This document shows, one piece after another, positions 1-64,000 of a stretch of 64,000 nt of DNA; within the stretch, counting starts at the first letter, position 1; each line of letters starts with the position of its first letter. Location of the stretch: positions 1,083,001-1,147,000 of the forward strand of contig JAYKKM010000310.1 of the NCBI GenBank assembly GCA_035772405.1, written 5' to 3'. This DNA comes from Chrysogorgia sp. JL179-B06 (Eukaryota; Cnidaria; Anthozoa; Scleralcyonacea; Chrysogorgiidae). The notes under the pieces are model-generated. The model was not told the origin of the DNA, did no database searches, and saw only the letters and a program-made list of their open reading frames with translations. Both the position numbers and the translations under genes were made by a program.

Positions 1-357
1 GCATACAAAATCACTCAATTTAGCATGAAATAACGTTAGCCCTAACAGTAACAATTCAATCGGTATTCTCCAATGTAAAGATTCAATTTAAAACACACTA
101 GCGGCAGTGATTAAGTGATCAATGGGTTTAGCCACGAGTTGATGTTCAAAGATTCGTTCTATATATTGATACTTGTATATAATTAAAACTTTGTGTACAT
201 AGAGATAGATATATAATATTATTAATAGTACCAGTTGGTACTCACCCTGATCGGCTTGATATTCATAAGGTCTGAATAAATCTACGGCATCGTCTCCGCA
301 TTTTTAATAAATAATCAATAAAGTAAAAGTGCAATCCATACTATTCATATTGGCAAC
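1..357. other. No recognisable feature
   Basis: AT-rich sequence with scattered stops in all frames. I see no coding motif, RNA gene or convincing repeat before the tRNA-like segment that begins near 358. Confidence 0.5.
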
Positions 358-403
358 GGCTTCCGTAGCTCAGTGGTCAGAGCACTGCACTAGCATCGCA
401 CTT
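358..403 (+). repeat. Truncated tRNA-like SINE head (dispersed copy)
   Basis: The sequence matches the 5' half of the tRNA-like segment found six times between 6305 and 7759, including the preceding ggcaac and the A-box-like TAGCTCAGTGGTCAGAG. Similarity stops inside the anticodon-loop region (agcatcgca) and the 3' half with the B box is absent. A partial copy outside the tandem array suggests that this tRNA-derived sequence has moved, as the head of a SINE or by another route. It is not a functional tRNA gene. Confidence 0.6.
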
Positions 404-563
404 TGTTCCCAGATGCCCTCACACTGCTTGTTATAGGCTGTTCCTTTTTAGTGCCACAAGAGCACTGATCCACACATCGCAGGCTTTCGTCGCGGCAAGG
501 ACAACCGTGTTTCTTTCTCGCAAGTATTTTTACAGTTGCAGAACTGAAATGGAATAAACAAAT

Positions 564-731
564 CTAAATAAACTGATTTATTATATGGTATGAGTAATAA
601 AGAGATCTTAGCTTTACACTTAATTGAATTCGATCAGATTGAATATTCACGCTCGTCGTCGCTCCGTAATAATTCAGGATATCTTCGGGGTCGTATCGCT
701 CCACCACCAAATCAGGATCCGATTCTGACAT
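564..731 (-). pseudogene. Short acidic coding fragment, unknown
   Basis: The minus strand can encode about 55 residues starting MSESDPDLVVERYDPEDI and ending at a stop at 564. The acidic, Ser/Asp-rich N-terminus followed by a YDPEDI-type motif looks like the beginning of a transposon-associated protein, but nothing downstream extends it. I do not recognise a domain. It may be a first exon, a remnant or chance. Confidence 0.2.
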
Positions 732-1056
732 TTTCACAAAATATTCACAGAAAAACAGCCACACAAGAAAAAAGACCACGCATTGAAAAAGACTTTACAA
801 TTTACATGCAGTGTTCGCATGTTTTGGAATATTAATCAATGATCGAGGACCCGTATGTTTTAATGTCAACATAAACAAAAGCACGCAGTGCATGCCCCTG
901 ACACTCATTAATAGTTATTAAGTTGTCACTTAATTAAGTTTATTAAGTTTAATTTTATGTATTTTTTGTAGCACTAAAATAAAGAACAGTGCTGGAGAAA
1001 GTCATGATGATTATGCTGAAGCCTGTACATCACAATCATTAGTTGATACTGATTCT

Positions 1057-2147
1057 ATTTATGCCTCGTTGTTGTTTGAAGAAATTAACCAATTTGTTGT
1101 CAGGCTGGGAAGGTACAGTAAGGGGACTCTCTAGGAAATATTTTGCTCCATAAAACAAGGTTTCTCTGATGATCTTGGAACAGCTTAAGGGGCTAATTGA
1201 CCAAGGTGGGCCAAAAAGAGAGTTTTTCACTCTTGTGTTGGATTGGATGATCAATTCGCAGATTTTCTGCAGCACTGAAATGTGAAAATTCTTGTCATGT
1301 AATAGATCTTGTCAAACCAATGACTATTATTTCTATTCTGGCCAAGTTATTGACTGGTTCATGGTGGCCCAGCTATTGGGTGTTTGTCACCAGCTGTCTG
1401 TGATTCCTTAATCTATGGTCCTTGCTTTGTTTCTGTTGATATTAATGATGTATATGCTTTTGAGATAAAAGCTTCACTGATTGAAATGATCAATTGTAAG
1501 TCTCTTGATGAAGTAAGACTTTTGCTTAGTAATTCTACTCTGTTTGGACCGGTAGGTTCATTGCAGCCAATGAGCACCTTGGAGGATGTTCCCAAGATTA
1601 CTCATGAAACTGCACACTGGTTTTCGGTAGGAAGAGTAAATTGCTCTTTAGAACGTTTTAAAGAAGGTTCATCCACCTTGGGCATACTTAGGTCCATTAC
1701 AAAAAAAAGTCGGATACTGTCCGTTCAACATTTTGTTCTTCACAAATTCTGAGTTCTGTTACTTTGTCATCTCTGTTCTTAATCTCTCGGGGGGACAATG
1801 GTTCAAATAAATGTGAAAAGAGTCTAATATTATTAATATTAATATTTCATTTTGGGGTAATTATTTGCAGGATATTGAAGATGGGATGGTGTAATTGATG
1901 TAAACTTTAAAATATACTTTTTTTGCTTCTGGCCCAATCTGGGTGCAAGGACCTTCCACCTCTCGGCTTACAACTTACTCTGAATTTCCTGCACCATCCA
2001 GAAATGGATGGCTCATTGTTAAAATTCTCCAAAGCAAATACACGCTTTTGCATGTTGTCATTACCCACCATACATACCCAGTACAAACAATTCAAGGAAG
2101 CTGTAACGTTTGCTTTTTTAAACACAAAAGGTTTTGGTGAGCCTTAA
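1057..2147 (+). pseudogene. HECT-type E3 ubiquitin ligase remnant
   Basis: HECT E3 ligases pass ubiquitin from an E2 to substrates through a C-lobe cysteine. Pieces of a HECT domain occur in order on the plus strand: the N-lobe motif GGPKREFF near 1205-1226, a central stretch at 1384-1752 (ERFKEGSSTLGIL), and the C-lobe at 1923-2147 (PPLGLQLTLNFLHHP, then LPTIHTQYKQFKEAV and a GFG end). Stops and frame changes separate them. Where the family has the catalytic cysteine (an ANTC-like motif) this copy reads ANTR, so even an expressed C-lobe should be inactive. Overall it resembles the degenerate G2E3-like HECT genes common as multi-copy sequences in invertebrates. I infer a pseudogene, possibly retroposed or carried by a transposon. 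Confidence 0.6.
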
Positions 2148-2929
2148 GAAGAAGCTATTTTGGAGATAGAAAATACATTTTTGTTGTCAAATGTTTATTG
2201 TTAAGTTGACAAGTGTCAGATATATTTGAGAAATGGCTGACTAAATACACGTATATGCCAACAGCATAATAGACTACATGTACCTGAAATCCTAATCCTG
2301 CCTAAATTACATATACTAATCATAATCGAAGCTAAAATATTAATACAACGATAAAGAAATAATTTTCTTCAAAGAAACAGAACTGTTGCTCTTAAATTGT
2401 TTTGTGTGATGAAAACTTGTCCTTTTGAGTCACAGTTTTGAGTCATATAGCACTCACAGATTACCAGTTGAGTCAACCATTGCCAGTAGCCCAAAAGTAT
2501 GTTTAAATACATATCACATTGCTATAGCAATAAAATTGTCTATATTATTACATACATAAAGTTGTGTTTTTTTAATGATGTATTCATTTTTTACCAACAA
2601 ATACCACTGCTTGATATTTTGTTGATATTGACAGTCTAACCCTTGGTGATTGACACCTCTCGTAATGGGTGATCAATTCTTACTGTAGCGTGTGTTCCAG
2701 TGACCAAATTGCGTGTGTCTTGCACTAAGCCACTGCTCGGAGAATGATGTCAGTAAATAGAACATCAGTCAATATGACATCAGTGAGTTGTAGAGTGATC
2801 GTAACTAAAATTAAAATTTGACTAGCTGACCGACAAATTGCAGGCTCAGGTTACTTCTTCACGATATGACATCTTGACCACATGCATAATCAAACTGTTA
2901 AGGTATACAAGGGGTTCGATTGTATTTAC
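2148..2929. other. No recognisable feature
   Basis: AT-rich spacer between the HECT remnant and the minus-strand integrase remnant. No supported coding motif or repeat was seen. Confidence 0.5.
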
Positions 2930-3863
2930 CTATATAACAAAATTCTCCCTTGTCATAAACCAGAAATCTGTAACAATCTTTGCAGAAGTTCCAAACCCTC
3001 TCCAATTGGTGGGCTTTGAAAGTCCACATGTATCGACCACATATTGACAATTTTCGAAGCTGCTATCTTCATCTTTCTCCACAAGATGATTTCTTGCATA
3101 ATTTATTTGGTCTTCATGAACATTTAAAATAATGTTAGCTGTACCACCATGTTCTTGGGGTAATAAATATAAAGCGTTCTGCCTTCCGGAAATAGTATGG
3201 TGTCTTGATTTCCTTATCTTGTGAGTGTTCCAATGTTCCATGGTTCTGTCAAGATCGTTTTGAATTAACTCGGCAAAACAAAACCATAAACAGTCTCTTT
3301 GGAAGCCAGGATCTGTGTTTATGTTTCGTTTTTGGACAAGATCTTTAAGAAAGTTCATCCACCATGTCGTTCGGCTTCGAGGTAGGGATGACCAAAATCC
3401 CTCTTCGCTACTATTATGGAAGAAACACTGAATAGCTGCCATGGTACTGTTTTCTGTTCCAAGGTCAGTGTAAACCTGGACAGGGCATCCTCCATGTTTT
3501 TCTACCCTACCAGAAAATAAGATGCAATTTTATCAGGATAATTGTTGGAGTGGGTGACTATCAACCAAATAAGTTTAAGACTCCAGCCATCAATGCACCT
3601 GTGTACAGCAAACCCATAAACCCTTCTATTCAGCTTGTGAGCCCTACACATATCACAACCATCTGGGTCAAGTTCTTAAAAGAAGCTGAACAATTACCTG
3701 TGGAATTCGGTGACCTTTTCACTTGTAATGTATGCCAAACATACCTCTATCCACCAAGGCATTCGGGTCCATCAAGAAGCGCTTTGACTTCGTTCACAAT
3801 CGAATCAAATCGTATTCAGCATTTCTCCGGCTAACACCGTATTGTTTTAGACGACGCTGCAAA
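2930..3863 (-). pseudogene. DDE integrase-core gene remnant
   Basis: Read on the minus strand from 3863 to 2930, this is a nearly complete but frameshifted DDE integrase of the kind found in many copies in cnidarian and fish genomes. In order: a helix-turn-helix-like stretch (RRLKQYGVSRRNAEYDL), a WHTLQ block, a catalytic block with CIDGW, a second block TDLGTEN about 40 residues later, then an intact 170-residue tail at 2930-3442 with QCFF, WWMNFLKDL, DLDRTMEHWNTHKIRKS and a LYLLP block. About 25 residues before CIDGW, where the family usually has a WHVDG-type motif, are missing, and at least two frame changes and several stops are present. RNase H-like catalysis of DNA strand transfer is the family role. 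I infer an inactive transposon-derived copy. Confidence 0.65.
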
Positions 3864-4470
3864 GTGTTTTTTCTCATTTATTCCATGATAGTTAGAAAGA
3901 AAGCTGCAAATCTCTTTGTACTCGTAGCCTTTGTACTCATAGCCTGCAAATCTCTTTGTACCCAAACTAGTACTTAATCAAGTCTTCTTCGCTGTTTTCC
4001 TTGTCTGCCATCCTCGATCATAAACCACATATACAAAATAATACTAGCTAGCTTCAGGTAAAAATTTTGTCAAGAAAAATGTGTCATGCAAAATAATTTT
4101 GTCACACAATATAAAGTCATGTCGTGAGAATAAACGTGTCATAAGAAATAAAGTTGGTCACTAGAAAAAAAGTTGTATAGTGTGAAAAAAGTGTTTCGTC
4201 AAGTTCAAAATAAATATGTTGACATGACAAGTACGTAAGTCAGAGCATAGTTTGGGAGTTGTTTACTGATTTCTGCAAACTGGAGGGGCATAAACAAGGA
4301 TAAATCTTCATACAATTTCGTATGGCCTGCATAACGTTTCCCTAAGCGATACGGCTGTCATAGTTCAGGTTTTTTTCGGTTCGGTTCCGTTTTTTATTTC
4401 GGTTTTCGGTTCGGTTCAAGGCAACTGTATAATGTAAAGTGAGTTAGTAACTTAATAACACATTAAACTC

Positions 4471-4715
4471 TAATTGCGGTGCCCCCTGGCAAGTTTGGGT
4501 ATATACTTCATGGTAACACTAGACCGGATTTCCATCTGTTTTTTATACCCCTAATCCTAACCCTACCCCTAACCATAACCCTAACAATAACCGTAAAATA
4601 CGGTGGGAGACTATATGTATTGTTACCATGAAGTATATCCCCAAGTTTGGGGCAACGCTTTATATTCTGTGTGTTCGTTCGTTCATTCGGAATCAATAGA
4701 AAGCATCTACTTCAT
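4471..4715. repeat. Older dispersed repeat, copy 1 (split by a MITE)
   Basis: The flanks 4471-4489 and 4652-4715 share blocks with 11362-11400 and 11953-12007: attgcggtgcc, gcaacg followed by tttatatt, a ttcgttc-rich stretch, and agcatctacttcatgta. Copy 1 is interrupted by the foldback element at 4497-4641 and copy 2 by the element at 11401-11952, so each copy serves as the empty site of the other. The nature of the old repeat is unknown. Confidence 0.55.
4497..4641. mobile_element. Foldback MITE, copy 1 (7-bp target duplication)
   Basis: A 145-bp element with inverted ends: GGGTATATACTTCATGG at the left and the reverse complement of that word at the right. It is flanked by the direct repeat caagttt at 4490-4496 and 4642-4648. 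The interior holds a degenerate telomere-like run (ccctaaccctaacc-like words). A second copy sits at 24004-24140 with its own 7-bp duplication. No coding capacity. The superfamily is not clear from the termini. Confidence 0.75.
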
Positions 4716-5700
4716 GTATGCCTATTATTATACGTTGGCGAGGCTTCGGTTATCTATCACACTTTAAACTTCAGCAGCGATTGCTCAAATATTTACTGAA
4801 TATAAATTCAAAATATGTTGCCGTTCCTGTGTAATCTGATCATATTTCAAGTTGGAATATGGCATTAAAATTTCAACAAGGTTAAGGTAAAAGAAAATCA
4901 AGGTATGTTGTTATATAAATATTGAAAAGTGAACTAAACTGACATATTTTCTAGCATATTGTGAGTGCCGATTATGGTGATTTTAATATTGGCCACTTGC
5001 TTTCTATGCCACTGATGCATATATGTCTAATTTGCACATGTACACTTTGAAGTTCAATTATCGGTTCGTTATAAAAACCCGGAAGTAATTTGTTTATGCA
5101 TTTTTGTGCATTGATTTACCGGTCATTCCTGGCTATGTTTTATCCAGATATACATTTTACTCATTTATGCAGTATTGTCAAATTCATTAATAATTAATGA
5201 GGAATTAAGAAGCAATCAAAACACAATCCCAATTGCAATAAAGATAATCTTTTGCCATTAATTATAGCTTCATTCTCACTTGTGGTTATAGCTATTGACT
5301 AATTCTCATGAGCCACAAAGCATAATGAAATATGTCCTTTAAATATATAATATTTTCTTCACAAAATCATATCTAATATTAGGAAAAATAAAGAAGTGAA
5401 ATGTTTATACCTCTCACTGTCTCACACTGCACAATTTCATTCTACATGTAATTTGTTGCATGAAGGTTTACCAATTACTTCTATTTTAATTCCAGTCTGG
5501 CCTTGATCGGTTCTTACCCGTGTCGTATAAAAATAATAGCGTGGAATTAAAATAATAAACTTCCTGATTTTTTACCTCAACCCGATGATTTTGCCTATTT
5601 GCAGGTTAGCAGCGTATTGTAAAATTATGGAGATTTCAAAATAGACAAATGGTGAAATCTAAATTGATGATATTTTCAATATTGTTTTCTTAAAAAAAAA
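4716..5700. other. No recognisable feature
   Basis: AT-rich spacer with short dispersed stops and no coding motif that I can support. Confidence 0.45.
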
Positions 5701-5705
5701 AAAGA

Positions 5706-6038
5706 TCCCAAAGTATTAACAAGGAAGAACCATGGCTGAAATCATGGATCCTTCTTGAGAACAACAGTTTCCAGTTGGACAGCAACAACTGCTATGTTAA
5801 TTCTCTGGTGCAGGTGTTAAGAAACAATCCCAAATTAGTTGACCTACTGATAAGGATACCTGACAAGACACTGGTAGAGCAGTATCTCCTGGACATATTT
5901 GTATCTGTTGGAGCCCCAGAAGTGAGAACTACAATATACCGGAGATACGCAGTTGGAAGACAAAGTGACAAAGACTATCAGACAATATATAAAAACAATA
6001 TCAATGCCTTCATTAATTTAAACCCTAGTTCAAGTTAA
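5706..6038 (+). pseudogene. USP-like deubiquitinase exon or fragment
   Basis: An open stretch of about 110 codons contains the motif LDSNNCYVNSLVQVLRN, which resembles the cysteine box of ubiquitin-specific proteases (N-x-C-Y-x-N-S), where the cysteine is the nucleophile. The reading frame is open from about 5706 (NKEEPW...) and ends at a stop at 6036-6038. No histidine box follows in the neighbourhood. It could be a single exon of a spliced gene or a gene fragment; no strong splice acceptor is visible immediately upstream. Catalytic function cannot be inferred from this piece. Confidence 0.4.
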
Positions 6039-6304
6039 GCCATTTTTTTAACAGCTTTATTGGACATGTCTATATGATATTCTAATAAAAATACATAGAT
6101 ACAAGAAAAAATAAAAGATGGCCCCAACATAGTTTGCACGAACGGGACACGGTCCTATGTGAGGCGCAGCCCTACGGTAGGTATAAATCCTTTCAACATG
6201 TAGTATGATCGAGTGAAATGCCAAATATTACCTATAATATAACCAGAATCTTATCCCGGCATTATCACCATATATACAGAACTCGTGACTAGGCTCTCGG
6301 CAAC

Positions 6305-6379
6305 GGCTTCCGTAGCTCAGTGGTCAGAGCACTGCACTAGCAATCGCAGAGTCGCGGGTTCAATTCCAGCCGGAAGGCC
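6305..6379 (+). tRNA. tRNA-like sequence, unit 1
   Basis: The arms can be laid out as a tRNA: a GGCTTCCG acceptor strand pairs with CGGAAGGCC with one bulged base, the D arm is GCTC/GAGC, the anticodon loop is CTAGCAA, and the T loop contains GGGTTCAATTCC. The anticodon stem needs a bulged C and the T stem has a mismatch. The D arm and A box resemble animal tRNA-Thr genes, but the loop would read AGC (Ala). I infer a tRNA-derived pseudogene within a satellite, not a working tRNA. Confidence 0.45.
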
Positions 6380-6580
6380 GCTAAGTTGCATTTTTCGCAA
6401 CTGGTCCCGGTTTGGTCTTAAAATGTATGTATTCCAACACTCGAAATTTTCCTTCACCATAAATCCTTTCAACATGTAGTTTGATCGAGTGAAATGCCAA
6501 ATATTACCTATAATATAACCAGAATCTTATCCCAGCATTACCACCATATATACAGAACTCGTGACCAGGCTCTCGGCAAC

Positions 6581-6655
6581 GGCTTCCGTAGCTCAGTGGT
6601 CAGAGCACTGCACTAGCAATCGCAGAGTCGCGGGTTCAATTCCAGCCGGAAGGCC
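6581..6655 (+). tRNA. tRNA-like sequence, unit 2
   Basis: Identical to unit 1 in the tRNA-like segment, with the same bulged anticodon stem. Confidence 0.45.
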
Positions 6656-6856
6656 GCTAAGTTGCATTTTTCGCAACTGGTCCCGGTTTGGTCTTAAAAT
6701 GTATGTATTCCAACACTCGAAATTTTCCTTCACCATAAATCCTTTCAACATGTAGTTTGATCGAGTGAAATGCGAAATATTACCTGTAATATAACCAGAA
6801 TCTTATCCCGGCATTACCACCATATATACAGAACTCGTGACTAGGCTCTCGACAAC

Positions 6857-6931
6857 GGCTTCCGTAGCTCAGTGGTCAGAGCACTGCACTAGCAATCGCA
6901 GAGTCGCGGGTTCAATTCCAGCCGGAAGGCC
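6857..6931 (+). tRNA. tRNA-like sequence, unit 3
   Basis: Same tRNA-like segment as unit 1. The base before the segment differs (gacaac), which marks the second monomer type of the dimer. Confidence 0.45.
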
Positions 6932-7132
6932 GCTAAGTTGCATTTTTCGCAACTGGTCCCGGTTTGGTCTTAAAATGTATGTATTCCAACACTCGAAATT
7001 TTCCTTCACCATAAATCCTTTCAACATGTAGTTTGATCGAGTGAAATGCCAAATATTACCTATAATATAACCAGAATCTTATCCCAGCATTACCACCATA
7101 TATACAGAACTCGTGACCAGGCTCTCGGCAAC

Positions 7133-7207
7133 GGCTTCCGTAGCTCAGTGGTCAGAGCACTGCACTAGCAATCGCAGAGTCGCGGGTTCAATTCCAGCCG
7201 GAAGGCC
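7133..7207 (+). tRNA. tRNA-like sequence, unit 4
   Basis: Same segment as unit 2, first monomer type of the dimer. Confidence 0.45.
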
Positions 7208-7408
7208 GCTAAGTTGCATTTTTCGCAACTGGTCCCGGTTTGGTCTTAAAATGTATGTATTCCAACACTCGAAATTTTCCTTCACCATAAATCCTTTCAA
7301 CATGTAGTTTGATCGAGTGAAATGCGAAATATTACCTGTAATATAACCAGAATCTTATCCCGGCATTACCACCATATATACAGAACTCGTAACTAGGCTC
7401 TCGACAAC

Positions 7409-7483
7409 GGCTTCCGTAGCTCAGTGGTCAGAGCACTGCACTAGCAATCGCAGAGTCGCGGGTTAAATTCCAGCCGGAAGGCC
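7409..7483 (+). tRNA. tRNA-like sequence, unit 5
   Basis: As unit 3, but the B-box region reads GGGTTAAATTCC, a further departure from the consensus. Confidence 0.4.
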
Positions 7484-7684
7484 GCTAAGTTGCATTTTTC
7501 GCAACTGGTCCCGGTTTGGTCTTAAAATGTATGTGTTCCAACACTCGAAATTTTCCTTCACCATAAATCCTTTCAACATGTAGTTTGATCGAGTGAAATG
7601 CCAAATATTACCTATAATATAACCAGAATCTTATCCCAGCATTACCACCATATATACAGAACTCGTGACCAGGCTCTCGGCAAC

Positions 7685-7759
7685 GGCTTCCGTAGCTCAG
7701 TGGTCAGAGCACTGCACTAGCAATCGCAGAGTCGCTGGTTCAATTCCAGCCGGAAGGCC
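7685..7759 (+). tRNA. tRNA-like sequence, unit 6
   Basis: As unit 2, with gtcgctgg instead of gtcgcggg in the T-arm region. This is the last unit before the (TA)n tract. Confidence 0.4.
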
Positions 7760-7953
7760 GCTAAGTTGCATTTTTCGCAACTGGTCCCTGTTTGGTCTTA
7801 AAATGTATGTATTCCAACACTCGAAATTTTCCTTCACCATAAATCCTTTCAACATGTAGTTTGATCGAGTGAAATGCCAAATATTACCTATAATAATACA
7901 TATATATATATATATATATATATAGAATAACTGGACACGCGGTTACACTTTCG

Positions 7954-8023
7954 ACATTAGTTTATTGCATACAGTTCTGTTTCGTACAGGCGAACCTGCA
8001 CTCATCAGTGCTAGACTAAATGT
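7954..8023 (-). ncRNA. Hammerhead ribozyme, left arm
   Basis: On the minus strand the core CTGATGA (8002-8008) is followed by stem II (GTGCAGG, TTCG loop, CCTGTAC), then GAAA and a short stem III ACAG/CTGT ending in GTA, the expected cleavage triplet. Helix I forms from ACATTTAGT with ACTAATGT plus GCA with TGC. All conserved core positions that I can check are present. Self-cleavage is inferred, not shown. Confidence 0.8.
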
Positions 8024-8135
8024 GACTTATAAAAACACCTACAGCACCACAAGCATCATATTATATTACATCTTCCGTTACTGGCCTATCTTATAACATT
8101 ATGAGATCACGCCTGTAATTAGAGACTTTGCGTGT

Positions 8136-8336
8136 TTAACTCGTAAAGACGTTCCTTAATAGAAATTTCGCTTTATGTCTACACTTGCTAACTAGTTCGT
8201 TCCGTTTGTTCAAGGTTGCGCTCCGTGGTTTGCATAAAATATAAAACTTCTCTTCTGTACATAGATTACATCGTTTCGTGATATTAGAATAGTGGGGAGC
8301 ACGGCATAAAATGTTCCATTTGATAGCGTAGTTCAA
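8136..8336 (-). pseudogene. GIY-YIG endonuclease C-terminus of a Penelope-like element (left arm)
   Basis: About 65 residues with KWNILCRAPHYS, KRCNLCTEEKFYILC and a final NKRNELVSKCRHKAKFLL block. The paired cysteines and the CRH motif are typical of the zinc-binding tail of Penelope-like GIY-YIG endonucleases, which nick target DNA for integration. The catalytic GIY and YIG motifs lie upstream in the family and are missing, because the palindrome centre truncates the gene. The frame ends with a normal stop, so this is the true C-terminus. Confidence 0.75.
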
Positions 8337-8342
8337 ATTTTC

Positions 8343-8537
8343 TACGCTATCAAATGGAACATTTTATGCCGTGCTCCCCACTATTCTAATATCACGAAAC
8401 GATGTAATCTATGTACAGAAGAGAAGTTTTATATTTTATGCAAACCGCGGAGCGCAACCTTGAACAAACAGAACGAACTATTTAGCAAGTGTAGACATAA
8501 AGCGAAATTTCTATTAAGGAACGTCTTTACGAGTTAA
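8343..8537 (+). pseudogene. GIY-YIG endonuclease C-terminus of a Penelope-like element (right arm)
   Basis: Mirror copy of the left-arm fragment, reading outward to the right and ending at a stop at 8535-8537. It keeps the same Cys-Cys and CRH motifs. Differences include NKQNELFSKC against NKRNELVSKC. There is no start codon, because the 5' part is lost at the palindrome centre. Confidence 0.75.
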
Positions 8538-8649
8538 ACACACAAATTCTCTAATTACAGGCATGATCTCATAATGTTATAAGATAGGCCAGTAACGGAA
8601 GATGTAATATAATATGATGCTTGTGGTGCTGTAGGTGTTTTTATAAGTC

Positions 8650-8719
8650 ACATTTAGTCTAGCACTGATGAGTGCAGGTTCGCCTGTACGAAACAGAATT
8701 GTATGCAATAAACTAATGT
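8650..8719 (+). ncRNA. Hammerhead ribozyme, right arm
   Basis: Core CTGATGA at 8665-8671; stem II GTGCAGG (8672-8678) with loop TTCG and CCTGTAC (8683-8689); GAAA at 8690-8693; a minimal stem III (ACA/TGT) leading to GTA with predicted cleavage after 8703. Helix I is built from GCA (8662-8664) with TGC (8704-8706) and the distal pairing ACATTTAGT (8650-8658) with ACTAATGT (8712-8719). This is the type I layout with a short helix III described for Penelope-like elements. Confidence 0.85.
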
Positions 8720-8811
8720 CGAAAGTGTAACCGCATGTCCAGTTATTCTATATATTTGCTCTACCGATGGTATCGAGCACTCTCGAAACACAAACACAAG
8801 ATCTCTATTTG

Positions 8812-8849
8812 ATATATATATATATATTTATATATATATATATATATAC
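8812..8849. repeat. (TA)n microsatellite
   Basis: An interrupted TA run just beyond the right arm of the palindrome. A matching TA run borders the left arm at 7902-7924. Confidence 0.9.
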
Positions 8850-9049
8850 ATAAAAGTTTAAGCCCGATGACAGGGGCAGTCGTGCACAAGCGACCATGTG
8901 CAGGACATGTGTCTATATCAAAAGTATTATTAAGTAAAGAAAAATATAAGTAACAAAGAAAACCCTTAAAAGAAGCAGCACTATGGAAAGTATGTACAAT
9001 GGGGCTAACTTGCAAATAAAGTTCCAGGGTTTAACAAAATTGTGTTAAA

Positions 9050-10170
9050 ATACGAAGCTTGTTGCATTAATAATAATAATTTACACATTTCAGTAGGGTA
9101 GCGCCCTACATATAGTTAAATTAATACAGATAAGTTAAAAAATTAATATACAAGATTGAAAAGGTATATACAGTTAATGTCTAAAATAAAACAAGGAATT
9201 TAAGCTATAAAATTTAAAATTATTTTATAGTCATTATAAAGTTTCTTAAAATCATTTACTGATATATTAAGTCTTTGGACCATTTACGCCCTTGTCTATT
9301 GAATCCAGATTCACTGCTACACACGAGGTATACTAAAACAATTATGCACCTCATGGTTGGTGAAATATCGTGTCTCTAAATAGCCATCACTATGGATTAT
9401 ACCAGTGGGCCTTTCCTACAGGCCCCACCACACCCTTCGAAAAAAGAGAAGGAAAAGCAAAAAAAAGAAAGTTTTACTTATAGGTACTCCTTTTATATAT
9501 CCAATTATTAGTTTTCAAATTGTATATTTCAATAAAGATACACAATTTTTAAAAAGACAGAACACACGTTCAAGTGCATTAAGCAGTTGAAATCCATGTC
9601 CAGTTTACATATCCCGCCATACTGAAATCTGCATGCAAAGCATGGTACCCCTTTACCAACAAATCCTAATTTAAACCATATCTGATCATACATCTGAAAA
9701 TAACATATGCTTTGGTCACTATGTATAGTTGTAAAGTAGGAGAAATAGATCAATCAAATTCACAAAGTTTGTTGTTCAAACAATAATATTAAAGTAATAC
9801 ATACATATATATACAACTGTATGACATGTACAGTATATATACAACTGAACAACAGAACAATAATATAAAATATATAAATAATATTTGTTCATATTGTCAA
9901 AAACTCCCTTGATACTGACTTCTTATTTGCTAGTCATTTCTCATTAGAATTTCAATGACAACAAGATAATTTGGAACACAACGTTTTGTTAATAACAATG
10001 TAAAATAGTGGCTTAGGTAAAGTTCATCGTTGCTTTTGCTACTTGGGGTAAACATTGATAATGTTCATCTGGTCATTGTATTTGCAATCAAAGTTCCCAG
10101 ATAATAGCAGGTCAATCTCTGTCATTGGCTCCTGGACTTTCTTATGCGTAATCTGACACAAGTGTGGTCC
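9050..10170. other. No recognisable gene
   Basis: AT-rich sequence. A short hairpin-like stretch near 9408-9425 (gggcc...ggccc) and A-rich runs are the only structure seen. No coding motif can be supported. Confidence 0.4.
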
Positions 10171-10178
10171 CAACCCTC

Positions 10179-11037
10179 TCAACTGATATTGGATATTATC
10201 ACACACATGTGAAATTCACAAGCTGATATCAGAGCAGTTGTGGGACATTTTGTGCATTTACCAACAGATGGATTCTGCTCCATTGTACTAATATCTCCTT
10301 TCTTGCCAACGGGACACGATCGAATACACTGTAGATTACGAACAGCGACAACTTTAGCGTTGCTAAGTATCTCACCGTTATTCTGTGGAACCACTTCGAC
10401 CACTTTTGGAAGATTTTCTATCTCTCTTATAGTTATTCCTGCCTTCGGACTCGTTAGACTGAACTCTCCACAATAACACTTGCAACCATGAGATTTTCGA
10501 TACTGTATGTCTTCCCCACGATTAATTTGCCTATATCCCCTTGCCATAATGTTAGCATTCCTGTTCAACTTTCGTCAGCCACAGTAACATTTTGAAGTTT
10601 GCGGTTGTTCTCCAATGACATAATTTCGGCGACTTCAGCAATTTTGACTTTTACGTTTACTCTCTGGAATTCTGTTTGTTGGTAAAGCTGACTAAGCGTT
10701 ATATTGCCTCTGCATTTGGAAATACGCGAAATTCTTTTCCGACTTACTTATGGTGGTTTTGTCGTTTATATGCTTTCTGAACTGTGCAATTAGTAAACTT
10801 GACCGCTTGCTTCTGCTTGACAAATTGTTCAATTTTCAAACGTTGTGGATCGTTAAAGGCAACAAAGCGAATCTTTCCGCTTTTGTCATCCAGACAACCA
10901 TCGAAGAACTTGCCTTTTTTAGGAGACAGTGAGGTAACTACACCATGTACGAGCGCCTTCTCTCCAACATTCAGTGGATCTTTTATAATTGATGACACGT
11001 TGTCAAATTCCCGAACTCTCTTTCTGGGAGACGACAT
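10179..11037 (-). pseudogene. RPA-like OB-fold protein remnant
   Basis: On the minus strand a clean start at 11037 (MSSPRKRVREFDNVSSIIK) opens an OB-fold-like domain (GEKALVHGVVTSLSP, KSGKIRFVAF, QAVKFTNCTVQKAY) for 97 residues. After a stop, similarity resumes in other frames: a second OB-like segment (NVTVADES, then LTLWQGDIGKLIVGKTY) and a C-terminal zinc-ribbon-like region at 10179-10568 (CIRSCPVGKK... GKCTKCPTTALI). The order of OB folds and zinc ribbon is that of replication protein A large-subunit-like single-strand DNA-binding proteins. Several frameshifts make this a pseudogene. RPA-like genes also travel with Helitrons in some animals, but I see no helicase or Helitron ends here. 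Confidence 0.6.
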
Positions 11038-11150
11038 ATTTCAAAGCATAGTGTTCAGACCATTGTGGAATATACTTATTTACTTTGTTGACCTTTACAC
11101 TACTATGGCCTAATCGAAAAACACGTGTCTATTTATTTGTACATTCGGAA

Positions 11151-11345
11151 CGTGGCGCAGGCTCACGCCCCCCCTTAAAATCCCGGAAACAAGATCAGAC
11201 GACTTGTGATAAACGCAATATTATCCAATTTTTATAAATAAAGGCTAAATAATAATATATATTGGTTCTGTACTACTTCTGAGTTTTTCATAATCTTGAT
11301 GCCGTGATGCCCTAATTTCCCAAAAATTCTTATCAGAAATCGCCC
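11151..11345. repeat. Partial copy of a hAT-like non-autonomous element
   Basis: Blocks here (cgccccccttaaaatccc, gtgataaacgcaatatta, tatccaattttt, ctgtactacttctgag, tcataatcttgatgcc) recur in the same order, in reverse complement, at 59179-59643 inside another transposon. One copy is therefore inverted relative to the other. The right terminus is missing at this locus. Confidence 0.65.
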
Positions 11346-11400
11346 GAAAAGCAACGTTTTATATTGCGGTGCCTTGCAACGTTTTATATTTCATGTGTGA

Positions 11401-11952
11401 GACTGTGCACACGGTCTCGTTTTCAAGCGTTTTTTATCTGAAACGCGTTTCAAAAAGTATCGTTTTCACGGTGTGTTCACACGAAAACGGATGAAAACGA
11501 CGTCAACTGACGAAAACGTTTTCAATAACGAAAACGATATGTGATAACCGTTTTCGCTGTTGAAAACATTTTCAACTGCGTCGTTTTGCCTTTTGTTCTC
11601 GTGTGAACGGGGGAAAACCTTGGAAAAAACCTGAAACGCTAAAAATTCAAAATGGCGGATATTATGATATTATTTTTGTTTGCTGGGAACTTGGTCTTTC
11701 AGCTGGCAACCCGGTTTGCGAACTCGTTATTAATAACAATGACAACGAATAAAAGAAAAAAAGCAGCCATTCAATTATTTAATGAGTCAAAAAAGCGATT
11801 AAAACGGCATTTAAAAAGGCTTAACAGACGACCGCCAAACTGTAAACAATGCGATGGATATTGCGAAAACACTTCGTGTGAACGGAGCGCCAAAACGACA
11901 AAATTGAAAACGACAAATAAAAACGCTTGAAAACGACACCGTGTGCACAGTC
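11401..11952. mobile_element. Harbinger-like non-autonomous DNA transposon
   Basis: A 552-bp element with terminal inverted repeats of about 34 bp: GACTGTGCACACGG at the left and the reverse complement CCGTGTGCACAGTC at the right, continuing into cgttttcaagcg/cgcttgaaaacg. The flanking direct repeat is tga (11398-11400 and 11953-11955), which fits the 3-bp target of PIF/Harbinger. The interior is rich in cgttttca/tgaaaacg words in both orientations. The empty site is visible in the related repeat at about 4676. Confidence 0.7.
11652..11930 (+). CDS. Small basic protein inside the Harbinger-like element, unknown
   Basis: A 92-codon frame starts at ATG after a translation-friendly aaaatggcg context. 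The N-terminus is hydrophobic (MILFLFAGNLVFQLATRF) and the rest is very basic (KRKKAAIQLFNESKKRLKRHLKRLNRR), with two CxxC-like cysteine groups at the end that run into the inverted repeat. I do not recognise a domain. It may be a deletion derivative of a transposase N-terminus, or chance. Confidence 0.25.
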   Translation: MADIMILFLFAGNLVFQLATRFANSLLITMTTNKRKKAAIQLFNESKKRLKRHLKRLNRRPPNCKQCDGYCENTSCERSAKTTKLKTTNKNA

Positions 11953-12045
11953 TGAGTTCGTTCCTTCGTTGGTTTCAGAAACAATAGCAAGCATCTACTT
12001 CATGTAGCCAGATTTTTAACGAACCCCATATGCAGGGCACTGCAC

Positions 12046-12182
12046 TGTTATGTTATATGAAGTATCATATTACTTCACTGTGAGCCCACGAACAGGAAGA
12101 TATATAAGGCACTCCCATGTACTCACTGTATTTAGTCTTTGATAGTCTTAGTAGAACTAACATATTAAAGTCTAACACAACA
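12046..12182 (+). repeat. 5' LTR
   Basis: 137 bp, starting TGTTATG and ending AACA. It contains a TATA-like gatatataagg near 12098-12108 and an aataaa-like downstream signal (catattaaag). It aligns with the 3' LTR with a few substitutions and small indels. Confidence 0.9.
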
Positions 12183-12229
12183 TCGTGGCAGCGGTGGATG
12201 AACCCTATATAGCCTATTACTAGAAGAAA

Positions 12230-12742
12230 ATGCTAAACGAGCAAGAATCTCAGCCACAAGTCCAGTTATCTGGAATCTCTCCACCGAAGCCGCTTCGAAT
12301 GGTCGGTGATAACCTCGCTGAAATATGGAGGTTGTGGAAACAACAGTGGGAAAATTACGCTATTGTGGCACAACTGGACGGACGACCTGAGAAATTTCGA
12401 GTTGCGATGTTTCTACATGCTGTTGGTCCCGACGGGCTGAAGGCGTATAACACAATGACTTTCCAAGGTGAAGCGACATTAAAGGGCATTCTCGAAAGTT
12501 TTGACCAACTGGTAATTGGTAAGCTAAATGAGACATATGAACGATACATCTTTAATCAGAAAGATCAAGAGTCCGGAGAAAACGTTGCACAATACGTTAC
12601 AACACTCAGAGCACTCGCTCGGACATGTAACTTCGGCGATTTACAAGATAGTCTGTTAAGAGACAGGATTGTTCTTGGCGTGAATGATTCAACTACGCGA
12701 AAGAAACTGCTTCAAGAAAGAGACTTGATGCTGGAACGCTGA
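12230..12742 (+). pseudogene. Gag capsid region
   Basis: 170 codons from an ATG 48 bases after the LTR. The core WKQQWENYAIVAQL... FLHAVGPDGLKAYNTM is a retrotransposon gag capsid-type domain that builds the particle. A TGA at 12740-12742 interrupts the frame; the expected continuation (DICKGSEATRLQ) follows directly in the same frame, so the stop is a mutation and not the natural end. Confidence 0.85.
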
Positions 12743-12792
12743 AAAGATATCTGCAAAGGGTCGGAAGCAACTAGACTCCAGAGATAAAAGCA

Positions 12793-13608
12793 ATGGATGC
12801 TGTCGCTGACAAAGTGATCAATAAACTGGAAAGAAGAAGAAAACCAAAGATACAACAACCCGCCTTGGCACGTGAATGCAAATTTTGTGGTTTGAAGTAC
12901 GAGATGGTAAAGTCCAAGTGTCCTGCTTTGGGTAAGACATGTAATTTGTGTAAAAAACGTAATCATTTTGTCGCTAAATGCCCTAAGAAAGAGAAGATAA
13001 GTAATGTCGAAGATACCGATTCCTCGAGTGAATTGTCGTCGGACATTGACTATATCAGTACAGTGACTATGATAAACTCCCTTGAGGGTAGATCATCCTC
13101 TGCTATATATGCAAATATGTTGATAAATAACCGGTATGTTAAATTCCAAATTGATTGTGGTGCTTCTGTTAATACAATTCCCAAATGTCTAGTACCAGCT
13201 ACATTAGGGCCCACCATTAGCCTAAAAATGTGGAATTCCTCAAAGGTTCAAGCCGTAGGTTTGTGTCTTATGAACGTAACAAATCCAAGCAACAATAAGA
13301 AGTATTCAGTAGAATTTGTCGTAGCAGACGATAACGGCCTGACCCCTCTCCTGGGTTCCAAAGCGTCGCAACATATGGGACTAATAACTGTTAACTCGGA
13401 CAGTTTTGTTTGTATGAATGTTAGCCCTATCTCGCAGCAAACACCTGATAAATCTATTCAGGAAGAATTTGGTGACGTATTTGATGATTCCCTTGGAAAA
13501 TTGCCTGGTACAGTTCACTTAGAGACTGATCCATCAATAAAACCAACTGTATTGCCTCAGACGCGTACCTCGTGCTATAAAGTCCCAGTTGAAATTAGAG
13601 TTAGGTGA
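12793..13608 (+). pseudogene. Nucleocapsid zinc knuckles, aspartic protease and start of reverse transcriptase
   Basis: This frame holds two zinc-knuckle motifs. The first, CKFCGLKYEMVKSKC, has Tyr where His is expected. The second, CNLCKKRNHFVAKC, is intact. The retropepsin motif FQIDCGASVNTIP follows, with DCGA in place of DTGA or DSGA at the active site. The usual linker to the RT N-terminus comes next (EEFGDVFDDSLGKLPG). The frame is lost near 13600, inside the RT domain. Confidence 0.85.
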
Positions 13609-14078
13609 TATGGTTAAGGGAATTTTGAGCCCGGTCGACCAACCAACAGAGTGGGTAAGCCAGTTCGTAGTTTGTCGAAAGAAATCTGGCCAATTGAGAA
13701 TATGTATCGACCCAAAACACTTGAATAAAGCCCTGAGCGAGAACATTATCATTTACAAGTTTTGGATGATGTTCTCCCCTGTCTCAATAATGCGAAAGTA
13801 TTTTCGAAGCTTGATCTAGCATCTGCGCTTTCTGGCATATCCAACTTGATAAAGAATCAAGTCTCTTAACCACTTTCAACACACCTTTCGGAAGGTATAG
13901 GTGGTTGCGATTACCGTTTGGTATCAAGGTCTCATCGGAAATTTTTCAAAAGCATCTGAACCAGGTCCTGGAAGGGTTAACCGGGGTAATTTGCATTGCA
14001 GATGACATCATAGCATATGGGTGTGGCGACACAATCGAAGAGGCACAACGTGATCATGATATCAACCTAACTTGCTGA
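13589..14078 (+). pseudogene. Reverse transcriptase palm and fingers
   Basis: Parts in three frames: WVSQFVVCRKKSGQLRICID at 13589-13752, then a frameshift near 13755, then AFWHIQLDKESSL, TPFGRYRWLRLPFG and the catalytic box ICIADDI (13995-14009, the xxDD motif). Reverse transcriptase copies the element RNA into DNA. The frameshifts are fatal for this copy. Confidence 0.85.
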
Positions 14079-14731
14079 AGAGATGCAGAGAGAAGAATAT
14101 CGAACTCGGGCGTGACAAGTCGGTGTTCAACTGTTCGGAAATACCATTTATGGGACACTTGATCACAAAAGAAGGGTTAAAATCAGATCCTGTAAAAATC
14201 GAAGCCATTGTCAAGATGACAAAGCCAACTGATGTAAAGAGTTTGCAAAGATTCATCGGATTCGTCACCTACCCAAGTCGATTCCTACCTGACCTCTCAG
14301 ACATCCTAGAGCCACTACGACAACTGACAAGATCCGATAGAGTATGGTCGTGGAACCAAACACATGACAAGATATTCGATGATGTGAAACGCCTAGTAAC
14401 GGCAAGTCCTGTTCTGACCTACTACAACCCTGAAGAAGACCTCGCAATCCAGTGCGATAGTAGCGGTACTGGAGTTGGAGTAGCTTTACTTCAAAGAGAT
14501 CAACCCGTAGCATATGCAAACCGCGCTTTAGCGGATGTGGAAACCCGTTACGCACCTATTGAGAAAGAAATGTTAGCAGTCGTCTACTCGATTGAGAGTT
14601 TCCATCAGTATACGTATGAAAGACATACCACCGTCTACAGCGATCACAAACCTCTGGAGATGATATTGAAGAAACCTCTCATTAAAACACCGAAGAGACT
14701 CCAGAATGATCCTAAGAGTACAGAAATATGA
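14072..14731 (+). pseudogene. RT thumb/connection and RNase H
   Basis: 219 open codons: FMGHLITKEGLKSDP, then the RNase H domain with LAIQCDSSGTGVGVALLQ, YAPIEKEMLAVVYSIE and HTTVYSDHKPLEMI. The family's catalytic acids (D in CDSS, E in EKEMLAV, D in YSDHKP) are visible. A frameshift at the end separates it from the integrase frame. Confidence 0.85.
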
Positions 14732-15386
14732 TTTCACGCTCATCTATAAGCCTGGGAAAACCGTGTATCTTGCTGACACCTTATCAAGAGCTCATATTAC
14801 CAGGGACAAAGATCCAATCCTTGAGCAAGCAGACATAAATGTGGTAACTTACCTCCCCATGAGTGACGAGCGCTTGAGTGAAATCAAGAGGGAAACGGAA
14901 CAAGACAACACTTTGCAACACCTCAAGACAACCATCATTCGAGGATGGCCCGAGGAACGTTCGAAATTAGCTGAAGAACTGTTACCCTACTGGAGCTACC
15001 GAGATGAATTGTCCATTCATGATTCGCTGGTGTTCAAAGGCCAACAAGTCGTTATACCGTTCAATCTTCGAAAAGAGATGATGGTAAGAATTCACTCAGC
15101 ACATCTAGGCGTTGACGGTTGTTTAAGAAGAGCAAGAGTATCCTGTTTTTGGCCAAGAATGTCAAGTGATCTGAAAGAATACATCCTAGCATGTGAAACA
15201 TGCTGTACCTATAGTAGTTCTCAGCAGAAAGAGAAACTACGCCCTCATGAAGAAGTAACTCGGCCCTGGGAAAAGGTTGGATCAGACCTGTTCAGTTTGG
15301 AAGGAAGAAATTACCTAATAACTGTTGATTATTTCAGTAACTTTTGGGAGATTTATTATCTACCTACGACAACGCCGCTGCAGTAA
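14706..15386 (+). pseudogene. Integrase zinc-binding domain and start of catalytic core
   Basis: The frame begins with the RNase H-integrase linker (YKPGKTVYLADTLSRA), then the HHCC zinc-binding domain (HSAHLGVDGCLRRAR ... ILACETC) and the first catalytic Asp in VGSDLF. The second Asp (SDNGPQYTS, about 15438-15466) lies after a frameshift near 15385. Confidence 0.85.
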
Positions 15387-15555
15387 TTAACAAGACCAAA
15401 GCCCATTTTGCCAGATATGGAAGCCCAAATGTGTTTATAAGCGACAATGGTCCACAATATACCTCAGTCTTTTGAAAGATTTGCGAAAGCATGGGACTTT
15501 GAACATCGTACTATATCCCATAGATATAGGGAAGGTAGTTCCAATTGGAAGGTAG

Positions 15556-15625
15556 GTTTAGCAGTTTTGACGGCTGACTCTACCTTCCAATGGGAAGGTA
15601 GAGTCAGCCGTCAAAACTGCTAAAC
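15556..15625. repeat. 33-bp perfect inverted duplication inside integrase
   Basis: 15556-15588 and 15593-15625 are exact reverse complements separated by aatg. The right arm carries the expected integrase sequence around the catalytic Glu (GKVESAVKTAK); the left arm is an inverted extra copy that replaced coding sequence. Confidence 0.9.
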
Positions 15626-15630
15626 AGCTA

Positions 15631-16348
15631 TTGAGAAAGAGCATAGAGGCAAAGACTGACCAATACGTAGCCTTGTTGGATCACAGGAACACGCCTACAC
15701 AAGGTTTGACAACTAGCCTGGCACAGAGATTAATGAGTCGAAGGACAAGAACATTAATACCGACAACTGCTGAATTACTTGTACCAAGAGTGGTACAAGA
15801 AACCGAGCAAATATCACGACCTAAATGCAAAGTCCCTACCCCCACTGGATTTAGGAGATATTGTAAGAATGAAGCCGTTTGTGCTTGGTGATAAGAAGTG
15901 GAAGAAAGCATTAGTGACCAAACGATTAGAGGATAGATCGTATTTAATTGAAACCAGTCATGGTCGATCCTACAGACGAAATAGAGTGGACTTACGAAAA
16001 ACTATGGAATCTCCGCCAGAAGTACGAGACATTTCTTGGCCATGTTCCTCGACCAATACCAAGAAAGAGCTAATAGAAACAGGTAGTTCAGAAAGGCGAG
16101 GAAGTTCGAAAGCCGAAGAAGAAGATCCAGAAAATGAATCTGCGACAAAGGAAGAGAACCGTACAGTAACGAGACATACGCTTATGTCTGACAAACTTCC
16201 AAATAGTGAATCTGCGACAGAGGAAGAGAAGCGTACAGCAACGAGACAGACGCCTATGTCTGATAAATTGCCAAACAAAAAGAACGATTCAGGATATACA
16301 ACACGATATGGAAGAACAGTAAAACCACCAGAAAGATTTAACATGTAG
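15631..16348 (+). pseudogene. Integrase C-terminal domain
   Basis: The integrase C-terminal region appears in two overlapping frames. From 15631: TPTQGLTTSLAQRLMSRRTR. From 15779 to the stop at 16346: WYKKPSKY, GDIVRMKPFVLGDKKWKKA and SYLIETSHGRSYRRNRVDLR, a DNA-binding SH3-like tail. The last part has a tandem 72-bp duplication (ESATKEENRTVTRH... and ESATEEEKRTATRQ...), each repeat ending MSDKLPN. Confidence 0.8.
16134..16275 (+). repeat. Tandem 72-bp duplication in the integrase tail
   Basis: Two in-frame copies encode a 24-residue acidic repeat that ends MSDKLPN. The repeats differ at several positions, including synonymous changes, so the duplication is not the newest event. Confidence 0.8.
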
Positions 16349-16514
16349 TCTTTAGATATTTATCTTCTATTGAACTTCATGATTGAACTTCACAGAAACA
16401 GATATTATTTTTGTAGGGAGCACGAAACATTTAAAAAAAAATCTATATTTATTACAATTATATATTATTACATGTACTATTGATAGGAATTTTTTTTTTT
16501 AATAAGTATAGGGA

Positions 16515-16656
16515 TGTTATGTTATATAGGTTATATGAAGCATCATTACTTCATTGTGAGCCCACGAACAGGAAGATATATAAGGCACTCCCATGTACTG
16601 TATTTAGTCTTCGATAGTCTTAGTAGAACTAACATATTAAAGTCTATAACACAACA
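16515..16656 (+). repeat. 3' LTR
   Basis: 142 bp, starting TGTTATG and ending AACA, matching the 5' LTR. A short purine-rich stretch (ataggga) precedes it and may be a decayed polypurine tract. The target duplication tgcac follows at 16657-16661. Confidence 0.9.
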
Positions 16657-17044
16657 TGCACTTTAGCACTGTCTGGTTTTCTTTTTTTTCGGTGAGATAA
16701 ACACTTTCCAACTTAAACATTCTAGAGCAAACTCAGCCCCTCACACAAACACTCAACAAACCATTCGGATTCCCTTGTTGCCTGTTGGTATAAAAGACAA
16801 TATATAAAAGTACCTACCAAACAGACCCCCAACTAAAAAATGTTTTCAAAAATCTCTAATTAAGAAAGCGACGGTGTTCTCCACAGCAGAAAGACAATAC
16901 CAAGTATCCACCAACAAAAAAGCAACTCCAAGCAAACGACACAGTTCTCCACTGCAAAAAATACAATATATCTATATCCACCAAGAAGATTTATAACAAA
17001 AAATCAACTCTCCAAGCAACCGACTCAGCTCACCACTGCAAAAG

Positions 17045-17047
<3 letters not shown>

Positions 17048-17085
<38 letters not shown>

Positions 17086-17110
17086 ATGTACATATAAATA
17101 TATATATGTA
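17048..17110. repeat. (TA)n/(TG) microsatellite
   Basis: TA run followed by tgtgtgtatgtacatata words. Confidence 0.85.
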
Positions 17111-17460
17111 CATATAAATGTGCATTTTCTTGAAAAAAAATAGACTAAGACTAAACCGTGCCTAAGGACTAAAAAAAGATGTCGTCTGCAGTCGACAAGC
17201 AAAATCGTTCCCCTTGCTTTTCTTCCAAGAATAATCCCATCAACATCAGTGAGCATTTTTAAAACATCAACAATTAGCCTGCACTGAGTCTGCAGATAAC
17301 TTTGTCTTATGATGTATTTCATTTGTCATCTTGTGTTCTATAGTCAAAAAACCATGTCCTTGTACATGTTAACGTGTACACACTGGATGCATCTGTCCAC
17401 ATTGCACGTATTCAGGGGGCAAAACACAATTTACTACAGTAGACTGATTCGCTTAATCTT

Positions 17461-17638
17461 TTTTTATCTCCATTTGCTTTTTTCTGACAGAAAACCAGAT
17501 GTCGTCATTGACGAACATCTAAACAGTAATCCTTTCTTTGTTAAAGGTCAACTAAACCTTTTGAGGTTCTATTTTCCTCTGGAAGAGATATCATCTAACT
17601 TTGTAAAAGTGAAGAAAAAAATGAATTTCATGATATAG
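17461..17638 (+). pseudogene. Possible exon fragment overlapping the TTAA element
   Basis: After an acceptor-like tttttctgacag at 17479-17490, about 45 codons are open (KPDVVIDEHLNSNPFFVKGQ, then LRFYFPLEEISSNFVKV). The frame crosses the left end of the TTAA element, so at least the second half is transposon sequence. I recognise no domain. Confidence 0.2.
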
Positions 17639-18085
17639 CGCAGGATTTATTGAGGAGTATTTCTTCGGATCACTTGTTGCACGACCGCGTTTTGAGAAGA
17701 ATGGCACTATTACCGGTATGACGTCATAGTGTCATACTGGTAATAGGTTTATTGAACAAAATAATATTCCAGTGCTTGATATTTGGTTTCTCACTTATCA
17801 CTAACCCAAGAGTAAACAGTATTCCAAACTTCACTAAAATAAAACCAAAATATACAGTATTTTCTCGCCGTATGACATCATTATGACATCACATACCGGT
17901 AGTACCAGGCTTTCTTCCAACGCGGTCGTTGTTCAACTAAGTTCAGCAAAAGGGCTGAAAACTCGATCTTTAACAGATCAGAAAAGCAGAACCGAGTAAC
18001 CAATTTCAATTATTTCTTCGGTTTTGAATTGAACTTTTCGAATTCTAACGAAAAATAGAATAACCTCAAAAGGTTTAGTTGACCT
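17545..18085. mobile_element. TTAA-flanked non-autonomous DNA transposon with long inverted repeats
   Basis: 541 bp. Left end AGGTCAACTAAACC and right end GGTTTAGTTGACCT are exact inverted repeats continuing through ttttgaggtt. TTAA flanks both sides (17541-17544, 18086-18089). Further inverted similarity (cgaccgcgtt; taccggtatgac/gtcat-accggta blocks) extends the arms towards the middle. TTAA duplications are typical of Kolobok and piggyBac superfamilies; there is no transposase inside. Confidence 0.75.
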
Positions 18086-18089
18086 TTAA

Positions 18090-19135
18090 AGTTAACGTTA
18101 AAACATACGAGTCTTTCGTATACACATCTTAAAAAAAGTGTTCATATAGCAGTGTCTGACTACGAGTAATCTCGTACATATTTTTTTTAACAGATTCCTC
18201 AAGTCTGTCGGGTACACAAACTAAATGGGGTACCCGTTTCCAAAGTAAGTCAACATGCAGACAAATACCTGGCAAACTCTACATTACATTAAACGTATAT
18301 TTATTACATGTCCAATTTCCTTTTGTCTCGTTTCAGATTATTTATGTGCTCGTTATCATGTGTGTGTATGTACACTTATAATTTCTTCATGTTAAAGGTC
18401 AAAACAAATTTTCATGTGGCACAGGAGGCGAGCCATAAACACTTTATTTCAAATAACATTGTTAATTATCACATGATCGCAAGTGTCTGACGTTTAAGAA
18501 GTTCTCTATTCTTTGAGCATAACAGTGTTCTCGTCTTGACCTGTATACTTCAAGACCGTTCACAGTTGGTCTGACGTCTCGTAAACTGTTCATGAGGGCG
18601 TCGACAATCTTTGCCTCTGACACTTTTTGCCTCTGACACTTTTTCCAAAGCGCTGTCAAAGTACAACTACATTTTCTGGTCGTCTTCCATCATTAGACAA
18701 TCGTGTTGTCTTTGAGACAAATGACTAATACGACAGCCTTCACAATTTTCCAACACCAAAGTAGAAATGACGATTGAAACTTTTTCGGCATGACATTTTA
18801 ATAGTAGATCTTCAATCGACTTTTGACAGTTGTTGAGAATTTTTTCCTCATCTCCAATGTCAGTAGGTAAGATTTCGCTGGTCAGGATCGTGAAATAAAG
18901 TTTTTAGTCGTTCCATGACTTAATGTCTTTGATGCTATATAATTTACTTGGAACCTTTAAGAGAGCTGGCTTTCTATGTATGTTTTATAGTGCCATGATT
19001 TTTCTTGCTATTTTTGTTATTTTTTATTTACAGTTTCTTGGATTGAGCGGATGGTTGTCCAATACTGTCGAACGTAGTCCAGTCGTTCTGCTCGTAAAAT
19101 TGATATTTGTTATGGTTGTGTTAATATTGGAATAA
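18090..19135. other. No recognisable gene
   Basis: Unassigned sequence. A short tandem duplication (ttgcctctgacacttt-like, about 18609-18642) and a small minus-strand frame at 18462-18659 without a recognisable motif are the only things noted. Confidence 0.4.
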
Positions 19136-19138
19136 TTG

Positions 19139-19978
19139 AGTGAGGGTATGCCTAAATATTCGACCAGTCGTTCGATTCGTCCAAGACTTCAATTGGTCCG
19201 GTCGTGATGAGTGGTTAAGTCTTAGTAATGATGTCTTGTGGTGTAGTGTGAGGGTATGCCTAGATATTCGTCCGGTCGTTCGATTCGTCCAATTGGTCTG
19301 GTCGTGACGAGTGGTGAAGTCTTGGTAATGATGTCTTGTGGTGTAGTGTGAAGGTATGCCAAAATATTCGTCTGGTCGTTCGACTTGTCCAATTGGTGCG
19401 GTCGTGACGATTCGTCCAAGACTTCAATTGGTCCGGTCGTGATGAGTGGTTAAGTCTTAGTAATGATGTCTTGTGGTGTAGTGTGAGGGTATGCCTAGAT
19501 ATTCGTCCGGTCGTTCGATTCGTCCAATTGGTCTGGTCGTGACGAGTGGTGAAGTCTTGGTAATGATGTCTTGTGGTGTAGTGTGAGGGTATGCCAAAAT
19601 ATTCGTCTGGTCGTTCGACTTGTCCAATTGGTGCAGTCGTGACGATTCGTCCAAGACTTCAATTGGTCCGGTCGTGATGAGTGGTTAAGTCTTAGTAATG
19701 TCTTGTGGTGTAGTGTGAGGGTATGCCTAGATATTCGTCTGGTCGTTCGATTCGTCCAATTGGTCTGGTCGTGACGAGTGGTGAAGTCTTGGTAATGATG
19801 TCTTGTGGTGTAGTGTGAGGGTATGCCAAAATATTCGTCTGGTCGTTCGACTTGTCCAATTGGTGCGGTCGTGACGAGCGGAACGAGTGGTGAAGTCTTA
19901 GTAATGATGTCTTGTGGTGTAGTGTGAGGGTATGCCTAGATATTCGTCCGGTCGTGACGAGTGGTGAAGTCTTAATAA
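19139..19978. repeat. Complex satellite with 235-bp higher-order unit
   Basis: Each higher-order unit has a 98-bp block (gtatgcctagatattcgtcc ... ggtgaagtcttggtaatgat) and a 137-bp block (gtatgccaaaatattcgtct ... with an inserted gattcgtccaagacttcaat). The blocks are themselves related and built from gattcgtcc/ggtcgtgacgag words. About three and a half cycles are present and the last is truncated. Long minus-strand frames across it repeat every 235 bp and are not genes. Confidence 0.85.
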
Positions 19979-20154
19979 TAATCTTTAATTAACTACCCAC
20001 ACGGTGTTCAATAATCGTAAATACCAAATACGTTACCCCTTCCTTGTATGAATAGTTAACAATGCTCACGTTATGTTAATGACACACGCTAAACACATAT
20101 TGAATTATCTAGGTACTTTGGCATATCGCAGATCGGAGGGGATGGAATCAGTAG

Positions 20155-20216
20155 CTACCCCGCAACCTTGTCCCCAGGGTATCTCGCCTCCAGGGGTGGA
20201 CGAGGTTAGCTATCCT
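20155..20216. repeat. GC-rich foldback (aaccttgtcccc/ggacgaggtt)
   Basis: Imperfect hairpin between aaccttgtccccaggg and caggggtggacgaggtt with ctcgcc words between them, in a GC-rich island of otherwise AT-rich sequence. It may be a tiny MITE or the end of one. No coding motif in 20000-20640. Confidence 0.4.
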
Positions 20217-20725
20217 TCCGATAGGGCCGAGCCACGATGCTAATTCTACCGACAGGGCACACAACCCCCCAACCAACAGAACCTCCTCCATCCCGCGATC
20301 TGCAAAGTCACCCGTCTAAAACGGGGAAAGAAACAAAACTATGAAGAAGAAGTACATGTACTGATGTAGATTGGTACTTACCCAAGTTGAAGAGCTCACC
20401 GTACAATATGCCAAGCATCGACGGATGCAAATCTAGCTGACGCGAAGGAATCAAACTGCGATATTTGAAGAAGAAACAACGTAAAGGGGTGGGAGAGGGC
20501 AGGACGTAGCGAACGATCGGTGAGTAAGCCGAATGCCATTTGAGCCAGTGTTTATATACGGTAACGAAGGACCCGGAGTCCTGGGACCCACATGAGAGAT
20601 ACCGCTGACACTGTTAAACGTTAACTTCTTTTATTATGATATAATAAAATACATTTATCCATCCTAAGAATAAAAATACAATGGATTTACAAATCATTTG
20701 ATAAAAAAATTATACAATTAACTAT

Positions 20726-21214
20726 TTAAAATATTGTTAAATACTCTACGTTTAAAATATTCAGTTGGACAGCCAGGAGCCTGGCTGCTCTGGGAATAAA
20801 TGAATTTGAATGTCTATTTGTTCCCGAGATTGATATAGGAAGAGGAGGAAGTGGGCTGGGCTTTGCTCTTAGATTATATTTATGAGTTGTTGGATTTGTC
20901 ACAAAGATACGATTTGGGTGTTCATTATCATTTAGTATCCTTGTAGCTTCACGTTTGGTAGCATTCTCCCTCCTCTCCTTCAAAGTGGACAAAGTAGCTC
21001 TTGTGATCCCAATTATGTCCAGGCTTCTATCTTGCACGTGCTGTAAGTCTGCTGCCAGATATTTTAGTAGACCTCCCCATACTGGTGATGCATATTCAAG
21101 AAGCGGGCGAATTTTAGTACAATATACTTTTACACCAATCTCACTTGGTAGATTTGCCTTTCTACATTCACGCAGATAATATAATCTCTTGCTGGCTTTC
21201 TTGAAATTGACCAA
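20726..21214 (-). pseudogene. LINE RT C-terminal region
   Basis: 162 codons: KRLYYLRECRKANLPSEIGV, YASPVWGGLLKYLAADL, then the conserved QDRSLDIIGI and KREATRILNDNEHPNRIF blocks and a basic tail. In the family this region follows the RT palm. It ends at a natural-looking stop at 20726. Confidence 0.8.
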
Positions 21215-21356
21215 TTTTGTAAACCATCGAGTACTGTTTGCATATTTGATTTACAGCTCCTAGGGACACTTTCGAATACCGTACAATCGTCGTCATATTT
21301 GCACAAACTAATACGTTCCTGCATATTCTAGGGTATGGAATCTTCGAAATCATCAA
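21130..21356 (-). pseudogene. LINE RT catalytic motif region
   Basis: Two overlapping frames cover the RT palm. One contains SLCKYDDDCTVFESV, where most active relatives have YADD; the Ala is Asp here. The frame shifts several times between this point and the upstream RT piece. Confidence 0.7.
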
Positions 21357-21547
21357 TAAATATATTAAACAGGAGAGGAGAGATGACAGATCCCTGTGGT
21401 ACTCCAGCAGGGCAGGGCTTTATTGTTGACAGAGGACCGGGAAGCTTCGCTTGTTGTGTTCTATTGTGAAGAAAACTTTAATCCACTGCCACAAACTCTT
21501 GTTAATGTTCTTTTTCTTTAGCTTTGATAGAAGTATAGAATGATCGA

Positions 21548-23020
21548 CTAAATCAAAAGCTTTACTGAAATCGATAAATAAGGCGTGGATATCTTTCTTC
21601 CCGTTCGGTCTAAAGTCTGTGTCATTAAACCAAGTTTGTGTGATGTTAATAAGAGCAGATACAGTCGATGTCCCTGTGAAAAAGCATGTTGATTTTTTCT
21701 AACTGTTAGATAATCTTTATTTAGAGATATCTGAACTTTTTCCAGTACTTTGCCAAGAACGGGCAACACCGAAATCTGTCTAAAGTCCGTCTTTATGTCT
21801 TCAGGTGGATGGACTTTAGGTATAGGACTAACAATGGCGTGTTTGTATAATATAGGATATTTCCCATCAACGATGCTTGTACAAATAATATCATGGGTAA
21901 CAACCGATAGTTCCTCCGCGAAATTCTTCAGTATCCATGCTGAAATGTTGTCAGCTCCTGTTGCTTTTTGAGGATCAAGTTTTCTCAAGATCTTGCTAAC
22001 TTGTCCTATGCTTGGAAGTCGAGGAGGATTATCTGGCAGGCCATCAGGTTCGACCAATGGAGCAGCAGGACTGCAATCTTTCCATGGTTCAATGAAGATG
22101 TTTTGAAGTTTTTCCACAATTAAACACATATCCTGAGGTGACGGAGTCGATAGGTTAGAGTTTATTGGACTTGCACCACATAGACTATAAACAGATTTAA
22201 ACCACTTTGATGGATTATTGGTGCGTGTGCCATCCACTCTATTCTGATAGTATTTCAGTTTAGCCTTAGAGATTAATTTGGATGCCTTCTCACGCAGCTG
22301 TTGATATTTCACCATATTTCCTTTACTATAAGCCTGTTGTCTCTCCATGATGACACTTTTAATATAAGGGGATGACAACCATGGCTTATCGTTAGGGTGC
22401 ATTCGTATTTTTTTCTCGGGCATAGTGTCATCCAAAATATTTACCATATATCGGGTAAATATATCAACCTTTTGATCTACATCCCGTGCATTTAACACTT
22501 CATCCCAGTTTTGTTCATTCATAGTTCTTACATTCCACAAAGTTGCTTTCAATTTCATCCGTACTTTTGGTTTCATTAATAAACATTGATGATCAGACTT
22601 CCCCAATGGTGGAAGATGTGATGGTGGAAGATGTGTTGCTGGATTATATAAACTTGCCATATTTGTGAGCATTTGATCGAGTACATTGTTACCACGCGTA
22701 GGCGCGTGGACCAGTTTTCGTAGATTAAACCTTCGGCATAAACTGCTTAGATCCAATTGATTGAAGTCTCCTGCCAACATAATACCCACTGATGGATTGT
22801 CAATAAGCACCGTATCTAAAGATTGAGTTAGATAGTTAGTCATATCTTTCCCCTCAGCAACCGTTTTTCCAGGGGGGTAATAAACACCAGCAGCAAACAT
22901 ACAACTGAATGGTCTAGGAAGTCTCTTGGGAAATAACTTAAGCCATAGTACTTCTCTTTCATCATCTTCCAAATTTTTTAGGTGCTTTGATTTCAGATCA
23001 TTCCTAATATAAATTACCAC
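21548..23020 (-). pseudogene. LINE APE endonuclease and RT N-terminal part
   Basis: 490 codons. Residues 1-150 carry the APE-type endonuclease motifs AGDFNQLD and KSDHQCLLM (catalytic Asp/Asn and Asp-His). Later residues carry the RT start (KILRKLDPQKATGADNISAW, YKHAIVSPIPKVHPP). The expected FRQISVLPVLGKVLEK block is present, with FRQ for YRP. The frame ends near 21548, before the palm. Confidence 0.85.
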
Positions 23021-23041
23021 TCCTCCACCTCGTCGGTTTCC

Positions 23042-23428
23042 TCAGTCTTTGCGATATACAATGTAATTCTCGCCCAACATAACAGCCGACGTCGGTACAT
23101 CATTTGAGAGCCAGGATTCCATAACAATAGCAATTGATGTGCTATTTAAGGTAATAACACATTGAAGTTCATCAACCTTGTTCATTAGATGGCAAGCATT
23201 TGTTAAGAACAAGGAGGGTATCGTAGAGGTTTGTTCATTTCTTGTTATTGGTACTTTCACACAGTTGTCTGGTACATGAATTCTTCGATTTTTGTACTTT
23301 AGTCGTCTTTCAAAGCTGCTCTGTTGAGTAAGGTTGGTGTTATTGTTAGTACAAACTGACCTTGTCGCTTGACTATAATATGTGGTACTAATTTGAATAT
23401 TTCGCTTCACTCCAGTGGATTTAGTCAA
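23042..23428 (-). pseudogene. LINE endonuclease N-terminus
   Basis: 128 codons ending at a stop at 23042 that separates it from the rest. The tail holds SLFLTNACHLMNKVDEL and IVMESWLSNDVP; the Glu in ESWL is the metal-binding residue of the APE fold. Upstream residues are basic and unassigned. Confidence 0.75.
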
Positions 23429-24003
23429 CTCACAAAAACTACGATTTAGCCGATACCTTTAATCCGAGCAACTTTCGAAGCAGATTTTCCACCTCACTTG
23501 CCTCTTGACTTGCACAATATTCCTGCTGATTTAATAGCGTTCCATACCAGTGGAATTAGATGTTTTGCTGGTAATTGTCCTTCGGCTTGACGAGACATTT
23601 CGTGTCGGAATTGAACAGGAACTTTCCACCAACATCGAAGCGACAGGAGATAGTTTCTTGAATAACTGAACATAGTAAATAGAGCACCAGTCCTAAACAA
23701 ACAGCTACTACAAATACGATAGAGAATCAACAACAATAAAGAGTAAGAGCTCTAAAACTAGGCAGCCGATCAGGCGCTCATTACCATAGAGAAGGAGCTT
23801 GTTCTGCTTCCATCCCCAAAGTATGACCAAAAAAAAAACGTCAAGATCTGGCCTAATTATTGACGGCTTTCCTTTAGATAAATCGTGGGATGAGAACCAA
23901 CTTGACAAGCGGCCAGCTGGGGGGAGGAAACCCTTGGTCGTTGACGAACACGTTGTGGTGGCTTCTTACACGGCATTTTGGCTTACGTGGTTGGCAAGAG
24001 CAC

Positions 24004-24140
24004 GGTATATACTTCATGGTAACACTAGACCGGGTTTCCATCTGTTTTTTATACCCCTAAGCATAACATCAAACCATAACCCTAATAATAACCGTAAAAT
24101 ATGGTGGGAGACTATGTATATTACCATGAAGTATATCCCC
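24004..24140. mobile_element. Foldback MITE, copy 2 (7-bp target duplication)
   Basis: 137 bp, GGTATATACTTCATGG at the left and the inverse at the right, flanked by agagcac at 23997-24003 and 24141-24147. The interior, including the telomere-like words, is close to the copy at 4497-4641. It interrupts sequence related to a Crypton-type recombinase. Confidence 0.8.
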
Positions 24141-24141
24141 A

Positions 24142-24276
24142 GAGCACCATGAAATGAATGTTGAATATATTTCCGTTCAAAAGGACGACAACGTTGTCGA
24201 GTTTGTAACGTTTTCTGAAGGAGTAACAACGACGAGACAAAGCAGCTTGCGAGCAAAACCAAGACTTGACATGTAA
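24142..24276 (+). pseudogene. Crypton-type recombinase fragment
   Basis: 45 codons ending at a stop at 24274-24276: EYISVQKDDNVVEFVTFSEG followed by VTTTRQSSLRAKPR. The EF-FSEG-xTxTRQ-L-x-KPR pattern resembles the segment of Crypton-derived (KIAA1958/ZMYM-like) tyrosine recombinases that precedes the catalytic boxes. A possible upstream part (KSWDENQLDKRPAGGRK, about 23870-23920) is separated by the MITE at 24004. Confidence 0.45.
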
Positions 24277-25017
24277 TATCCAGCTGTAATATCCAGCTTA
24301 GTGCTGTAATATCCAGCTTAGTTCTCACCAAGTGGGGTATTTTCAAACAATACTTTAGTGATCACACGAAGTTGGTAAATGCAGACCAGCAACACAAGTC
24401 CTTGAAAAGCTTTGTTCTAGTCACAGTGACGCAAGTAAGACTTTATGGTGTGTGTTCCCGAATTTCTTCCAAATCAAGACAATAAAAACATCTTCACAAT
24501 AGGATGAGCCAACCGACCTTAGATGAACTTGTGCGATTAGTCAAAGTGTTCGAGAGTTTCCATTTAACAAGGCAGTTAGAATGTGGGCTAACAGAAAAAA
24601 ATCGGAGATTAAAATTAGACTGAACGGCAATCTCCAGGGTAAGTGTAACTCAGGTGAATCTTCAATCAGATGGAGCTTTGATTGATTGATAGCTAGAAAA
24701 TGAAAATGGTCTAGGATACTTAAGTTATAGTTGGCTTGGCACTGACAGTAGCTAGTGGATTTAAAGGAGTACTCCAGTCAAAATGCAAGTGGGGTTTATA
24801 TGAAAGATATTACTGGCCTTAGACTAGTCCAGAAGTTTCTTTTGTTAATTCGACTTCGTTAAGGAAATATCGCTCCACAAAATCGGAGAATTTGGCGATT
24901 TGAACGCGGCCATGTTGTCATTTCAGAGTAGGCTCGGATAGTCAGCGGAATCTCGCATATGACGTCACTGCGTGATAAAGCAACAAGCGCCGCTGTTCTC
25001 AAAGTACTATCAACATG

Positions 25018-25137
25018 AGTGATGTCGGATGAGAGTTATTCTGAGGGAGATTTCAATATCGGAGTCCGAAGATGCCAGTCAGGATGATCAGGATGGTGAA
25101 CCAAGTGTTCCTGCTCGACTGAACAACTTGGATTGGT
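25018..25137 (+). pseudogene. Possible first exon of a second transposon gene
   Basis: Plus-strand sequence near the left end can encode an acidic stretch ending GEPSVPARLNNLDW, immediately followed by a consensus donor (gtaagt). Acidic exons ending in a RLNNxDW-type motif before a Cys-rich exon are common in transposon-carried proteins with a P2X7-tail-like domain. No following exon was found, and the beginning requires a frame change. Confidence 0.25.
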
Positions 25138-25679
25138 AAGTTCGAGTCTTTTTGTTGTTAATTTATTGTGTGCTTATCTATCAAAATAACGAATTATCGG
25201 GTTTTCGATCGTTTGACGTCGCTCGGATGTTCACAACTTCACGTCATGAATTCAATGAATTTCAAGGACAAGTCGAAGAAACATCAGACAGACAAGCTGT
25301 TCTCTCATAATTTCAGGTGTATTTGTGAATACTTGGAGACGAGTAAACTAGTAAAGAATTAACTAAATAGTGTTTATCTAACCAGTCATGTCCATGTATC
25401 TTCAGTTTTATTTGCGAAATCTTCACAAATGTTTGTTAATTATAGCTTGTTTTGGTTGTTTGGAATTGGGGCTGTGCATTTCTTTTGTTGTGGCGGATTA
25501 TATTCGATATCAATTTCCCTTCCTGAATATCCATAACATGAGTTAAGTTGGCAAATGTTTTAATGCCTTGATATATGCCACTAAACAGAACAGTAGCTGG
25601 AATTAACAAATTACCAGCAGCTACTCCATTTACTATATACAGGTTGTGTTGGCCATTTAAGGCTGGTAGTCTTCATTAA

Positions 25680-25765
25680 CTAGAGTAAAAGTAACCGGAT
25701 TCATATTGTTTTGCATCCTCATGGGAATACAAAACAATACGAATCCGATTACTTTTGCTCTAATG
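25680..25765. repeat. Small palindrome inside the Kolobok-like element
   Basis: Arms agagtaaaagtaaccggatt... and ...aatccgattacttttgctct pair over about 36 bp around a ten-base centre. It may be a minimal MITE. Confidence 0.7.
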
Positions 25766-25800
25766 TAAACGCAGCTTAAAATGTTTTGTTTTTGCTGTTA

Positions 25801-26061
25801 CTATACCTCCACATTGTTGACAGACTCTGAAAAGCTTTGCAAGTTGGCTTTCAAAAACAATAACCTTTTTTCTTCAGTTACAGTGACCTGGTTCTCTTCA
25901 TTATCATTATCAGTATCATTGTTCTCACCACTACTGTATGGAGCAATAGCATGTGTTGGGATATCAAAATTAGCATCGGATTCATCTTCGCTGCTTTCAT
26001 CGTCAACAACCAATACCTCAGATGTTTGGCCTGCTGTTTGCGATGGAATATGGCTGAACAA
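25801..26061 (-). pseudogene. Transposase linker fragment
   Basis: 87 codons, strongly acidic (DDESSEDESDANFDIPTHA, SSGENNDTDNDNEEN), ending EEKRLLFLKANLQSFSES. Acidic linkers followed by an EEK-hydrophobic block occur between the THAP finger and the DDE core in THAP transposases. The strand and position agree with the THAP fragment to the right. No catalytic core follows. Confidence 0.4.
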
Positions 26062-26553
26062 TAAGTGTGATCTTCCAGAGCACTTTTTTTGTTGTTAGAT
26101 CCTTTTTTGCTGATGGAGTGCTACACATGATTGCTTCCCTTATTCAAAGTAGTATTATCAGCCTGAGTTACCACTGATCTAAAGCATTTTTTGTTTGTTA
26201 AATGAGGTTGAATAGCAATCTCTTCACAGTTCATGAGAATTGGTATTGGTAAAACTGAGGTGCTTTCTTGAATTGTCATTTGTCATTTCACTTATGTCAT
26301 TCTCAATAGCTAATGCCTCTTCTTCTGGCTTCTGTAAATCACAAGTTGCAACTTTTTACATGCAGTCATAATACAAATTAAATATTATATAGAGTTTCTA
26401 CTTCTCACATTTTTGGTGTTGTGCTAATTTTGTTAATTTCTGTTTATATTTATTTACCTCACAAGCTTCAATTTGCCTTATGAAATAAAATATTTGTAAC
26501 CTCAGAGAAACAATTAAATTTGCTGTTATTATTCTTGTATATATTTGAACTAA

Positions 26554-27339
26554 TATAAAGAGCATGCCCAAAGGTATCACGAAAAGCCTCTCCATGGACA
26601 ATTTGTAAGAGGCACTGAACAAATTAGAGATCAGAAATCGTGGGAATGGCTTAAGAGAGGGAAGTTGAAAAGAGAAAGTGAAGGATTTCTCATGGCTGCA
26701 CAGGATCAGGCTCTGCGGACAAACAGTGTGAAGAAACGTATTGACAACCAAGACGTATCTCCAGCATGTAGAATGTGCGGAACGAGGGAGGAAACAGTAA
26801 GTCATATTTTGGCAGAGTGCACTGCGCTGGCACAGAAACAATATAAGTTATGGAGACATGATAGGGTGGCTCAGGTTATCCATTGGAGGTTAAGTGAGAA
26901 ATATGGGCTTACAAGGACAGAGAAATGGTATGATCACAAGCCAGAACCAGTTTGTGACTCAGAAAAGTTCAAGCTGTTGTGGGATTTTAAGATCCAAACG
27001 GACCACCATATTGAACACAACAAACCCGATATTCTGTTACTAAACAAAGAAGAAAGATCTTGCTGGATTATCGATGTCGCCTGCCCCTTTGATACAAGAA
27101 TTGTAAGCAAGGAGAGAGAGAAAGTGGAAAATTACCATGATTTGAAAATCGAAATCAAGCGAATTTGGAACTGTCGGTCGGTTAAAATCATACCGATAAT
27201 TATAGGTGCATTAGGGACAATATCAAAGGGATTTGAAAAGTGGTTGAATCAACTGGAAATACCATATAGTGTGGAAATGCTGCAACGTGTTTGCTTGCTG
27301 GGTTTGGGAAAAATTCTAAGAAAAGTACTGGACACATAA
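26554..27339 (+). pseudogene. Non-LTR retrotransposon C-terminus: zinc knuckle plus restriction-like endonuclease
   Basis: 262 open codons without a start, so 5'-truncated. In order: YHEKPLHGQFVRGTEQI, SWEWLKRGKLKRESEG, a CCHC knuckle CRMCGTREETVSHILAEC, then KPDILLLNKEERSCWIIDVA (a PD...D pattern) and a helical tail with IIPIIIGALGTISKGFEKWL and GLGKILRKVLDT. A CCHC knuckle followed by a PD-(D/E)XK-like nuclease is the layout of R2/NeSL-related LINEs; in those elements it cuts the target. A (TAA)n tail follows at 27425-27446. The fragment lies inside the Kolobok-like transposon. Confidence 0.75.
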
Positions 27340-27424
27340 GAACTGTGCCAGCCACAGGCTGTGGCCCGATGCCCTACAGAACTTCCAATAATGCTTAAAC
27401 TTTCAATAATGCTTCAATCTGCCT

Positions 27425-27446
27425 TAATAATAATAATAATAATAAT
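27425..27446. repeat. (TAA)n tail of the LINE fragment
   Basis: Seven consecutive taa triplets 85 bases after the LINE stop codon. Short-unit tails are typical LINE 3' ends. Confidence 0.8.
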
Positions 27447-27469
27447 GCCTTCGACTGGATGCGCGTATT

Positions 27470-27681
27470 GCATTCTTCTTGGGGTTTTCAAAGGTAAATA
27501 TTGTTGGCACTGGAGAAGGTTTCAAAGTTTTGGCTTTTTGCGGCCACATATTTCGCTAGTCTTCGAACATTTCGCAACCAAACGCTTTTGATCGGTCTGC
27601 GAGACAGCCTGTGTAACTAATACCCATCACTTTAGTCTTTCTCGAATTGTTCGAACACATTGGCACCATACAGTGCGGCAT
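27470..27681 (-). pseudogene. THAP-type zinc finger, degenerate
   Basis: From MPHCMVPMCSNNSRKTK to KAKTLKPSPVPTIFTFENP, with an in-frame TAG at 27556-27558. The first two cysteines and the C-terminal LKP-x-x-VPTIF motif fit THAP DNA-binding domains. The middle is about 25 residues short and lacks the conserved Trp, and the C-x2-H pair reads CEMF, so zinc binding is lost. It sits beside the right inverted repeat, as expected for a transposase N-terminus. Confidence 0.65.
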
Positions 27682-27970
27682 TTTATCAATATTTATCACG
27701 TCTAATTTGCATGCAAAGCGAATCAAAGAGAAGATAGCTTTTTTAATTTCGTTGGTTCTCGCAATGTCACGCAGTGACGTCATATTTGGGACTCCGCTGA
27801 CAATCCGTGCCTGCTTGTAAACATGTAATGGCGGCCTTCAATTTCCAATTTTGAGCAGCGATATTTCCTTAACGAAGTCGAATTAACAAAAGAAACTTCG
27901 GGACTAGTTTAAGGCCAGTAATATCTTTCATATAAACCCCGCTTGCATTTTGACTGGAGTACTCCTTTAA

Positions 27971-29480
27971 ATGTAGTTTTAGTTTACTCTAACTATTTAC
28001 TAAGCCAGGTCCTGTAAATCCAATAGCTAGATTGATCATATCACTGATTGAAGAAACAGGCATGTGATGTGAATGATAATGATTTGATTGTGTTAACTAG
28101 CATTGGCTTGTATCCCCATGCCTTGAACCTTGATCAAAAATCGAATGTATGCATCAATACCTGCCCGAAACAATTTTTGAACGATTCGCAACAGTTCTTT
28201 GTTATGTCATTAAGTTAATATAGTGCATGCGAATAAACTTTAGAACTATACACAATTTGATATATGAAGCCCATACACGACAGGTATTCTTTATGGATCG
28301 CAACGATAGGTTCAACGAAGACCTTAGCCCTTTTTGAATTTTCGCATAGGGCTGTTATGCATGTCATTTTGGGGCTGTTGTGCATAAGCACTGTTAGATT
28401 GATTAATTTCTGTTGTTGAAACATGACATTCCAATATGTGCTCCAAAAAGACTTTGTTCCTTGGCCATTTATTGGCTGTATAATTGTAGAAACATTTGAT
28501 GCTGTTCCAATAATATGAATTGTCAAATTAAGAGCATTTCAAACAGCCTGAATAATTATATTATTACTTATTAGCCCATAGATAATCCAGAGGCAGGGAC
28601 TGGGAAGCTATTGTTTTCGGATGTTTCATCTGTGATATGGCTGGCATTATTCGCTGGCTCATGGGTGCTGATAATACTCGTAGAAAATGGCGGATGCGAA
28701 AGCGAACAAACTGGGATGCTATACTGGAAATCGAATATACTTGCTCAAATAAAATGATGAAATGATAAAATAATATTGAATGTCAGAAGTCTTTTTATGT
28801 TTTCTCTGTTTTTTGATTTTTGATTTCGGATAACAGATCTTGCAACCGTACCTGAACTAATGGACGTATGTTCCTCATTACGTAGAAAGCAAGGTAGACA
28901 TTTCGGTTAAAAATTTAAATTTTGGTACAATTCTCGTAAATCATAGTTAAATGTTATTCCTAACAATTTATTAGACTCTATAATATGTTTTGACAAGAGT
29001 AGTTTACATTTAATACAGCAGTACCTATAAATGCCTATAAACTTTGTATAAAGATGTTGATTAGCATGCCCACATCATTTGCTTAATAAATTGAATTCAA
29101 CCACAAGACATAGTTTATGTTAAATTCTTGTTCTGAGTATGGATATTTAGGAAATATCTGGAGAATATGATTTCGACCCTTTAACAGGATCAAACAGTCA
29201 CAACATGTTGAAAGTGTGCTACAAAAGCGAAATATATTTTTCAAATGTTTATCCCGATCCTTGATAAGCTTTGGAAGCAGCAACAGCAGGTGATTTAAGG
29301 GTATCACCTGCCAGTCAACATGAGAAAATGTGGCAAGCATTTCATATGCTTTGCTCAAATTCAGAGTTTGTCTCAGAATTTGAGATTTACTTATCCTGCA
29401 TTAGTTCACCTAGTACAGGCTTTGTTCAGTCTGAGCCGGAAATGGTCTGAAAATTATTCAGCTGAAAAACAAGGCTGATG
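27971..29480. other. No recognisable gene
   Basis: AT-rich spacer. The minus-strand frames at 28215-28526 and 29083-29358 carry no motif that I recognise. Confidence 0.4.
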
Positions 29481-29489
29481 TGAGCTCTG

Positions 29490-29590
29490 TCAAAGACAGT
29501 CTTAAGGAGACACCAATGACCATTGTAGAAGAGAATATTTTAAGATATGCTGCCGGCTTTGTACCATTCTCCTTAATGAAACCGTGTATA
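29490..29590 (+). pseudogene. Small fragment of a multi-copy gene family
   Basis: Encodes ENILRYAAGFVPFSLMKP, which resembles the L-SYVAGYV-type motif also seen at about 33300 on the minus strand (RGLLSYVAEYVVAKRYQ). This suggests two remnants of one multi-copy family. The function is unknown. Confidence 0.3.
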
Positions 29591-29889
29591 AAGCGTCAAG
29601 AAAATAACAATGAATATGTACAAAAAAAAACGCCTGGGTGCTCTTGAAGTGCAGAATGAAAACGAACAAACAGAATCATTTCTTGAATATACAAAATGCT
29701 GGATAAAAAATAAAACAGAGGTGGTCTCTTTAACTGCAGTGACGATGTGGCTACTTGTTTTTCAGGGCAGTGGAACGCCACTGTAGAAAATACTTCAACA
29801 AAAACTTATTTGTAAATAAAGAGTCATCTGACATCAGACTGCCAGTGTGAGATGCAGTATTTACTGATGTTGCTCTGAAACATTGGACA

Positions 29890-31045
29890 AATGCAACCAA
29901 CTATAGCCAACTATAGAGGTATTTCCCTGTTGGATCAGCTGTCCAAATTGTTGGAAAGGGGTGTTTTTGGTGAAACATTAGCTTTATTTCGCACAATCTC
30001 ACTAATTGGCAACACAGCTTTTTCGCTGGACGTTCTAGTGTTATGCAACTTACTAAGTTGTTCACTCACTCGCTCAAGCATTGGATAACAAATAACAAGA
30101 TAACTGACCAAGATAAACTCCAGGAAGATCTTAATGCTCTGTACCATTCGTCTATCACTTGGGGAATGGAGTTTAATGTCGATAAGTGTAAGGTGCTGAG
30201 AGTACTCGTACAATTTATGATCGTCAGTACTATTTGGGTTCTAAACAGCTGTCTGTTCAGAGTGAGAAAGATCTTGGAGTGTGGCTTACTACCACTCTCA
30301 ACTGGAACACCCATACTGATCATGTAGTTGCTAAGGCCCAAAGGATGCTTGGTCTATTGTATCGGACCTCAAGAGACATTGATGATCACACCGTAAAGTG
30401 TTTACTCTATTCCACGTGGGTGAGGTCAACACTTGAATATGCTGGTTCATTATGGTCTCCATACAAGAAACGTAATATGAACAAAATTGAGCAGGTGCAG
30501 CGCAGCGCCTCTCGGTTTATTTTAGGTCATGAAGTAGATTACAAGACCAGGCTTGAACAACTTCAGCTTCTTCCTCTGTACATGCGTAGGGAAATAACAG
30601 ATCTTGTCTTCCTTTTTAAAATGATTAATGGCTTAGTAGACATGCCATGTGGTTTCATTTTTTTGGAGAAGTACGGGTCGTTGTCTACTTAATATTGATG
30701 ACTTGACTCTTGTAGTACCTTATGCCCGTACAGATGTCTTTAAGTGTTCTTATTTCGTTTGTGTCACTAGGCTCTGGAACTCTCTCCCATACTCTATACG
30801 TGCCATTCTTTTTTTAAGAGGCTACTTTCTCAGCATTATTTCAAACTTTTTCCTGTTGCTTTTAATCCATAGTTTTTCTGTTTCGTATAATTTCGTTGTC
30901 TTATTCTTTGATTTCATATTAATGTTATATGTTATTTGTAAAGGGTGACCAATCCTGAGGGAATCTTGAATTCTGTTTTTGGTTAACCCTAATACATTCA
31001 ATTTTTAGTTGTAATACTTTGTAATTGATATGTAATAAATAAATA
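29890..31045 (+). mobile_element. Jockey/CR1-superfamily LINE fragment
   Basis: 5'-truncated and internally deleted. NYRGISLLDQLSKLLE (RT block) at 29907-29958 is followed directly by LQEDLNALYHSSITWGMEFN, so the palm with the catalytic motif is missing. The C-terminal part at 30234-30692 is clear: EKDLGVWLTTTLNWNTH, YRTSRDIDDHTVKCLLYS, RSTLEYAGSLWSPY and IEQVQRSASRFILG. RLWNSLPYSIR follows in another frame near 30770. The copy ends in taaataaataaa at 31033-31045. Confidence 0.8.
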
Positions 31046-31088
31046 AAGATTCTATATAAAACCTGTACTTAAACATTATAGATAAGGG

Positions 31089-31160
31089 TTATTTTTAAAT
31101 ATAATATTCAGATTCTAGATTGTTATTTTTAAATATAATATTCAGATTCTAGATTGTTAT
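31089..31160. repeat. 36-bp tandem duplication
   Basis: tatttttaaatataatattc-type sequence including cagattctagattgtta occurs twice head to tail just after the LINE tail. Confidence 0.75.
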
Positions 31161-31162
31161 TT

Positions 31163-33230
31163 ACAGTCATTATCATAATTGTCGTTTCCGGCGAAATATT
31201 GTTTTAACATCGTCAATTAATTTAAATAACAATGCTAGTGACAAAGCGATAGAACTATGCCATTTATAGGAACTAGTTTATCCAGTTTCAATCGTATTTG
31301 GCTGTGGATTTTATGATGCTCTATATTCTTCAAATCCTTCTTGATTTGGGTGTTGTGTCTCTGCTTGCAGAGTCTGTTGTTCAGTCAAACCATGATCTAC
31401 CCTGTTGAATATGGATGCAGGATGCATATTCTTCAACAGAAATCCCAAACTTTACCAGGTCATCGGACATCCGCGAGCTGAACTTGCGATATACCAATTT
31501 TATGGTAACGAAAGGACCGGTATGTCTCAAGATGGCTTCCTGAATCTTATCTGGCTCAACATTGGGTCTAGCTTTGACCTCTCCAAGTGCAGTACACTAT
31601 ATAAAGAACAGAAAAAGGACCAAATTATGACTAAGTTATTACTCCTGTTACATGGCAGTATTAATTTGGCAATATAGCAAAAGAAAGTTATTGCATTTAC
31701 AACGATTTCAATCCAACAACTTAAAAAATAATTCAATCCAGAAACATGCACCCCATCATAGTCGAGTCAATCTTTGATTTCTGAATATACTTTAGCCATG
31801 CACAGCTGTCAATTAAATAGTATATACAGGTATATATGCTTTATATTCGCTAACATTTTTTGATTAAAAATAAAATATGTTCAGAAAAATGGTAGTAAAT
31901 TTGTTAATGTACTTTATTCATGTCATCTGATACTAAATCAATATTTAAAAAGTATTACCTGTCTTAGAATCACTCTCTGTTGTTGAAAATATATGCCCAG
32001 GGCAATCGCTGCAGTCATGGTTCAGACAGATATCTTTCTTGGAATATCCTCTGCTCCTTGGTTGAGGCTTGATCCGAACGTGAATGACTGCTGCCAGCCA
32101 GATGAAATTCTTGTCATCTTTAGCATTACCACTGGCACTGCAAGTTTATTGTTGTGATGTGTTTTCATGACTTGTGTGTTTAACATAGATATGTCAAGAG
32201 CTTCTTTTTGGCAGTATTTTATTTTATCTGCAGTATTGTTTGGCATAGATTCTTTCCTACAATTTATCAAATGAAACGAGGCAACTGTTTTTCAGCATTT
32301 TACTGCACTCTATTATGTCGTTAATGGCCAGATGGGTCGTCGATGGCAGACATATCAGAAACCTATCAAGCAGTCTGTTGCTATCAGTCACCAAATCTTG
32401 GCATTATTGAATGTAAAAAAGCCTATGGTTGAGTGAAGCAAGACAAGGCCATGGCTTCTGATGAAACTCTAATTATTTTGTTTGTGTTGCCTTTCGTCTC
32501 ATACCAATGCGAGCCATCGTAACGTTGGAGCGCTCTTCATTTATTTTCTGGCAATATGTTCAAAGATTTAACTGAAAACACACCTTTTTATTTCACGCCC
32601 TAGCTCTACTCAGATTTAAACAGATATGACTAATAACTGGGCATGGAATGACTGTGCAAACATATTTTCATTTCCCGATTTTTGGTCAGTTTGACTGCTA
32701 TTGATTAACTTACCATATTTTTGTACGATTGCTCGCTTTTCATCATGTTTAAGGCAATTTCCATGTTTCAACACATCATTTTTATATCCATAATTTCTGT
32801 ATGTGTCAAAAGCCAAGGCATTCCACCTTCTTGGGTCGAATACATGAAAAGCGCTATTAAAGCATTTTCAGATCAAGATCAGTATAGCCCAGCCACTGTC
32901 TATACTTCTTTGCTTATTCTATGGAATCCACTAATCAAATTCAATGCGTTTTTGCACAACTTTTGTGTGGAACTTGATTGATCAACACCAGGTGACATAA
33001 TGTTATCCCACAACGATTTTACAGTTAGTGAGTTTAGTGTCGATATACATATGCTATCAATTGGAATATTTCGCAGTGTTAATTCACTCTCACTTACATG
33101 TTTTCGAAAAGAAATTTCGGCATCTTCTGGAATGCTTACCAAGTCGTCACAAGGAGTAACAAGACCACCTCTTGTGCAAGTGGATATAAAACTGGTGCTT
33201 CGGTCTTCATGTTTAACAATAACTCTTGAA
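31163..33230. other. Unassigned; weak minus-strand coding remnants
   Basis: Minus-strand frames at 32022-32270, 32616-32816 and 32900-33142 are probably remnants of the gene that continues at 33235-34037 (same strand, adjacent). They carry no recognisable domain. A stretch near 31215-31260 resembles 34183-34220 (atttaaataacaatg...aagcgata) in direct orientation, which could mark the two ends of an inserted unit. Confidence 0.35.
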
Positions 33231-33234
33231 GTTC

Positions 33235-34037
33235 CTAGTTACATTTACCAGTAACCATCTTTCTACTTGTCTGGTAACGTTTTGCAACAACATATTCTGC
33301 AACGTAAGAAAGCAGTCCACGTTCAGCCGGGGCAAGTTCTGGCTTGGATGTTGATTCGTGTGTGGTCTGCACAAGGGTTTGACGACTAACGTTGTAAAAG
33401 CCAACTAAATTATCTGGTATTTGGATCATCACTGAATTTGAAATTCTGTAGTCTTGACAATATAATAATTCACACGAGCACGGAATTAAACCATAAAAAG
33501 ACTGGAGCAGTTTGTCCTGGTTCTTCTTGCGACTGAATGTATTGTATAATAGCAGTAAAGCCTTGAACAAATTCTCGCTAGAAGAAACATTGGCGTTGGT
33601 CTCAGATCCATACAAATCTTCCTCAATACGTTTTGTCTTATTGATTCCACAATCAAAGCCACGGTGTCTTCACAAAGAGCAGACTCAACGGCGACAGATT
33701 CTGACGCTTCGGATTGATAAGAATTTGTGTGCCTTGTTAAGCTACGCTTCGATTTGCAAACTTTGTTGCATTTAGCACAAGGGAACGACTTCTTACCTTC
33801 GATTTCGATTAGAGCATCAACGAATTCAGTATCCACTTCGTCAGTTTCTGTCTCAGTTATGGCAACAGAAATGTTGAAGTTATACAAATCACAGGCGTCT
33901 GCCACGTTGTCGCCTTCTTCGAGAGATGTTTCAATAACACGTTTGTTCTCACGTTCTTGTTCTTCCACATTGCAATCTACATCCATATCAGCCTCCATGA
34001 TGATTTTATTTGCCAACCTGGCCCTCACAGACCTCAC
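33235..34037 (-). pseudogene. Zinc-finger protein remnant, transposon-associated
   Basis: The first frame (34037-33486) begins with an acidic, Glu-rich N-terminus and has one C2H2-like finger, FPCAKCNKVCKSKRSLTRH, whose second His is missing (TNSYQ follows). A second frame (33615-33235) contains SENLFKALLLLYNTFSRKK and LAPAERGLLSYVAEYVVAKR, a motif recurring in multi-copy invertebrate sequences. I infer one gene with a frameshift near 33600. Function unknown; DNA binding by the finger is plausible for the intact ancestor. Confidence 0.4.
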
Positions 34038-34232
34038 TCAATAAACATTTCGCTATGAAATTACTATTAACCATGTTAGGTAACAGTATCTGTTTACAAG
34101 GCCATGGCCTGTACTCATCCAACATAATTTGCCACTCTCTTTGAAGTTCGTTGGCTAGCCTAACCAGTCTCCCTTCCATTAACCGTGATTTAAATAACAA
34201 TGTTAGTAATGAAGCGATACAGAACATAAAAT

Positions 34233-34405
34233 GGCTCTTACTTCGTGTACCGAACACAGAAATTTACATGGGTAAAATGTTAGTTAGCACTGTAAAGAAC
34301 TGCCTCGTTCTTTAAAAAAATCCCGTTTATTTTATCTAGGATAGGTTTAATTCATGAATTGGACAATTCTAGGACAAAAATAAACGGGTTTTTTTTATTT
34401 AAATA
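34233..34405. mobile_element. Truncated copy of a foldback MITE
   Basis: GCTCTTACTTCGTGTACCG and the following blocks (cacagaaattt, agcactgt, gaactgcctcgttcttt, cccgtttatttt, ttcatgaattggacaa) match the element at 56629-56850. The loop here is in the opposite orientation, and the second arm is lost after about 34405. Confidence 0.7.
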
Positions 34406-34442
34406 AAACCCTCCTAAATCACCCTCCCTAATCCTTAAATCT

Positions 34443-34902
34443 TTTAGCCACGGTATTGATAGGAGGCTTGGTTTCTTTCCTTTTCTTCTGCACGGCGTTC
34501 TTTGCTTTTCGTATCCTCTTCTGAATCAGAAGCAAGGTCATCGGATTCGTACTCCTGAACGACTTGCCAGCCGTCTGCTTGATAAGCTGTTGTCCCTCCG
34601 TGATGAGTTTATGGTGCGGCCTATGTGGTAGTCTATCTGAGCGAGTATGTTGCCCAAGTTGGCATTCAACTCGAACTGCTTTTGGTTGCCTTTAAACTGT
34701 AGCTCACTTGCGTCCTTAAGCGTTTTAGATTTATCGAGCAATTGCTTGTCTTTGGCTTCCAACTGCGAAGTGAGATAGCCTTTGAACAAGAAAATACTTG
34801 TTCAACGAGTTGGGTGTCCACGCTTTCTTGACGTGGTCCTGGAATTATTTCGGACTCGGATTGATCCCGAGTAGAATCTTGCTCATCGTGATTTTCTGTC
34901 AT
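34443..34902 (-). pseudogene. Gag/ORF1-like coiled-coil protein remnant
   Basis: Minus strand: MTENHDEQDSTRDQSESEI and VDTQLVEQVF, then after a frameshift FKGYLTSQLEAKDKQLLDKS, LQFKGNQKQFELNANLGNIL and, in a third frame, an acidic SDDLASDSEEDTKSKER-type tail. The FKGNQ-QFELN block and acidic/basic tail resemble the ORF1 or gag-like proteins that accompany some tyrosine-recombinase retroelements in cnidarians. The identification rests on pattern memory. No polymerase is adjacent. Confidence 0.4.
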
Positions 34903-35244
34903 TTTGAGATGTCAACTGAGCTCTTAACACAGTAAATGGATTTCATGAGTGAGACAGAGGCTAGATCGATATCTGTATAAATAGATATGTTGACCAATCA
35001 TGGTGTCATAGTGCTATTAGCATATATTTGGATACACTGGAATTTAATCGTATTCCAATGGAAAGTACATTTACTGTAGCCTCGCCATTTTTAAATTTTG
35101 GTCATGACACCCTCCACTGTTCTGTACCATCAGGTCTGTGCTTGATCTCTCTGTCTAAGTTGTTATTGAAGTGAAGAATGGCTAAAATATGTCTGAAAAG
35201 AAAAAAATAATGTCTAGAGAATGTCATAATTCAAGTTTTAACTA

Positions 35245-37088
35245 CAGTTGACTCTCTTGTACGCAGACACCCTCGGGAATCTGAAAAAGTGTCCGCTTAC
35301 AGGAATAGTTCTCGTAAATTGACACTTGTCGAATATATGAGTTTTGTCCACCTACAGGAGCTACTGGTGACTTTCAATTGTACTCACACAAAATGAAACT
35401 TAGAATGTCTTAAAACGATTGCTTGTTCTATTTAGTTACTCAAGGCTTAAATAGTTGAAAACGATTTAATCTAAAAAACAGAACTAAACGTCTTTACAAT
35501 AAAGTACAGCACACCAATGTCGATTGATATCAATTAATGTATACAATTAAGTCATACATGTACATTACATGAAATATTTATGAATGGACGACTGCTTCAT
35601 TGACTTCAGGTACATGTCCAACAAGATGTCATTGGCATGTGCAATGGCTTGAGACAGTTTCTCGTTTCCGTGCCAGTCTGAGAAATCTGTCAACTTCATA
35701 ACAAGTTGCATGGCACCTTGCACACAATTAACTTCTGGAACTCATGCCAGCGGCTGGTCAAACCCCTCTATTGTCTCTTCATCGTTCATCTCATTGTCTT
35801 CTTCTGATGCTTCAATGATTTCACTCCGCATGTTTTCTCTCCAGTTAGGAAATGTTGTATCAACTCTGCAACGTCGTCATCGAAGGCTGCGATGTATAAA
35901 TTTGGGGAGATCCTCGATAAAAGTTCCTCAATTTCGAGTAATACTTCACCAGCGAAAGGATCGTCATCCATTTCCGTCCATTTCCGTGCTCATTTCTTCG
36001 TCTGCAGTCATGCCAATGTGCTTAAAGCAGTTAGTGATCACTTCTGTGGGAACTTCATCCCTTCACCATCCACCTTACAGCCATCATCCTTTATTGCCAT
36101 CTATTTGACCTGCAACGTACTGCAGTAGTTTCGGCCTGTAGTAAACCTTCCACGTTTTTATAATTCCTGCATCAAGAGGCTGTGTTCGAGAAGTGGTGTT
36201 CTTTGGCAGGAACTCGATATTGATGTTAGAGAATTAGCTTTTCAGGGAGGATGTGTGGGAAGGAGCGTTGTCCAGAAAGAGCAGTATGTGTCGATGTTGC
36301 CGATTCATGTTGCTATTAAGCTTGGAAATGATGTTTACCATTATTTCCGACATCATTCATGTATTTTCGTTACTGAAATATTGGGCTCCGCACGGACGTG
36401 AAATTTCAGGTAATCCAGCAATGCAACGCAGCTTCTTGCTTTTGCCGATTAAGAAATAAGATGGCGCTTTCTTTTTCACCGGCGACATTCACAAAGAATG
36501 CAACAGTGATTCGTTGCTTTGCATTCTTTCCACCATGGCACCGTTTTCTGCAAGAGACTTACTGGGCAAAGTTTTCCAAAATGTTCCATCCTCGCCAGTG
36601 ATGTTCAATTTTCCAATGTTGTGTCGCCGTTTCCACTTTGAAAACCAGCCTTCGGAACCTGTGAAGGAGGTGTCTCCAAGTTGATCTACGATTAAGCGCA
36701 CATCTTTGAATAGTGGCTCATGGCTTCTTTCTTCGAAATAATCGTAGCTATTTACGATTTACCGAATCTCTGTGCCAGCTGACATTTGAAGTGGTCAAAA
36801 TGCCCTGAGCGCATTTTGCAATGAATAATGTCTGAACACCCTCCGTAATGCTCATAAGGGTTTTAGTAATTGGATTATTTTTCCGGGATGTCCGCTTACG
36901 AGAGTGTAAAAACAAAAGAAAAATCCAAATTATCATCATCAAAAGTGTCCGCATCCGCTTATGGGAGTGTCCGGTTATGGGAACGTACAAATACAGAGTT
37001 TTACTGGGAGTTCAAATGGGGTTTTGGAAAGGTGTCTATATCTGGAGCTGTCCGCTTACGAGAGTGTCTGCACAGAGAGAGTCAACTG
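35245..37088 (-). mobile_element. Tigger/pogo-type DNA transposon
   Basis: Inverted ends start CAGTTGACTCTC on the left and end gagagtcaactg on the right, flanked by TA on both sides (35243-35244, 37089-37090). Subterminal repeats of tgtccgcttac and gagagtgt are present near both ends. The 1,844-bp interior encodes a decayed CENP-B/pogo-type transposase on the minus strand. CAGT-starting ends, TA targets and a CENP-B-like HTH together identify Tigger/pogo of the Tc1-mariner superfamily. Confidence 0.9.
35590..36990 (-). pseudogene. Tigger/pogo transposase remnant
   Basis: Right to left on the minus strand: an N-terminal HTH remnant around 36990-36750; the CENP-B-type domain FTGSEGWFSKWKRRHNIGK with ITGEDG (36489-36701); a core segment with EFLPKNTTSRTQPLDAGII near 36150-36210, where the second catalytic Asp follows in the family; and a tail with GEVLLEIEELLSRIS (35786-35971). 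Many stops and frameshifts. The family cuts and pastes DNA at TA dinucleotides; this copy cannot. Confidence 0.75.
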
Positions 37089-37161
37089 TATTATATATAT
37101 TTTTTATTTAGTATATTGCAATATCTTGTCTTCAAGACTAACTAAAAGAAAGCCTGTTCCA

Positions 37162-38766
37162 ATGTCCTCTTTAAATATTTCAATTTGCTGTGTTTGTGAA
37201 AAGGAGTCATCAGGTGCTCACACATGTTCTTGTCTGGAAAATGTTCATGTCATCTGCGGAAAAATTAATGGATAGGGATATCAGATGACCCAAAACCAGC
37301 TGAGCCAGCTACTGAGGAACTTGATACTGCTGATGTAATCAGTAAGAAATTGAGCCAGGATGCAGTTACACATAACTGCTGTAACACATAACTGCTGTAC
37401 CTGCGAGCATGATATAAGTGTATTGAATTCAAAAATGGTTGAAATGATGAAAACAATGAAAGAGCTTAAAATCAAAGCATCCAGCCCTGATCTACCTAAA
37501 CCTGTTTATCTTCAACACGATGATTACAACACAATTCCAGCAATTAAATTTTATGCTGGAAATCATGGGCAAAATAGTTCTTCCATCTTGAGATGTGAAA
37601 CATTCTTCCAAGTACTTTCAAGTAGATTATAAACGCTGAGGCAGATCCACAAAAAACAGCACTCAGAGGAACAGAAACATATTCAGGGTCATTGTCATCA
37701 GTACTATTATCTGCAGAGAAGAATGAGAGTATAATAAATGGAGGCAATAATTACTGGTATGGCATCAAGAATACAGTGAAACAGCATATATCTTGTAATG
37801 GACAATATTCCTAACTTCACTGAGGCACTTCACAGTATGCAGGTAACAGAAAACCCGATACAGATAAAATTGTCTGTGATAAAGTCCAAATCGGCAGCTC
37901 AGCAATTTGAACACCAAATCACAGGAAGTGATCATGGCCACAGTAGAAACCATTTCAATGAAATTGTTTCTGCAATAAATGTTTGGTTTGACCAACAAAC
38001 AGCCAGTCAAATTATCAAGCCCTTGCCTTCAACTGGTTTCCAACCTCATTCATATGTCTGCTGTGATAAAAGGACACCTCATCGAATCTCCAACCATGCC
38101 ATTATGATTTGCCCAATTGTTAGTGGAACAAGTGTTGCAATTCCTGTGAATTCACCAGAAGTATATCCAGCAGATTCCTTAAGCACAGATGGGGGTTGTG
38201 TTAACCAACTGGCAAAACAAGTCATCAAGACCATACAGGAAGCATATGGTGATTCTGAAAGCTTAAATCTAAAAGCAATGTGGCAAGGTATCTCTGTTCT
38301 GATGGGCAATATCAAGCAGATAGGTTTAGAAACACTATTCGATAAGAGCTTGGTATCCCTATTGATCCTGAGTTTTCAGTTGTTGTTTGGGACCAATCCG
38401 ATTGGATAAATCTTGCTATACTCGATATTAGAGATGGAAAGATTGGTTTATCATCTAACCACCTGATGGAAAAATGATGAGTAGCGTTATAGCATTTGCA
38501 CAGTCCGATAGGTTCAAGCTAAAGATGACAAGAGGCAATTGTGCCACAAGATTTTGGTCAACGCAGTACATCGAATTCAAGACCATCATCGAACATCACC
38601 AGCCTACACAGTTGCTTTCAGAAGTTATGGCTATAACGAAGTAAAGGAATACGAAATTCTTGGCACTGACTTTGTGGTGGACCTATGCTGCATGTGCAAT
38701 ACCATGAAAGCTGTTATTAAACTGGTAGTGCCTATCCTAAAGAAGCAAAGCACATTGGTGAAATAA
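37162..38766 (+). pseudogene. Multi-copy gene remnant, zinc-finger N-terminus, unknown function
   Basis: Starting at 37162: MSSLNISICCVCEKESSGAH, then CSCLENVHVICGK, a Cys/His cluster that could bind zinc. Collinear pieces follow at 37360-37632, 37798-38409 (MDNIPNFTEALHSMQ; YPADSLSTDGGCVNQLAKQV) and 38539-38766 (YGYNEVKEYEILGTDFVVD), separated by stops. The last motif resembles HDNHDVNEYKLAGKYFVFD at 46860-46915, so this is a second remnant of the family at 46330-48620. No enzymatic domain is recognised. Confidence 0.4.
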
Positions 38767-39241
38767 TGAATGGAAGTTTCAAAGGCCATCGGTTGGTCCC
38801 TGGGAGGAAGCTAATTTGACAAGATGTTAGCCACTATTACTGGGAAGCAAGGGACACTGGTGACTGTCAAAGAGACTTTGAAATATTTGTCAAAGAGACA
38901 GTACAGTCTTTGAGTGAAAGATATGACAACTGTATGCCAGTCATGTGTGAAAATCTGAAGTGTTTTGCTTTGGAGTCTATTGTCACTTTCCTTTACAGGG
39001 AAAGGCAGCTCAATACATGGCGCTTTCAAAGCAAGTAAATCCATTCCAACCCACCAATTGGAAGCAAGGAACACCTTGAAAACATGGAGAAGATGGCTAG
39101 TGATGTAAAGGATTGTTTGTCGGAAGCTCGTTTTGCTGGTAGATTCCTTGAGTGTTTCAGAGGAATTAACATAAATGGCATATTTGATAACGAAGATAGA
39201 CTAAAAGAATTTTTAAAACTATCAGAAGAAAGAAAGGAGTA

Positions 39242-39553
39242 ATGTCAGTGGACGTATGCACCAAGGAGTGGATGCAACCCCTATTTTCAGGTGTCCAGCA
39301 CGATATTGCAAGGGAAACATGGCGGGGTCATAAGTTGTATAAAAAATCTGTTGCAGAATTGCAACAACAATGTAAAACCTGTGGTGTTTCATCCTTAGGA
39401 CAAAAGCACGAACTTGTGGAAAGATTGGCATTAGGGAGTGGTGAAGCAGAAGCAAGCAGATTCCAGCCTTTATACAATGGAGTATTATCTTCAATTCCGA
39501 ACTCACTCTCCGAACTTAAAAATTCTCAATCTCATCACTTAAACACATTTTGA
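39242..39553 (+). CDS. SAP-domain protein fragment
   Basis: 103 codons. Residues about 33-67 (LYKKSVAELQQQCKTCGVSS, then LGQKHELVERLALG) match a SAP motif: two helices around a Gly with conserved Leu and Lys, used to bind DNA or RNA. It directly follows the multi-copy gene remnant and may be its C-terminal exon. The downstream frame ends at a stop near 39551. There is no intact upstream context. Confidence 0.5.
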   Translation: MSVDVCTKEWMQPLFSGVQHDIARETWRGHKLYKKSVAELQQQCKTCGVSSLGQKHELVERLALGSGEAEASRFQPLYNGVLSSIPNSLSELKNSQSHHLNTF

Positions 39554-39780
39554 AGTCGCACGCACTTCTCTTGACCAAAGATGAGTTCTGCACGTTTGGC
39601 ATCTTTACCAACAAGAAAAATACATAGAACGATGCAAACAGCCAAGAAAATAATATATTTGCAGATTAAAGAAACATTCTTGGAATGCGATGATACAAGG
39701 AGAATTCGCACAAACAAAACACACTTGGTTGAAAAATCCCAATCCCTATAAATATCAAGAGTCCCATATACCTGCATAAT

Positions 39781-40107
39781 TTGTTCAACCCTCTAAAGGA
39801 TTATGTCAACCGTCATACCTTTCAAGCTAATAATTGTGAATCTTGCAATGAAGAGGAAACGTCACATGCAAGGGTGAGGGAGATTGATGATGAGTATCAT
39901 CGCTATTTTGAGGTTGTTACCCAGGTGAAAGTTCGCTGGTCAAAAGAGGATATTGGCAACACAGGTTGGAGGGGTGGATGGTATAACGTGGAGGTTCAGT
40001 CGAGTGACATGTCGGATGAAATCACCCTAATCTATTTGTTGTCCGATTCCGTTTATAAAGTCGAAGTTACTCCAATGTTGGCTCAAGGGAAAATAAAAAT
40101 AGCTTGA
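39781..40107 (+). CDS. Unknown protein fragment, possibly chromatin- or transposon-associated
   Basis: 108 codons: HARVREIDDEYHRYFEVVTQ, then VRWSKEDIGNTGWRGGWYN, then a beta-rich end (YKVEVTPMLAQGKIKI). The RW-E-G-GWxxGWY spacing suggests a small beta-barrel, but I cannot name the family. The frame opens without a convincing upstream start and ends at a stop at 40105-40107. Confidence 0.35.
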   Translation: MFNPLKDYVNRHTFQANNCESCNEEETSHARVREIDDEYHRYFEVVTQVKVRWSKEDIGNTGWRGGWYNVEVQSSDMSDEITLIYLLSDSVYKVEVTPMLAQGKIKIA

Positions 40108-40244
40108 TCTAAATCATAATCATTATGGAACAAGTTGGCATACTACATGAACTTTTAACCACCATAGTGGTTATAACCACCATAGTGGATATAATCATAA
40201 TCGGTTCTATGAGGGTATAAATAGGGATCCTAACTTTACAACGA

Positions 40245-40288
40245 TCACCCCTGATGAAGACACTAGATTGGAGTGTTGAAACGTTGGG
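40245..40288 (+). ncRNA. Hammerhead-ribozyme-like motif with palindromic helix III
   Basis: CTGATGA (40250-40256) is followed by stem II GACACT/AGTGTT with loop AGATTGG, then GAAA (40277-40280) and the self-complementary ACGT, giving a GTT cleavage triplet. ACCC before the core pairs with GGGT (40285-40288) as helix I. Helix III has no loop, so cleavage in cis is unlikely; pairing between two molecules through ACGT is possible. A TATA-like tataaata lies about 35 bases upstream. It may be the end of another Penelope-like element. Confidence 0.55.
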
Positions 40289-40639
40289 TCATGGACAGTA
40301 ACTTTTAAAGTTTACGTTCAAAAAACATTTTAAAGCCAGAGTAGCATCAAACTATGTATGATTTATCACCTGGTTGTGTTAACTTTAGACCTTATCTAAA
40401 CAAGTCATTTGAAACTGTTCTTCTGGAGGTTTTTTTGCCCATTTTGAAGATCAATTTATTGTGGCAAAGTACTAAAAGTATTTGTTTCAAATATTGGATG
40501 CATACATGTAAATATATTCCTAGTTCTTACTGTAACCCTATCATGCATTAAAAATTGCGGAACTTCTTCCTGCCAAACACGCATCATTCAGTGTTTTTTT
40601 TCATTAAATGATTTACAATGTATAAATAACTCAATTCGA

Positions 40640-41073
40640 GGTTATTACCTCATCAAGCTACTCGTGAAGTTATTGTCAATACCTTGATTCTACCTCTGTT
40701 CGAATATGGAGATCTTGTCTGTGGGGATAAGGCAAATGACACTTTGACACACTGTAAATACTGCACAATAAAGCTGTTAAAGAGATCCTAAACATGCAGA
40801 AAGATGATTCAAGTAAAATGGCTCTACAGTTATTGGGGTTTTCCCCTGTTGGTTCCTGGCATTATTTATTGCATTTTTGCCAACTTGATATAAATAAAAA
40901 ACAAACAAACTGGAAACCATTAAACCTTCGACGGCAACTCCGTCGATGCCAATTTCTATATAAATCAATAGAGAACAACTTGATTGATTTCATGTGTGGC
41001 GGGCAGGTCCATTTATACAACACAATTAAGAAACTACGACTGCCGCCACATGTAAACAACGTTCGGTTTTAAT
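40640..41073 (+). mobile_element. LINE C-terminal fragment
   Basis: Plus-strand pieces encode VIVNTLILPLFEYGDLVCGD, KLLKRS/NMQKDDSSKMALQLLG and LRRQLRRCQFLYKSIENN. The LxLPLFxYxDxV block followed by a helical tail is typical of the region after the RT domain in jockey/CR1-like LINEs. Frame changes near 40790 and 40890. No palm motif remains. Confidence 0.6.
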
Positions 41074-41329
41074 ACATAAAAGAATAATACAAAATAAACA
41101 ATAAACTTGATAACTTCGGCAATGGCACTAGCTTTCCTCTTCGAGTTCAAGTTCACAACTGATTGACAGGTATCGAATTATAAACGTATCCGCGTTACGC
41201 TATAACGTCATAAACATAATTGTTAACAAAACATGAACCTCTTCGTTACACCAGTAACCACAAACACTCACTGGGGCCAACTAAGAACAAATTATAATTT
41301 TATTAAAGACTGAAATATCTTACCTACAG

Positions 41330-41790
41330 TAAATCTATAACTAAAGCAAATCTATAACTAAAGCGAACACAATTTAACTAGAAATACGAATACGCAATAA
41401 TCCCCTCGCTCGCCTTTTCTAACACTTCTCCCACCCCACCCCACCCCTAGACATTCTTTTCCCATCCATGGTCCCCAGTGCCCAAGATCGCGTATTTGTA
41501 TTTGTGGTCTCTGTCGATAAGATTTTGGAGGTTATCTCGGCCAATATATATTTACTCGATTTCAATTCTGAAAACAGAATTGGAATTCGCGAGTCCAAAT
41601 ACATAACGCACGTGCCCATAATATTACGCAAACGTATATAACCTTCGTAAAAACCCATTTATGTATAGTTCGTCAGATCACCACTCGCCAATGGCCTCCT
41701 TCGCCCAAAATCCAAATATTGTCCAAATCAAACGGTTCACCCAAAACGACTTTTTACTTCCTTATAAGGAGTTGGTGCTACCATGCTCCG

Positions 41791-41839
<49 letters not shown>

Positions 41840-42863
41840 ATGTGTGTGTGTCTGTGTGTGTGTGTGTGTCTGTGTGTGTCTGTGTGTGTGTGTATATATA
41901 TATACCGTAGGCCAACCAAGCGATATTAAAGCGTATGCAGTGACACAATATAGACCGGAGCTATAATGTGTAGCTGGATTCTGAATAAAATGACGTAAAT
42001 TTATCTTTTATACACATCGTAGGTGGAGAGGCTTCGCAGATGAAGGTGGCTACGTTCAATGCTAGACCAGAATGGAATTGGGCGCATAACGCAGAAATCT
42101 ATCAATCACTTTCTAAAAGCGAGAAGGAGCTTTGTAAACGGTAAGAAGACAGCAAATAAAGTATATGTAGTGTTGTGTCAAGATGTGTCTTAAAGCCTGG
42201 TCATACGTGGGTGAGATTGATAAAAAGATTAAAAAAAATTTCATATTATCGACAAGTGACAGTAATAGCAGTGACTCGACTGTCAGTAAATTTTAAAATT
42301 CGAGTCTAGACCCTGAGGCTGTGCTTCGCGCGATTATTAAACTCATGCAACTCTCGTGGTCGTTTGACCGAGCAATGAGAGTTCAGGAAAAACTCTTGCC
42401 TGCTAACTCTTATTGACTCTCGCTCTCGTTTGATCAAGACTCAATACTTAATTTTAGAATATATACCAACTCGTGCACGGATGGAAAAAAATGCATCAGA
42501 TACAAACGCAGTAATTTATCGCCAGTGTTCTACTATTTTACAACTGACAGAAACTGATTCATATTACAATTACGATTCAAACAGACTGAAACAGATATTT
42601 GCTAGTAAACCACTTACTTCTATATAATAAATTAGAAATACGAATCCGCAATGACCCCTCGCTCGCCTCTGAATACATAACATACGTGTTTACTATATTA
42701 CATGAACGTGCATACTCTTCGTAAAAAACGGTTTATGTACTTAGATCAAGCACGATTCGTCGTATATTATTTTGAACGTTATCTCGATCAATATTTCTGA
42801 AAACAGATTTGGAATTAGCGAGTCTAAATACATAACATACGTTCTATAATACTATGCGAATAT

Positions 42864-42870
<7 letters not shown>
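41330..42870. repeat. Dispersed direct duplication (41330-41660 and 42620-42870)
   Basis: Blocks cgaatacgcaat/cgaatccgcaat, cccctcgctcgcc, ctgaaaacaga, gaatt(c/a)gcgagtc and aaatacataac recur in both intervals, partly rearranged. The two copies flank the first recombinase exon at 42023-42140. They may be ends of an old element or a segmental duplication. Confidence 0.5.
41794..41904. repeat. (TA)n(TG)n(TA)n microsatellite
   Basis: About 40 bp of TA, then TG/TC-interrupted TG repeats, then TA again. Confidence 0.95.
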
Positions 42871-42894
<24 letters not shown>

Positions 42895-44776
42895 CACACA
42901 CACACACAGGTTCGGTATCCGTCTCATTCGAGCACTCTGATTGGCTACTGGCTAGCGATCGTCCACCGCTGCGGATTTAAAAACAAAAACGTTTTTTTAG
43001 TATTTCGCATACTCGTCGCTTTTTACTACCTTTTGAGACAATATAGACTAGCGGTAAAAACAAAATAAGATGAATAGTGACAAAGCGATGACAGTGAAAG
43101 CGAATTTTATTATCCCGAAGTTGAACATTTTATAAACGAGAAACAAAACGTCCAGAGAAGTGGCAACAATGTACAAGACAACTTGGACAAAATTCAAAAT
43201 TTCATTGAAGAATAGCCTGAAAATACAAGTCAAGGAGACTTGCTACAGTATAAACGAACAGAAAAATTATGGCTCGGTTCAGAAGCATAACTTTCCAAAG
43301 AGCTTGAATAAAGGATTTAGCTTGTACGGTTCATGAAAAGTTCGGCGAACCTGCAACTGGGCCTGCAACTGAAGTAAATGTCCTCATGTATCAGTTTTTC
43401 ACAACCATAACAAATAAATATGGCAGTATTTTATAGGTCAGTTAACTGGGTAAAAAATCTGAAAAGCCTGATGCTTACAAAACAGCTTCAGTTGTTCACA
43501 GCGTATTTTACTATCCATGGTGTTCTATAAAGATTTCAAACGTCATGTGTCGCTCAACGTCAAAAATTACAAGCAAACGATATCGCAACAACGTGGCTAA
43601 ATCTACAGTACCCACCAGTAAATACAACCATGACAGCAACAGGCTTGTTTACTGGAGCAAAAATTGGCAAGTTTGATCCTGCTTTTGTATGGTCAATGAT
43701 GAATATTAGTCCAGGCCGATTTCCGTTGCTCAAAAAGTTTATCTTTGTCAGTTGAAATGATTTTGTCCTTTGTCAGGTACGCAGTCTTTCCAAATATGGG
43801 CAGCGGAAGTGACGGATAGCGTTCTAGCTTCCTGTTTGTTTTTACACGGCGATTATTTAGAACAAAAAAATTAATATGTTATTTAGCATTTTGGTCAGTC
43901 CGTATAGAAAAATATTTGCTCTTTGCGGCCTCTGGCCATTTTTGAGACCTCGGGCAAATATTTTTCTATACGGACCTCCTAGCCGGTAAATAACATATAC
44001 GTCATTTTCATGAATTTTATTACTTCATTTTTTATTTCATCTTTCATATTAAGATACTGTCAAAAATCTTTATCTAACAGTTTAAATTAAAACTAAAACG
44101 AACCAGTAGAATTATTTATTAGAAGAATTATTGGTGGGACCATGGATAGTAAATAGTCTTTTACTATCCATGGTGGGACCAAGGTCGCACTAGTCGTACC
44201 AGTTCCGCCGGTGAGAAATGGATCCACCGGTACGTGAGATTATCATCCTCGCGGATTACAGTTAAACTCAGATTATCTGAAAGTATTTCTGTGTTTTCTG
44301 CAGATTTGATATGGTAGAGATCGTCGGGAAGTGCAGAAGGAAAGTACCAGTCATCTTGACGCCAGACGTTAAGAAATCCATTTCCCTATTGAATGAGACG
44401 CGGAAGAAAGGGAAGGTGGCACAAGGCAACCCATACGTTTTTGCGGTGAATAATGGATCCTCCACAAATTCTTTACGTGGAAACCAAGTACTCAGTAAAA
44501 TATGTAGAATGGCAGAGATAAAGAGACCGGAACTCATCACATCCACCAAGCTGCGAAAATATGTCGCAACAGTGTCGCAGCTGGTGGATATGAACCAGAC
44601 AGAGCTGAGTTGGTTAGCTAAACATCTGGGCCATAACCTGGATGTCCATAAGGATTTATATCGACTGCAAGAGCATACGCTCGAGATTGCTGTGGTCGGT
44701 AATCTCCTTATGGCTATCGACAATGGCGAGGCTAATAAATTTGCGGGAAAATCATTACGTGAAATTTCCCAAAACG
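42023..44776 (+). CDS. Tyrosine-recombinase-like gene, two exons visible
   Basis: Exon 42023-42140 has a tag acceptor and acg|gtaaga donor. Exon 44304-44776 has a ttttctgcag acceptor and acg|gtaaga donor. They join in phase through one Arg codon (LCKR-FDMVEI). Exon 1 begins just after where the family has the catalytic box A Arg (R-GGEASQM). Exon 2 carries a basic hairpin (KCRRKVPVILTPDVKK), box B-like STKLRKYVATVSQ (Thr for the usual His, Arg kept), LAKHLGHN (His) and HKDLYRL (candidate nucleophile Tyr). The intron is AT-rich and holds MITE-like palindromes. No stops interrupt the joined frame. First and last exons are not found. I infer a Crypton-related recombinase or a host gene derived from one. 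Confidence 0.6.
42859..42908. repeat. (TA)n/(CA)n microsatellite
   Basis: TA run followed by cacacaca, in the intron between the recombinase-like exons. Confidence 0.9.
43875..43998. mobile_element. Small foldback MITE
   Basis: atatgttattta at the left pairs with taaataacatat at the right, and inner arms gtccgtatagaaaaatattt/aaatatttttctatacggac pair perfectly. The centre (ctctttgcggcctctggcca) is GC-rich. No target duplication could be fixed with confidence. Confidence 0.7.
44134..44178. repeat. Palindrome accatggatagtaaa/tttactatccatggt
   Basis: gggaccatggatagtaaa and ttttactatccatggtggg form a near-perfect hairpin. The half-word tactatccatggtg also occurs at 43510-43523, so the unit is dispersed. 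Confidence 0.6.
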
Positions 44777-45295
44777 GTAAGATTTTTGTGTATTGTATAG
44801 TGATGTATATTGTATAGTGATGTATATAGCTCAAAAACTAGAAATCCATTTGTACAATATGCTACAACTTCTTGGTTTATAAGAGGTCGTTTACAAGTCT
44901 TTAGTCTACAGTTTGTATGCTGCATTCTACGAGGCCCATTGGTTCCTGGGCATGAGAATAAGTATATATATAGCAGGTGCATAGGAAACACGGGGGCAAC
45001 AGTAATTGGCGTAAGCTGTAGTGAGCCAGACTTATATTTTATATTATTTATTTATATTTTATATTATTTATCAATGGCGAATCGAAAATTCAAAACATTA
45101 CACACCTTCAAATTTTCCCAAATCTCTCTGTTAAGTATTTCAAAATGTGTCTATTAGATTTCGGAGCTTGCAAATACACAACACAGTGTACAATTATTTA
45201 AATTACATTAAAATTTATAGCGAGTCAAGTCAAAAATGAACTGAAGGTAATGGCTATTCGTACGGTAGCCGTACGACGCTATAGTCTCTTAGAAT

Positions 45296-45345
45296 TCAAC
45301 GAAATCCTAAACCTAATCCTAACCAAATTGCTAACCCTAACCAAA
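45296..45345. repeat. Degenerate telomere-like run
   Basis: aaatcctaaacctaatcctaacc and ctaaccctaaccaaa words, similar in character to the runs inside the MITEs at 4497 and 24004 and to 61912-61952. Confidence 0.6.
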
Positions 45346-45716
45346 AAAAACTATGCAGAAAAGGCAAATTAATTGCTCAACACAGACCGGTGAGAAAATC
45401 ACAATGTACATCATTATAATAGTCCTTTTACCTTTTACTTGTGTCTGTCTTTGATTATTACGTATAAAACTTGATTTACGAACTTGACATCTTCCGACGA
45501 CGATATATTGCATTTTCACTGCCTTTTCACAATCTTTTTGAACACAAATCTTCATTAATTCAATGCAGATATTTACCATATCTAGTCACCAGGGTCAAAT
45601 TTTCCGATGGCACGCATGAGGACGGTTGATGCATATATATAAATATACCTATAAACCCGATGCGAAATCAGGAACACTTGGATCTCGCGTGATAAGGGAC
45701 TAAACGCCGGTCGATA

Positions 45717-45775
45717 TTAGCACCCTCGCCCTCAGGCCTTCGGCCTTCGGCCGGCGCTTCGCGCCGGGCGAGGGG
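45717..45775. repeat. GC-rich palindrome
   Basis: ccctcgcc ... gggcgaggg pair around tandem ggccttcgg and a gcgcttcgcgc centre. It is sharply GC-rich against its surroundings and resembles the tip of a strong hairpin. Function unknown. Confidence 0.55.
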
Positions 45776-46329
45776 ATAATACATAAAAAGTAACTTAACC
45801 ATTTCTGATTTAGTATTGGGTATGCATGGTTTGTTTGTGTGAAGCCTGTTTTTCTGTAACTAGGGAAAAATAGACATATTTCCATTGCCAATTCCAAAGC
45901 ATCAAATAGCATACCTAAAATACTGTATCAAGGTTACTATGTTACAGGAAATACTAGAAGTAATAAGACTATAGATATCCCATTGTAGATATTGAGCCGT
46001 CACAATAAACAACGTTGTTTAGCCCTGATAATTACATGTTGTTGCAGGATTGTTCATCAACAACCCTGTAAAAGCGTGTGAATTTTTCACGTTTGTACCT
46101 CAACAGACAAGTGGCAGACAAGTGGTGTATAATCAGACGACTTACAGTCATGCACTGCTTTTTATTCCACCTTATAATATAGCGTCAAATGCCGAAATAA
46201 GCAAGCGATTCGACCGAGTGTATTTCCATCTCATCGAAAGGTATCGCATTAAAACACTTAGCTTCATTACACCAGTTGTGTCAATATAGTCACTATAATT
46301 GTATTTTCTCGATCTTTTCCACAAAAGAT

Positions 46330-48620
46330 ATAGGAATGACTGAGTCAGCCTTGTGTTGTTCAGTTGGTTCCCAAGTGAACTTCGAAGACAACGTCGTGGA
46401 TCGGGAGTTTGCTACACCAAGACTTCCTTCTAATAAAGGTTATTATTTGCAAATATAGTTACGAAGCGTCATTAGTAGGTACTAATTTGTATTTTCATAT
46501 ACTTTCTGATTCTTTTCACGACTATATAGAAACAGGAACAATGACTGATCCTGCTAAAGAATGCGTTAGTGTCATCATTGGCACTCTTTTTGCTAGTTAG
46601 ATAAGCGAGTTTCAGTTCTTAAAGCCTGGTTCACACAAGGCTTAAATGTTGTTTTGGCATTCGTCTGGAAGATGAGGAGTATGCCTCTTACACAGCTGGT
46701 AAAAATACTAAGATACCGCCGGTTCAAGAATATGCTGGTGGAGCATCTTAACGGAAAGCAAGACCCACCGAGATGCCGTTCAATATGAAGCCCCTGAAAG
46801 AGCGAGAAACTATGGTGCAAGCAATTATTAAAGTTGGCCTACATCAACGCGTACAGAGATCATGACAACCACGATGTGAACGAATACAAACTTGCTGGTA
46901 AATATTTTGTATTTGATCGCCTTGAAGTCATTGATCTTTTGTGGCCTTTAGTTCTTGTGATGCTTCGTGGTCAGATGTTGTCATGTCTTGGATGGAAGAT
47001 TGCTGCTTGGATCCCTCAAGTTAAAGATCAAATGAATTTGTTTGCTGCCCAAGTTACAAACGAGAAGCTTCTGCAGACATTTCTAGACGCAAGTACAAGA
47101 GCACCGACTTGGTGGAAGGGTGGTTGGTAACAAGTGAAGAGCAGGGCAGACGAATAGAATGGAAGATGAGAGAACTGAAAGATTGTCGACAGGATCTCAA
47201 GAAACTGGCAACAGAAATGGTCACTGCACTTACAGAAAGAAGTGAAGCTGCAATACCCGAGCTTCTCTGCACCTTGCAGAAGTGCCTCGATTTTGGCGTC
47301 TTGTTCTCCACACTTTGTGGTAAATGGACGTCAGATGGAGCACTTCCCGCGAAAAAGTCTTTGTTGATGCGCGTTGGCCAAGTCGAGTTTGTACGATGCA
47401 TTTCATCTGTTTCCAAGCTTCCTCGTGTCGCCGAAATGGTTGAGAAAGAGAATCTAGAGCTTGACGAGTCTTCTGACGTCATCTTTTGGAAAGTGAAGGC
47501 ATTCCTGATCGAAGTTATTAGGAAGAGTTTTTCTCCAAATGTTAAAAAAAACGTGCGGAGAGAAACTGGTGTCAGTCCCTATCCTGAGAGGTGAAGTCAT
47601 CACCAAGTTCAAAGTCGAGGAGGGATTTGATCTTCTTGACAAATTTCGGGTGACTTTTATCCAATGCTTCGTCGTCCGTTTACGTGTTACAGGAAAAGAA
47701 AGTGATCCAGATGTTGTACACGAACCCCACCTTCTACAAAGCAGTTGGTAGAGAATTTTGCATTATTTATGACATAGCTGGGACGAAAGCAATTGCTGAA
47801 TCCTTCTATTGAGTGATGGAGGAAGGATGGAGGACAGAGTCAAGAGGTATTGACAATGCGTACAAAGTTGGATTGGTGCTTTCCTCCAGTCATTGAATGT
47901 GAGAAAGCCCTGTCAGGAATGGCTAAGGTCTACATTGAAGGAGATAAGTCTTTAGGACTCAAAAGGTACTTTGTTCCTATCTACAGGGAGAAATCAATTG
48001 TGATCGAAAGACTGATGAAAAACTACAGCAGGATAATTCCCTTATAATTTTGACACTGCCCATATTGACTTGTAAATATCTACGTCCTGATTTTTTACGT
48101 TGTGAATCGGGAGTTTGCTACACCTCTCTGCAAATGCAAAAGCAGCAGATACTCCAAGACTTCCTCCTCATAAAGGTTATTATTTACAAATATAGTTGCG
48201 AAGCATATTAGTAGGTACTAATTTGTATTTTCATATACTTTGTCCTTTTAACGACTATATAGAAACAGAAACAGTGACTGATCCTGCTAAAGAATGCATT
48301 AGTATCATCATTGGCACTGAGGTCGATTTTGTCAGTCAGTCAGATCAGTGAGTTGCAGTTCTTAAAGCCTGGTTCACATGTGTGAACCAGGCTTAAATGT
48401 TAAGCATGTTCAAAACTGATACGCAGTTTTGGAACACTAAATTTTTAATACGAAACGGTAGTAGTAATACTAAATCGTATTTTCATATTCTTAATGTTGC
48501 TTTTCACGACTAGACACAGGCACAAGAACTGAACCAGCTACATAAGTCGTTTGTGTCAACATTGGCACTCAGGCGGATTTTGGCTGGCAGATCAGTGAGT
48601 TGCAGTACTTAAATACTAAG
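46330..48620 (+). pseudogene. Multi-copy transposon-associated gene with duplicated exons
   Basis: Exon-like pieces: DIGMTESALCCSVGSQVNFE (about 46335), then TDPAKECVSVIIGT (46395-46640 block). Larger frames follow at 46834-47130 (YKLAGKYFVFDRLEVIDLLW), 47109-47594 (WKMRELKDCRQDLKKLATEM; TLQKCLDFGVLFSTLCGKW), 47539-47751 and 47850-48047 (LDWCFPPVIECEKALSGMAK; GDKSLGLKRYFVPIY). The 46395-46640 block is duplicated at 48105-48375 and more weakly at 48440-48620, each with a short exon preceded by actatatag or similar. Stops and frameshifts separate the large pieces. I know this arrangement only as an uncharacterised multi-copy family. Confidence 0.45.
48366..48402. repeat. Perfect palindrome with TTAA ends
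   Basis: ttaaagcctggttcaca and tgtgaaccaggcttaa surround a two-base centre. A near copy is at 46619-46646 (ttaaagcctggttcacacaaggcttaa), and half of the unit starts at 42191. It looks like the collapsed termini of a TTAA-targeting MITE. Confidence 0.7.
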
Positions 48621-48721
48621 TGTTTGTATAGACTTAATTTATTCATGAATGGCAGCTGCTGATTGTTTTATATGCATATTTACAAATTAAAGGAAACCGA
48701 CATTTTCCCCAAAACAGTATT

Positions 48722-48757
<36 letters not shown>
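48722..48757. repeat. (TA)n microsatellite
   Basis: Uninterrupted TA run. Confidence 0.95.
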
Positions 48758-48759
<2 letters not shown>

Positions 48760-48973
48760 TACACTACCATATTAACCATACATTCATACGCTATGATAAA
48801 TTCATAATCTGTCTGTTATATTCAATGGTATTATAAATTCGGTCCTGTCATTCACAGTGGAAACAAGACCTGCACAACACCCTTGCATGCCAACAACAAC
48901 CCAAAGGAGCAAACTTCTAGTCATTCTCCTACAGCACCAATTGATAAAGAAAGATGCCAATATGCACACCACC

Positions 48974-49135
48974 GGTGTTTGGGTTAGTTGTGAAGCATGC
49001 AAACAATGGTTTCACTGCCGCTGTCTTTCAATTGCTGTAAATACAGCCAAAAATGAACAATTCAAATTTGTATGCACACAAACTAGTTTGGGTTCCTGTG
49101 GTTGTAAAATTGAATATTGCTATTTAATGCCTTAA
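48974..49135 (+). pseudogene. PHD-finger-like fragment
   Basis: Encodes GVWVSCEACKQWFHCRCLSI followed by NEQFKFVC. The W-x-x-C-x-x-C-x-x-WFHxxC...FxC spacing matches the second half of a PHD finger. The first Cys pair is not seen upstream in frame. PHD fingers occur in chromatin proteins and in some transposon-encoded proteins; the neighbourhood favours the latter. Confidence 0.45.
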
Positions 49136-50750
49136 ATCACTCAGAATGTCGTCTTTATGTGGTAAGTAACAATTTCAGTCTTATATATATCATTTCCATT
49201 GGTAAATGCCTTTACCAGTTGAGCAAATAAGCTATTTTTCGACATTTCTCTAAAATGCTATTACCCGGTCCTACTCTTCCATTTGCTATTTCGAAGATGG
49301 CGGCGTCCAGGCACATCAACAGAAGCTGTAAGTATTCATCCTTAAATATTCAATTGTATTAAGAATTTTTATAGTTTTATGTACATAAAGCTAATTTTTA
49401 TAGTTTAGGATAACTTTTAGGTGCCTTTACTATTTGTTTTGCCGTTTTTGAGCCAAAAATACTGATGTGACTTTAACGATTGTTCAAAATTTCAGAAATA
49501 ATGGCATTATCGTGGAGTCGATGTATCTTCTCATAATAAAGAGAACTGTATATTGTGTGGCGATGGTGGCCAACTTCATAAAGTCACTACTTTCGCCACT
49601 GATGAGAAACTCCGCCACATGATAACAGAACTTCAGGACACCATGCTCTTACCTAAAATTTCTGGGGTTTACCTTGTGGCAGTTGAAGCGAAATATCATT
49701 TCAAATGCATGACAGATCTGCGAAAGAGCTACAGAGGTAACATATCGAGAAAACGACAAGAATCCTATGAAAAAGAAGATGAGAAAATAAAGGAGTCCCG
49801 TGCCTTTATTGAGTTGATTGAATATATTGAGAAGTCTGTTGACAGTGACAAATTGGTCTTTCTGCTTTCTGAGTTGTATTCACTATATGTAAGTCGACTT
49901 GAAACCTTAGGCGTTCACAAACAAGTAAATAAAACTAGACTTAAAATCTTTTATTTATTGGAAAACTTCCCAGAAGCTCAAGAGCAAATTGATGGGGAAA
50001 ATGTTGTCCTAATATTCAAGAAAGCGATTCAGGACATGCTCAAAGAAGCAGTTCAGCAGCAAAGAGACTTCTCAGATAATGTTATGATTTTATCTAAGGC
50101 TTCAGCAATTGTATGCAAAGACATGTTTGGCCATAAAGGCTTCACGTTTTCTGGAAGTTTTGCGGGAGACTGACAAGAAAGGTCCGTCTCTGCTGGTCTG
50201 AAATCATTGGTATCAATGATATTAAATGGGGTGAATATTCAGAACACTGAGGCACAAGAATCCCAACCATGTTTAACAGTGTGCCAAACCATTCTTTTCA
50301 ATGCCAAGGAACGCACAATGGCTAAGTCGAAAACCGGTCAGACACAGCATACCAAACCACGCGAACCAACGCAACGACGAGGAGTAAGACACTCATAACC
50401 AAGCTGTATCAGATGGGAATTTAGGTATCTTACCAAAGGATCATGGAGTTTGAGGACGTGCTTGCTACTTCAATTAGTGAGCGCTTTGAAATGGACGGTT
50501 GTGTGGCACTTGCTTGTTTGAGAAGGAGAGTTTTTACTTCTCGGAGCTCTTGTTAACTTGGCTCGACGACAGCAACCTCGTCGTTCCATGGCACTGGCAT
50601 TAGCGTGTTTCAGTTACCAACAAAGAATAATCCTGACAAGGAAAGGCCCCCAGTAACTTTACCTCTACAGGGAACAGGGCATTCTCTCCCAGAAGATTAT
50701 GCTACTGTTCACCCTGTGGAGTTAAACACTAATAAGGCAGCTGTCCCAGT

Positions 50751-51451
50751 CATGGGCGTACGAGACGGGAGGCTGGGGGGGGGGGGCTGCAGCTCCCCCA
50801 GTTGTCCGAAGAATTAGCTATTCGGGCAAAAATGGTCTTGTTATTCGGGCAAAAAGGTCCTGTATTAAATTATTCTAATATTTGAATGCAACTTAATGAC
50901 ATTATAACGGATTGTCATTGAGGGAAATCTGGGATTTCATTGTCGTTCATTTAGCAATGGTTAAATTAAAAGTGGCATATAGCCAGGCCTTGGTTCTGGC
51001 GTTGTCTAAACGTAATCTTGTACATTTGGTTTTGTGGCTAATTGCATTTCCTTCCTTCTCTTCTGCCGTTGTGCAACGCATTCTCTATGCATTTCAGGAA
51101 AGATATCCACGCGGTCTAAATTTGGAAAATCTGTGTTACTTTAACGGTAATTAAATACTTCGAATCCCGCACACTGTTGCTGCTGCAAAAACGAGAAAAG
51201 TGCCCTCAAATTGCAGGAAATACACTTTCAGGGAATCAAAAATTCAAACATTTTCTCAGGGGAGCATCCCCCGGACCCCCTAAAGTACATGTTTCCAATG
51301 CATGTTCATATACATTCATGAAAAACGTGCATGTGTAATAATCCTTAGGCTAAACTATGGCAATTTGTGTTCTTCAGTAATATTGACGTCATCATTTATT
51401 CGGGCAAGTTATGCTCAGCCCTCTCTACAAAATTTTGCCCGTACGCCTATG
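50751..51451. mobile_element. hAT-like non-autonomous element
   Basis: Inverted ends CATGGGCGTACGAG (left) and CCCGTACGCCTATG (right). Flanks are gtcccagt (50743-50750) and gtcccagc (51452-51459), an 8-bp duplication with one change. It begins with a G-rich tract (twelve G near 50776) and carries repeated ttattcgggcaaa/tattcgggcaag words. The 8-bp target size fits hAT. No transposase inside. Confidence 0.7.
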
Positions 51452-51458
51452 GTCCCAG

Positions 51459-52807
51459 CACGGGCTTTAGGACAGGCTCGATGCGAGTATTAAAAAGTTG
51501 TTTCAACATGCGATTGTTAACATAATCCATTTATTTGTCGCACCTTAATGTTCAATAAACTTGCTTAACTATAATACAAGAGTTCAGAGTACGATACCTT
51601 GAAATCCTCCACAATTTGACTTGCAAATCTTCGTGTAAAGTATTTGAGTTTGAACCGCCATGTTTACTTGACCCAATCCTTCCAACTGCCGCGCGGCTTA
51701 ATATTATGACGTAACACGCCCTGGATAATCCTAAAATTAGGAGGGTAGGATCTCTTGGATTTTTCATCGTCAAGAGCGAGATGAAATGACACTACCATAT
51801 ATGGTACAAACGTGTCCCCAACTTCCATATATGGAAACTACCTGTCCCCGAGCCCAGTCGCAGACGTTCTAACTCTCGAGTGAATTTGGCGGGTTAATTT
51901 GAAACTGTAAACAGCAGCTGTACAGTGGAAAACGCTTTCAAGATCTGATGGATGGTGTCAATAGTGGACTTAATACTGAAATATATATTAATAAGGAAAA
52001 TTTAAGTGTGTAAGTTAAAATGAATTTTAAAAAGACTGTCAATAGTATTTTCCAAAGATGGTACAACAATCTAATGTATGGCACATGAATAAAGTTGCTG
52101 TCTATCGAATATAATTTGTTTCATTGTTCTTTTACTTATTTGTAGTGATGCTGATATAACTCGCAAATGCATTAACTTCAACAACAACAGTGATGGCTTA
52201 TCGCTAAATACTGCGTATGCTGTCTACGTACGAACATGCGGCATATACAAACGAACACCATTGTCAAACATTCTTTTTGCGAGACTTCTGCATGATCTGT
52301 TTCCTTGCATTCAAAGCAAAAACCCTGAAACAATTCGAAAAAGCGTACGAAAATATAGATTCCAGGCTTCGGACGAGCAAATTTTTAAAATTCTGACGTC
52401 AGAAGGTTCATCTCACTCTTGACGATTTAAACAGATCACATGGTATGTAATCGAGATAGCTGATTGGTTTATGTCGGTACCACGCCCACTTTGATCCTAC
52501 CCTCCTAATTTTAGGATCATTCAGAGCGTGTTACGTCATTAAATGTTCGAAGGAGTGGGTCTAGTTAAGCCGCGCGGCAGTTGGAAGGATTGGGTCAAGT
52601 AAACATGGCGGTTCAAACTCAAATACTTTACACGAAGATTTGCAAGTCAAATTGTGGAGGATTTCAAGGTATCGTACTCTAAACTCTTGTATTATAGTTA
52701 AGCAAGTTTATTGAACATTAAGGCGCGACAAATAAATGGATTATGTTAACAATCGCATGTTGAAACAACTTTTTAATACTCGCATCGAGCCTGTCCTAAA
52801 GCCTGTG
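51459..52807. mobile_element. Long-inverted-repeat (foldback) element
   Basis: Arms of about 300 bp: 51459-51750 is the reverse complement of about 52493-52807 with few differences (outer ends CACGGGCTTTAGGACAGG and CCTGTCCTAAAGCCTGTG). gtcccag flanks it at 51452-51458 and 52808-52814. Each arm contains an outward-facing ATG with 21 open codons (MAVQTQILYTKICKSNCGGF) ending at a possible donor (caag|gtatcg). The 740-bp centre holds the frame at 52142-52422. No known transposase is seen. Confidence 0.75.
52142..52422 (+). CDS. Unrecognised exon inside the foldback element
   Basis: After an acceptor-like ttttacttatttgtag the frame is open for about 93 codons to a TGA at 52420-52422 without a start codon. 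Residues include SLNTAYAVYVRTCGIYKRTP, LSNILFARLLHDLFPCIQSK and ETIRKSVRKYRFQ. The spacing Y-x2-Y-x3-C...PLS...F-x2-LL-x2-LFPxI loosely resembles winged-helix DNA-binding domains of the RFX type. This is a weak resemblance and no strong family call is possible. Confidence 0.35.
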
Positions 52808-54361
52808 GTCCCAGTGTGTGAGATGAAGGAAGCAATGAGTTGTATGGCTGAAGAGAAACAAAATGAAGAACGGTGGGTGGAGCATTCGCTTGGAAAATTA
52901 GACAATCTGTTACTTTTGGTGATGCGGTGACATGGGCAGGATATCACGCTTCAAACCAGGCGGAAGAGGACCCACCTGCTTTGAATGCACTGCTTCCCCT
53001 GTTCTATGAAAAGGTGGCAACCCCAGCGGTGGTCAAGCATGGTGTGGATGTCTTAAGGCAGGCTATATATAACCTTTCTCAACCCGGATCATGTTCCTAT
53101 CGTCGCTGTTGACCAGCCTCTCTTTGCTTTAGCGAAGATCATTCAGCGGCAGTGGCCAGCCTCACATGGAGAGCAAGCATATGTTGTCATGCTAGGTGTC
53201 CTGCACATCAAAATGGCACTATAGAGTGTGCTTGGCGATTTGCTAGATGGATCTAGCTGTACTGTCGCCTTGAGTGAAGCTGGCACACCAGCTCGTCTGG
53301 TGTGGCAGATTCATTCTTGAAGGCGAAGCATCTAACAAGAACTAGGTATGTTGAAGTGGTAATAAATAAGGTAACTGTGCATACCGGTACAACCTTCGGG
53401 GTGACCATAACACTGATTATGGTATAGCGTTTACAAACAAGTCGGTATAGTTGCAGTAGGTCGCGATTTAGTTTTTCTGAGTGCGTTATTTGAGGTGGAA
53501 TCTGCTATCTCTACCGGAGAACATTAATCTTGAAAAACTCTTTGACCGACACAATGACATCCAGGGGGAATGAAGTGAGTCTATAATTAGGGTGTTGCAC
53601 AGAAGAACCCCATTGTTCTAGTAAGTAATGACAGTTATTTGAGGAAAGTAATATGATTAATTTTCAGGCATGCTCATCAAGTCACTGCTCTGGCTCTTCA
53701 CAAACTAAAGAGAGGTATTTTCCCAGTGTGCATGAGACATCAATATCTATATGGGAAGAAGAGAAGAAGCCCAACATTTCTATTCTGGGATTTAATCATA
53801 CAGTACGAGACACCGGTATGGGATTCAATCATACAGTATGCCGAAGCCCTAGAAGAGTTGATACCTTTATTCTTTGCACTCGACCACGTCAACTACGCTC
53901 GATGGACTTCTACCCATATTCGGGACATGAAATCTCTACCAGACAACATCACAAAGGAGTTTCAGAATGAAGACTGGCTATTGTCTAAAACAGGCATTAA
54001 GTTTTCTGCCATCCCCTTTGATGAGGCGAGAAAAAAGACGAGGCTGTGCAAGGATTGAAAGTTAATGATGTTTTAGTCAACGATGGAAAATAACTCATTT
54101 CTTTATGGAAAGATCACTATGTTTAATTGTTATATAGTTAGTGGCAAAGTTCAATTTTTCTGTTTTCCGATTGGACAAATGCGTATCACGTGCCGGTCCG
54201 CAAAACGTCGTGTTTACTGCATTGCCCTGGCAACGAGGCAACCGGTCCATAACAGAACATTTATTGACCGGTCCACAATAGAATGGGTGCAGTGCGCATG
54301 CGCGTCAACCGTGAAGTTCCAAAGTTCGTTTTATAGTTTTGCTGTTTTGAAATTTTAAAAA

Positions 54362-55072
54362 ATGTCTGCTCGGTTCGCTAGTCGTTCCAAGCAGGATATT
54401 GCTCGGCTGTTGCAAGATAAAGATAGTAAATCAACAAAAACAAGTACAAAGTTGGCAATTGACTTACTAAAACAGTTTTGTGCGGCGAAAGGACTTGCTT
54501 TCGAAGAACAATGCCTTGAAAAGTCCAAGTTAGGTGATCTTCTAAAGTCATTTTATGCAAACGTTCGAAAGAAAGACGGATCTTTTTACAGCAAAAACAG
54601 TCTGACCAGTCTTCGCTATGGCCTTGCAAGATATTTTTTATCTTGCCTGTGATACGTGATACATATTGTGAGAGTTTCGGGACACAAATCCGAAGCGAGC
54701 ATCAGGTCATACTCTCGACGCCTGTCCGAAGAAAAGCAACGAGACATATCAAATTCTTTGAGCCATTATTGTGGTTTTCCGTCTCACGCTATGAGTAATA
54801 TTCGTTCGGTGCAAGATCCCGAGAGTGAACCCGCAGCCAAAGTCCCTCGATTAGTTACCGAGAGTTCTTCGTCATCCATTGAAATCTCTTCGCAACAATA
54901 CCGGTCAGCACTTGATACAGTTTTACACTTCCCGCCGTTGCCGTGTTCGTCTCTTCCCGGTTCACCTGTTCTGAACAGCTACTCGCAGAAAACACTACGA
55001 ATAACGAGACTGCTTCATTCCAGCATGGAGCATTTAAGAACTAATGTCACTATAAATTTTAACTATAAGTAA
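54362..55072 (+). pseudogene. Crypton-type tyrosine recombinase with the catalytic centre deleted
   Basis: 54362-54652 encodes an N-terminal core-binding-like domain (SKLGDLLKSFYANVRKKDGS, FYSKNSLTSLRYGLARYF), as in Crypton-derived KCTD1/QRICH1-like proteins. Directly after a stop, the same frame resumes with VSGHKSEASIRSYSRRLSEE, the box C His (GHKS) and the nucleophile Tyr (IRSYSR), then a Ser/Pro-rich tail to 55072. The roughly 200 residues with the Arg, Lys and His-x-x-Arg boxes are missing. The copy cannot recombine DNA. Upstream, three accggtcc(a/g)-type words (54191-54282) suggest a promoter or terminal repeats. Confidence 0.65.
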
Positions 55073-55371
55073 CTTGCGTTGCACTAAATTATTTAATTAT
55101 TTACTGTAAATGACAGTGTTCTAGTGTATGTTATCACTTTTGAGTTCAGAATGTTGTAACAAATATTTAACTGTTGTGTTGTCTTTTTTTATTAAACATT
55201 TAAGGGGTTCCATTTATCTAGTTTTGGTTTCAAAGTTCACTCCAATAACCGGTGAATTATTCATACTTTGACACTAATATACTTTCGCCTCGGGCAACAA
55301 CGGCGGTCTCGGGTCCACAAAACACACTGTTTCCCTCGGTCTCAGTAAATAAGCGATAATTATATACGCCC

Positions 55372-55878
55372 ACATTGGATGTGAACTATGATGAAACGTT
55401 TAGAAAGTTTGTTGAAGCGAAGATGGTAAAATATGAAGCTGAAAGTCTGAATATGAGAAATGATCCAGTAGATATTGCCTTTACACGGAAACTGAGGTTT
55501 TAAACATATGGGCAGAATTATCAAATGACAAAGCCCCTGGACGCTGCAGATCATTACGGCTCCGGTTAATTTACCGATGCACAAGGCGAGCCTTATGTTG
55601 AAGACGTACAGTTTGGTATTGCTAATGTTCAATTTCTCAAATATTTTTATGTCGAGAAAGACTGGGAATACTTTAAGTTGTTAGGATCTTTCTACGATTT
55701 AATGTCGCTCAACAACCTATTATTACTGAAGATCGACGAACATGGCACGATAATGGAAGACGCAGCTCATAAGCTCTTTACCTACAGAGTGGCTGATGTT
55801 ATTGTCAAATGGTATGCTACAACCAACAGATTGAAGTTATTGGGGGCTGCACGTAACTACAGTACTGCTCAGAAATAA
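55372..55878 (+). pseudogene. Two exon-like open stretches, unknown
   Basis: 55372-55503 encodes DVNYDETFRKFVEAKMVKYE and NMRNDPVDIAFTRKL. 55569-55878 encodes FTDAQGEPYVEDVQFGIANV, FLKYFYVEKDWEYFKLL, DAAHKLFTYRVADVIVKW and a stop. Both are unusually long and protein-like for this AT-rich background. No known domain is recognised, and the splice signals between them are weak. Confidence 0.3.
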
Positions 55879-56454
55879 CCGAACACTGCGTTCGCGTTCG
55901 GAACTCGTTCCAATTGTGGCTTTGGTTGAAAAGTTCGTCGGAAATTTTGATTTCGCTTCGTTAATCTCCGTCTTTAGCCGATTGTCAAAACTAAAATCGT
56001 TGTTGGAGTGCGGTATATAGTTTATTAAACGAGATTAAGATTAAAGGAGAAAGCACACTAAATTGCTGCCCTTTGAAAGTGTGATTCTCCCCAAGTTTAT
56101 AATGAAGGCTTTTATTTCAACGTTATTAAAAATCATATCGTTAAACGGGAGAGTAAATAAAGAGTATCGCGGAAAGTCTTCGCTGTTGTCACGTTCAATC
56201 GCGGACGATTGATGTATGAATATTTGCAATGAAAGTGCTACGTCCTAAGTTTATCTATAAATATATTTATACTAGTCTAGAAAAATACTGAAATAACTGT
56301 ATGTCGTTTATATATGATTTGGTCGCTCACTTATTGCTTTGATCCTCGCTGCCTCAAGTTAGCTTCCGCTTCGCTTCGCATCATGGCATGTCGTGAAGCC
56401 ATGTGTTCCGTTAAGAATATATATCAGACGTCAAAACAACAACAGTTACAAATT

Positions 56455-57205
56455 AAATTCTGTGGTGTCTTGGGTTTGCTTGAAGAACGAAGATCTCTTG
56501 AGTATCGGGACACTCTTAATCGAAGAATGAAGCCGCTCGAAGTTCGATGAATTCGGCGAGCAAAGATGAATTTCGAGGCGCGTTTTGTCAAAATTACATG
56601 GTAAGAAAGCTTATTCAGTTCGCCGTTAAGCTGTTACTTCATGTACCGGACACAGAAATTTAGCACTGTGTAGAACTGCCTCGTTCTTTAAAAAATCTCG
56701 TTTATTTTTGTCCTGGCATTGTCCAATTCATGAATTAAACCTATCTCAGATAAAATAAACGGGATTTTTTAAAGAGGAGGCAGTTCTATACAGTGCTAAT
56801 TAACATTTTACTCATGCAAATTTCTGTGTCCGGGACACAAAGTAAGAGCTGCCGTTTATATCCAGTTTCTTACATATATTTTAACAGTCGTAGAGTTAGC
56901 GCAGGTTTTCTTTCGTTAAAATGATCCCAGTGAGACAGGCCGAAGTGGAGTATATTTCAAAGAGATTTGATTAATTCAAATATGTGGTGTCTTGGATTTG
57001 CTTAGAACGAAGATCTCTTTAGTATCGGGACACAAAGCCAATCGGCGCTCGAAGTTCGACGAGCAAAGATAATTTCGAGATGCAATTTCAAATTACATGG
57101 TAAGAAAGTCTATTCGGTTCGCCATTTATATCCAGTTTCTTACATATATTTTAAAAGTCGTAAAGTTTGCGCAGTCTTCTATCGTTTAAATGATCCCAGT
57201 GTGTT
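56455..57205. repeat. Tandem direct duplication, first copy interrupted by a MITE
   Basis: 56455-56628 plus 56851-56940 matches 56985-57205 in order (tgtggtgtcttgg, gaacgaagatctctt, gctcgaagttcga, aattacatggtaagaaag, tttatatccagtttcttaca, aatgatcccagtg). Copy 2 lacks the MITE and so shows the empty site (ttcgccatttatatcc). Confidence 0.75.
56629..56850. mobile_element. Foldback MITE (complete copy)
   Basis: 222 bp with long inverted arms: AGCTGTTACTTCATGTACCG at the left and the inverse of AGCTCTTACTTTGTGTCCCG at the right, continuing through gaactgcctcg/gaggcagttc and cgtttattttt/aaaataaacg. Flanks gccgtta (56622-56628) and gccgttt (56851-56857) form a 7-bp duplication with one change. It is related to 34233-34405. 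Confidence 0.8.
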
Positions 57206-57381
57206 GAGAGTCTATTTCAAAGAGATTCGATTAACGATTAACGTTCGGAAAATAGCGAAGATCGCCGAACTGGGGCCGATTTGGTCACGATATTTGAACC
57301 TTATACGTTCCGTTTTCCTTTGGAACGCGTTCGGAACGCGTTTCGAACGTGTTTTTCGTTAGGTTAATTCTGAGCAGTACT

Positions 57382-57696
57382 CAAGGGCGCAACGAGGGGG
57401 GGTCGGGGGGGGGGGCGACCGACCCCCCTTTTGGAGGCACGAGGGGAAATTTTGGAGGTCAAAAGTTACTTTTACAGCACTATTTTGATTTTTTTTAACT
57501 TGAATTATATAAAGCTCCAAATTTATAAAATTTGCAAAAGGGTTTGTCACGATCTTGTTACGTTGTTCACGATCTTGTTTCAATTTCATGCATATGTTCC
57601 TCCGCCGATGTGGCCGAGGGCTCGGGACTGACAAATTTCCGTGCGCGACCGGAAGGCTCTGGGACCCCCCTTTCAAAAATCCTGGTTGCGCGCTTG
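57382..57696. mobile_element. hAT-like MITE with exact 8-bp target duplication
   Basis: 315 bp, ends CAAGGGCGCAACGAGG and CCTGGTTGCGCGCTTG (imperfect inverted repeats), flanked by gcagtact at 57374-57381 and 57697-57704. Poly-G and poly-C tracts lie just inside the ends. No coding capacity. The 8-bp duplication supports hAT. Confidence 0.8.
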
Positions 57697-59048
57697 GCAG
57701 TACTGTATATCAAGAAGGAATTTATCACTCTGCTTGGCATAGTGAACGAATGCGGTGACCTGACCATCGAAGATTTCTGTCAAACCACTTCTATGATTAC
57801 ATAAAGCCAATCTTGTTCCGGTGCCACTCAAAACCTTTCGGATGTGCAAAAGTGATATATGTAGCCAAAAGTCAGGAGGCAGTCGTAAACAACAATTTCT
57901 GATACAATTACTGTATTAGAGTAATTTTGAGGAGTTAAATGTGAAGGTAAATATGTTAATTGATTCACTTATTTTTAAGAGCTGTAGATTACGAGGATAA
58001 AGAATCAATTATTTTAGGAGATGTGAACTGTGATTTTGCATCAGACACCATGGACACCATTTTGACTTACTTTTTATATAATACATATAAATTTTCTCAA
58101 ATGATAACCGAATGCACTAAAGTAACAACAGACCTACTTTCGAACCAACTACAAAATATTGCATCTGGTGTTAAGTGATCATTATCTGATTTATCATATA
58201 AGGAAATTAACTTCTTTTAAGAGTGAGCGTAGATATATTGAGTCTCGTAATATGAAGTATTGTGATGCAATGATCCTGATGAAATGTTATACATATAGGA
58301 AAAATTGTTTCTAGAAGTATTAGATGTCCATGCACCCCTGAGGAAGACAAGAGTAAATAATAAACCTACACCATGGCTAACATCAACACTTAAGAAACAA
58401 ATGTATTGTAGAGATTATTTAAAGAAGCAGCCTGTAAAAACTCTAATAATATTTGGAATGACTACCGGAAAGCTCGAAATGATGTCAATTCGAATATTTA
58501 AAAGGCGAAAAGAGAATGTGCCTTATCAAGTTGAAAAAATGACATCCAGCAGTCTTGGAAGGTAATAAATTTAGTTTTGGGTCGAAAAGCTAAATAACTG
58601 TTATTACAGAACTAAAGATAGGTGATAATGTACGAACATTTTGCTACAATAGGCTCGAAAATTGCTGAAGGTTTTCAAGATACATATAATTCCTGAATCT
58701 TTTCTGAACACAACTAAAACTACTTCTGAATTTGTTTTTCAAAACATATGGTCATTTGCTGCTAAAGTATTAGTAACCAATTTATGCTCTTCAAAAGCAA
58801 CTGGCATTGATAAAATCCCGGCTAGAGTTTTGAAGGATGCTATGGCGGTATTAAGCGATTTACTTTGTAAAATTTTTAACAATTCTCTCCATTTGGGCAT
58901 ATTTCCGAATCGTTTGAAAAAAGCAAGTTTCTCCAATTTACAAGGATAGTAGGAGTGATACAAATAATTATAGACCTATCTCTATCATATCCATTTCGGC
59001 TAAATTGTTTGAGAAATTGGTTTTTAATCAACTTTACCAATACCTTAA

Positions 59049-60295
59049 GGTAGCAAGATCCCTCTGAATACATTTTTAATATTATTTAAATAAATTTTAC
59101 AGGGGGTGTAAGCTCACCTCAACCGACTGACGCACTAGCTTGTACCGATTACATCCTATCAATCGAAGCTTGTCAAAACAGTGGCAGATCCAGGGTTGTT
59201 CGGAAGAGGGGGGGCGCACATGAAGAATCAGCATGTTGTGGTGTATCTTCGCGGATTGGCCGCCCAGGAGAATTTTTAATTTTGCACTTTAATTTTGCAT
59301 TTAGGGCACCACGCCATTGCTAAAAATGCACGATTACAAAGGGGCATCAAGATTATGAAACACTTTAATATAAACTCAGAAGTAGTACAGAACTAACATA
59401 CACTTTAGCCTTTAGGCATCTGGAAACGTCCATCGTTTTATCTTGGAACCCATGTAAAATATCTATGAGTGAAACTGGCTTTTGCAATGAAAATTGGATA
59501 AGCTACCAAAACAAATCGGTCATATATAATAATATTGCGTTTATCACTCCAACGTCTTCGCCTTGACATTGTAAAAAACAGAAAACACTTGTTTGCGGAA
59601 TTTTAAAGGGGGGCGCGCGCCGCGTGCGTGTATCCGCCATTGCAAAATATAACAATTAACCCTTACAACCATTTGATAGAACATATGACAAATAATATTT
59701 CCACACAAAAAGTTTGCATAAATTATGCTAATTAGCTGACCAAATGGCCGCCGATTGGTCAAAATCGGGATATACTTCAAACAAGATTTCTCAGGCAGTT
59801 TTAGAGATAAGGTCCTGAAAGTTTCTCAGTTTAAGCTTATATATGTGGTGCATTTTCAATATAAACTTTCAGCTATTTTCTGACATGCTTTTTCCTTTTT
59901 TTTTAAATTTCCACCACCTAAATTATATTAATTATGTCAGATAATTCAACAAGTATGATTGAAAATTCCTACCACAATTCCCTAGATATTCCTGTTAGGA
60001 GGCTGTGGTGAAAATTTTATTGAAATATATGGGAAAATGAGGGAGAAATAGTGTTTGGAAAATGGCAAATTTGTTGAAAAATGCATTCTGGTAAATAGCT
60101 GAAAACAATAGGCAAAAGTTTGACATTTTTAGTCAGTGATGTATGATTCAAACTCACCAACATCATCCTAGCAACGCTAGTGAGCACCACTCTCATACAC
60201 ATTCCCCTCCTTTTGTTCATTTTGATCGTGGAAGCCCTTTTTCACTGCCAGCAGATGCTTCTGATTAAAAATGTATTCAGAGGGATCTTGCTACC
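59049..60295. mobile_element. TTAA-flanked DNA transposon inserted in the LINE
   Basis: 1,247 bp. Left end GGTAGCAAGATCCCTCTGAA and the exact inverse at the right, each about 30 bp, with TTAA at 59045-59048 and 60296-60299. Removing the element and one TTAA restores the LINE coding sequence (QYLNVNN). There is no transposase, and another element is nested at 59179-59643. Kolobok- or piggyBac-like by target. Confidence 0.85.
59179..59643. mobile_element. Nested hAT-like non-autonomous element
   Basis: Imperfect inverted ends (AGTGGCAGATCCAGG at the left, the inverse of ATGGCGGATACACG at the right) and a G-rich subterminal tract at each end. The interior matches 11151-11345 in reverse complement. 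The flanking duplication is unclear (caaaa-type). Confidence 0.55.
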
Positions 60296-61081
60296 TTAAT
60301 GTCAATAATATCTTGACAAAGTATCAGTCTGGATTTAGGTCTAAGCACGCTACTCTGTCCGCCTTATTGTTTGCTACTGAACAATGGGCTAGGAATATTG
60401 ACAACAACGAATTGAATGGAATTATCTTCCTTGTTTTAAGTAAGGCATTTGACTGTGTTAATCGTGAAATTCTAATGATGAAATTAAATTCATATCGAAT
60501 TAAAGAGAACTACCTTAAATGGCTTACATCTTATCTTTCAAATAGAGTGCAGTGTTAACAATATTTTATCAAATGATATATTGATCTCTTCTGGTGTTCA
60601 TCAGGGGTCCAATTGGGGCCTCTTCGCTTTTTGATATACGTAAATGATTTCTCAAATTGATTAACTCCTGGTATGTATGCTGACGACACCCAGGTAACAG
60701 CAAATGCAGTTTTATAAATTTAAAAAAGTCTGAATGACGACTTGATAAACGTAAGCCTATGGCTGAACGCAAATAAGCTATCTGCAAATGCAACTAAAAC
60801 TGAATTTATGATAATAGCCTCGAACTATAGATTAAATCAACTTTTGTGTGAGCCTGTTACAGTTAGTTGGCAAAATTATTAAATCGACATTGCGATTGCG
60901 ATTCCTTACGATTTAATGGCAACCAGGCTTTACAAAAAGCTCATATACACTTGTTAACATTTTTAAAATTTATTTTGCTTGACACTGCCAAACAATTGTT
61001 TAAAAGCACCGAAGAGTTGTAACTTAACTGAAGATCATCTATTTTTTCAACATCCTTTTTTGAACTGAACTATAGTAAATA

Positions 61082-61127
61082 GCGTTTATTTTGCTATCGA
61101 GGTTAGCTCAATAGCAAAATAAACGTT
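61082..61127. repeat. Short palindrome
   Basis: gcgtttattttgctat and atagcaaaataaacg pair around cgaggttagctca. Dispersed foldback or MITE remnant. Confidence 0.6.
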
Positions 61128-61878
61128 TGAAGATTTTCGTCACAGTTTTCGGTTCATGAGATGCATAATGATGGAAGTCATTTGCTATTTTTATCATTCA
61201 CCAGCAAAATCATGCAGGGAGTGTTATACAGTGCGAAGTGATTAAAAATTAAATGAGGCGAGAAGCCGTTGTTTTTGTCCGCCCATGACAGCCAAAGACA
61301 ATAGCTTTGGGGAAAAATCAATGACAAAATGAAGTGTAAATATCTAATTTTTGTCTGCTCATGATGGACAAAAATGACAACCTCACACATGCGATTAGAT
61401 AAAAGAAAACCATTCGTTAAGCTGTCTGTGGGGATGAATGGTTCCAATTTAAAAAATGAGAAATGAAACTGGGCAACAAGTTTAATCTTTATATTTCATA
61501 TAGTAATGGTAGTTGTTCAGATAAAGATGTTCTTCAAACTATTGTCTGAAGTAAACTAACACTGTAGCTCTTAATGGTGGCCTCAGGGTATAATAACTTT
61601 GTTTACTTTCCATTCTCAACAGCAGACACAACGTTTAGTACTTATTCTCTTCTAATGAATGTCGTGTGACCACAAATATTGAGTTATTTAAATATAGCGT
61701 CTGCATGGTCATGTATATAAGCATGTCAAGCTTGGTTTTTATTTGGTGTTTCGTTATTATTCTTTTTGAATTTTGGTGGCTTTTATAAAAGCCGTTTTAG
61801 TTTTACAGGGAACAGGTTGACCATTTACTTCATATTCCCAATAACGATGTGTTAATTAAGTCTCTTGTGCGGTTGACT

Positions 61879-62029
61879 GGCTGACGTTTCATATAAATAT
61901 CCCGAATTTAAAACATAGTCCTAACCCTACACCTAATACTAACCCTAACTCTTATGATAATGCTTTAATTTCGAATTTTACTACCCATAGTCTATAGTGA
62001 CGTCATTTCGGGATTTATATGAAACTTCA
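61879..62029. mobile_element. Small foldback element with telomere-like interior
   Basis: gtttcatataaatatcccga at the left and tcgggatttatatgaaac at the right are inverted repeats. tgcggttgact flanks the unit at 61868-61878 and 62030-62040, an 11-bp direct repeat. The interior has tcctaaccctacacc and actaaccctaac words. Confidence 0.55.
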
Positions 62030-62696
62030 TGCGGTTGACTTCACTTGCTCTTCCTGAATAGAGTTGCAACAGTCACTGAACGTTTCATATTGGTTATAAA
62101 GCGATTTGTGTTCCTGTGTTGTTAATGGGATATATGTTGTCTACGTTAGTGGTCCGAAAGTCTTGATACAGCAACATTGAAATATCGACAACCAAGAACA
62201 AGACAAGGTCTTCTAATACGCTGATCTCCTGAAGATTTCTGGCGGATATTTCGTTCCTTGGTGTTTGCTATTGGGAACCTATTGAGCTGGTCCATTGTAA
62301 TTCCAGTATGCACTCAAGTGTTGATCCAGTCGCTCAAATAATATTCCACTCTGAGTGCACCCACTCACTAGACAAACTCCACTAGACATCATTGCGGCAC
62401 AGGCTAGCCCTGGGTACGAGATTTTTACACATTAGCAAAATGAGAAAGCTACGAATGATGAGTCATCGATCCAAAATACAATGCATTAGCGACTGCATGT
62501 CAGCTTAATATAAAAATTGAATAAGGTCAAAATTTAATAGTCTTTGGAATCGGTAACAAAAAAATATTCACGCGCTATTAAAAAATACATACGATTTTTA
62601 TTCCCAAGTTGTTAAGGAATGCAAACGAACGAGTGAATAATAAAAATCGTATAAACGAACCAATCATGAAGTAATTTGTTTATTTTATAAGTATAT

Positions 62697-62882
62697 TTAT
62701 TTTGAAAGGACAGATATAACAAACTCGCTCAAGTAAACATTGAGTTCCACTGGCGAAATATCCTCAATTTTTCTTAAGTTATTCCTTAAAGACAAAAATG
62801 ATTGAAGAAGTGCAACGTCCTCTTGTAGTTTCGTTCTCCTGACCTTCGATGAATTCCTGTACAGAGCTGGGTATCTCTGCAA
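62697..62882 (-). pseudogene. Crypton-type recombinase N-terminal exon
   Basis: Minus strand, after an acceptor-like ggtttgcag: KVRRTKLQEDVALLQSFLSL, then RKIEDISPVELNVYLSEFVI and a stop. The pattern (an amphipathic helix, then a D-I-x-P-x-ELN-x-YLSEF helix) matches the core-binding domain of Crypton-derived tyrosine recombinases. No catalytic part is present on this side. Confidence 0.45.
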
Positions 62883-63636
62883 ACCATAAAGCTATTTTCC
62901 AACTGAGTAATTAGCCATGCGCAATTAGCCATGCGTATAATAAAAGCGAAGGCCGAGCAGAACAGAATTTGGTTGGCTGTAGAAACATTTGATTTTTGTG
63001 TTAGATTCGCCATAATCATTGCCTTGCAGTATGGCTTGATTTGGCACAGGTCACACAATGAACGCTGACTGTAAAAATCTCATCTTGCAGAAACTTAAGA
63101 TATAAATTGATAAGATTAGGGGAACCTTGCTTGTTGAGGAAGCTATATAATTTTAATGGGACCGTGTTGGTAGAGGTAAACTAACTTGGGAACTTTTAGA
63201 GCACCTTATTTCAGGTCTGTACTCGACAGAGACATGAGGCTAACCAACTACAATCATTGTTATTCTACCAGAATATATCAGCGAAAATTCCCTGCGTGCT
63301 TTAGTTCAGAGCTATAGATAAGAATATAGTGAAACAGACATTGTACGTTGACAATAAATTATTTGGTTCATTACATAATGAAGTTATCTGTAATATTTTG
63401 ACATCACGACAGTCTGGAGAAATATTACAACTTGACTATATTTTGCTAAACCTTGTTTAATAATCCTGATCTGGCCCAAATATCGCACTTAGCCACCTGA
63501 TCAAAACATGTATCAACTCCTAATTAATTTTGCCAATTTTACATGTTTAACTAAAACTTTGTCTCATACTTCTGTCTTATTTTGTTCTTTTTTAGTTCAT
63601 TTTTTTAGGTTATTTTTATTGATTATATATCTGTAT

Positions 63637-63658
63637 GTATATATATATATATATATAT
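63637..63658. repeat. (TA)n microsatellite
   Basis: TA run near the window end. The rest of 62900-64000 has no recognisable gene; a tggctttt/aaaagcca hairpin at 63741-63758 resembles one near 61779-61796. Confidence 0.9.
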
Positions 63659-64000
63659 TTTTTAAGTCAACTCTATAAATACGTATAGTTAATGCCTAAC
63701 TGCATTCTGTGTTTCGTTTGTATTCTTTTTAATTTTTGTGGCTTTTAAAAAAGCCATTGTAAGGATTTACGATATTAACAATCCCAGAACTTGGAAATCA
63801 GTTTGCATAAAGTGCAAATACACATGTCTCTTAAATGAGGCACCACATTGCTGTTTTTAAGTTGTTTTATCTTTATTTTATTTTTACGTCTTTGTAACTT
63901 TGTTAACCTAACTATCTTTTAACTTGAAATATGTTATATATATTGATTTATTTACTTCGGGGACATAGTAATTGGATTAACCAGCTGTAATATATCATAT

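What the first reader, a model, noticed from the sequence alone, without database searches (positions are those of the whole stretch)
7954..8719. Two hammerhead ribozymes facing outward from one palindrome
Both arms carry a full hammerhead core (CTGATGA, a seven-pair stem II with UUCG loop, GAAA, GTA triplet) and compatible helix I. Hammerheads are known in Penelope-like elements, but here they sit on opposite strands about 630 bp apart, so transcripts from either strand would self-cleave at one end and carry an antisense copy at the other. Such a transcript could form a very long hairpin with defined ends.
Basis: partly seen in the sequence, partly recalled or inferred. Interest (0 to 1): 0.75.

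Follow-up and report, generated by a model that had tools for sequence, protein, structure and literature searches.

The report
Head-to-head Penelope-like element with hammerhead ribozymes
The palindrome is a broken Penelope-like jumping gene that landed as two mirror-image copies, each still carrying the hammerhead ribozyme such elements are known to carry, so it is a nice example of a known kind and not a new kind of RNA machine.

Summary
There is one hammerhead motif on each strand: cut after 8703 (+) and after 7970 (-). They lie in the arms of a 98% palindrome, 7918-8331 / 8342-8755, with a 10-nt spacer. They are mirror copies of one sequence, so they count as one observation.

It holds the last 64 codons and stop of a ~700-aa protein, then a 3' region with the hammerhead. 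Relatives (up to 91% identical over this part) have a reverse transcriptase whose best structural matches include telomerase, plus a C-terminal GIY-YIG-like domain. That makes this a Penelope-like element (PLE). Two relatives recovered as DNA carry a hammerhead (one complete, one cut off by the contig end) 127 and 125 nt after the stop, against 128 nt here. One of them (L003) is also a head-to-head inverted dimer.

So this is a 5'-truncated PLE, inserted in an AT repeat as a head-to-head inverted dimer, an arrangement already described for PLEs. I propose hairpin self-priming of the cDNA as the cause. Activity is untested. Rfam models do not reach threshold.

The parts
7896..7924 (.). (AT)n tract on the left, presumed part of the target site
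   Evidence: Tandem Repeats Finder; PLE preference for AT-rich targets from PMC3846280 section 11 and PMC11167929 passages
7918..8331 (-). left arm: 5'-truncated PLE copy read on the minus strand, 5' end at the centre
   Evidence: inverted repeat; protein match
8342..8755 (+). right arm: 5'-truncated PLE copy read on the plus strand, 5' end at the centre
   Evidence: inverted repeat; protein match
8332..8341 (.). 10-nt spacer; read on the minus strand it continues the left copy's protein (N-L before NYAIKW), so the left copy is up to 10 nt longer
   Evidence: translation; relatives P0007, P0008 and P0009 read NNLNYAIKW or NNLDYAIKW
8136..8339 (-). C-terminal end of the PLE protein ORF: 64 codons in the arm plus NLN across the spacer, stop TAA at 8138-8136
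8343..8537 (+). C-terminal end of the PLE protein ORF: 64 codons, stop TAA at 8535-8537
8648..8722 (+). hammerhead, type I layout (helix I open), C3 at 8665, cut after 8703
7951..8025 (-). hammerhead, type I layout, mirror copy, C3 at 8008, cut after 7970
8756..8811 (+). possible extra 3' part of the right copy (stem-loop plus AC-rich stretch, like a PLE tail); suggestive only
   Evidence: local similarity to the L004 inter-ORF region, reached by 91 of 2000 shuffles; predicted stem-loop
8812..8852 (.). (AT)n tract on the right, presumed other side of the split target

Best explanation
This is a dead, 5'-truncated copy of a Penelope-like retroelement with a C-terminal GIY-YIG-like domain, inserted in an AT microsatellite as a head-to-head inverted dimer. 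Each half keeps the end of the ORF, the stop codon and the following pseudo-LTR region with a type I hammerhead 128 nt after the stop. Shown here: the coding end, the family, the position of the hammerhead, and the inverted layout. Inferred: the PLE enzyme nicked the AT repeat and copied its RNA from the 3' side inward. Copying stopped near the end of the ORF, and the cDNA's 3' end folded back and primed its own second strand. That gives antisense copy, short loop, sense copy on one strand, which is the order seen on the + strand. The ribozymes are passengers that probably cut ordinary PLE transcripts. In a transcript of the whole palindrome they are masked by pairing with the other arm.
Against: No second copy in this genome could be examined; the genome search did not complete. 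Self-priming is not directly visible: the spacer shows no clear priming duplex apart from AAATTT. Template switching to a second RNA could give a similar product. A target-site duplication cannot be told from the AT repeat. PMC3846280 argues that self-priming would need an antisense template. Folding without tertiary terms prefers a non-hammerhead fold by 3.3 kcal/mol, and helix III probability stays at or below 0.018. Rfam does not call the hammerheads. GIY-YIG reached Pfam in 1 of 14 relatives scanned, and P0024 is the only one of the 120 rows listed with a precomputed PF01541; no structure search of that domain alone was run.
Confidence: 0.87

Rival explanations
1. Animal non-LTR retrozyme: a non-coding 170-400 nt unit with a type I hammerhead that spreads through circular RNA, here in an inverted pair.
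For: Arm length about 400 nt, GC 0.36-0.38, type I layout with a short helix III and four-base loop, as described for invertebrate retrozymes (PMC7229834 sections 13, 14, 17; passage).
Against: The arm codes for the end of a PLE protein with its stop in register. Retrozymes are described as non-autonomous direct tandem repeats; this is inverted and coding.
Confidence: 0.05
2. A foldback DNA transposon or MITE with 400-bp inverted ends and a TA target duplication that happens to carry PLE sequence.
For: Near-perfect long inverted repeat in a TA repeat.
Against: The whole arm reads as one PLE 3' end with stop and hammerhead at the family's spacing, and the relative L003 shows the same inverted layout with a near full-length ORF, joined at a different point.
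Confidence: 0.03
3. The palindrome serves a purpose: its transcript is a long dsRNA hairpin that feeds small-RNA silencing of the PLE family, with the hammerheads trimming the 3' end.
For: A 400-bp hairpin is predicted. PMC3846280 reports small RNAs from PLE copies, preferentially antisense, and small-RNA profiles that switch polarity between halves of inverted copies.
Against: No transcript data. Ribozymes are masked in the whole hairpin. The right arm has changed two residues, one of them nearly invariant, in the protein end, as expected of a decaying copy. No conservation data.
Confidence: 0.05
4. Assembly or library artefact (inverted chimera).
For: Short-spacer palindromes can arise as library chimeras (general knowledge).
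Against: 8 substitutions and no indels between arms, different flanks, and the spacer reads on as PLE coding sequence in one arm only.
Confidence: 0.04

Closest known systems
Penelope elements of the rotifer Adineta vaga (2013, PMC3846280; sections 6 and 11 and passages read)
   Same: Head-to-head inverted copies, palindrome at the junction, optional extra tail on one of the inverted repeats, AT-rich targets, 5' truncation.
   Different: There the inverted part is usually a pLTR beside a longer ORF copy; here both halves are cut at nearly the same place, leaving an almost perfect palindrome with 10 nt between the arms. The held text of that paper has no occurrence of the word hammerhead.
PAc, Poseidon PLE of Anolis (2024, PMC11167929; passages read)
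   Same: RT plus GIY-YIG protein, hammerhead in the element, AT-rich target. HHR cleavage was not needed for insertion in vitro, which fits the sequence kept on both sides of the cut here.
   Different: In PAc the ORF begins at stem II of the hammerhead; in this family the hammerhead lies 125-128 nt after the previous ORF's stop, and about 150 nt before the next ORF in L004.
PLE hammerhead motifs (Cervera and de la Pena 2014; not held, known from passages of PMC7761336)
   Same: Type I layout, short helix III, in the pseudo-LTR.
   Different: Those are described as minimal, usually lacking the non-conserved part of helix III; here helix III has 3 pairs and a four-base loop.
Non-LTR retrozymes of animals (PMC7229834; sections 13, 14, 17 read)
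   Same: Type I hammerhead with short helix III, unit of about 400 nt.
   Different: Non-autonomous direct tandem repeats; here coding and inverted.

Membership tests
Penelope-like element (PLE) | ORF with a telomerase-like reverse transcriptase | tested here: met
Penelope-like element (PLE) | GIY-YIG endonuclease domain | tested here: met
   PF01541 at 26.2 bits against a cut-off of 22.6 in P0024, two stretches; 1 of 14 relatives scanned reached it. The stretch aligns with P0009 at about residues 594-617, just upstream of the part kept in the window. The domain fold itself was not checked by structure.
Penelope-like element (PLE) | pseudo-LTR region, tandem or inverted copies | tested here: met
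   Head-to-head in the window and L003, head-to-tail in L004.
Penelope-like element (PLE) | insertion in AT-rich DNA with short target duplication | tested here: inconclusive
   AT tracts on both sides; a duplication cannot be seen inside an AT repeat.
Hammerhead ribozyme, type I | conserved core, stem II, short helix III, NUH triplet, helix I | tested here: met
   Strict descriptor 2 sites, 0 in 150 random windows; relaxed 0 in 200; a complete motif with different helices at the matching place in L004.
Hammerhead ribozyme, type I | match to an Rfam hammerhead model | tested here: not met
   No hammerhead family reaches its gathering score; Hammerhead_3 at 17.1 and 15.0 bits against 48.5. The L004 motif is also missed.
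Hammerhead ribozyme, type I | self-cleavage in Mg2+ | not testable with these tools
   Needs a bench test.
Non-LTR retrozyme | non-coding unit in direct tandem repeats | tested here: not met
   The unit codes for a PLE C-terminus and is inverted; no direct repeat of the unit was found in 7600-9100 or elsewhere in the window.

The most novel reading that the evidence does not exclude
The near-perfect palindrome, both halves cut at the same point with 10 nt between them, is a fossil of hairpin cDNA in PLE retrotransposition: first-strand cDNA snaps back and primes the second strand. In addition, such head-to-head dimers put each hammerhead under its own antisense, so the family makes loci whose transcripts resist self-cleavage and form long dsRNA that could feed silencing.
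Probability: 0.3. Interest if true: 0.5.

Novelty: new member of a known kind. Interest (0 to 1): 0.27.

Why it matters
How PLEs complete insertion after the first strand is described in the papers read as not yet validated. Head-to-head dimers cut at one point are natural records of that step, and a genome-wide count of junctions in this large family (at least 2244 relatives at E<=1e-10 among 7995 candidates scored) would make the self-priming idea testable. The constant place of the hammerhead, 125-128 nt after the stop in three family members, points to a kept role in processing tandem PLE transcripts. Otherwise the locus itself is ordinary.

Tried and rejected
Rejected: retrozyme (the arm is coding). 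Rejected: other hammerheads in the window by the descriptors used. A loose hammerhead pattern in viral contigs gave 2 hits, L001 and L002, whose printed stretches read alike and look like coding DNA by eye; taken as chance and not followed further (a quick identity check of the two used wrong offsets and says nothing). Exact patterns of the window's and L003's hammerheads gave 0 in viral contigs. PLE alignments gave no relatives in viral contigs: 41 and 11 pattern stretches, none confirmed. Pfam on 20 window ORFs found no domain in the two arm ORFs. NCBIfam on three relatives gave only matches far below their cut-offs. Profile search of PDB sequences gave 0. First structure model with 19 sequences was poor, pLDDT 62.7, and was not used. 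The VIA list barely tests model residues beyond 477, so the C-terminal domain fold was not confirmed by structure. MicroRNA-type Rfam rows over the palindrome centre are below their gathering scores and reflect the hairpin. The 8756-8811 extension is only suggestive: 91 of 2000 shuffles reach its score, and other places in L003 and L004 score higher. The listings of the paper searches and the passages and sections read of six papers showed no hammerhead pair described in one PLE palindrome, but the key 2014 and 2017 papers are not held, so no claim of absence from print is made.

Full report
Observation. The window holds a palindrome with arms 7918-8331 and 8342-8755 (414 nt, 98%). The arms differ by 8 substitutions and no indels. 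A hammerhead motif in type I layout lies near the outer end of each arm, on opposite strands: + with C3 at 8665 and cut after 8703, - with C3 at 8008 and cut after 7970. Stem II has seven pairs with a UUCG loop, the triplet is GUA, and helix III has three pairs with a four-base loop. The strict descriptor finds these two sites only and none in 150 random windows; a relaxed one finds the same two and none in 200. Because the arms are mirror copies, this is one motif seen twice. Rfam does not support it at its thresholds: 8 gathering matches in the window, 6 tRNA and 2 histone stem-loops; with a loose threshold, type III at 17.1 and 15.0 bits against 48.5.

What the arms are. Read outward from the centre, each arm opens with a coding stretch of 64 codons and a stop. 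The minus strand gives ENLNYAIKWNILCRAPHYSNITKRCNLCTEEKFYILCKPRSATLNKRNELVSKCRHKAKFLLRNVFTS (its first residues across the spacer); the plus strand gives the same from YAIKW with two changes. A search with the piece alone found 4 of 4 candidates. A padded search that lets longer proteins in found 17 of 23 candidates at E<=0.01, up to 91% identity. The match lies at or near the C-terminus of these proteins, six of which are 664-715 aa long, and the stop codon falls where most of theirs do. Names given by sources are few: Holothuria leucospilota, Solemya velum, Watersipora subatra. A search with the full-length relative P0009 gave 2244 proteins at E<=1e-10 among 7995 scored.

Relatives as DNA. 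One scan of genome contigs gave 2 loci that encode relatives out of 33 pattern stretches; both look like animal DNA in bacterial assemblies (inference). L003 (3787 bp) is a head-to-head inverted dimer: 1-1519 against 2241-3734 at 92%, residues 252-697 of P0009 on minus and 3-697 on plus with a frame change. It has a hammerhead core and stem II (CTGACGA GTGC GTAA GCAC GAAAC) at 3762, where the contig ends. L004 is a head-to-tail tandem: residues 324-698 at 2-1126, then 1-271 at 1436-2248. Its inter-ORF region holds a complete hammerhead, C3 1256, with a U-U mismatch at the foot of stem II, helix III of three pairs with a three-base loop, and helix I of six. The distance from stop codon to C3 is 128 nt in the window, 125 in L003 and 127 in L004 (positions), although the proteins are only about 50% identical to the window's over the shared end. 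Different helices with kept pairing at the same place are the best evidence that the hammerhead is real.

How it arose. The sense 5' ends meet at the centre, that is head-to-head. The spacer, read on the minus strand, continues the left copy's protein, so the two copies start within about 10 nt of each other. If two truncations fell independently and evenly over a 2.1-kb ORF, agreement within 10 nt would have a chance of about 1% (my estimate). A linked event is therefore likelier: the cDNA folds back at its 3' end and primes its second strand, which yields antisense copy, loop, sense copy on one strand, as seen. L003, where the two copies start at different residues, shows that not every dimer of the family is so even. 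PMC3846280 reports head-to-head inverted copies with palindromes at the junction and ascribes them to self-priming, on an antisense template. AT tracts lie at 7896-7924 and 8812-8852, which fits the known AT preference. Sequence on both sides of the cut site is kept in both arms, so the copied RNA had not been cut there; PMC11167929 reports that cleavage is not needed for insertion in vitro. Bases 8756-8811 may be a further 3' part of the right copy, like the optional tail, but the similarity to L004 is weak.

What it does now. Folding of the right arm alone keeps stem II at 0.96-0.97 and helix I at 0.73-0.75; in the whole palindrome all hammerhead pairs fall to 0.0. Against activity even in one arm: helix III has probability at or below 0.018 and the non-hammerhead fold is 3.3 kcal/mol better without tertiary contacts; such energies are known to be a poor guide for short helix III (general knowledge). 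Of the 8 differences, one lies in the hammerhead (in the helix III loop, pairs kept) and the right arm has lost a nearly invariant arginine of the protein end, as expected of a copy that is decaying.

Verdict. Real, and a new member of a known kind: a truncated Penelope-like element in head-to-head form, with the hammerhead of its pseudo-LTR in both halves.

Noticed in passing
window 6183-7895: About six tandem 276-bp units, 97% alike, with six tRNA-like genes that ARAGORN reads with a four-base anticodon (agca); the array stops where the AT tract beside the palindrome begins.
   Followed up: partly
window 61754-61798 and 63715-63760, minus strand: Two histone 3' stem-loop matches (36.3 bits each, cut-off 34), but the 3 stop-to-stop ORFs of 60 aa or more at 61750-64000 show no evident histone by eye.
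   Followed up: partly
window 12049-16657: LTR-retrotransposon-like element: RNase H and integrase zinc domains between direct repeats 12049-12183 and 16527-16657 at 91%.
   Followed up: no
window 19140-19955: Satellite-like array of 235-bp units with nested 100-bp repeats.
   Followed up: no
P0024 (Solemya velum, 1086 aa): The predicted protein contains two copies of much of the PLE ORF in a row, as if translated across a tandem.
   Followed up: partly
L004 1337-1435: Two stem-loop-like GCTC...GAGCACT stretches between the hammerhead and the next ORF; the second shares GAGCACTCTC (L004 1411) with window 8775-8784.
   Followed up: partly
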